Source of the DNA: Clostridia bacterium
GTDB lineage: Bacteria > Bacillota > Thermoanaerobacteria > Thermoanaerobacterales > Thermoanaerobacteraceae
DNA length: 36,582 nt
Direction: 5' to 3'
Assembly: GCA_012840485.1 (NCBI GenBank)
Contig: DULG01000083.1
Location: 1-36,582, forward strand
Shown: positions 1-36,582 of the stretch, piece after piece
Layout of the letters: every line of letters begins with the position of its first letter
Numbering within the stretch: the stretch's first letter is position 1
Translations under genes and position numbers: made by a program
The notes under the pieces: model-generated
Told to the model about the DNA's origin: nothing
Seen by the model: only the letters and a program-made list of their open reading frames with translations
The model's database searches: none

Positions 1-1395
1 ATACATATTCCAAGGTATTTTATCTACAAATCGATTTTTATAAATTGAATCTGCTCCCATGAATATATATCTCAAATTGTCCACATGCGGGATATTTAAT
101 TCTACCCAAATCTTGTTTCCAGTAATTATAGGCCTTGCGGCTACTACATTTGTTAGAGAATTTTCGGCTCTTTTATATTGATACAACTCTTCATTTACCA
201 CTCCTAAATCTATTCGCCTTATATCATCTTTATCCCTGTAAAACAATCTCATTTCAATATGATAAATTACTTTTTTAGATATGGGCTTTACTGATTCTAA
301 TCCGATATACAATTTATTGTTATAATAAAAAGCTCCAAGTCGAGTTAAAGCGGCACTTCTATATATTTCTTCATTTAATGCGCCCCCGGTATAAATTCTT
401 AAAAGAGTATAAGGTAAAATGGAGTTCTCTAAATCAGGTTTTGACTCAACAACAGGAATAGTAATTACAGGTTTTGCAGCAAAAAGTTCATTTTTTCTCA
501 CAAAAGCCATTAAAAATGGTTCCATAACTTCTATCTGAGTTCTATATTGTTTAATAGCAACCTGCTTTAAATCCACTTCCTTAGGTGCCAAATCAAAAGA
601 TTGCCATTCAGTATTGCTATATCTCATATCCACGGGAGGCAACATTGTTCTATTTTTTTCTGCCATCCAAGGCACTGGCCATTGAGGATGATGAACTAAA
701 AACATGTGTTCTCTGACATCTAAATTCATAGCGGTAATGGTATACCTTACGAAATTACTTACTGCCCAATGGTCTGGATGTATATCATCCGCTAAAGGAT
801 AGTATATATCTGTGGGTTTAAAATCTTCAATTATTTCCGATAGCTCATTTACGAGAGTTTGTCCAGTGTAAGGAGCACCAGGCTTGTAAACAGTGCTATA
901 AGGTGCACAAGCTACATTAGTACCCCCACTTGTGCGTGGCTTGTTGTTATCCCAATATTGGCTCCATAAAAATCTTGTACTTCCATCAGCAAAACCTAAA
1001 AAAATCAAATCCTTACGTGGCAAACCCAAAACTCTCATAGCAGCAATACTTTCTTGTTGCCTTGCAAGTCCAAGACGATAGAAGTCTTGAGGAGTAGGGT
1101 TTGTCTTCCCGCAAAAAGCCATTGCAGCCTTTTTATAGCTTTCACCACTCGTAACTATGATTACCTTAATAGGTCTATTTAGTTCTATTGCTCTTTGGAT
1201 TATTCCTGCCATTCCCAAAGTTTCATCATCAGGATGAGGCACAATTACAAGTATTCTTTGACCAGGGTCATCAAAAGTAGGTAAAGACCCCTTTTCTGCA
1301 AAATTTGCAATAGCCATTTCCCAATTCATTATATAAGAAATTCCAATTAACAAAGCAGTGAATAATAAAAAATAAATAGTACGTTTTTTAAACAT
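1..1395 (-). CDS. PIG-L family (LmbE-like) deacetylase, membrane-anchored, C-terminus cut by window edge
   Basis: The reading frame is open from ATG at 1395 to the window edge (465 codons, no stop reached). Residues about 5-24 form one hydrophobic segment after a basic start (MFKKR), so it is probably a signal anchor with the enzyme outside the membrane. The PIG-L zinc-site signature follows: VPHPDDE near residue 50 and a second HPDH motif about 170 residues later. PIG-L enzymes are zinc-dependent N-deacetylases acting on N-acetylglucosaminyl or related sugars; the substrate cannot be read from sequence. The C-terminal half is not part of the catalytic fold and may bind substrate or cell wall. 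A GGTGGGG ribosome site lies 8 bases before the start. It is transcribed divergently from the dipeptidase. Family assignment is firm, function unknown. Confidence 0.85.
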   Translation of the reverse strand, partial: MFKKRTIYFLLFTALLIGISYIMNWEMAIANFAEKGSLPTFDDPGQRILVIVPHPDDETLGMAGIIQRAIELNRPIKVIIVTSGESYKKAAMAFCGKTNPTPQDFYRLGLARQQESIAAMRVLGLPRKDLIFLGFADGSTRFLWSQYWDNNKPRTSGGTNVACAPYSTVYKPGAPYTGQTLVNELSEIIEDFKPTDIYYPLADDIHPDHWAVSNFVRYTITAMNLDVREHMFLVHHPQWPVPWMAEKNRTMLPPVDMRYSNTEWQSFDLAPKEVDLKQVAIKQYRTQIEVMEPFLMAFVRKNELFAAKPVITIPVVESKPDLENSILPYTLLRIYTGGALNEEIYRSAALTRLGAFYYNNKLYIGLESVKPISKKVIYHIEMRLFYRDKDDIRRIDLGVVNEELYQYKRAENSLTNVVAARPIITGNKIWVELNIPHVDNLRYIFMGADSIYKNRFVDKIPWNMY

Positions 1396-1419
1396 ATTAT
1401 TATCCCCACCTTTGTTACT

Positions 1420-1428
1420 ATTGTACCA
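1420..1428 (-). promoter_or_regulatory. Extended -10 promoter of the PIG-L gene
   Basis: On the minus strand the sequence reads TGGTACAAT, an extended -10 (TGn plus TACAAT), about 25 bases before the ATG. No good -35 is seen, as is common with extended -10 promoters. Confidence 0.5.
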
Positions 1429-1497
1429 TACATTTATGAATAAATTATTACATAATAATTAATTTTTAATTAATAACCCTCTTTTAAAAAGTTTTTG

Positions 1498-1506
1498 TGA
1501 TAAAAT
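1498..1506 (+). promoter_or_regulatory. Extended -10 promoter of the dipeptidase gene
   Basis: TGATAAAAT is an extended -10 element (TGn plus TAAAAT). It lies about 40 bases before the TTG start at 1546, in a very AT-rich divergent intergenic region. No convincing -35 is present. Confidence 0.4.
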
Positions 1507-1545
1507 CAATATTAGAATTAAAAAATCAAAAGGAGGTATTTTAAA

Positions 1546-2481
1546 TTGTTTGTAGATTTTCATTGTGATACTCTTTACAGATTGGTGGATAAACAAGTAA
1601 ACTTTTTCGAGAAGTCAAATGAAGGCCATGTGGACTTTCCGAGAATGAAAGAAGGAAAAGTACATTTGCAAGTTTTCGCCGTCTTTGTTGACCCAAAATT
1701 CATGAGAAAAAACGCTGCAACAATTGCATTAAAAATGATCGACAAAATGCACGAGTTAGTTGAAAAAAGTAATGAATTGCAATTAATATTAAAAGGCGAA
1801 GATATAGACAAAATAAAAAAAGAAGGAAAAATTGGGGCACTACTTTCTATAGAGGGTGGAGAAGCTTTAGAAGGTGAACTTTCTCTTCTTAGAATGTTTT
1901 ATAAATTAGGAGTAAGAGCACTTACATTGACTTGGAGTTTGAGAAACGATTTAGGAGACGGTGTAGACGGTGTAAAAGAAGCAGGACTCACCTCTTTTGG
2001 CAAAGAAGTTGTAAAAGAAATGAATCGCCTAGGAATGATTGTGGACGTATCTCATCTTAATGAAAAAGGATTTTGGGATGTAGTAGAACTTAGTGAGAAA
2101 CCAATTATAGCTTCTCATTCTAATGCTAAAACCCTATGCTCACACAGAAGAAATTTGACAGATGAGCAAATAAAAGCGATAGCTCAAAAAGGCGGTGTAA
2201 TTGGAATCAACTTTGTCCCCCAATTCTTGAGAGACGATAAAAATGCTACAATAGAGGACATTTTAAATCACATAGATTATATGGTAGAATTAGTAGGAGA
2301 AGACTACATAGGTTTTGGATCTGACTTTGATGGAATTAGCAGCACGCCAGAAGGATTAGAAGATATATCACAATTTCCTGAGATTGTAGAAGGACTTATA
2401 AAAAGAGGATATACACAAGAGCAAATTGAGAAAATTACCTATAAAAACTTTGAAAATCTCATAAAGAAAATTTTAATATAA
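1546..2481 (+). CDS. Membrane dipeptidase (renal dipeptidase family, peptidase M19)
   Basis: A 311-residue protein with the M19 signatures in order: the metal-binding HCDT near the N-terminus, SIEGGEAL around residue 105, VDVSHLNEKGFWDV around 166, ASHSNAK followed by HRRNLTDEQ around 190-210, and the C-terminal GFGSDFDGI. These supply the His, Asp and Glu ligands of a binuclear zinc amidohydrolase. Bacterial members hydrolyse dipeptides, including D-residue and dehydro dipeptides, and are usually cytoplasmic; no signal peptide is visible here. Length is normal for the short bacterial form. The start is TTG, chosen because AAAGGAGG sits 8 bases upstream and the HCDT motif begins at residue 6, as in relatives. 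It is monocistronic. Its 3' end is overlapped on the other strand by the terminator of a candidate small RNA. Confidence 0.92.
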   Translation: MFVDFHCDTLYRLVDKQVNFFEKSNEGHVDFPRMKEGKVHLQVFAVFVDPKFMRKNAATIALKMIDKMHELVEKSNELQLILKGEDIDKIKKEGKIGALLSIEGGEALEGELSLLRMFYKLGVRALTLTWSLRNDLGDGVDGVKEAGLTSFGKEVVKEMNRLGMIVDVSHLNEKGFWDVVELSEKPIIASHSNAKTLCSHRRNLTDEQIKAIAQKGGVIGINFVPQFLRDDKNATIEDILNHIDYMVELVGEDYIGFGSDFDGISSTPEGLEDISQFPEIVEGLIKRGYTQEQIEKITYKNFENLIKKILI

Positions 2482-2517
2482 AAAAACAAAAAGAGCCCCA
2501 GAATCTTCCAGGGGCTT
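2481..2517 (-). terminator. Intrinsic terminator of the candidate small RNA
   Basis: Six-base GC-rich stem (AGCCCC / GGGGCT) with an 11-base loop, followed on the minus strand by a T-rich tract at 2492-2481. On the plus strand the same hairpin has no T tract, so it would be a weak terminator for the dipeptidase gene. Confidence 0.6.
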
Positions 2518-2553
2518 GCATATGTTAAAGGGGGAGTCATTGTTTTGACCAAG
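2484..2553 (-). ncRNA. Candidate small RNA with C-rich anti-Shine-Dalgarno segment
   Basis: The minus strand carries a consensus promoter (2559-2587) whose predicted start is near 2552. About 35 bases downstream is an intrinsic terminator: AGCCCC pairs with GGGGCT (2494-2516), followed by TTTTTGTTTTTT (2492-2481). The predicted transcript is about 65-70 nt with no convincing ORF: an ATG is present, but the frame runs into the terminator and no ribosome site precedes it. Between start and terminator the RNA is mostly unstructured and contains GACUCCCCCUUU, complementary to strong Shine-Dalgarno sequences. C-rich single-stranded segments of this kind are the seed of several Firmicute riboregulators such as RoxS/RsaE. 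It is not identified with any named family. The dipeptidase and glyA read the other way, so the unit does not serve either. Confidence 0.55.
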
Positions 2554-2558
2554 TATAC

Positions 2559-2587
2559 ATTATACATACTTTTTTCAAAAAAATCAA
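2559..2587 (-). promoter_or_regulatory. Sigma-A type promoter driving the candidate small RNA
   Basis: Read on the minus strand: TTGATT (2587-2582), a 17-base spacer, then TATAAT (2564-2559). No gene starts on this strand downstream before the terminator at about 2493-2517. Confidence 0.65.
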
Positions 2588-2706
2588 GCCCTCACAAAAA
2601 AATTTTTAAGGGATAGGGGGTTTTAAGGGAGCTTACTTTATATTATAACCAAATTTCCGTTAATTTTGTTAAGTTTATGTTAAATTTTTGTAAAAAACAA
2701 CATTGG

Positions 2707-2735
2707 TTGAACATAGTATACAAAAGATTTATAAT
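2707..2735 (+). promoter_or_regulatory. Promoter of glyA
   Basis: TTGAAC (2707-2712), a 17-base spacer, TATAAT (2730-2735). The predicted start is near 2742, giving a short leader of about 27 bases. No riboswitch fits in that leader. Confidence 0.7.
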
Positions 2736-2768
2736 AGAGGTAGACAATGAAAAATAGGGGGTAAAGTC

Positions 2769-4007
2769 ATGGATATTGAAATAATAAGAAAAACCGACCC
2801 AGAAATTGCGAAGGTTATTGCAAAAGAGCTTGAAAGGCAAAGGAACAAAATAGAACTCATAGCCTCTGAAAACTTTGTAAGCAGAGCAGTAATGGAAGCA
2901 ATGGGGTCCCCTCTTACTAACAAATACGCAGAAGGGTATCCAGGCAAAAGGTATTACGGCGGATGTGAATACGTGGATATAGCTGAAGAATTAGCAAGAG
3001 AAAGGCTCAAAAAACTTTTTGGTGCAGAACATGTCAATGTACAACCTCATTCTGGAGCACAAGCAAATATGGCAGCCTACTTTGCCCTTATAAAACCAGG
3101 CGATACTGTGCTGGGAATGGACTTAGCCCATGGAGGACATTTGACCCATGGAAGCAAAGTCAATTTTTCAGGCCAACTCTATAATTTCGTATCTTACGGA
3201 GTAAGAGAAGATACAGGATATATAGATTACGATGAAGTAGAAGACCTTGCAAAAAAGCACAAACCCAAATTGATTGTTGCAGGTGCTAGCGCTTACCCAA
3301 GGATAATTGATCTTAAGAAATTTAGAGAAATTGCAGATAAGATTGGAGCATATCTGATGGTAGACATGGCTCATATAGCTGGTCTTGTAGCAGCAGGTCT
3401 TCATCCTAATCCTGTTCCTTATGCAGATGTCGTTACGACTACCACCCATAAGACTTTAAGAGGTCCTAGAGGAGGAGCTATTCTTTGCAAAGAAAAATAC
3501 GCTAAAGCAGTAGACAAAGCACTTTTCCCGGGGACGCAAGGTGGCCCTTTAATGCATATAATAGCAGCAAAAGCCGTTTGTTTTAAAGAAGCTCTTACCG
3601 ATGAATTCAAAGAATATCAAAAAAGAATTGTTGAAAATGCAAAAGCTTTAGCAAATGCATTAATGGAAAGAGGAATAAATTTAGTGTCAGGTGGAACTGA
3701 TAACCACTTGATGTTGTTGGATTTAAGAAACACAGGAATAACAGGCAAAGAGTTAGAAACAAGATTAGATGAAGTAAACATAACTTGCAACAAAAATGCT
3801 ATACCTTTTGACCCATTAGGGCCAAATGTCACTTCTGGTGTGAGACTGGGAACTCCAGCTGTTACAACAAGAGGAATGAAACCTGAAGATATGGTAGAAA
3901 TAGCGGACATTATAGTCAATGTAATTAAGGATGAAAATTATAAAGAAAAAGCAAAAGAAAGAGTAGCAAACTTACTTGAAAAGTATCCTCTTTATGAAGA
4001 CCTATAA
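2769..4007 (+). CDS. glyA: Serine hydroxymethyltransferase
   Basis: A 412-residue PLP enzyme that interconverts serine plus tetrahydrofolate with glycine plus methylene-tetrahydrofolate in the cytoplasm, the main source of one-carbon units. Family features are in order: IELIASENF near residue 30, [15 protein letters not shown] near 50-65, the HSGAQAN segment near 94, [12 protein letters not shown] near 200, and [14 protein letters not shown] with the PLP lysine near 226. Length is typical. The ATG is preceded by GGGGG at 7 bases. It has its own consensus promoter and ends in a long bidirectional terminator shared with the convergent his operon. Its start region (GGGGGTAAAGTCATG) is complementary, with a 3-base bulge, to the small RNA encoded about 210 bases upstream on the other strand. 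Confidence 0.98.
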
Positions 4008-4048
4008 AGAAATAGGGAAAGTCTCTTACAGACTTTCCCTATTTCTTT
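4006..4048. terminator. Bidirectional terminator between glyA and hisIE
   Basis: A perfect 19-base inverted repeat (4006-4024 and 4030-4048) with a 5-base loop CTTAC. The A/T-rich outer ends supply a T-run in both directions. The hisIE stop codon (4041-4039) and the last base pairs of the glyA stop lie inside the stem. Confidence 0.9.
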
Positions 4049-4698
4049 ATCTCTTCATGTTCTTCTTTAAATTCCTTTGGCTTATAATACCTTCTGCCAA
4101 GCTCACTGTATACATCCTCAAACTTTATACCTTTGTCAACTAACAAAACTATTAAATGATAAAGTAAATCTGAAACCTCATACACTATTTCTTTTTTTGA
4201 GTCATTTTTTGAAGCCAAAACCACTTCTGTAGCTTCTTCACCAACTTTCTTTAAAATTTTATCTATACCCTTTTCAAACAAATAATTTGTATAAGACCCT
4301 TCTACAGGATTTATTTTTCTATCTGTCACACGTTCATAAAGCTTGCTTAAAATTTCTATGTCCCCTTCTTCAACTTCTCCATCAAAGCTTCTATAAAAGC
4401 AGCTTATATTCCCTGTGTGGCAAGCTGGGCCTTTAGGCTCTACCTGAATCAGCAATGCATCCTCATCACAGTCATAAAATATCTTTTTCACCTTCTGTAT
4501 GTTGCCAGAAGTCTCACCTTTATGCCATATTTCTTTTCTGCTTCTGCTAAAAAAATATGTCTCACCTTTTTCTAAAGTAAGTTTTAAACTTTCCTCATTC
4601 ATATATGCCAGCATTAGAACCTGCTTTTTATAGTAGTCCTGCACAATCACAGGTATAAGGCCTTTTTCGTCAAATTTTAATTCCTTTATATCAATCAT
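4039..4698 (-). CDS. hisI: Bifunctional phosphoribosyl-AMP cyclohydrolase / phosphoribosyl-ATP pyrophosphatase
   Basis: A 219-residue fusion (HisIE) for steps 2 and 3 of histidine synthesis. The N-terminal half (about 1-110) is the cyclohydrolase: the WHKGETSGN segment, then the metal-binding DCDEDALL and the cysteine motif [12 protein letters not shown]. The C-terminal half (about 125-215) is the MazG-like pyrophosphatase with [12 protein letters not shown] and an acidic helix that bind magnesium. It is the last gene of the operon, 20 bases after hisF, and its stop is buried in the shared terminator. Length is normal for HisIE. Confidence 0.97.
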
Positions 4699-4718
4699 TT
4701 TCTACATCCCTTTCACTT

Positions 4719-5480
4719 TTACATTCTAACTGGTATTCCTGCTTCTTTTAAATATTTTTTAACCTCTCTTATCCCCAATTCTCTGTAGTGAAAAATAGAA
4801 GCAGCCAAAGCTGCATCAGCTTTTCCTTGTGTGAAAACTTCTTTAAAATGTTCTAATTTCCCCGCTCCTCCTGATGCTATAACTGGAATATTTACCGCTT
4901 CACTTATTATTCTTGTAAGTTCTATATCATAGCCATCCTTTGTCCCGTCTTTATCCATACTTGTTAAAAGTATTTCTCCTGCACCTAAGGATTCCACCTT
5001 TTTAGCCCATTCAACAGCATCAAGTCCTGTGTCTATTCTACCTCCATTTATATATACATTAAAACCTGAACCATCCTTTCGCCTTTTTGCGTCAATTGCC
5101 ACAACAACACACTGGCTCCCAAACCTCAAAGCTGCCTGTGTAATAAAAGTTGGCTGCTTTACAGCTTGTGTATTTATTGAAACTTTATCAGCCCCTGCTT
5201 TTAAAATTTCCCTTATGTCATCAATATCAGAAATTCCCCCTCCAACAGTCAACGGTCTAAAGACTTTTTCAGAAGTTTTCTTTACGACCTCTATCATTAT
5301 TTTTCTTTTTTCATAAGAAGCGGTGATATCTAAAAATACAAGCTCATCTGCCCCTAATTCATTGTATCTTGCTGCTATTTCAACAGGGTCTCCTGCATCC
5401 TTTAAATTTAAGAAATTAACTCCTTTGACAACTCTTCCGCCTTTAACATCTAAACAGGGTATTATTCTTTTCGCTAACAC
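4719..5480 (-). CDS. hisF: Imidazole glycerol phosphate synthase cyclase subunit
   Basis: A 253-residue TIM barrel. It starts [15 protein letters not shown], with the catalytic Asp in CLDV, and carries the second catalytic Asp in VVAIDAKR near residue 130. Phosphate loops TVGGGI and ASGGAGK are intact. With HisH it converts PRFAR and ammonia to imidazole glycerol phosphate and AICAR. The start is GTG at 5480, directly after the hisA stop, with GAGGGG inside the end of hisA as ribosome site, so translation is probably coupled. Confidence 0.98.
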
Positions 5481-6203
5481 CTAAACTTCCCCTCTTTCTA
5501 ATTCAGCTATTGCACTTTTTAAATCGATTTTGCCTGTATACAAAGCCTTTCCAATAATAGCTCCATAAACTCCAATATTCCTTAGCTTTTTTAAGTCTTC
5601 AATCGAACATACCCCTCCTGAGGCAATCACTTTTGTGCCAGCGCTTATTATATCTTTTAGCGCTTCAAAATTAGGCCCCTTAAGTGTTCCATCCTTTGAA
5701 ATATCAGTAAAAATTATCGTCTTAACTCCCATATCCTTCATCCTTTTTGCCAGGTCCACATCGTTTATGTCCGTTCCCTCAAGCCATCCACCTATAGCAA
5801 CTTTCTTTTCCTTTGAATCGATTCCCACTATAGTTTTTACTCCATAATTTAAAATAGAATAAAGAAGAAGGTCTTTATCGTATATTGCAGCAGAACCCAA
5901 AATAATGTACGATACTCCAATTGAAAAAAGATAATCTACAGCCTCTTTATTCCTTATTCCCCCACCTACTTCAACATCGACACTACAGCTATTTACAATT
6001 TTCTCAATAATTTTTCTATTTACTAAATGTCCTTTCTTTGCCCCATCCAAATCCACCACATGAATCCTTTTAGCACCGTGCTCTTCCCACATTTTAGCCA
6101 CATCCACAGGATTGTCATAGTATACTTCCTTTGAATCAAAATCTCCCTTTGTAAGCCTAACGCATTTTCCATCCAATATATCAATCGCAGGTATTAGAAG
6201 CAT
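5481..6203 (-). CDS. hisA: ProFAR isomerase (phosphoribosylformimino-AICAR-P isomerase)
   Basis: A 240-residue TIM barrel paralogous to HisF. It begins [20 protein letters not shown], where the first Asp is catalytic; the second is in FTDISKDGT near residue 170. Phosphate-binding VGGGIRN and ASGGVCS are present. It opens the ProFAR ring to PRFAR. The start overlaps the end of hisH by 10 bases and the stop abuts the hisF start. Confidence 0.97.
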
Positions 6204-6805
6204 TTTATCATCTCTCCAAAATTTTTTAAAATATTAAGTCCTGTTTCTCCACTTTTTTCAGGATGAAACTGACAAGAAAAAACATTGTCTTTTATAACAA
6301 CAGCTGGAATTTCTATTCCATATTCGGTTACTGCGTACTCAAATTCTTTTTCATTTTTCACAACATAATACGAATGGACAAAATACACATAATCTCCACT
6401 TTTAATTCCTTTAAGAAGTGGTGTCTCTTTTTTTATTGTTAAGCTATTCCACCCCATATGGGGAATTTTATTATACTTAGGAAGCTCTACAACCTCTCCT
6501 TTAAAAATCTTAAATCCCCCTGTCTCTTCTACTTCAAAACTTTTTTCAAAAAGCAATTGCATACCTAAACATATACCTAAAAAAGGCTTCCCTTTTTCAA
6601 TGTGCCTTTTTATCTCCTCTGCCATCCCTGTTTTAACAAGTGTATCCATAGCATCAGGAAAAGCGCCCACTCCAGGAAGAACTAATGCATGAGCTTCTTT
6701 TACTGAAGCTACATCTTTTATAATTTTTGCCTCATAGCCTACGTATTCAAATGCTTTTTCTACACTTCTTAAATTTCCCATTCCGTAATCAACAATTCCT
6801 ATCAA
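6194..6805 (-). CDS. hisH: Imidazole glycerol phosphate synthase glutamine amidotransferase subunit
   Basis: A 203-residue class I glutamine amidotransferase. The nucleophile is the Cys in GICLGMQLLF (about residue 79), and the His/Glu pair lies in QFHPEKSG near residue 180. It supplies ammonia to HisF through the barrel. The start is TTG at 6805, chosen because the protein then begins IGIVDYGMGN as in relatives and AGGGGTG lies 5 bases upstream. It overlaps hisA by 10 bases. Confidence 0.97.
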   Translation of the reverse strand: MIGIVDYGMGNLRSVEKAFEYVGYEAKIIKDVASVKEAHALVLPGVGAFPDAMDTLVKTGMAEEIKRHIEKGKPFLGICLGMQLLFEKSFEVEETGGFKIFKGEVVELPKYNKIPHMGWNSLTIKKETPLLKGIKSGDYVYFVHSYYVVKNEKEFEYAVTEYGIEIPAVVIKDNVFSCQFHPEKSGETGLNILKNFGEMIKCF

Positions 6806-6824
6806 AATTTCACCCCTTCAATCT

Positions 6825-7409
6825 TTACAAAATCCCTTTTGTGGAAGGTATACCATCTATTCTCTCATCTAATTGAAGTGCCTCATCAAGGGCTCTCCCT
6901 AACGCTTTAAAAGCTGCCTCTATAATGTGGTGTGTATTACTGCCGTGTAAAAGTTCTACATAGAGTGTTATCCCGAAAGTATAAGCAAAGGCTCTAAAAA
7001 ACTCTTCCACATTTTCTGTTTCAAAATCTCCAACTCTTTCAGATTTTAAAGGCAACTCATAATAAAGATAAGGCCTTCCACTTATATCAAGAGAAACTCT
7101 AACTAAAGCTTCATCCATAGGCACATAAAAAGTACTAAATCTCCTTATAGACTTTTTATCCCCTGAAGCTTTTAAAAAGGCAGTACCTAAAACTATACCA
7201 ACATCTTCAACAGTGTGATGAGTGTCTACTTCCAAATCTCCTTTCGCTATGAGCTTTAAATCAAAAAGGCCGTGCTTTGCAAAAAGGCAAAGCATGTGGT
7301 CAAAAAAACCTACCCCTGTCTGTATGTCATATACACCTTTCCCGTCTATGTTAAGGTCAACGTATATGTCTGTCTCAGTAGTCTTTCTTTTAACCTCTGC
7401 TCTCCTCAT
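6825..7409 (-). CDS. hisB: Imidazoleglycerol-phosphate dehydratase
   Basis: A 194-residue monofunctional IGPD. Two His-rich metal motifs are intact: DTHHTVEDVGI near residue 63 and THHIIEAAFKALGRAL near 160. It dehydrates IGP to imidazole acetol phosphate. Unlike enterobacterial HisB there is no N-terminal HAD phosphatase domain, so histidinol-phosphate phosphatase must come from another gene, which is absent from this operon. The start overlaps the hisC stop as ATGA. Confidence 0.97.
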   Translation of the reverse strand: MRRAEVKRKTTETDIYVDLNIDGKGVYDIQTGVGFFDHMLCLFAKHGLFDLKLIAKGDLEVDTHHTVEDVGIVLGTAFLKASGDKKSIRRFSTFYVPMDEALVRVSLDISGRPYLYYELPLKSERVGDFETENVEEFFRAFAYTFGITLYVELLHGSNTHHIIEAAFKALGRALDEALQLDERIDGIPSTKGIL

Positions 7410-8461
7410 ATCAACAACTCCTTTAAAACATTTATTAAATAATCATTGGCTTCTTTAGTGCTTACTGTTATCCTTAAAGCTCCTTCAAGCCCTTCTACCT
7501 TTGAAAAATCCCTCACCAAAATTCCTCTTTCCAAAAGTTTTTTATGGGCATATTCTGCATCTTTAAATTTTACTAGAATAAAATTCGCCTTTGATGGATA
7601 CACTTTTATTCCTTTAATTTTGCTTAATTCATTTATTAACCTCTTTCTTTCATTTAAAATATAATTGACCCTTTCCCTTAAAACACCTGACCTTAATACT
7701 TCTAATGCTATTCTCTGTGTGAAAGAATTAATATTATAGGGAGATTTCACAAGGTTTAAATACTCTAATATTTTCTCATTAGACACAGCATATCCCACTC
7801 TCAAACCGGCAAGCCCAAAAGCCTTAGATAAGGTTCTTAAAACAATCAAGTTTTCAAATTCATTTATAGCATCTACAATTGTATTACCATAAAACTCAAA
7901 ATAAGCTTCGTCAACAACTACAATTCCATTGCTCTTTCGTATTATTTTAATTATATCTTCTCTTTCTATAACACTTCCTGTTGGATTATTAGGGTTACAC
8001 AAAAACACTAATTTAGGCCGATATTTTTCTATAACTTCCGTGAAACTCCCCACATCATAAGTATAATCTTCTTCTAATTTTACAGGTATTTCAACAGCTC
8101 CTGCAATTTTGCTGTATACACTGTACATAGCAAAAGAAGGATGAGGATATGCTACCACATCACCTTTGTTTATGAAAGCCAGCATAATAAGGTGGATTAT
8201 CTCATCCGAGCCATTTCCCACAAATATGTTTGTAGGCACTACTTTGCAATATCGTGCCAATTCTTCTTTTAACTTTTCTGCAGTAGGGTCTGGATATACA
8301 TTTACTTGGGAATATTTTACAATCTCTTGAATATTTTTTATCACTCCTTCAGGAAGTTCAAAAGGCGTTTCATTTGCATCCATCTTATATCTGTAGGGAA
8401 TACTGTGCACTTCATAATTTTTAAATCCTTTAATTTCTTCTCTCACCAAATTCTCAATCAT
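7406..8461 (-). CDS. hisC: Histidinol-phosphate aminotransferase
   Basis: A 351-residue class I/II PLP aminotransferase. The PLP lysine is in TLSKAFGLAGLRVGY near residue 215; NPNNPTG near 155 and VVDEAYFEF near 185 complete the cofactor site. It transaminates imidazole acetol phosphate with glutamate. It starts 2 bases after hisD ends and overlaps hisB by 4 bases. HisC enzymes of this type can also act on aromatic keto acids, but the operon position fixes the main role. Confidence 0.96.
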   Translation of the reverse strand: MIENLVREEIKGFKNYEVHSIPYRYKMDANETPFELPEGVIKNIQEIVKYSQVNVYPDPTAEKLKEELARYCKVVPTNIFVGNGSDEIIHLIMLAFINKGDVVAYPHPSFAMYSVYSKIAGAVEIPVKLEEDYTYDVGSFTEVIEKYRPKLVFLCNPNNPTGSVIEREDIIKIIRKSNGIVVVDEAYFEFYGNTIVDAINEFENLIVLRTLSKAFGLAGLRVGYAVSNEKILEYLNLVKSPYNINSFTQRIALEVLRSGVLRERVNYILNERKRLINELSKIKGIKVYPSKANFILVKFKDAEYAHKKLLERGILVRDFSKVEGLEGALRITVSTKEANDYLINVLKELLI

Positions 8462-8462
8462 T

Positions 8463-9746
8463 TTAAAACCTCACTTTTATAGAATTAGCATGAGCGGTAA
8501 GCCCTTCTGAATTTGCTAAAGTGATTACATCCTCTTTTACCTCTCTCAAAGAATCTTTAGAATAATAGAGAATATTCATCTTTTTGATAAAGTCCGTCAC
8601 AGAAAGAGGCGAGAAAAACCTTGCTGTTCCACTAGTAGGAAGCACATGGTTAGGGCCAGCAAGGTAATCCCCTAAGGGTTCTGGAGAATATTCTCCCACA
8701 AAGACTGCTCCTGCATTCTTGATTCCACCAATTATTTCAAAGACATTGGAAATGTTAAGTTCTAAATGCTCTGGAGCTATGTCGTTTGCAATACCAAGTG
8801 CTTCTTGTAAATCATTTACAACAATTATCGCACCAAAATTTTTTAAAGACTTTTCAATTATTTCTTTCCTTTCAAGATATTCCATTTGCCTTTCAATTTC
8901 TATTTTTACTTGTTGCGCAACCTCCAAAGATGTTGTGACAAGTATTGAAGATGCCATTACATCATGTTCCGCCTGTGACAACAGGTCCGCCGCCACATAT
9001 TTAGGATTAGCAGTTTCGTCAGCTATAACTAAAACTTCGCTGGGGCCTGCCACCATATCAATATCCACATGTCCGTAAAGAGCTCTTTTAGCCATTGCGA
9101 CAAAAATATTTCCCGGGCCAACTATTTTATCCACCTTAGGTATTGACTCTGTACCAAAGGCCAAGGCTGCAACAGCCTGTGCGCCTCCAACTTTATATAT
9201 TTCATTTATACCTATCCTGTCTGCAGCCACCAATACGTAAGGGTTTATACCCTTTTTGCTAGCTGGTGAAACCATCACTATCCTTTCAACCCCTGCAACT
9301 TTAGCAGGTATTCCATTCATCAAAACTGAAGAAGGATATGCAGCAGTTCCCCCTGGAACATAAATGCCAACTTGAGAAAGAGGTCTTACTATCTGCCCAT
9401 AAATTATACCTTCTTTAAAATCCATCCATGTAGACTGTTTTTGCTTTTCATGAAATTCTGTTATGTTTTTGATAGCTTTGTCAATCGCCTTTAAAAATTC
9501 TCCTTCCACTTCTTTATAAGCATTTTCTATTTCCTCTTTCGTAACTTTTACAGTACTTTTGTCAAGATTTATTCCGTCAAACATGTAAGTATACTCAAAC
9601 AAAGCCTTGTCTTTTCTCTCTTTTACGTTTGAAATTATTTCTTCCACTTTTTTTGCTATTTCTTTATTCTCTAATTTACTTCTGTTGTGAAGCTTTTGTA
9701 AAATACCATTGTCAATTCCCTTTCTAAAATCAAATATCTCAATCAT
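8463..9746 (-). CDS. hisD: Histidinol dehydrogenase
   Basis: A 427-residue zinc enzyme performing the last two oxidations to histidine with NAD. Signatures include PGGTAAYPSSVLMN near residue 120, GPGNIFVA near 205, AEHDVMASS near 250, the catalytic EHLEL near 320 and GPNHVLPTSG near 360. The frame is open 27 bases further upstream, but I take the ATG at 9746 because AAGGAGG lies 6 bases before it and the next residues (MIEIFDF) match family N-termini. The hisG stop is just upstream. Confidence 0.97.
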   Translation of the reverse strand: MIEIFDFRKGIDNGILQKLHNRSKLENKEIAKKVEEIISNVKERKDKALFEYTYMFDGINLDKSTVKVTKEEIENAYKEVEGEFLKAIDKAIKNITEFHEKQKQSTWMDFKEGIIYGQIVRPLSQVGIYVPGGTAAYPSSVLMNGIPAKVAGVERIVMVSPASKKGINPYVLVAADRIGINEIYKVGGAQAVAALAFGTESIPKVDKIVGPGNIFVAMAKRALYGHVDIDMVAGPSEVLVIADETANPKYVAADLLSQAEHDVMASSILVTTSLEVAQQVKIEIERQMEYLERKEIIEKSLKNFGAIIVVNDLQEALGIANDIAPEHLELNISNVFEIIGGIKNAGAVFVGEYSPEPLGDYLAGPNHVLPTSGTARFFSPLSVTDFIKKMNILYYSKDSLREVKEDVITLANSEGLTAHANSIKVRF

Positions 9747-9747
9747 T

Positions 9748-10389
9748 TTAAACCTCCTTAAAACTTTCCACAACCTTTTTTAATTTTATAATTATCTCTT
9801 TTATTCTCTGGCTTTTAGTTTTAAGACTAGCTTTATTCACTATCAATCTCGCACTGGAAGGAAAAATTTCTTCAATGACTATAAGACCATTTTCTCTTAA
9901 AGTATTACCTGTCTCTACAATGTCTACAATTACCTCTGATAGTCCCACAATAGGAGCAAGCTCCACAGAACCATTCAGCCTAATTATTTCTACATTTTCC
10001 CCCTTTTGCCTGAAAAATTCTTCTGCAATATTTGGAAACTTTGTTGCAACTCTTTTATTAGTAAGAAAACTGACATTTGCCTCTTTAGGCCCCGCAACCA
10101 CCATTTTACAAAAACCAAATTTTAAATCTAAAACTTCATAACAATCTTTTTTTTGTTCTAAGAGAATGTCTTTTCCACAAATCCCTAAATCAGCTGCCCC
10201 GTGCTCTACATATGTAGGCACATCTATTGGCTTTACCAGCATAAACTTCATTAAATTTTTATGGTCATTAACCACAAGCTTTCGAGAAATATCTTTTAAA
10301 ATATTCTCAGCAATTCCTGCCTTTTCAAACAAAGTTATAGCACTATCCGCCATTCTACCTTTTGGCAGTGCAATAGAAATATTTTCCAT
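9748..10389 (-). CDS. hisG: ATP phosphoribosyltransferase catalytic subunit, short form
   Basis: A 213-residue short-form HisG joining ATP and PRPP, the first committed step. The N-terminal ISIALPKGRM and the PRPP-binding region IVDIVETGNTLRENGL near residue 150-170 are present. It lacks the C-terminal ACT-like regulatory domain of the roughly 300-residue long form and therefore needs HisZ, which is encoded directly upstream with a 1-base gap. Feedback inhibition by histidine is expected to act through the HisG-HisZ complex. Confidence 0.97.
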   Translation of the reverse strand: MENISIALPKGRMADSAITLFEKAGIAENILKDISRKLVVNDHKNLMKFMLVKPIDVPTYVEHGAADLGICGKDILLEQKKDCYEVLDLKFGFCKMVVAGPKEANVSFLTNKRVATKFPNIAEEFFRQKGENVEIIRLNGSVELAPIVGLSEVIVDIVETGNTLRENGLIVIEEIFPSSARLIVNKASLKTKSQRIKEIIIKLKKVVESFKEV

Positions 10390-10390
10390 A

Positions 10391-11533
10391 TTATTCCCCC
10401 ATATCTATAATTTCGTCAAAGCTATTTTCATCAACATGCTTCGCTTTTTCATAACTATACATCTCTACAATTTTTCCCTCATCTCTTAACAAAGTAGCTT
10501 TCTTGTAAGCATTACTTCTTAAGTTTTCCTTGTATTTTATTAAGACTCTCCAGGATTTATCGATAATATCTTTTTTCTGTCTTTGAAGTGCTAACATTGA
10601 CCTTTCCACACTTATAGCAAAACCTGTCGCTGGAATGTGCTCTCCAAAAATCCCCAAAAGGCCATCATACCTTCCTCCGGTACATATAGCATAACCAATT
10701 CCTTTAACAAAACACCTGAATATGATACCAGTATAATAATTAAGATTTTGCACCATTCCTAAATCAAAACTTATATACTCTTCCATACCAAAATCTTTTA
10801 ATATTCTATATACTCTTTCAAGGTAATCTATCGCTTCACCCAGTTTAGGAGTATCGTAAAGCTCTTTTGCTCTTTTAAGCACTTCTTCGCCACCAAATAA
10901 AAGAGGAAGTTCACTTAAAAACTTTGCTTTTTTGCCCCTAATTCTTTTATCATTTATGAATTCTTCTATCGCAGATTGATTTTTCTGTTGCAAAAACTCT
11001 CTTAAAAGGTTTATTTCTTCATTTTGTAACTCTAAATCTTCCACTACTCTTTTAAAAAATTCCACCTGTCCCACGTCCACTTTAAAGTCCTCTATTCCAA
11101 TACTCTTTAAAGCCTCTATCGCAACTGTTATTATCTCTGCATCAGATTCTTCATGATTTGTACCTATAAGTTCAATCCCTGCCTGAGTAAACTCTCTCAT
11201 TTTTCCTACCTGTGGGTCATCATAGCGATAGACATTAGCGACATAGCATAACTTAAGTGGGAAACTACCTTTTAACTTCGTAGAGACAATTCTAGCTATT
11301 TGAGTAGTCACATCTGGCCTTAAAGCTAATATATTTCCCTTTTTATCGAAAAATCTGTACAAATTGTTTTCATCAAACAAAACAGAAAAATTATCGCTAT
11401 ATTCAAAAGTAGGAGGCATTATCTCTTGATAGCCAAATTTTATAAAAACCTCTCTAAACTTTTCTTCTATTTTGCGCTTAACTCTATATTCTTCCGGCAA
11501 AAAATCTTGTACACCATCAGGCAAATATATCAT
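10391..11533 (-). CDS. hisZ: ATP phosphoribosyltransferase regulatory subunit
   Basis: A 380-residue HisS paralogue without tRNA-charging function. Class II synthetase motifs are recognisable: YLPDGVQDFLPEE at the start, MPPTFEYSD, ALRPDVTTQIAR, and YYTGIIFRCFV with GGRYDGLLG. The C-terminal anticodon-binding domain of HisS is missing, as expected for HisZ. Together with short HisG it forms the hetero-octameric first enzyme. I choose the ATG at 11533 over an in-frame TTG at 11548, because a GGGGTG site lies 5 bases upstream. It is first in the operon, about 57 bases from the predicted transcription start. Confidence 0.95.
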   Translation of the reverse strand: MIYLPDGVQDFLPEEYRVKRKIEEKFREVFIKFGYQEIMPPTFEYSDNFSVLFDENNLYRFFDKKGNILALRPDVTTQIARIVSTKLKGSFPLKLCYVANVYRYDDPQVGKMREFTQAGIELIGTNHEESDAEIITVAIEALKSIGIEDFKVDVGQVEFFKRVVEDLELQNEEINLLREFLQQKNQSAIEEFINDKRIRGKKAKFLSELPLLFGGEEVLKRAKELYDTPKLGEAIDYLERVYRILKDFGMEEYISFDLGMVQNLNYYTGIIFRCFVKGIGYAICTGGRYDGLLGIFGEHIPATGFAISVERSMLALQRQKKDIIDKSWRVLIKYKENLRSNAYKKATLLRDEGKIVEMYSYEKAKHVDENSFDEIIDMGE

Positions 11534-11596
11534 TAAAACACCCCACAATTTACTCTGTCTTTGTAACGTGATAAAGTAATAAACTGTACTTCTTTT

Positions 11597-11625
11597 ATTG
11601 TATCCTAATTTTCAATGTATGTCAA
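11597..11625 (-). promoter_or_regulatory. Promoter of the his operon
   Basis: Minus strand: TTGACA (11625-11620), a 17-base spacer, TACAAT (11602-11597). The predicted start is near 11590. The leader of about 57 bases is too short for a T-box and shows no histidine-codon leader peptide or terminator, so control, if any, is probably at the promoter. Confidence 0.8.
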
Positions 11626-11739
11626 GCATAGACAAATAGGCAGAAACGTACTGAATATTATCCTGCTTACCTTGTTAATCCACGCGCAAAATCAAAAAAG
11701 TGAAATTTTACATTATTTGAAGAAAACTTAAGGTTGTTG

Positions 11740-11748
11740 TGGTATAAT
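11740..11748 (+). promoter_or_regulatory. Extended -10 promoter before the Uma2 gene
   Basis: TGGTATAAT at 11740-11748 is a perfect extended -10. A TTGAAG lies upstream, but at 20 bases spacing it is too far to be a good -35. The predicted leader is about 125 bases. Confidence 0.55.
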
Positions 11749-11767
11749 TAAATGTAAAAGGAGTTAA

Positions 11768-11865
11768 ATGGTTAAATGTGAGTAATGTATTTGCTGTTAG
11801 ATGAAAAAGGTGTGAATGTTTTGGCAATTTACATAAGAGGAACAAAAGCCTTTAATCTAATTTGA
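11768..11865 (+). other. Possible pair of coupled tiny ORFs in the Uma2 leader
   Basis: AAAAGGAG at 11756-11763 precedes ATG 11768, which opens a 5-codon frame (MVKCE). Its stop overlaps the next ATG as TAATG, and that second frame runs 26 codons to 11865, just before the Uma2 ribosome site. It could be a translated leader, the remnant of an antitoxin-like gene, or chance. Nothing in the 26-residue peptide is recognisable. Confidence 0.2.
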
Positions 11866-11880
11866 AAGAAGGGGTTAAAT

Positions 11881-12453
11881 ATGCCCTTGCCAAAAGAAAA
11901 TAAAATATATACTTATGCAGATTATATAGCGTGGCCAGAAAATGAAAGAATAGAACTGATTGATGGACAAATTTACTTGATGACTTCCCCTTCAAGAACT
12001 CATCAAAGGATCTTGGGACATCTTTTCTACCAATTCTTTGATTATCTCAAAGATAAATCGTGTGAAGTATATATGGCACCTTTTGATGTAAGATTTCCTG
12101 ACGGAAATGAAAAGGACGAGAAAGATATAAAGACTGTAGTGCAGTCTGATATAGTTGTTGTGTGTGATGAATCCAAGCTTGATGAGAAGGGATGTACGGG
12201 AGCTCCTGATTTGATAATCGAAATTATTTCGCCTTCAACAGCGCAGAAAGATAAACTCCACAAGTTTAACTTGTATGAAAAGTATGGTGTAAAAGAATAT
12301 TGGATAGTGGAACCCGAAAACAAAATCCTAAGTGTGTTTATTTTACAGGATAATGAAAGATATGGACGACCCGACATATATACACAAGATAATAAAGTTA
12401 AAGTTTCTATTTTTGAAGATCTTGTGATTGATTTAAAAACAGTACTAATATGA
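11881..12453 (+). CDS. Uma2 family (DUF820) PD-(D/E)XK endonuclease-like protein
   Basis: A 190-residue protein with the Uma2/DUF820 layout. It opens with YTYADYIAWPENERIELIDG, whose Glu is usually the first acidic residue. HQRILGHLFYQF, QSDIVVVCD (the Asp near 99) and PDLIIEIISPST follow, then the K..LYEKYGVKEYWIV segment. These build a restriction-endonuclease-like core (E, D, ExK). The family is abundant in cyanobacteria and thermophiles and its biological role is not established; mobile-element or stress links are proposed. GAAGGGG lies 8 bases before the ATG. It precedes a MNT/HEPN pair, but a 144-base gap suggests a separate unit. Confidence 0.85.
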   Translation: MPLPKENKIYTYADYIAWPENERIELIDGQIYLMTSPSRTHQRILGHLFYQFFDYLKDKSCEVYMAPFDVRFPDGNEKDEKDIKTVVQSDIVVVCDESKLDEKGCTGAPDLIIEIISPSTAQKDKLHKFNLYEKYGVKEYWIVEPENKILSVFILQDNERYGRPDIYTQDNKVKVSIFEDLVIDLKTVLI

Positions 12454-12597
12454 ATAGAAACTGATACTGTAGAAAATTTTGTGTAAATTGAATTCTTTTT
12501 TTCTTTAACATTTCTTCCGGAACTAAAAATGTTACAGTCGCTACTCCTGGCAAACGTTGATGGATAAAAGAGAGAGTTTAATAAAGAGGTGTTTTTT

Positions 12598-12954
12598 ATG
12601 ATAGAAGCTACTGAATTATTGAAGTATTCCTTAGAAGATGAGCTAAAAAGAATAACAAATATTATTATTGAAAAGTGTAATCCAGAGAGGATAATACTTT
12701 TCGGGTCAATGGCTAATGGTACTGCTAAGGAATGGAGCGATATTGACTTAGTCGTGATAATGAATACGGATTTAAGATTTATAGATAGATTATTGTACCT
12801 AGCTCAGATTACTAATCCAGAGGTACCAGTAGACTTTTTAGCTTATACTCCTGAAGAAGAAAAAAAATTTATTGAAAGTGGACATTTATTTTATACGGAA
12901 GAAGTGTTGAAGAAAGGAGTTGTATTATATGACAAACGGACAAGCAGAGTATAA
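12598..12954 (+). CDS. MNT-type nucleotidyltransferase, probable antitoxin partner of HEPN protein
   Basis: A 118-residue minimal nucleotidyltransferase of the pol-beta superfamily. The active-site motif begins ILFGSMANGTAKEWSDIDL: GS plus 10 residues plus DxD, with a third acidic residue in PVDFLAY. All three acids are kept, so the enzyme should be active. In MNT/HEPN (type VII) toxin-antitoxin systems the MNT protein AMPylates and neutralises the HEPN toxin. I choose ATG 12598 rather than the in-frame GTG 9 bases earlier, since AGAGGTG is then well spaced. Its last 26 bases overlap the HEPN gene, so translation is likely coupled. Confidence 0.85.
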   Translation: MIEATELLKYSLEDELKRITNIIIEKCNPERIILFGSMANGTAKEWSDIDLVVIMNTDLRFIDRLLYLAQITNPEVPVDFLAYTPEEEKKFIESGHLFYTEEVLKKGVVLYDKRTSRV

Positions 12955-13315
12955 ACAGTGGTTAGAATACGCAGATAGTGATTATAAAGCTGCAGCAGAA
13001 TTGTTAAAAACAGATTTACATAACATTGTCTGTTTTCATGCACAACAAGCAATTGAAAAATTTTTAAAAGCTTATCTAGTACTTAACGGAATAAATCCTC
13101 CTAAAATCCATAGCATTATTCTTCTACTTAAGGTATGTATGGAACTTTCAGAAGATTTTGCAAAATTTAAAAATAACGCTAAAATAATTGATATGTTTTA
13201 CATACCGTCAAGATATCCCAATGCACCGTTGGGAAGCTTACCAGATGGAATACCTAGTAAAAATGATGCACAAAAAGCTTTTGAAATAGCTCAAAAATTA
13301 GAGATTTTGTATTAG
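12929..13315 (+). CDS. HEPN domain protein paired with MNT nucleotidyltransferase
   Basis: A 128-residue all-alpha protein with the classical HEPN helix HAQQAIEKFLKAYLV near residue 45-60, followed by PKIHSIILLL. The start at 12929 is supported by AAAGGAG at 12913-12919. It overlaps the MNT gene by 26 bases, the usual HEPN/MNT arrangement. The Rx4-6H motif of RNase-active HEPN toxins is not visible; the only obvious His residues (HNIV, HAQQ, KIHS) have no Arg at that spacing. It may therefore bind nucleotide or RNA without cutting. Pairing is seen directly; toxicity is inference. Confidence 0.82.
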   Translation: MTNGQAEYKQWLEYADSDYKAAAELLKTDLHNIVCFHAQQAIEKFLKAYLVLNGINPPKIHSIILLLKVCMELSEDFAKFKNNAKIIDMFYIPSRYPNAPLGSLPDGIPSKNDAQKAFEIAQKLEILY

Positions 13316-13360
13316 AACAAATTGATGGGTAAGATAGAAGGTCATTGTGAACAATAGTTT

Positions 13361-13387
13361 AAGGCAGAAACATACAGTTTCTGCCTT
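13361..13387. terminator. Hairpin between the convergent HEPN and DUF4340 genes
   Basis: Perfect 11-base inverted repeat AAGGCAGAAAC / GTTTCTGCCTT with a 5-base loop ATACA. It lies between two convergent stops and probably terminates both directions, although neither side has a long T tract. Confidence 0.6.
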
Positions 13388-13396
13388 ACTATGATT

Positions 13397-14299
13397 TTAC
13401 TTAATAAGTTTATCAAAAGTATCTTGCAGATTTTTTATGTCTTTCAAAGTTACATATTGTCCTATGCAATGTCCATTAATAAGCACATATTTATTTTCTG
13501 TATCTCTTTTAGCAAAGCTTATTTTCTCTACTTTGCTCTTGCCATACACATCAAAAGCAAAAGGTGTTTCTCCCTGTGAAATATTTTTCCCCTCATCTAA
13601 TCCACTAATTTGAAGTAACACTATTCCGTCTAAGAGATTGTCCACATCATCAGCTTTAATAGCTTTCCCATCAATTTGCCAGTTATCTTTTTCATCTTTT
13701 TGTATTTGATACTCTTTCCCAGCTTGGTAAAAAACTAATTTAGTTATTTCATTCTTTGGAATAGACACTACAAATTTTTCCATATATTTATATACGTAAT
13801 CATTTGTCAGAAAGAAATTCTCTAAAGAAGAAGCATTGACTCTGTAAATTTTACCTCCATCAGTTTCTATATAATAACCCTCTTGGTAATTTTCTTTTAC
13901 AGGAGATTTATTTCCTATAAAAAGTGAATAGCTTTTTCCATTTTTCAAAGATACTTTTATAGCATAAGAAGGTTTGTCAAGACCATAAGTGGATAAATCA
14001 CCTTCTAACGTTCTATCAAAAGTGAGAGATGCCAAGCTGTCTAATAATTCATCAACATAAATGCTGTCTGCTTTGTAATCAATAGGTTCTTTTATAAACC
14101 ATGTATCGCCTTCTTTTTTAAAATCAATTAAAGTTTTCCCTTCTTTTTCTATTTTTAAAGAATTTACATCGTTATTTTTGAAAGTAAAAATTTTGTTATC
14201 CTCTTTAACAGGTCTATTGGTTTTACTTTCATAAAAATAATAGCCAAAAAGAACAGCAAATACTACCAGCAAAACAATAGTGGTTTTAAAAATCTTCAT
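13397..14299 (-). CDS. DUF4340 domain protein, membrane-anchored accessory of Gld-like ABC system
   Basis: A 300-residue protein with one N-terminal membrane anchor (residues about 5-24, IVLLVVFAVLFGYYFYE) and an extracytoplasmic domain. The DUF4340 pattern is visible: repeated beta-rich units such as VNSLKIEKEG and GDTWFIKEPI, then YGLDKPSYAIKVSL around residue 105. DUF4340 proteins occur almost always behind GldG-like genes and are of unknown biochemical function. Its ATG overlaps the preceding stop as ATGA, so it belongs to the four-gene ABC operon. It is the last gene, ending at the convergent hairpin. Confidence 0.85.
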   Translation of the reverse strand: MKIFKTTIVLLVVFAVLFGYYFYESKTNRPVKEDNKIFTFKNNDVNSLKIEKEGKTLIDFKKEGDTWFIKEPIDYKADSIYVDELLDSLASLTFDRTLEGDLSTYGLDKPSYAIKVSLKNGKSYSLFIGNKSPVKENYQEGYYIETDGGKIYRVNASSLENFFLTNDYVYKYMEKFVVSIPKNEITKLVFYQAGKEYQIQKDEKDNWQIDGKAIKADDVDNLLDGIVLLQISGLDEGKNISQGETPFAFDVYGKSKVEKISFAKRDTENKYVLINGHCIGQYVTLKDIKNLQDTFDKLIK

Positions 14300-15684
14300 A
14301 ATGTCTTCCTCCTATACCACATGTATCCTCCAATTATCCACATCACCAGTGGAATAATTACAACTGTGGTATAAAAGAGTATAGCAGCTTGTTTTCCGGT
14401 TAGAAAAATCTGATTAAACTCAAGGGATTTGGGACGTATAGAAATCTGTGTTGTCTTATCCGCTAACCAGTTAGCACTGTTCATTAAAAAGTCTCTATTA
14501 GCTTCCAATGTAATTATTTTATCAGTAAACATCATGCTACTTCCAACAAGCACCATTTTCATTCCAGTTTTTGAATCAGATACGGCAACAGCTAAACTTA
14601 GCGGTCCTTTAATATCGCCATTTTCAAACTTCATGCTTTTTGAACTAAAATTTGTCTTTCCCCAAGCTTTGTCACTAGTTGAAAGCAATTGTTCTATTTT
14701 GATATTTTCAGCAAGTTTTTCAGGATAAGATATACTTCTAGACATTGGCATTACGACGTATAAATTTGATAGGTCTAATTTATTAGTTATAGTATGAAAT
14801 TTGTACCCTGGCACTGATGAAAGAGGGTCCATAAAATAATTTCTAGCAGGATCCACTACCACATCATTATCAAATTTCACACCCCAATTAGACAAAAGGT
14901 CATTTACAGATTTTTCTGTTAAAGAGCCATACTCTGCTCCCATCGCTATAATAGCTTTGCCGCCTTTATCAAAGTATTCTTTTAAGGCTTCCATTTCCCT
15001 GTCAGAAAAATCTCTTCTTGGGTTTACAATGATGAGTAAATCAGTATCTTTAGGTATTCCTCCAGCTTGTCCTATATTTAAATCCTCTACATTGTACCCT
15101 TCTCCTCTTAATGCATTTTTAAAAGTGACCAAATAGTCAATGCTGTTTAATTCATCATGCCCTTGAAGTATATAAGCGTTTAACTTTTTAGCTTGTGTTA
15201 CATCAATAATTGCCTGAGTAAACTGCTGTTCCCCATTAAAAGTAGCTGTGTTTGGTTGATTCCCAAATCCAAAAATATCATAAGAATTTACCACTTGTCT
15301 TTTTTCACTATCCCCACTTCCTGCAATAAAAAGCACCGTGTCGTAATCAGTAATACCGTATTTTTGAGCAATTGCCGGTTCTTTGTCTGGGTCTATAAAA
15401 TGAACTGTTATTCTCTTTGTGACATTTCTATATTGGTCCAGCAAGCTTTTTACCATATCTCTTGAAGTAGTCCCTTCTTTAAAGAAAGCATAGACAGTTA
15501 CATCTGTTTTTAGATTCTTCAAAACCTGCTTTGTCTGGTCAGAAAGAGTATATTGCTTGTTTTTAGTCAAATCCCACTTAATAGGCTTTTGAGTAACTAT
15601 TACATTTGCCAGTATTAAAATAGCCAGTAAAAGAATTGTCATTACAAAAGCATTAGTCCCATACTTTAGCCTTATATTGTTCAT
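14296..15684 (-). CDS. GldG-like ABC transporter auxiliary protein
   Basis: A 462-residue protein with a membrane helix near the N-terminus (about 15-35), a large outside domain, and a C-terminal helix (about 430-455) followed by basic residues. QKPIKWDLTKNKQYTLS near 40 and the central DLLIIVNPRRDFSDRE segment are typical of the GldG family (ABC-type uncharacterised transport auxiliary). In Bacteroidetes GldF-GldG with GldA supports gliding; in Firmicutes the function is unknown. ATG 15684 is chosen over an upstream TTG because AGGAGGAG lies 5 bases before it. It follows the permease gene by 11 bases. Confidence 0.85.
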   Translation of the reverse strand: MNNIRLKYGTNAFVMTILLLAILILANVIVTQKPIKWDLTKNKQYTLSDQTKQVLKNLKTDVTVYAFFKEGTTSRDMVKSLLDQYRNVTKRITVHFIDPDKEPAIAQKYGITDYDTVLFIAGSGDSEKRQVVNSYDIFGFGNQPNTATFNGEQQFTQAIIDVTQAKKLNAYILQGHDELNSIDYLVTFKNALRGEGYNVEDLNIGQAGGIPKDTDLLIIVNPRRDFSDREMEALKEYFDKGGKAIIAMGAEYGSLTEKSVNDLLSNWGVKFDNDVVVDPARNYFMDPLSSVPGYKFHTITNKLDLSNLYVVMPMSRSISYPEKLAENIKIEQLLSTSDKAWGKTNFSSKSMKFENGDIKGPLSLAVAVSDSKTGMKMVLVGSSMMFTDKIITLEANRDFLMNSANWLADKTTQISIRPKSLEFNQIFLTGKQAAILFYTTVVIIPLVMWIIGGYMWYRRKTL

Positions 15685-15695
15685 CTTTTCTCCTC

Positions 15696-16403
15696 CTAAC
15701 TCCAACGTCTTTTATCTACGACTCGTATTGTCAAGAAGATAAAAAACACAATTACACTTATGAAAAATACCGCATCACTTAAATTTACAATGCCCTTCTG
15801 GAAATTATTTAACCTGTCAAAAAAGGACAAACTTTGAAAAATAACTCTTGCCCTTCCGGTAAACACATCCCCTAGCCAGCTAATAAGCCAAAATCCAAGA
15901 ATTAAAGCAAATCCAATTATTCCAGCTATCATCTGATTTTCTGTAATGGAAGAAGCAAAAATCCCCATTGATATAAATGTGACGCCAATCAGAAAAAGTC
16001 CAATGTAGCCCGAAATTACAGGTCCCATGTCTGGAGAAGAGTATATCTTTAGATAAATTGGATACAAGAAAGTTATCACAAGTGCTACTAAATACACTAA
16101 AACAGCAGATAAAAATTTGCCAATTACAATGTCAGTGACTGTGATAGGAGAAGTCAGCAAAAGCTGGTCTGTCCCTGTTTTCATATCTTCCGCAATTAAT
16201 CTCATTGTCAAAATCGGAGCTACAAACATAAAAACAGTCACCATACTCCCTAAAACAGGACTTAAGACAGCATAATGGGTAGACAACACAAAAGTTGAAA
16301 AGAAATACCCTGAAATTAATAAATAAAATCCTACTAATACATAGGCAATTGGCGAAAAGAAATAGCCTCTAAGCTCCCTCTTTAATATTTCCAGCATTTT
16401 CAT
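15696..16403 (-). CDS. ABC-2 type permease (GldF-like)
   Basis: A 235-residue integral membrane protein with about six hydrophobic segments. The N-terminus LKRELRGYFFSPIAYVLVGFY and the loop RLIAEDMKTGTDQLLLTSP are characteristic of the GldF/NosY branch of ABC-2 permeases. It pairs with the ATPase upstream, whose gene it overlaps by 35 bases, and with the GldG-like protein downstream. The substrate is unknown. AGGAGG precedes the start by 9 bases. Confidence 0.88.
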   Translation of the reverse strand: MKMLEILKRELRGYFFSPIAYVLVGFYLLISGYFFSTFVLSTHYAVLSPVLGSMVTVFMFVAPILTMRLIAEDMKTGTDQLLLTSPITVTDIVIGKFLSAVLVYLVALVITFLYPIYLKIYSSPDMGPVISGYIGLFLIGVTFISMGIFASSITENQMIAGIIGFALILGFWLISWLGDVFTGRARVIFQSLSFFDRLNNFQKGIVNLSDAVFFISVIVFFIFLTIRVVDKRRWS

Positions 16404-17346
16404 CGTAGCTTTCCTCCTCTGTTGTAAGTTCTAAGAACACTTCTTCTAAACTGTATCCTAATGGCTTAAGTTCTAATATTGGAAAACCTTTTTTAGCAAA
16501 AGCAAAAAACATCTCTTTTCTTATGTCTTTGTCAGCAGAGGACTCTACTGTCAATTTTACTACATTATCTTGATCAATTTCTGCTTCCACATTAGTAACT
16601 CCCTCAATGTTCTCTATAGCCCTCACTACTTCCTCATAAGGTCCCTCTACCTTTACAAAATATCTGCGGGCATTTTGCAAAGCTGCTGACAGATTTTCTG
16701 TTTTGTCCATTGCCACGATTTTCCCTCTGTTGATTATAATAACTCTGTCACACACCATACTGACTTCTGGCAATATGTGAGTGCTTAAAATTATGGTATG
16801 TTTTTCTCCCAATTTTTTTATTATATCCCTTATCTCTTTAATCTGTTTGGGGTCAAGTCCAACTGTGGGTTCATCTAATACTAATACTTCTGGGTCCCCT
16901 ATTATTGCTTGGGCAAGTCCTACCCTTTGCTTGTAACCGCGAGATAAGTTTTTTATGAGCCTTTTTCTCACATCAATCAATCCAACCTCATGCATGATTC
17001 TTTCTACATCTTCTCTTCTCTTTTTAGCAGGAACTCCTTTTATTCCACCTACAAAATGAAGATATGCCTCCACCATCATGTCCAAATACAAAGGCGGTAC
17101 TTCTGGCAAGTATCCAATATGCTTCTTCGCCTCAATTGGCTGTTCAACTATGTCGTATCCTGCAATTTTTATGGTACCACTGGTTGGAGGCATATAGCCT
17201 GTTATCATTTTCATAGTTGTGGTTTTACCAGCCCCATTAGGTCCTAAAAAGCCAACTATCTCTCCTTTATCCACAGAAAAACTTATATTATCTACTGCTT
17301 TGCGAGTGCCGTAGACTTTTGTGACGTTTTTTAGCTCTACCATCAT
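16369..17346 (-). CDS. ABC transporter ATP-binding protein (GldA-like)
   Basis: A 325-residue ATPase with Walker A GPNGAGKTT near residue 40, signature LSRGYKQRVGLAQA near 135, Walker B VLVLDEPTVGLDP near 155 and the H-loop in STHILPEV near 190. The 90-residue C-terminal extension is usual for ATPases of ABC-2 exporters. It is the first gene of the four-gene operon. The frame is open to 17391, but the tandem ATGATG at 17346 follows GGAGGG and is where the family N-terminus (MVELKNVTKVYG) begins. Confidence 0.9.
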   Translation of the reverse strand: MMVELKNVTKVYGTRKAVDNISFSVDKGEIVGFLGPNGAGKTTTMKMITGYMPPTSGTIKIAGYDIVEQPIEAKKHIGYLPEVPPLYLDMMVEAYLHFVGGIKGVPAKKRREDVERIMHEVGLIDVRKRLIKNLSRGYKQRVGLAQAIIGDPEVLVLDEPTVGLDPKQIKEIRDIIKKLGEKHTIILSTHILPEVSMVCDRVIIINRGKIVAMDKTENLSAALQNARRYFVKVEGPYEEVVRAIENIEGVTNVEAEIDQDNVVKLTVESSADKDIRKEMFFAFAKKGFPILELKPLGYSLEEVFLELTTEEESYDENAGNIKEGA

Positions 17347-17395
17347 ATCTGTCTCAACCCTCCATTTTACATAGTATGGAAATTGTATCATAAAA

Positions 17396-17424
17396 TTATT
17401 AAAAATTTGTGTACAAATTGTTAA
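17396..17424 (-). promoter_or_regulatory. Promoter of the ABC/Gld operon with a palindrome in its spacer
   Basis: Minus strand: TTAACA (17424-17419), a 17-base spacer, TAATAA (17401-17396). The spacer almost exactly contains an inverted repeat, AATTTGT-gt-ACAAATT (17404-17419). A dyad placed between -35 and -10 is a typical operator site. The regulator is not encoded in this window. Confidence 0.4.
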
Positions 17425-17440
17425 GCATTAGTTAAGATTG

Positions 17441-17486
17441 AAAAAAAGGATAAGAAGAAGCCATTACTGCCAACTTCTTCTCACCC
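17441..17486 (-). terminator. Intrinsic terminator of the glucan synthase gene
   Basis: A 13-base-pair stem (17486-17474 with 17460-17448, two G-T pairs) with a 13-base loop, followed by seven Ts on the minus strand. The stop codon (17483-17481) is inside the left arm. It separates the synthase from the ABC operon downstream. Confidence 0.85.
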
Positions 17487-20400
17487 CATTATAACTGACA
17501 CTTTGTGAACATTTCCTTCATCCTCTAATTCAATGACTTTATCTAAAATAGGTTTCCCATCTAAATATACCTCTTTTATGCCTTTGTTAACTCTACTTGG
17601 ATTTGCCACTTCTATTATATACTTTGTCTTGCCATACATATATTCTATCACAAAACTGTCCCAATTTTTAGGTATACATGGGTCTATACCAATCTTTTTT
17701 CCATATTTTTTTACCCCTAAAATGTGTTCAATTGCTACTCTGTACATCCACCCTGCCGCACCAGTGTACCAAGTCCATCCTCCTCTTCCTGTGTGAGGAT
17801 CCACAGTATACACATCTGCTGCCATTACATAGGGCTCTACTTTGTACTTCATGCATTCAATAGGCGTCCTCGTGTGATTTATTGGATTTATCATGTTGTA
17901 AAGTTTCCATGCTGTGTCTCCATCTCCCAACTCCGTAAAAGCTAGTATCACCCAAGCTGCTGCATGAGTATACTGTCCTCCGTTTTCTCTTACTCCTGGC
18001 ACATATCCTTTTATATATCCTGGATTTAAATCGCCACTGTCAAAAGGAGGAGTCAGCAGTTTAATTATTCCTTCTTCTTCATTTACCAAATAATTTACTA
18101 CAGCTTGCATTGCTTCTTTTGCCCTTGTTTCTTTTCCTCCTTTTGAAATTAAAGCCCAAGATTGGGAGAGAGAATCAATCTTACACTCTGAATTATCTAT
18201 CGACCCTAAAGGCGTGCCATCGTCAAAGTAAGCCCTTCTGTACCAGCTTCCATCCCATGCGTTTTCCTCTATAGATTTTATTAAACTCTCCGCTACTTCC
18301 TGATACTTTTCTTTTCTTCCATTATCACCTTCCTTTTCACATATATTTGTAAATTTTCTGAGGATGGTGTATAAAAACCATCCAAGCCATACACTTTCCC
18401 CTCTTCCTTTGTAACCCACCTTGTTCATACCGTCATTCCAGTCACCACTGCCCATGAGGGGCAATCCATGTTCTCCAAATTTTAATGAATAGTCTATAGC
18501 TTTTATGCAATGTTCATATACTGTGCCTTTTGTTTCAGATATGCGAGGTATTGAATATCTTTCTTCCTCTTCATCTTTTAAAGATACATCTTCTAAATAA
18601 TTTACTTCTATGTCCAATATAGACCAATCTCCCGTTTTTTCTATATAGTCAGCTGTAACATATGGAAGCCACAACAAGTCATCGGAAAACTTTGTCCTTA
18701 TGCCTTTGTTTAGTACAGGATGCCACCAATGTTGCACATCTCCTTCAAGAAATTGATGCTGGCAAGCGTTGACTATTTGATTTTTTGTAAATTCTGGCTC
18801 TAGGCATACCATATTCATAGCATCCTGCAATTGGTCTCTAAAACCATAAGCTCCTCCCGATTGATAAAAAGCAGACCTTGCCCACAATCTGCAGGCAATT
18901 GTCTGATAAGGCAGCCATCCGTTTACAAGTAAATCCAGTGACTTGTCAGGAGTTTTAACCTGTATCCTTTCTAACAGGTTTTTCCAAAATTCTTTGACTT
19001 CTTCTAATTCCTTCTTACAACTTTCTACCTCCCTGTATTTTGAAATTAACAGTTTTGCTTCTTCTTCATTTTTAGCATGGCCTAATATAACCACAAATTC
19101 TTTTTCTTCGTTTGCTTTTATGTCAGCAGAAAATTCAATTGCTGCGCAAAGGTCTTGTGACAATCCTTCAGTATTTGACAAAGTCTCATATTCTAAAGCC
19201 TGTGGAGCTTTCAAATTTGAAGCAACTCCTAGGAATTCTCCTCTTTCACTTTCATAAGAATTTATTTTTTCTGAAGTTCCCACAAAAGCTATCCTTTTCG
19301 GGAAGTCTTCATTATACACATTTTTTATCAGCAAAACTTTTGTCTCTTCATCAAATTTTGCCACATGGTAGGAAGAAGTTAACTCATCAGTCACTCCCAA
19401 CACAGGCCTTACGTAGTAAATCACTTGAAGAGTTCTATCCTCACCGGTCATATTTTTAATCTTCACTAAGTTTATTTTCACAGAATCCTCTTTAGGCACA
19501 AACATTGTAAGTTGTTGTTTTAGTCCGTAATTTGTCGCTTCAAAGGAAGAGTATCCAAAACCGTGCCTTACATAGTGAACTTTAGACTTCCCTATAGGTA
19601 GAGGAGTAGTTGTCCACTTTTCTCCTGTCATTTTATCTAATAGATAAATCACCTCTCCAGGGGGGTCTAAAACAGGGTCATTGTACCACGGAGTCAACTT
19701 ATACTCTCTACTATTTTCTGCCCAAGTATAACCTGCCCCCACCTCAGACACTTGAAAGCCAAAATTAGGATTGGAAATTATGTTTATCCACGGAGCAGGC
19801 GTGCTCTTCCCTTCCCATTTTATAACATACTCTTTCCCATCGGCAGCAAAGCCTCCAAAGCCATTGTAATAGTCTAATTGCAACTCTTCTATTTTGTCCT
19901 CTACATAATTTCTTTGATCTTTTACCGAATTTCTAAGCTTTAGTACTTTTTTCTCCGTTTTAACCATTATTTGGTTATAGATGGATTCATTTTTGCCGTC
20001 AAATCTGAGGGCTGCAACAGTGTTTAAGAGGTAAATATCTTCTTCTTTTAAGTTGTTCTCCTGTAATAAATATACCCCCCCATATCTGCTAAAAATATCA
20101 TAGGTGAAAGTGGTAGTAATTAACTCTTTTATTTTATCATTTAAAGGCTGTAAATAACCGCTTTTGTCTTTGTTAAGTATTACAAGGTCAATATTTACCC
20201 CTTTCATCTTCCAATACTCATAAGCCTTTAAAAACCACTTCACCATTTCTAATTCTTCCATTTTTTCAATCTCTATCAACGCAATGGGCAAATCTCCTGA
20301 AATTCCATACGCCCAAAGCCCTGATTGTCCCTTCACATTTTTCAAAATCAGGTCCTCTCTTAGCTTCCTTTGAGGGCTTATAAACAGAAGGTGTGGCAGC

Positions 20401-23400
20401 ATCCTCTGGAACAATCCCAACTCTCTTGGTTTTAAATTTAGATAGTTCAGCTCTACTCTGCTTCGGGTCCAGGAAATCTCAAAGGCTCTTTCTACTACAT
20501 TCTCTTCTTTGTACTTTGAAGCAATCTTTATAGCTTCCTCTCTGCTTTCAGTTATTGCAGAAATGTATACTATTTTTGCCACTTCTCCCGGCATTACCTT
20601 TATCCTTTTTCTCAAGCTTACAATAGAGTCTAAAACTGCTCCCTCTGTATTGGAAAGGGGCTGGTCAGCCTCCAAAACAATTGGATTTTTTAAACTTCTT
20701 CCTCTTCCTATAAATTTTGACCTGTCAGTCTCAAACTGAGTATCTCCTACAATTTCTCCACTTAAAACTGCTACCTTGTGAACAGCCCATAGCTTTGGCT
20801 TTTCTGGCTCTCTCGGCCTCCTGCAGACTAAAATCGCATCTTCCTCTTTTAAAAATTCTGTCTTCACAAAAAGTTTATTAAAGGCAGGATGAGCTACATC
20901 TGTCGGCAAATCTATTAAACTTATCTCTCCAAAACTTGTAACCTCAAGTATTCTCGGGTGTTTGCTGTGATTTTTTAAAGTCAATCGCCTTATCTCCACA
21001 TCGTCCTCAGGAGATATGGTAATCTCTAAGTAAGTATCTATATTTCCTACTCTTTTGAAATATTCCGCTTTATCGGCAGAGAAAACAACCCTGTAATTCT
21101 GCCCTTTTTCATAAAAAGGTGCAAAAGTAGCTGACCACACAGTATTAGAATTTACATTCTGTACAAACAGGAAAGTGCCAAAGTCCTGAGCCAAATCCCT
21201 TCTCCATCTTGTCAGGAAAATCCCTTTGTTGTTTTTGCTATATCCAGTACCTCTCTCTGTAAGCATCACAAAATATTTTCCACTTGACAAAATATGAACT
21301 TCTGGCAGCCAGGTTTTTGATTCTCCTAATACCCTCACAAAATCTCCTTCGTCTTTTTTAACTTTTTGTACTTTCCTGGTTTCTTCTCTTTCTTCTCTAG
21401 TTATATCCAGATACATTGGCATTTTTTCCTGCAGTAGCAACTGTGCAGCTTTTATGCGAGGGTCCTTATGGAATCTTTTTTGCATTATATTGTCACTTAT
21501 AAAATTGTCTAAGGCAACAAAAATCATTCCCTGATGATGTGCCATAAAGCTTTTGACGATCGCATTTTTCTTTCCAAAAGGTATCCTCTCAGGTGTGTAG
21601 TCTATAGCTTCGTAAAATCCGTATTCTCCCTCTGCCCCTTCTTTTTTGAGAAATTCTATATTCTGAAGTACCCCTTCAGGGTCTACTAAAATAGCCAGTA
21701 GTGAACCGTAAGGAGCTACCACTTTGTCATGGGAAAGCCCCCTTTTAAGCCCTAGACTGGGAACACCAAATGCTTTGTATTGGTAATTTAAACTCATGTC
21801 AAAAGCGTAAAATCCTGATTCAGAGATACCCCATGGTATACTTAATTTTTTCCCATATTCTTTTTGCATTTTCGCAGCAAAAGTATAAGTTTCATCCAGC
21901 AAAGTGTTTTGATAGTTTTTCATTATTAAAAGAGGCATAAAATACTCAAACATAGTGCCAGACCAGGACACCAATCCCTTGTAGCGATTTTCTCTTGTCA
22001 ACATTCTCCCTAATTTGAACCAGTGCTTTTTGTCAACTTCTCTTTTTGCAATAGCTATAAAACTTGCCTGCCTTGCTTCAGAAGCCAGCAAGTCATAATA
22101 GGATTTAGTAAGTTTTTCTTCTTCAACATTATACCCTATAGAGAAAAGTTGTCTCTTCTCATCATAGAGATGTCTGAATTCTGTGTTCTTAACTAAGTTT
22201 TCAATTGTATCGCTCAATTTCACAATCTTTTCTTCCAAGCTTTCTATTTGAGAAAGTGCCCTAGATATTTTTTCTTTCTGCCCTTCTAACACTATTCTCT
22301 CTTTTTCTGAAACTTTTTCTAAGCTATCTTCTAATTCTGACAAATAGCTTTTATAAACTTTTTTTAGTTCCTTTAAAGAAGTGTTCTCCTCAAAAACCTC
22401 CCTGTACCTTTTAAAAACATCCAACTCTTTTTCTTTATCTTCAAATTCCATCCATGACAAAAAGTCTTTTATTTCTTTTTTAAATTTTCCAATTGCGTTT
22501 AATACTTTTTCTTCTGAAGTTTGCTGTTCAATTTTTTCTAACAATATTTTCCATTCAGATGGCTGCAATACTCCCTTTCCTAAAATATTTGTGAAAATTT
22601 TCTTATCAATTTCTTCAGCCTTTAACATCTTTATAGTATCTTTTAAGCCTCTTACAAATTCAATATCCACAAGAGGCCTATTTAAAAATTCTCTTATAGC
22701 TTCTTTTACAGTCATTAAATAACCTACCAGATTCCCACTGTCCACTGTTGAAACATAATAGGGCCTTAAAGGCTCTAAAGTACAGGTGTTGTACCAGTTG
22801 TACAAATGTCCATTCCATTTTTCCATTTTCTTAAGTGTTTCAACCGTTTTTTCAATTCTATCTACCATTTCAGTAGTAGTTATATAACCCAAATCCCTTG
22901 ATCCAACTACTGACACCAGATAAAGGCCTATGTTTGTAGGTGAAGTCCTCTCAGCAATTCCATTTGGTGGGTCCTCTTGAAAATTATCCGGGGGCAAATA
23001 GTGTTGTTTTTCTGTAACAAAATCTTCAAAAAATCTCCAGGTTTTTCTCGCAATCAGCCTCAATTCCTCTATTTTTTCCTGTGAGACAGTCTTTAACTTT
23101 GGAATCAAAAGCTGACTTATATAAAAAGCAATATAGGGAGAAATAGCCCAAATCAAAAATATCAACATTGCCCAAATTAAACTCTGCGGCTTAAAATAGC
23201 TTGTCAGCGCAAGTAAAGCCGCTCCTTCAGCTATTGACATCCACATTCTTCTAAAAAAGCTGGCAAAGTCATTCTTAAGCCTTTTTTCCATATCAGCAGC
23301 TGTAACCCATTCTAATAAATTCCTTTTCGTTACATATAATCTAACAAGCGTTCTCACTATTGCATCTGACATAATGTAAGCCTGATAAGGCAGAAATACA

Positions 23401-26123
23401 AAATTAAGTAGGGATTGATAAAAAGCCGCCTCTATACCTGTTATAACAGCTTTATATCTCTTTTCCCAATACTGCCTCCACTGTCCTTTAAAAATGACAT
23501 CCACTAAAGCAGGTATCACAGGAAAAAACACTGTCAAAACAGCAACTGTAAGCCAGAAAGGGCTGCTCCCCGGCAAAAAGGTAAAACCTAAAAGAAGCAT
23601 TATCACTAGAGCAATTGAAATAACACTTCTTCTTAAATTATCTATAATTTTCCATTTAGTTATCAAAGAAAGAGGGTTTTTCACTATTTCTCCTCTTCTA
23701 TTTTTTATTTTAGACTTCAAATAAGGTAGTAACTGCCAATCACCCCTTACCCACCTGTGCAATCTCATCATATGGGAATTGTACTTTGATGGAAAGCCGT
23801 CTATTAATTCAACATCTGTTACCAAACCTGTTCTCACAAAAGACCCTTCTAAAAGGTCATGGCTCAAAATAGAGTTATCGGGTATAGTATCCCTTAAAAG
23901 GTCTCTAAATACATCTACATCGTATATCCCTTTACCTGTGTAAATTCCTTCCCCAAACAAATCCTGATAAACATCTGAAACGGCTGTAGTGTAAGGGTCT
24001 ATTCCTCCTTCTCCTGCATATATCTTTGAAAACAAAGAGGCATTTGCGCTTTCTATATCAATACCTATTCTCGGCTGCAATAAGCCATAGCCTTCCACAA
24101 CTATACCTTCATCTTTATCGATTACTGCTCTATTTAAAGGGTGCAATAGAGTGCCTATTAATTTTTTAGCAGCATCAATTGGCAAATTCGTATCTGCATC
24201 TAAAGTTATTACATACTTTATATTTAACTTAGTAACATCGTCACTTACCACATAAAAACTTGTGTCCTCTTTCCCCCTCAGAAGGTCATTAAATTCTACC
24301 AAAGCTCCTCTTTTTCTCTCCCACCCCATCCAGCTTTTTTGCATTTGGTTGTACTGCCTTTTTCTGTGGAAATAGTAAAATATCTTTTCTCCATCTTTAG
24401 AATATTTCTCATTTAACTTTTCAATTTCTTCTAGCACACATTTTACAATCTTTTCATCCTCTGGCATCACTTCAAAAGGAGCATCTTTAAAATCCCCCAG
24501 CAATCCAAAATACAAGTTTTTCTCCCTATTGGCGTGATAGTACACCTCAAGATTTTCAATCAACTCTTTTGCCCTCTTTTCATCCGTCAAAAGAGAAGAA
24601 ATGACCACCATCGTTCTTGTACTTTCTGGTATGCCCTCTTTCAATTCAATTTTAGGCAATATCACTGGCTTAAAGATGTGCATCAAAATCCAATTTGTTA
24701 ACTGAACTGAAATTTCACTGAGAGGTATTAAAAGGACTGTGCCTGAGAGAAAAAGCACCCACCAATTATTTGTAAAATTATGTAAATATTTTATTACAAA
24801 AAATTTCTCTATTACTAAAAAGAGTAAAATAAGCCCAAAGTACAAAGTAGAAGGCCTCTTTTGGGCAACTCTTGTCAAAGTCAAAAACTTTTTCTTCCTG
24901 TTATTTAGCTTGCTCTCAAGGATGCTTCTACCTTTGCCAATGAGATAAAACCCTACATGATTTATATATCCCAATTTCCCTTCCTGCTCTATCACTTCTT
25001 TAGCGCATTCAATTGCCTTTTTAGCGACGTAAGTCTCAGAGATATTATAATATTTGGCTAATTTTTCTATTTCATGCCTGTAATAGTCCCTTGAATCAAA
25101 GTCCATCTGAGGATAGGTGCCATCGGGGTCCTGCCTTAGAACCTGCTCTACAGAACTCAAATTTTCAAAAATGTCTGCCCAATTAAGTGTCGAAACAGTT
25201 TTTAAACTTGTAATGGCATTACCTATAGAAATTTGTCTTTTAGCCTGCAGTTGATGGGCTTTTTCTGCAATGCCACTAATGCTGGTGTCATATTCCATCA
25301 AAATCTTCTCTATAGTTTGTATGAGATTAGCAGAGTTATTTCCTTCCCTTTTAAGCTTGCTTACCAAATGCTCAATAAATTGTAAAGGAAATCTATCCCC
25401 AACATTAATATTGCTCTTTATCAGTTTTTTGACTTCCTCATATTGCATCTCTTTTTCCAAGATAAGAGCCCATATTCTTTCTGCTTTTTCTCCTTGCTGT
25501 CGGCTCTCTACAATTCCCTCACAAATTTTCTTGATTTTTTCTATCAAAGCAATGCGTATCATAAGGCTTAATGCCCACAGCTCAGAGCTAGAAAGCAAAG
25601 TCTTTGTCTGATAAGCCTTTATAAAATTAATTATAGCTTTTTCATCAATTTTTCCATCAGTGTGAAGAACTAGCTCAAAAGCTATAGCATATATTCTTGG
25701 GTAACCTTTGAATAAACCATTTTTAAGCCCTGGAAGCCCCGAATAATAACTTTTTGACAAACTTTTCCTTATTTCCTTAACTTGCTCTTCGATTATATAA
25801 AAGTTATCTAACAACCACTCCTCTTCTTGAGAAATATAGACATCCTCTTCTTTTAAAATGCTGTTCAAATTTCTGTAAACATTCTTTATGTAGTTGTAGT
25901 TTTTATTCATCCGCGGAATTAGCAAATAGGATAATTTAGTTCTCTTCATTATGTTGTGATTCTGCGCTATTTCTGCTGCATGTTTTTCCATTTCCTCCGA
26001 ACTTAAAATAATATCGTCAAAATCTCCTATAGAATCTTCCTTACCCCATGTAGGCTTTTTTGAAATATGTACAACAAACGCGGCTATTAGAAGCAAGATA
26101 GCTCCTATCAACACATACTCCAT
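17481..26123 (-). CDS. Cyclic beta-1,2-glucan synthase (GT84, cyclisation domain, GH94)
   Basis: A 2880-residue membrane protein. Residue 1-20 is a membrane helix and about 20-420 is helical. TM helices near 425-490 precede the GT84 glycosyltransferase core with LDADTNLP near 645 and HRWVRGDW near 793 (QxxRW-like), and more TM helices follow at about 830-1000. A middle domain of about 1000-1585 matches the cyclisation (transglycosylation) domain, now GH189. The C-terminal third contains the GH94 (phosphorylase-like) domain with SGDWNDGMN near 2557. Glutamates E1349 (in SEARQ) and E1435 (in GISESGFY) are 86 residues apart, the spacing I recall for the catalytic pair E1356/E1442 of the Thermoanaerobacter italicus enzyme. 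The family makes the glucan from UDP-glucose, trims it and closes the ring. The start has GAGGGAG 10 bases upstream. No frameshift is seen. Confidence 0.93.
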   Translation of the reverse strand: MEYVLIGAILLLIAAFVVHISKKPTWGKEDSIGDFDDIILSSEEMEKHAAEIAQNHNIMKRTKLSYLLIPRMNKNYNYIKNVYRNLNSILKEEDVYISQEEEWLLDNFYIIEEQVKEIRKSLSKSYYSGLPGLKNGLFKGYPRIYAIAFELVLHTDGKIDEKAIINFIKAYQTKTLLSSSELWALSLMIRIALIEKIKKICEGIVESRQQGEKAERIWALILEKEMQYEEVKKLIKSNINVGDRFPLQFIEHLVSKLKREGNNSANLIQTIEKILMEYDTSISGIAEKAHQLQAKRQISIGNAITSLKTVSTLNWADIFENLSSVEQVLRQDPDGTYPQMDFDSRDYYRHEIEKLAKYYNISETYVAKKAIECAKEVIEQEGKLGYINHVGFYLIGKGRSILESKLNNRKKKFLTLTRVAQKRPSTLYFGLILLFLVIEKFFVIKYLHNFTNNWWVLFLSGTVLLIPLSEISVQLTNWILMHIFKPVILPKIELKEGIPESTRTMVVISSLLTDEKRAKELIENLEVYYHANREKNLYFGLLGDFKDAPFEVMPEDEKIVKCVLEEIEKLNEKYSKDGEKIFYYFHRKRQYNQMQKSWMGWERKRGALVEFNDLLRGKEDTSFYVVSDDVTKLNIKYVITLDADTNLPIDAAKKLIGTLLHPLNRAVIDKDEGIVVEGYGLLQPRIGIDIESANASLFSKIYAGEGGIDPYTTAVSDVYQDLFGEGIYTGKGIYDVDVFRDLLRDTIPDNSILSHDLLEGSFVRTGLVTDVELIDGFPSKYNSHMMRLHRWVRGDWQLLPYLKSKIKNRRGEIVKNPLSLITKWKIIDNLRRSVISIALVIMLLLGFTFLPGSSPFWLTVAVLTVFFPVIPALVDVIFKGQWRQYWEKRYKAVITGIEAAFYQSLLNFVFLPYQAYIMSDAIVRTLVRLYVTKRNLLEWVTAADMEKRLKNDFASFFRRMWMSIAEGAALLALTSYFKPQSLIWAMLIFLIWAISPYIAFYISQLLIPKLKTVSQEKIEELRLIARKTWRFFEDFVTEKQHYLPPDNFQEDPPNGIAERTSPTNIGLYLVSVVGSRDLGYITTTEMVDRIEKTVETLKKMEKWNGHLYNWYNTCTLEPLRPYYVSTVDSGNLVGYLMTVKEAIREFLNRPLVDIEFVRGLKDTIKMLKAEEIDKKIFTNILGKGVLQPSEWKILLEKIEQQTSEEKVLNAIGKFKKEIKDFLSWMEFEDKEKELDVFKRYREVFEENTSLKELKKVYKSYLSELEDSLEKVSEKERIVLEGQKEKISRALSQIESLEEKIVKLSDTIENLVKNTEFRHLYDEKRQLFSIGYNVEEEKLTKSYYDLLASEARQASFIAIAKREVDKKHWFKLGRMLTRENRYKGLVSWSGTMFEYFMPLLIMKNYQNTLLDETYTFAAKMQKEYGKKLSIPWGISESGFYAFDMSLNYQYKAFGVPSLGLKRGLSHDKVVAPYGSLLAILVDPEGVLQNIEFLKKEGAEGEYGFYEAIDYTPERIPFGKKNAIVKSFMAHHQGMIFVALDNFISDNIMQKRFHKDPRIKAAQLLLQEKMPMYLDITREEREETRKVQKVKKDEGDFVRVLGESKTWLPEVHILSSGKYFVMLTERGTGYSKNNKGIFLTRWRRDLAQDFGTFLFVQNVNSNTVWSATFAPFYEKGQNYRVVFSADKAEYFKRVGNIDTYLEITISPEDDVEIRRLTLKNHSKHPRILEVTSFGEISLIDLPTDVAHPAFNKLFVKTEFLKEEDAILVCRRPREPEKPKLWAVHKVAVLSGEIVGDTQFETDRSKFIGRGRSLKNPIVLEADQPLSNTEGAVLDSIVSLRKRIKVMPGEVAKIVYISAITESREEAIKIASKYKEENVVERAFEISWTRSRVELNYLNLKPRELGLFQRMLPHLLFISPQRKLREDLILKNVKGQSGLWAYGISGDLPIALIEIEKMEELEMVKWFLKAYEYWKMKGVNIDLVILNKDKSGYLQPLNDKIKELITTTFTYDIFSRYGGVYLLQENNLKEEDIYLLNTVAALRFDGKNESIYNQIMVKTEKKVLKLRNSVKDQRNYVEDKIEELQLDYYNGFGGFAADGKEYVIKWEGKSTPAPWINIISNPNFGFQVSEVGAGYTWAENSREYKLTPWYNDPVLDPPGEVIYLLDKMTGEKWTTTPLPIGKSKVHYVRHGFGYSSFEATNYGLKQQLTMFVPKEDSVKINLVKIKNMTGEDRTLQVIYYVRPVLGVTDELTSSYHVAKFDEETKVLLIKNVYNEDFPKRIAFVGTSEKINSYESERGEFLGVASNLKAPQALEYETLSNTEGLSQDLCAAIEFSADIKANEEKEFVVILGHAKNEEEAKLLISKYREVESCKKELEEVKEFWKNLLERIQVKTPDKSLDLLVNGWLPYQTIACRLWARSAFYQSGGAYGFRDQLQDAMNMVCLEPEFTKNQIVNACQHQFLEGDVQHWWHPVLNKGIRTKFSDDLLWLPYVTADYIEKTGDWSILDIEVNYLEDVSLKDEEEERYSIPRISETKGTVYEHCIKAIDYSLKFGEHGLPLMGSGDWNDGMNKVGYKGRGESVWLGWFLYTILRKFTNICEKEGDNGRKEKYQEVAESLIKSIEENAWDGSWYRRAYFDDGTPLGSIDNSECKIDSLSQSWALISKGGKETRAKEAMQAVVNYLVNEEEGIIKLLTPPFDSGDLNPGYIKGYVPGVRENGGQYTHAAAWVILAFTELGDGDTAWKLYNMINPINHTRTPIECMKYKVEPYVMAADVYTVDPHTGRGGWTWYTGAAGWMYRVAIEHILGVKKYGKKIGIDPCIPKNWDSFVIEYMYGKTKYIIEVANPSRVNKGIKEVYLDGKPILDKVIELEDEGNVHKVSVIMG

Positions 26124-26193
26124 AGTATGTCAACTCCCTCACTGCAATTTAGTGCTAAAAATATTATTCCCTCAAGTTTGAAATTTTAAAGCA

Positions 26194-26231
26194 TAAAAAA
26201 AATAAAAGCTCCTAATATTTAGGCTTTTATT
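26194..26231 (-). terminator. Terminator after corA
   Basis: AATAAAAG (26201-26208) pairs with CTTTTATT (26224-26231), with an inner CCTAA/TTAGG stem and a small bulge. A T-rich tract follows on the minus strand. It overlaps the corA stop. The glucan synthase therefore probably has its own promoter in 26124-26193, where I see only a weak TAATAT and no clear -35. Confidence 0.6.
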
Positions 26232-27189
26232 ACCACCATCCCTTTCTTTTAAAATACAAAATTTCTGCAAAAGCTATAATTCCCATAACCGCCAGAGTAA
26301 CAAAATAACCATATTCTGTATTAAGTTCAGGCATATTTTTAAAGTTCATCCCATAGATACCAATAATAAGGGTTAGAGGCATAATTATAGTCGCTATAAT
26401 TGTAAGAGTCTTCATAACCCCATTCATTCTATTTGATATGTAAGACATATAAAGGTCTAAAGTACCAGTGAGAAGGTCATAGTAAGTATCAATAAAGTCA
26501 AACAAGCGCATTATATGGTCATAAACGTCCATAAAGTACAATTTGTTTTCTTCTTTTATTATAACGAAGTCATGCCTTAAAAGCGTATTTAAAACCTCTC
26601 TTTGCGCTGTTATAATTTTTCTCAATTTCAACATGTTCTTTTTTAGAAAAAATATCTTACTTTGAATTTCTTTACCCTCTTTTTCAAAAATTTCTGCTTC
26701 AATTTCATCAATTTTATTTCCTACTTCATCTACAATAGGAAAATAATCATCTATAATCTCATCTACAAGATTATAAAGCAAAAAATCAATTCCTCTCTCA
26801 AAAATATTCACCGCGCTCTTTGCTTTCTCATAAACAGCATTCACAACTTCCATATTACCCCAATGAACTGTAACAATATAATTTTGAGAAACAAAAAGAA
26901 AAATTTCTGAAATTCTAAATTCCTCTTCCAATTTTCTCCCTTTAAAAACATTCATTACTATAAAGTAATAATCTTTGTAGTTTTCTACTTTAGACCGCTG
27001 CTTCCTATGGAGACAATCTTCTATAGTAAGAGGATGAAACTTAAAAACATCGCTTAATATTTTGATTTCAGAATCAGTTGGGTTTTCTAAATCAACCCAT
27101 AAAAGATTTTTATTGTTAATTTTTTCTGTAATAGTATTAGGGGAAATACTGGCAATTTCCCCTTGTGAATATGATAAACACCTAATCAT
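26230..27189 (-). CDS. corA: CorA family magnesium/cobalt transporter
   Basis: A 319-residue transporter. A large cytoplasmic domain (1-255) is followed by two C-terminal helices. The selectivity motif YGMNFKNMPEL, containing GMN, lies between them near residue 282, and the protein ends in a basic tail (FKRKGWW). It forms pentameric magnesium channels in the inner membrane. The start lies one base from the TGA of the upstream methyltransferase gene and uses a GGAGG inside that gene, so the two are translationally coupled. Confidence 0.93.
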   Translation of the reverse strand: MIRCLSYSQGEIASISPNTITEKINNKNLLWVDLENPTDSEIKILSDVFKFHPLTIEDCLHRKQRSKVENYKDYYFIVMNVFKGRKLEEEFRISEIFLFVSQNYIVTVHWGNMEVVNAVYEKAKSAVNIFERGIDFLLYNLVDEIIDDYFPIVDEVGNKIDEIEAEIFEKEGKEIQSKIFFLKKNMLKLRKIITAQREVLNTLLRHDFVIIKEENKLYFMDVYDHIMRLFDFIDTYYDLLTGTLDLYMSYISNRMNGVMKTLTIIATIIMPLTLIIGIYGMNFKNMPELNTEYGYFVTLAVMGIIAFAEILYFKRKGWW

Positions 27190-27190
27190 T

Positions 27191-28573
27191 TCATTCCTCC
27201 CATACTTCTATATCTCTAAGCCACTTAGGATAATAATTTTTAACTACCCCTTTTGCAATTCTGCCCCATCCCGCAGGAAACCCTTCTATAGTAAAAAAAA
27301 TCCAGCCGTCTTCTAAGTCCAATTCAAAAGTTTCTCCTTTTAAATATTTTTCCTTTTGTTCTCTTTCAAGTTCCAAAAGTCTTTTAGCTTGTAAAGTTTT
27401 AATTCCCATTGCCAACCAGTGAGAAGGCTCAAACCTGTTTTTCTTAAGCTCCCCTAACTGCCAACCGTATCTGTATACCTTTATATTACTCAAATCCGGT
27501 AAACCCTCTGGTACATGGTAAACAAAATCATTATGCACTTCAATATTTAGATTATCTAAGTCTAAATTAAGATATTTATCAGCAAAATCGTAAAATAGTT
27601 GTAATTCTTTTTGCTTTTTTCTGCCTTTTGCTTTTTTAAATCTAGAGTCTGGTTCTTCTTCCTCTTTTTTTCTCAGTTTCGCAATAAAATGTCCTTCTCC
27701 TCTCACCTTATGTGGCCATAATCTCATGCATTTTTTTAAATCTTTTTGACCTTCAACCCATTCGGGATGCCCTCTGTCAAAGAATTTGCTAATCTCACTT
27801 TCTTCAATTTCAAATTCAGGATGTTCTTCTAAAAAATTTTTTATAACTCCCTCATCCTCCTCAGGAGCAAAAGTACAGGTAGAATAAACCAAAATGCCTC
27901 CCTTTTTTAATAAAGGAGCTACACTTCGCAAAATATTTTTCTGTGTAATAGAACAACTCATGACATTATTTAAAGACCAAATTTTCCTTGCTGTAGGGTC
28001 TTTTCTAAACATTCCCTCCCCTGAGCAAGGAGCATCTACCAAAATTTTATCAAAATATCCTTCAAATGCGGTAGCCAACTTTTCAGGAGTTTCATTTGTT
28101 ATGACAATATTTCTTATTCCCATTCTCTCTACATTTTCCACCAGTGCTTTTATTCTTTTTTTATCTATTTCATTAGCAACAATTATTCCTTCATCGCCAA
28201 TTTTCGTAGCTATGTGGGTGGTTTTACCTCCCGGCGCTGCACTTACATCGAGAATCTTTTCCCCTGGTTTAGGGTCTAACACCTCCACAACTGCCATCGC
28301 TGTCGGCTCTTGAATATAGTAAAGTCCTAAAATATGGTACAAATGGTTGCCCGCCTTTTCTTCTTTATCATAATAAAACCCAGTTGGGCACCAAGGAATT
28401 GGGGTTATCTCAAAAGGAACAATTTTTTTAAACTCTTCTACACCGATTTTTAATGTATTCACTCTTAAGCCTTTTTGAGGCTTTTTGTCGTATTCCTTTA
28501 AAAAATCTTCATACTCTTCTTTAAGTAATTGCTCCATTCTCTTCAAAAACTCTTTTTTTACTGTAATTTTCAT
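27191..28573 (-). CDS. RsmF-like 16S rRNA (cytosine-C5) methyltransferase (NOL1/NOP2/Sun family)
   Basis: A 460-residue SAM-dependent methyltransferase. SAM-binding motif I is ILDVSAAPGGKTTHIA near residue 108. The two catalytic cysteines are in DAPCSGEGMF (about 182) and YSTCTFAPEEDEG (about 233). The C-terminal part (about 300-460) carries the basic RKKQKEL linker and an RNA-binding PUA-like domain, as in RsmF/YebU, which makes m5C1407 of 16S rRNA. The specific target is inferred from the domain layout. Forty-four bases separate it from the oxidoreductase upstream. Confidence 0.88.
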   Translation of the reverse strand: MKITVKKEFLKRMEQLLKEEYEDFLKEYDKKPQKGLRVNTLKIGVEEFKKIVPFEITPIPWCPTGFYYDKEEKAGNHLYHILGLYYIQEPTAMAVVEVLDPKPGEKILDVSAAPGGKTTHIATKIGDEGIIVANEIDKKRIKALVENVERMGIRNIVITNETPEKLATAFEGYFDKILVDAPCSGEGMFRKDPTARKIWSLNNVMSCSITQKNILRSVAPLLKKGGILVYSTCTFAPEEDEGVIKNFLEEHPEFEIEESEISKFFDRGHPEWVEGQKDLKKCMRLWPHKVRGEGHFIAKLRKKEEEEPDSRFKKAKGRKKQKELQLFYDFADKYLNLDLDNLNIEVHNDFVYHVPEGLPDLSNIKVYRYGWQLGELKKNRFEPSHWLAMGIKTLQAKRLLELEREQKEKYLKGETFELDLEDGWIFFTIEGFPAGWGRIAKGVVKNYYPKWLRDIEVWEE

Positions 28574-28617
28574 CTTATTACTACCCCTATCTTATTGATT
28601 GAATAATATACTGACAA

Positions 28618-29754
28618 CTAATCTTTTAGATTACTAATAACTTTCCCATTATTTTCAGCTGATAATAATATTTTATCCAAAATAACCTGGTCTTTGTAGG
28701 CTTCCTCAAAAGTGGGTGTCTCACTAAATACAATTTTATCCTCTACTATATTTGTAAAAAAATTTATAAGGCTTGCCATGTGTAAATCTACCATCCATCC
28801 AAGAGAATACTTTTCTGTAGGATATATTGACTCCACATACTCGCTAAATTTGCTTTTTTTATCGTAATCGCCAATTATTTGGATATTATCTTGCTTTTTA
28901 TATAATACAGCATAACGAGGATGTTTTGTAGATATTTTTATTGAGCCCTTTGTACCGTATATTTCAAATCGAGTCTCCTCCTCAAGGTCGGCAGATATCC
29001 TTGAGGCTTCGATACTTCCCCATCCTCCATTTTTCATTTCCACTTCTACATTTGTCCAGTCATCTACATCCACTTCTTCATAAATTTCAGAGCCTTTGGA
29101 TACAGGCCTTTTTTTAAAATATGTCTTAGAATTTGATCTTAAAGACTTTATTTCTCCCATCATAAATCTTACTGCATCCACAAGGTGTATCCCCATGTCA
29201 ACTATTGCTCCACCACCAGAAGTAGCTTTTTTCATTTTCCATGACATAGGCCTTTTAGGGTCCATATAGCCCGAATGAAGCATCAACGCCTTAAAATTTA
29301 AAATTTCACCTATCTCTCCATTTTTTATCATGTCTCTTGCTTGGTTTACAGCGGGCATAAACCTATACATTAAAGCTGTTTGATGTATTATCCTTTTTTC
29401 TTTTGCCTTTTCCATTATTTCATAGGCTTCTTTGCTGTTAACTCCCATTGGCTTTTCAAGATATAATGGAATGCCTTTTTCTATCACTTTCATCGCCTGT
29501 TCATAATGAAGGTAACTAGGGGTACATATGTCGACAGCATCAAGGCCGCCCTCTTCCAACATTTCTTCAATACTTTTTACACCTTTTTCAAAAAAATGTG
29601 GTATATCTTCTATGTTATTCTTGTACACAGGTCCAAGTTTCACTTCAAAAGGAAGGTTTTTAAATATTAAAGGCATTGAAAAACAAGCTATAGAATGGAT
29701 TGTCCCAATAAAGCCAAGCCCTATAAAGCCAAGTTTTATTTCTTTTTTTGACAT
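28618..29754 (-). CDS. Gfo/Idh/MocA family oxidoreductase
   Basis: A 378-residue NAD(P)-dependent dehydrogenase of unknown substrate. The Rossmann start GFIGLGFIGTIHS is near residue 10, the family EKPMG motif near 100, and GGGAIVDMGIHLVDAVRF near 180 holds the catalytic DxGxH. Members act on sugars, inositols and sugar acids; substrate cannot be told here and no sugar operon surrounds it. I take ATG 29754, with AGAGGTG 7 bases upstream, over an in-frame GTG three codons earlier. A TATAAT at 29796-29791 may be its -10. Confidence 0.85.
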   Translation of the reverse strand: MSKKEIKLGFIGLGFIGTIHSIACFSMPLIFKNLPFEVKLGPVYKNNIEDIPHFFEKGVKSIEEMLEEGGLDAVDICTPSYLHYEQAMKVIEKGIPLYLEKPMGVNSKEAYEIMEKAKEKRIIHQTALMYRFMPAVNQARDMIKNGEIGEILNFKALMLHSGYMDPKRPMSWKMKKATSGGGAIVDMGIHLVDAVRFMMGEIKSLRSNSKTYFKKRPVSKGSEIYEEVDVDDWTNVEVEMKNGGWGSIEASRISADLEEETRFEIYGTKGSIKISTKHPRYAVLYKKQDNIQIIGDYDKKSKFSEYVESIYPTEKYSLGWMVDLHMASLINFFTNIVEDKIVFSETPTFEEAYKDQVILDKILLSAENNGKVISNLKD

Positions 29755-29813
29755 CCAAATCACCTCTTTATAAAATTACGATATATTTTAATTATAACAT
29801 TAATAAAGCATAA

Positions 29814-29849
29814 AAAAGAACAATCCCTTTTAAAAGGGACTGTTCTTTT
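29814..29849 (-). terminator. Terminator of the metYX operon
   Basis: Inverted repeat AAAAGAACAATCCC (29814-29827) with GGGACTGTTCTTTT (29836-29849), one mismatch, 8-base loop. A T-rich run follows on the minus strand just after the metX stop. Confidence 0.85.
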
Positions 29850-29853
29850 ACAA

Positions 29854-30954
29854 TTATACACAAACCATTTCTTTATTGTATGTTTCTTCTATAAAATCCG
29901 AAATAATAGGTCCAATCTTATCTATATCCACCAAAAAAGAGTCATGACCTTGCATTGAAGATATTTCTTCAAATTTGCCACACCCTCCTGAAGCATTAAG
30001 TTTTTTAATGAAATCCCTCATGTACTTAGAAGGAAAAATCATATCTGTATCTATCCCTATCATGAGTATTTCCGCTTTAATCCTTTTAAGTGCCATCTTC
30101 AAAGAACCATAAGGCTTCGTAATGTCATGTTCATTCATAGCCCATAAAATATATAAATATGAATTTGCATCAAACCTGTTTATAAAAGACAAACCATGAT
30201 AGTTGAGGTAATTTTCCACTTCAAAATTGTTTTCATCTCTTAATCTATCAAATCTATAGTCAAATAAATCACCACTTTTGTAGGTTATCATTCCCAGCAT
30301 TCTGGCAGTGCTCAATCCTTTATCAGGTTTATGGGGCTTATCATAGTAATCACCGCCGTAAAAATGTGGGTCATTTAGTATGCATTGTATTCCTACATGA
30401 TTATACGCAATATTAAGAGGAGTAAGCTTATAATCAGCAGCTATGACAATAGATTTATCCACTAAATCCGGGTATGTCACTGCCAACTCTAAAGCCTGCA
30501 TTCCTCCCATAGACCCTCCAATAGCGACTTTTATCCGGTCTATGCCAAGATAATCTAGAAGAAGTTTCTGCACTCTCACCATGTCTCTTATATTAATTTT
30601 TGGAAACCTTAAACCGTAAGGTTTTCCTGTTTTAGGGTCTATAGAAGAAGGGCCTGTCGTTCCATAACAACTGCCAAGAAAGTTAGAGCATATGACAAAA
30701 TACTTATCTGTATCAATATACTTGCCCGGACCAATTAAAGGGTCCCACCAGCCCACGTTATTTTTCCCAGGATGCATACCTGCTGCATGGGCACTGCCAC
30801 TTAAAGCGTGTTCCACAAGTATCACGTTATTTTTTTCTTTATTTAATTTTCCATAAGTTTCATAAACAATAGTAAGTTCATCAAAGCTATATCCACTTTC
30901 TGTAGTGAATATATTTTTCCCTTTTAGTGTAACCTTTTTTTCCTCAACTATCAT
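29854..30954 (-). CDS. metX: Homoserine O-acetyltransferase
   Basis: A 366-residue alpha/beta hydrolase that acetylates homoserine from acetyl-CoA. The nucleophile Ser is in IGGSMGGMQALE near residue 145; the Asp is in IGIDTDMIFP near 305 and the His in QGHDSFLVD near 340. HALSGSAHAAG near 50 forms the oxyanion region. It belongs to the MetX family rather than the unrelated MetA fold. It lies 20 bases after metY, in one unit under the SAM riboswitch. Together they make homocysteine by direct sulfhydrylation. Confidence 0.95.
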   Translation of the reverse strand: MIVEEKKVTLKGKNIFTTESGYSFDELTIVYETYGKLNKEKNNVILVEHALSGSAHAAGMHPGKNNVGWWDPLIGPGKYIDTDKYFVICSNFLGSCYGTTGPSSIDPKTGKPYGLRFPKINIRDMVRVQKLLLDYLGIDRIKVAIGGSMGGMQALELAVTYPDLVDKSIVIAADYKLTPLNIAYNHVGIQCILNDPHFYGGDYYDKPHKPDKGLSTARMLGMITYKSGDLFDYRFDRLRDENNFEVENYLNYHGLSFINRFDANSYLYILWAMNEHDITKPYGSLKMALKRIKAEILMIGIDTDMIFPSKYMRDFIKKLNASGGCGKFEEISSMQGHDSFLVDIDKIGPIISDFIEETYNKEMVCV

Positions 30955-30974
30955 TTACATCAACCTTTCCTTAT

Positions 30975-32340
<1,366 letters not shown>

Positions 32341-32349
32341 CCGCCACTC

Positions 32350-32460
32350 CTCTCATCTCTCAGGTTAGACACCCTAACCTGCAGGATTTGGCACCAGGCG
32401 CATATAAATGCCGGTTGCCGGGTTTCATCGGGCCAGTCCCTCCACCACTCTTGATAAGAG
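32350..32460 (-). promoter_or_regulatory. SAM-I riboswitch (S-box) aptamer controlling metYX
   Basis: The P1 stem is CUCUUAUC (32460-32453) with GAUGAGAG (32357-32350), eight pairs. Inside are the S-box signatures AGAGUGGUGGAGGGACUGGC, the GAUGAAACCC segment, CGGCAACC, and the GGUGCCAAAUCC junction. When SAM binds, P1 forms and the terminator at 32300-32340 can fold; without SAM the 3' P1 strand is used in the antiterminator. Confidence 0.97.
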
Positions 32461-32499
32461 GTTCATATCTTATTTATTCAATTTTGCACGTTGTAACTT

Positions 32500-32528
32500 A
32501 TATTATCACTTTGAAACTTTAAAGTCAA
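32500..32528 (-). promoter_or_regulatory. Promoter of the S-box metYX transcript
   Basis: Minus strand: TTGACT (32528-32523), a 17-base spacer, TAATAT (32505-32500). The predicted start is near 32493, leaving a leader of about 235 bases before metY. Confidence 0.55.
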
Positions 32529-32644
32529 GAAATTTTTTGCGGTAGTAAGTTTAATTGTTGCAATAATAGGAGTGATTTTGCAAAAAAATAGTCCATCAAT
32601 CTAATATGAAAAACAGTTGTAAATAATAATTCTTTTCCCCCCTC

Positions 32645-32674
32645 TTGATTCTTCTTACAAATTTCTGCTATAAT
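32645..32674 (+). promoter_or_regulatory. Promoter of the rubredoxin gene
   Basis: TTGATT (32645-32650), an 18-base spacer, TATAAT (32669-32674), with TGC just before the -10 (extended -10). Confidence 0.7.
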
Positions 32675-32703
32675 AAAGGAAAATATCAAAGGGGGTAATT
32701 TTT

Positions 32704-32862
32704 ATGGAAAAATGGCAATGTACAGTATGCGGCTACATATATGACCCTGAAGAAGGTGACCCATCACAAGGAATTGCACCAGGTACTCCTTTTGAAGAAT
32801 TGCCAGACGACTGGGTTTGCCCTGACTGTGGCGTAGGAAAAGATATGTTTGAAAAAATGTAA
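32704..32862 (+). CDS. Rubredoxin
   Basis: A complete 52-residue rubredoxin. The iron ligands are Cys6, Cys9, Cys39 and Cys42, in the motifs CTVCGYIYD and CPDCGVGKD. The aromatic core (Trp4, Tyr11, Tyr13, Phe30, Trp37, Phe49) and the conserved [12 protein letters not shown] are present. It is a small cytoplasmic one-electron carrier, used in anaerobes to feed oxygen- and superoxide-reducing enzymes; no partner gene lies next to it. AAAGGGGG sits 8 bases before the ATG and is fully complementary to the C-rich stretch of the small RNA at 2484-2553. Its terminator hairpin directly abuts the inserted element at 32881. Confidence 0.97.
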
Positions 32863-32880
32863 GGGAGTAAATGCTCCCTT
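32863..32880 (+). terminator. Rubredoxin terminator hairpin, separated from its T tract
   Basis: GGGAG-TAAATG-CTCCC immediately after the stop codon, followed by only TT before the inserted element. A near copy (33148-33164) on the far side of the element is followed by ATTTTTATTG, the T-rich tail expected of the original terminator. Confidence 0.65.
32864..32880 (+). repeat. Left copy of 17-bp flanking direct repeat
   Basis: GGAGTAAATGCTCCCTT. It matches 33148-33164 (GGAGTAAATACTCCCTT) at 16 of 17 positions. The two copies bracket the element at 32881-33144, with only AAT between the element's right end and the right copy. Confidence 0.7.
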
Positions 32881-33144
32881 CAGACTGTAGACAAACTTTC
32901 GTAAAGGAGATATTTTGCATAAGGAGCGACTTGTTACAAAGCGCTAACAAAACTTAGCAAGACCGAGGGTGGAGGCAGGGCCGTAGCCAAGGATGGCGGA
33001 GGCGGGTACTAAGACAAGGATGTCGAATGTACCCGGTACCCTGCCGGAACCCGAAGGTCGAGCTTTAGTTTTGTCGTTTTGGAACATCGGAGCAACGATG
33101 CAAAATATCTCCTTTGAATATTTTTTAACTTTGTCAACAAACTG
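32881..33144. mobile_element. MITE-like structured element with nested inverted ends and GGA hairpins
   Basis: 264 bases with no ORF. The outer ends are imperfect inverted repeats (CAGACTGTAGACAAACTT against CAGTTTGTTGACAAAGTT, 14 of 18). Inner ends are perfect 18-base inverted repeats at 32903-32920 and 33098-33115. The GC-rich core folds on paper: ACAAAACT with AGTTTTGT (32947/33067), GACC with GGTC (32961/33056), GGGT with ACCC, a symmetric GGA/GGA internal loop, and GGCAGGG with CCCTGCC (32974/33039). That stem closes a junction of the hairpins GCC-AAGGAT-GGC (32986) and CGGGTAC/GTACCCG (33003/33029), the latter capped by GAC-AAGGAT-GTC. It is flanked by the 17-base direct repeat, so it looks transposed. 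Family not recognised. Confidence 0.7.
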
Positions 33145-33147
33145 AAT

Positions 33148-33164
33148 GGAGTAAATACTCCCTT
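33148..33164 (+). repeat. Right copy of 17-bp flanking direct repeat
   Basis: GGAGTAAATACTCCCTT, one mismatch from 32864-32880. It still forms a GGAGT/ACTCC hairpin and is followed by a T-rich run. Confidence 0.7.
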
Positions 33165-33197
33165 ATTTTTATTGATTTTTAATAAGATTCATATTAT

Positions 33198-33203
33198 TAT
33201 AAT
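33198..33203 (+). promoter_or_regulatory. Possible -10 of the KdpD-like/NhaC unit
   Basis: TATAAT at 33198-33203, about 60 bases before the ATG. A TTGATT lies upstream, but at a 20-base spacing, so the -35 is doubtful. Confidence 0.3.
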
Positions 33204-33265
33204 TGTATGGAATTCCTATGTACCAAATAAAGCTACAATAACATTATGGAGGGCGTATAAATTTA

Positions 33266-34408
33266 ATGAGCGAAAATTTTAGGAGGTTAACTCCTGAAGA
33301 AGCTTTAGAAATTGTAAAAAAAGAACAAAGAGGAAAATTGAAAATATTCTTAGGATATGCTCCTGGTGTCGGGAAAACTTATGCAATGCTTAATGAAGGC
33401 AACAGGCGTCTTAAAAGAGGTCAAGATGTAGTAATCGGCTATGTGGAAACTCATGGAAGAAAAGAAACAGAAGCACAGATAGGAAATTTAGAAATAATCC
33501 CTCGAAAAAAAATTGAATACCATGGCATGATATTAGAAGAAATGGATACGGACGCTATAATCGCCCGTAAGCCTGAAGTCGTCTTAATAGATGAACTGGC
33601 TCACACAAATGCCCCAGGTTCCAAACACAAAAAAAGATATGAAGATGTAGAAGAAATTTTAAGTCATGGAATAAATGTAATTACAACACTCAATATTCAG
33701 CATTTAGAAAGTCTAAATGACGTCATTCAACAAATTACAGGTGTTGCTGTAAGAGAAACAATTCCTGACAGCATAGTTGACAATGCAGATGAAATAGTAG
33801 CCGTAGATTTAACTCCTGATGCTTTACTTAATCGATTAAAAAGAGGAGATATTTACCCTGTACACAAAGTGGATGCATGCTTATCCAGCTTTTTTAGGAA
33901 AGGAAATTTAAATGCTTTAAGAGAATTAATGCTAAGACTTACTGCAGAAGAAGTAGACATAGAATTAGAAGAATACATGAAAGAACATGGAATAACTGAT
34001 ACATGGGAAACAAATGAAAAAATAATGGTGTGTATAACTCCAAATCCTTCATCCAAAAAACTCATAAGGAGAGGCGCCAGAAGGGCAAGAAGATTTAAAT
34101 GCGATTGGGTAGTTGTATATGTAAACTGCACACATTTTTTAGCACCTAAACTCACTGAAAAAGATAAAGAAATATTAGAAAGCCATTTCATGTTGGCGAA
34201 ACAATTAGGAGCAGAAGTTTACACATTGACAGGTAAAAGTGTATCTGATGAGCTTTTAAAATTTGCAAAGCAAATGCACATAACGCAAATAATAATAGGT
34301 CATTCTCAAAGGTCAAGATTACAAACATTTTTTAGAGGTTCTACTGTTATAAAGTTAATTAAAAAAGCAAAAAATATTGAAATTCACGTAATACCTTATA
34401 ATAAATAG
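33266..34408 (+). CDS. KdpD-like sensor protein lacking transmembrane and histidine kinase domains
   Basis: A 380-residue protein made only of the cytoplasmic N-terminal parts of KdpD. Residues about 20-230 are the KdpD sensor domain with Walker A GYAPGVGKT (30-38), VIGYVETHGRKET near 55 and the Walker B region VVLIDELAHTNAPGS near 105. Residues about 250-380 are a universal-stress-protein fold with NPSSKKLIRRGARRA and IIIGHSQRSRLQTFFRGS. Full KdpD is about 900 residues, with four TM helices, a GAF domain and a kinase; none is present, and the stop is followed by an intact downstream gene, so this is a natural short form. It lies 27 bases before an NhaC antiporter gene, not near kdpABC. GGAGGG is 12 bases from the ATG, slightly long. 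Confidence 0.88.
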   Translation: MSENFRRLTPEEALEIVKKEQRGKLKIFLGYAPGVGKTYAMLNEGNRRLKRGQDVVIGYVETHGRKETEAQIGNLEIIPRKKIEYHGMILEEMDTDAIIARKPEVVLIDELAHTNAPGSKHKKRYEDVEEILSHGINVITTLNIQHLESLNDVIQQITGVAVRETIPDSIVDNADEIVAVDLTPDALLNRLKRGDIYPVHKVDACLSSFFRKGNLNALRELMLRLTAEEVDIELEEYMKEHGITDTWETNEKIMVCITPNPSSKKLIRRGARRARRFKCDWVVVYVNCTHFLAPKLTEKDKEILESHFMLAKQLGAEVYTLTGKSVSDELLKFAKQMHITQIIIGHSQRSRLQTFFRGSTVIKLIKKAKNIEIHVIPYNK

Positions 34409-34435
34409 TTTTTATACTAAAAGGAGCAATGAAAA

Positions 34436-35794
34436 ATGGAAAATAAATTTGGAATTTCATTTATTAGTTTTTTATTAATTTTAACTATAACGATGACAAT
34501 TGTATTGGTCTTTCATAGACCCCCTTATATACCACTTTTTATAAGCTATATGGTAACTTTTTCTATCGCCATAATATATGGTTTTTCTCCACGAAATCTT
34601 CTCCACATGTCAATTGAGGGATTCAAAAAAGGTATAAATGTAATGGCCATACTTCTCTTGATAGGAGCTTTAGTTGCTTTGTGGAAACAAAACGGAACAC
34701 TCCCTGCACTTATATATTACGCTTCACACCTTTTAAAACCTCAGGGCTTTCTCTTCATGTCTTTTATTATAACTTCTATCATCTCAATGATTTTAGGTAC
34801 AGCTGTTGGGACTGCCAGTACTATTGGAATAGTAATAATGGGATTAGCTCATGCCTTTGGATATCCTTTTCCAATAGTAGCTGGCGCAGTAATATCAGGT
34901 TCCTTTATAGGAGATAGGACTTCTCCTCTTGCCGGAAATGTTATCCTCTTGTCAGACATGGGAGAAATTGAACAATACAACGTTCTTAAATCCCTTTTTA
35001 AAACTGCAATCCCTACTTATGTGATAACTGGCTTAGTGTACTATCTTTTTAGTCTACACATTAGCACTTCTTCAATGTATAATTTTGATAATCTCTCCAA
35101 TATAATTCTAAAAAATTACAAGTTAAATTTTTTGTTATTTTTATCTCCTATTTTGATTTTACTTTTAGCTTTTTTAAAAATTCCTACAAGAATAAATTTG
35201 GCAACATCCGTTTTTATCTCTTATATTGTATCCCTGTTAAATGGGTATAATCCTATAAATTCTCTAATAGTCATCCTAATGGGAAATACCTTTGCTGTCG
35301 AGGAGTTTAAATCAATTTTCACTGGAGGGGGAATGATTTCCATTCTTCCGATGATAGGAGTAGTTACCTTTGCTACTGCCCTCGCTGGAATATTAGAAGG
35401 TACAGGAATTATAAAAGCAGTTTTTAAAAATGCTCAAAGAATTAAAAGTCATAAAATTGCTTATTTGATGACTATGCTTCTAAGCACTTTAATGGCAGTG
35501 ATAACCTGTAATCAAGCTCTTTCTGTAATTTTACCCTCTCGCATAATGTTCGAAGTATTCAAAAATCTTAATATAAAGAATGAAATGATGGTAAGAGCTA
35601 TAGCAGATTCAGGAATGATACTTTCCGGCATAATACCCTGGAACTTAGCTGCAATGCTTCCTTCTGCAGTTTTAGGAGTAAAGGTCATTAACTATTTGCC
35701 CTATGCTTATTTGAATTTGTTATTCCCTTTAATTTCGATAATTTTCCTCTTCCTTGAAAGTAATAAAGACTACCAAGAAATACCGGTGAAATAA
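34436..35794 (+). CDS. NhaC family sodium/proton antiporter
   Basis: A 452-residue membrane protein with about 11-12 hydrophobic helices and no signal peptide. NhaC-type landmarks are the half-site GTAVGTASTIGIV near residue 125 and SGSFIGDRTSPLAGN near 155-170, whose GDRTSP turn is diagnostic. A second repeat has NQALSVILPS near 360 and IADSGMILSGIIPWN near 395. The family exchanges cytoplasmic sodium for protons, or in some members malate/lactate with sodium. AAGGAG lies 8 bases before the ATG. It follows the KdpD-like gene by 27 bases with no terminator, so the two are probably cotranscribed. Confidence 0.88.
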   Translation: MENKFGISFISFLLILTITMTIVLVFHRPPYIPLFISYMVTFSIAIIYGFSPRNLLHMSIEGFKKGINVMAILLLIGALVALWKQNGTLPALIYYASHLLKPQGFLFMSFIITSIISMILGTAVGTASTIGIVIMGLAHAFGYPFPIVAGAVISGSFIGDRTSPLAGNVILLSDMGEIEQYNVLKSLFKTAIPTYVITGLVYYLFSLHISTSSMYNFDNLSNIILKNYKLNFLLFLSPILILLLAFLKIPTRINLATSVFISYIVSLLNGYNPINSLIVILMGNTFAVEEFKSIFTGGGMISILPMIGVVTFATALAGILEGTGIIKAVFKNAQRIKSHKIAYLMTMLLSTLMAVITCNQALSVILPSRIMFEVFKNLNIKNEMMVRAIADSGMILSGIIPWNLAAMLPSAVLGVKVINYLPYAYLNLLFPLISIIFLFLESNKDYQEIPVK

Positions 35795-35916
35795 TTCTAA
35801 ACATCACTTATCCTCTGATAAAAATTTATCAAAAATTTATTGCAAAAATCAAAAAATTATTGCAAAATTATAAGTAGTCCTGTATATTTTAGAAATTGGA
35901 TTATGGAGGGAATTTT

Positions 35917-36432
35917 ATGGATGTAATTGAACTAGCTGCTAATCTCATGGCCTTATCAGCAAGAACTGCTCCTAAGGCAACAGGAAAAGATTTTATAGAG
36001 ACAAAGGTCATCGCAGGTGAAGACCTTATAAAATTAAAAGAGGATATGATAAAATATGGAGAAGAAAGTGGAAAAAGAAATTTTGACAGAGATGCCAATA
36101 ATGTAGCCAATTCCAGCGCCGTGCTTTTAATTTCATTAAATAATCCAGAAAAAGTTGGATTAAACTGCGGAGCCTGTGGTTATAATCTTTGCACCAGTTT
36201 GCCAGATTTTAAAGAAGGCACAGAATTCTTGGGTCCTATATGCGCTTGGAGATTAATTGATTTAGGAATAGCTATAGGATCTGCAGTTAAAACTGCTAGC
36301 ATTTTAAATGTGGACAATCGGATAATGTATAGAATAGGAGTAAGCGCAAGAAGGTTGAAAATGATTGAGGGAGAAATTGTTGTCGGCATACCCCTTTCTG
36401 CTACTGGTAAAAACATATATTTTGACAGATAA
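35917..36432 (+). CDS. DUF2148 ferredoxin-domain protein
   Basis: A 171-residue cytoplasmic protein of unknown function. The cysteine motif GLNCGACGYNLC around residue 80 and a fourth Cys in GPICAWR near 108 should bind an iron-sulfur cluster. The C-terminus GVSARRLKMIEGEIVVGIPLS is typical of DUF2148. The family is spread through anaerobes. I choose ATG 35917, with GGAGGG 7 bases upstream, over an in-frame start 7 codons earlier. The preceding 120 bases contain repeated AAAAATTATTGCAAAA-like AT-rich sequence but no clear promoter. Confidence 0.85.
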   Translation: MDVIELAANLMALSARTAPKATGKDFIETKVIAGEDLIKLKEDMIKYGEESGKRNFDRDANNVANSSAVLLISLNNPEKVGLNCGACGYNLCTSLPDFKEGTEFLGPICAWRLIDLGIAIGSAVKTASILNVDNRIMYRIGVSARRLKMIEGEIVVGIPLSATGKNIYFDR

Positions 36433-36458
36433 AAATGCCAGGATTTAACCTGGCATTT
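36433..36458 (+). terminator. Terminator hairpin after the DUF2148 gene
   Basis: Perfect 10-base stem AAATGCCAGG / CCTGGCATTT with loop ATTTAA, directly after the stop. Only TTT remains before the repeat end at 36459, so its T tract appears cut short. Confidence 0.75.
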
Positions 36459-36582
36459 CAGTTTGTTGACAAAGCAAAATTTAAGCCCATGTTTTCCCAG
36501 TTTCGAAAGCAGGGGCTGTATATATCTGGATAAAATTTTCTTTAAAACTCCAAATAATGGATAAAAGTTTAAAGTATCTAAA
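36459..36582 (-). mobile_element. Probable end of an insertion sequence running off the window
   Basis: Positions 36459-36474 (CAGTTTGTTGACAAAG) are identical, in reverse orientation, to the right end of the element at 33129-33144. The sequence inside is different. A minus-strand reading frame enters from the window edge and stops 22 bases from the repeat end, as transposase genes often do. The IS family cannot be named from this fragment. Confidence 0.45.
36481..36582 (-). CDS. C-terminal fragment of a possible transposase
   Basis: Open for 33 codons from the window edge to TAA at 36483-36481, ending IQIYTAPAFETGKTWA. No conserved catalytic motif falls in this stretch and I do not recognise the family. 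It is called only because of its position just inside the shared repeat end; it could be a chance frame. Confidence 0.3.
   Translation of the reverse strand, partial: FRYFKLLSIIWSFKENFIQIYTAPAFETGKTWA

Follow-up and report, generated by a model that had tools for sequence, protein, structure and literature searches.

A small IS1182-type element of Thermoanaerobacter duplicates terminator hairpins and carries a TwoAYGGAY-like RNA with predicted CsrA-binding loops

The window, that is, the whole stretch of 36,582 nucleotides analyzed here, contains behind a rubredoxin gene an element of 264 bp (32881–33144) in which a reading of the open reading frames revealed no transposase gene. The features of the locus are as follows.

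32704–32862, + strand: rubredoxin gene (Pfam Rubredoxin, 92.3 bits), whose terminator is the insertion target
32861–32880, no strand: left copy of the terminator hairpin, AAGGGAGTAAATGCTCCCTT, a target-site duplication; direct repeat with the right flank at 18 of 20 positions
32881–32898, + strand: outer left end, CAGACTGTAGACAAACTT, an end sequence common to the resident IS1182-family elements
32888–32916, + strand: weak predicted promoter-like sequence TAGACA-17-TATTTT (9 of 12 matches), aimed into the RNA
32903–32920, + strand: inner left inverted repeat, 18/18 with 33098–33115
32926–33093, + strand: conserved TwoAYGGAY-like RNA core, a rod with two side hairpins (matches to RF01731 and to our model R1)
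32986–32997, + strand: hairpin 1, GCC-AAGGAU-GGC; loop GGA 99–100% conserved in 100 genus copies
33013–33024, + strand: hairpin 2, GAC-AAGGAU-GUC, which includes ACAAGGAUGU, the last ten bases of the SELEX consensus RUACARGGAUGU
33098–33115, + strand: inner right inverted repeat, from sequence reading
33127–33144, + strand: outer right end, AACTTTGTCAACAAACTG, from sequence reading and the end search
33145–33164, no strand: right copy of the terminator hairpin, with the T-tract behind it on the + strand; the six empty orthologous sites have this hairpin once
36433–36582, no strand: terminator hairpin AAATGCCAGGATTTAACCTGGCATTT, then a right-type end CAGTTTGTTGACAAA (36459–36473) that belongs to an IS1182-type element truncated by the window edge

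An earlier note on this DNA had described two nested layers of inverted ends, twin hairpins with the same hexaloop and nine GGA triplets. All of these can be read from the sequence: the outer ends (32881–32898 and 33127–33144) pair at 14 of 18 positions and the inner ends (32903–32920 and 33098–33115) at 18 of 18, the hairpins are present as GCC-AAGGAT-GGC (32986–32997) and GAC-AAGGAT-GTC (33013–33024), and GGA occurs between 32903 and 33115 at 32906, 32923, 32971, 32991, 32998, 33018, 33046, 33081, and 33089. Absent from that note was the same terminator hairpin flanking the element on both sides (32861–32880 and 33145–33164). At gathering cut-offs, Rfam reported for the window only a SAM riboswitch (RF00162, 93.4 bits, 32350–32460, − strand), TwoAYGGAY being visible only in E-value mode, and a tRNA scan of the window returned none. 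From their translations, we take the genes behind the riboswitch on the − strand to be methionine-biosynthesis genes.

The ends of the element, CAGACTGTNGACAAA and CAGTTTGTTGACAAA, also bound longer elements of the same genome, and a search with CAGNCTGTNGACAAA allowing at most one mismatch returned both element and IS copies. One such IS copy, on contig C6, has its ends at 7092 and 8653 and a transposase split into several open reading frames. Searched separately, three of the transposase pieces had IS1182 as their best NCBIfam match (197.6, 190.9, and 57.7 bits), each scoring lower than the 270-bit cut-off that applies to the whole protein, and two pieces matched Pfam DUF772 and DDE_Tnp_1_6. 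The shared ends and the IS1182 transposase pieces thus identify the 264-bp element as a MITE of the IS1182 group, which the IS transposase would mobilize in trans. The autonomous C6 copy matched the element query over an end only, which shows that the same ends work without the RNA core. For the IS1182-type element at the window edge, the other end is probably the one on contig C2, which adjoins the same 26-bp hairpin. On contig C76 of the source genome (G000), a stretch of about 300 bp (L069, 1383–1683) has IS1182-type ends and no core match and represents another cargo MITE. The part of PMC12056078 available to us reports an IS1182-like element in T. kivui.

To define the target site, we surveyed the flanks of 107 full-length copies, all distinct once duplicates among an initial 113 had been removed; these are a subset of the 374 core-model hits described below. 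In 88 of the 107, both ends are immediately adjoined by a direct repeat of 16–35 bp (identity 80% or more), and 85 of these 88 can form a hairpin with five or more pairs. As a control, left flanks were combined at random with right flanks from other copies, and 3 of 2124 combinations passed. Exact direct repeats range from 16 bp (L180) to 33 bp (L122) and are hairpin-length. Among the 19 copies that failed the repeat test, hairpins on both sides were recognized by eye in L005, L133, L145, and L164; L127, L157, and L161 had no flanking hairpins by eye. From these hairpin-forming repeats at both ends, we conclude that the element targets terminators and duplicates the whole hairpin. The window locus has an orthologous match in six of the nine other genus genomes, and all six sites are empty, with one hairpin and no element between the rubredoxin gene and a KdpD-domain gene. 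Three autonomous IS copies of the source genome likewise have the same hairpin on both sides: the one on C6, one on C3 with C37, and the one at the window edge with C2, the latter two assembled from contig ends paired by identical hairpins.

IS1272 and TnSha1 share the IS1182 transposase family with the resident IS and, like the present element, use terminator hairpins as target (PMC4923244, PMC5678879). According to the portions of these papers we used, they delete or replace the stem-loop without duplicating it, whereas here the whole hairpin is duplicated. Target replacement of the IS1272 type was therefore rejected for our element, given the duplicated repeats in 88 of 107 copies and the empty sites with a single hairpin. 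Hairpin duplication is drawn in PMC5678879, as far as the part at hand goes, merely as a possible pathway b, and the copies of the present element fit this pathway.

The earlier note had suggested looking for copies in related genomes. Such searches returned many, with a core that is conserved between them. The element occurs many times within the source genome and, by DNA search of 41 relatives (E up to 1e-5), in all 10 genomes of the genus and in six of nine genomes of the sister genus, where each has one match; it was found in none of the 22 remaining relatives. An exact pattern search of a named genome collection returned 21 stretches, every one of them from Thermoanaerobacter; T. wiegelii Rt8.B1 is among the strains with copies. 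A covariance model of the core hit each of the 10 genus genomes 14–90 times, at least 374 times in total, with 150 out of 330–514 first-look candidates scored per genome. These hits are not equal to copies: the 14 hits of genome G003, the one inspected for this, correspond to 13 places. Some copies (L021, L023, L026, and others) are 326–333 bp long and carry near the rod base about 70 bp extra with a hairpin of its own (CCCGGCACTCAAGTAAG...CTTACTTGAGTGCCGGG), which is also found in a 75%-identical copy and has in L070 a relative with different letters.

The sister-genus copies (L039–L044, in six of nine genomes) are single, have no IS ends and share alike flanking sequence. From translations of the flanking open reading frames, checked at three of these loci, the neighbors are presumably S41 protease and glycerate kinase genes. 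One of the six, L044, has lost hairpin 2. This pattern suggests that the sister-genus copies are a fossil or domesticated form of the RNA.

Folded with 10-base flanks, the + strand of the element reached −127.8 kcal/mol compared to −73.0 ± 4.8 kcal/mol in 200 dinucleotide shuffles (z −11.5), none of which was as good, and in the predicted transcript the GGAs of the two loops have an unpaired probability of 1.0. The − strand folds almost as well (z −10.4), so that the fold alone cannot tell the RNA strand. Base-pair changes were analyzed in an alignment of 22 sequences, namely 13 genus cores including the window, five sister-genus copies and four diverged ones. The genus cores were drawn from 39 non-redundant cores (which included L045 and L054), and L044 was left out on account of its deleted hairpin 2. 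Here the paired fraction of cells is 96.4%, and changes on both sides occur at 18 of 49 pairs (10.3 in shuffles, with 18 reached in none of 500); further pair types are no more numerous than in shuffles (33 vs. 34.8). A larger alignment of 64 sequences, which leans toward the model as it was fitted to it, has 90.5% paired cells (53.3% when shuffled), 48 of 49 compensated pairs (43.6 in shuffles) and 1117 cells changed on both sides (348 in shuffles). Hence the stems, for which the earlier note had named uncompensated changes and an unconserved core as contrary evidence, contain compensated pairs in both the 22- and the 64-sequence sets.

On the + strand, G-U outnumbers A-C in the core about two to one in all three sets counted (26:12, 98:50, and 112:53), as expected if the + strand is the RNA. 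Counted by pair, the excess is significant in the model-fitted alignment only (29 vs. 7) and not in the other two sets (14 vs. 8 and 17 vs. 9). In the outer ends the ratio is reversed (57:126). Genus G-U counts and column conservation refer to the copies shorter than 300 bp, which number 100 out of 107.

These data bear on the simplest view of the element, an ordinary MITE whose core is DNA ballast with a structure inherited from the palindromic ends. It is non-autonomous, multicopy, and bounded by inverted ends, all of which such a view predicts. However, the compensated pairs lie in the core and not just in the ends, and the core is common to RF01731 RNAs with other ends and to the syntenic sister-genus copies without IS ends. 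The covariation thus disfavors ballast, and we regard it as highly improbable. Both halves of the earlier description as a MITE-like element with a selected RNA core are upheld, the first by the copies, the empty sites and the IS1182-type ends, the second by the compensatory changes; a mobile element with a selected RNA is very likely.

At permissive settings, the core matches the Rfam family TwoAYGGAY (RF01731) at 32930–33088 over all model positions (1–168 of 168) with 31.1 bits and an E-value of 0.0034. The gathering threshold is 43 bits, which the window copy misses. Six of 18 genus and sister-genus loci scanned with RF01731 matched, the best sister-genus copy scoring 42.7 bits, and hits in genome G153, whose L212–L215 have IS1182-type ends, reached 63.8 bits. 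In the reverse direction, model R1, built from the element and near relatives only (22 sequences), scored the window core at 197.9 bits, the window being part of its training set, and recovered 56 of 64 RF01731 loci from other families. The likeness thus comprises the same topology of a rod with two adjacent GGA-loop hairpins, a full-length match and reciprocal recovery, whereas the window copy differs by its sub-threshold score, its AAGGAU loops, its location inside a transposable element and the 14–90 hits per genome. Against the family motif A-Y-GGA-Y, the window has AAGGAU twice and other genus copies have ATGGAT or ACGGAT. By its sequence and fold, the core is very likely a TwoAYGGAY relative, which the Rfam cut-off places outside the family.

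RF01731 matched 50 of 398 genomes of the phylum (33 above the cut-off; 34 of the 50 with at least two hits) in a survey that scored at most six candidates per genome. Beyond the genus and sister genus, 45 genomes bear RF01731; in 31 of them we analyzed the flanks of 63 hits, leaving out duplicate places and L114, which lies at a contig start. Ten of the 63 are bounded on both sides by IS1182-type ends with at least 11 of 15 matches; they come from five of the 31 genomes (G067, G144, G153, G193, and G286), which represent four families. A reversed-motif control reached at least 11 matches in three of 63 left and two of 63 right flanks. The duplicated hairpin was visible by eye in six of the ten (L105, L212, L213, L215, L247, and L249). 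Other TwoAYGGAY hits (in G275, in G020, and at L099) are surrounded by different long inverted ends. At L204 and L205 of G275, the RNA is enclosed by long inverted repeats that have 'gagtcacggggacggtt...tgactca' repeats on their outer side, and a different type of mobile repeat seems to carry the same RNA there. Among those papers naming TwoAYGGAY that were covered in part, we found none linking it to transposons.

A 2014 paper matched TwoAYGGAY to the CsrA-binding motif and, in the section consulted, proposed CsrA sequestration in Clostridia (PMC4333381). The SELEX consensus of CsrA is RUACARGGAUGU, with the GGA preferably in a hairpin loop (PMC4347634, cited from part of its text). In the window, ACAAGGAUGU is the sole exact ACARGGATGT; 0.15 are expected, and 15 of 100 shuffles have one. 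Exact ACARGGATGT is found in 25 of 107 genus cores (the full-length matches among 140 of a profile search), and a regular expression detected GGA in both loops in 94 of the 107. In the 100 genus copies, the loop GGA columns are 97–100% conserved, whereas the hexaloop position N reaches 48% in loop 1 and 64% in loop 2 and the last loop base 91% and 59%, respectively. Half or more of the core columns are at least 98% conserved, so it is this contrast within the loops that counts. Of the 56 aligned sequences from outside the family, 55 carry GGA in each of the two loops; part of this conservation is ascertainment, since the RF01731 search favors GGA loops.

Whether the genome encodes CsrA was a question raised in the earlier note, and it does: csrA directly follows fliW, and its product is similar to solved CsrA homologues. 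We take the next gene, from reading its sequence, to encode flagellin. CsrA is encoded in 285 of 398 phylum genomes and co-occurs with the RNA, being found in 48 of 50 RF01731-bearing genomes compared to 237 of 348 others (Fisher p 4e-6) and, at the genus level, in at least 38 of 40 genera with the RNA compared to 157 of 226 without it (p 2e-4); these statistics hold at the genome and genus levels only, with deeper phylogeny, genome size, and motility uncontrolled. The two exceptions are G213, where at 94% completeness neither CsrA nor FliW was detected despite at least six RF01731 hits (two of which, L092 and L245, were inspected and have GGA loops), and G265, likewise without detected CsrA or FliW (75% complete, one RF01731 hit, E 0.001).

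Genome G003, a genus member with CsrA, has 12 intact copies that keep the IS1182-type ends and the rod and have no GGA loops. Among these copies (L264–L275), the loops are short and A-rich (GAAA, GAA, AAA, UGAAA, and others). The duplicated hairpin was recognized by eye in 11 of the 12, and L269 has two different hairpins. The two remaining hits are a diverged relic and an opposite-strand hit that overlaps one of the 12. The G003 copies show that both mobility and retention of the rod are possible without the GGA loops. Loss of CsrA as the reason for the loss of the loops was rejected, as CsrA was found in G003. GGA in more than one hairpin loop, as a sponge should have, is present in the window element and absent from the G003 lineage.

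This lineage speaks for a view in which the core has nothing to do with CsrA but is a structural passenger that, as an RNA rod or single-stranded DNA, insulates the insertion from transcription, resists RNases or aids transposition, the GGA loops binding something else or nothing. The G003 rods still lie in terminators, two RNA-bearing genomes are without detected CsrA, and insertions show no orientation bias: in tandem gene pairs, 38 are sense and 25 antisense by simple open reading frame calls. Outside G003, however, GGA is near-invariant in both loops while neighboring loop bases vary, the RNA co-occurs with CsrA, and the end-only match of the C6 IS argues that the ends do not need the core. 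On balance, we judge a CsrA-independent passenger to be rather unlikely. The prediction that the RNA core binds CsrA appears to us the better supported one, and we consider such binding probable. For the RNA sponge suggested in the earlier note, the relation to TwoAYGGAY, the GGA conservation, the ACARGGAUGU site of hairpin 2 and the co-occurrence with CsrA give indirect support.

The same orientation counts bear on how the RNA might be made. An orientation bias as a sign of sense transcription was sought and rejected on the 38 to 25 split; the other contexts comprise 34 convergent and five divergent gene pairs (simple open reading frame calls), and a right-only T-tract in 20 copies is matched by a left-only A-tract in 19. 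At the window locus, the left hairpin copy (32861–32880) has no T-tract behind it on the + strand and is terminator-like on the − strand. Upstream transcripts could thus enter the element, as would suit a 3′ UTR element that acts in cis on the stability or termination of its host mRNA, perhaps via CsrA, instead of a free sponge. Some plausibility also comes from the E. coli sRNAs rrA/B/F (PMC8144298, in the part seen), which are flanked by dual terminators, arise by read-through and interact with CsrA in vitro. Against it, 25 of 63 tandem-gene insertions are antisense, and we consider a cis-acting element improbable.

A separate transcript could start within the left end. There are three promoter-like sites in 351 bases compared to 0.9 ± 0.9 in shuffles, the −10 hexamer of the TAGACA-17-TATTTT site is 99–100% conserved in the 100 genus copies, and TTGACA-17-TATTAT occupies the corresponding end of the IS copy in L062. 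Inspection by eye of flanks from G153 and G003 did not reveal a promoter common to all IS1182-ended relatives. The promoter-like sequence is a weak prediction.

Taken together, we favor, with a probability of about 0.6, the reading that the element is a non-autonomous IS1182 relative that duplicates its target terminator hairpin and carries a TwoAYGGAY-like RNA, likely transcribed and predicted to bind CsrA via its two GGA loops. The IS1182 transposase would act in trans and, once the hairpin is extruded, join the ends at its 5′ feet. Transcription of the RNA would start at the left-end promoter or come from the upstream gene, reading past the left hairpin, and would stop at the right hairpin copy. 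Its two hairpins may bind one CsrA dimer and thereby take CsrA from mRNA targets, in which case copy number would set the sponge dose. Landing in terminators that are duplicated would spare host genes and give each new RNA gene a 3′ end. More tentatively, and with more doubt than confidence, we extend this reading to TwoAYGGAY as a whole, as a transposable CsrA-sponge gene between IS1182-type ends that inserts into terminators only, acquires its own 3′ end by hairpin duplication, leaves the host gene unhurt, and sets free CsrA by its copy number, the same RNA having been carried across Clostridia by other transposon types.

In its GGA-bearing hairpin loops of the CsrA-binding type and in the proposed titration, the RNA resembles CsrB/CsrC and RsmX/Y/Z. 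CsrB has 18 sites (PMC4347634, part consulted) in many repeats, whereas here two side hairpins sit on a rod that is mobile and multicopy and for which binding is predicted. To E. coli rrA/rrB/rrF, small RNAs between two terminators that interact with CsrA in vitro according to the part of PMC8144298 considered here, the likeness is one of arrangement, and unlike the present element these lie in three rRNA operons.

With these findings, the orphan Rfam RNA TwoAYGGAY can be explained genomically, for part of its range at least, as the cargo of transposons, and CsrA becomes a candidate partner open to testing. The terminator-sized target duplications give genomic support to a hairpin-guided transposition pathway that, in the part of PMC5678879 available, had only been drawn. 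If the CsrA step is true, a transposon is titrating a regulator that acts globally after transcription, and the range of 14–90 hits per genome offers a natural series of doses, for which G003, with 12 intact copies lacking both GGA loops, serves as a natural control. Spread of the element would then likely seed RNAs predicted to trap CsrA around the genome.
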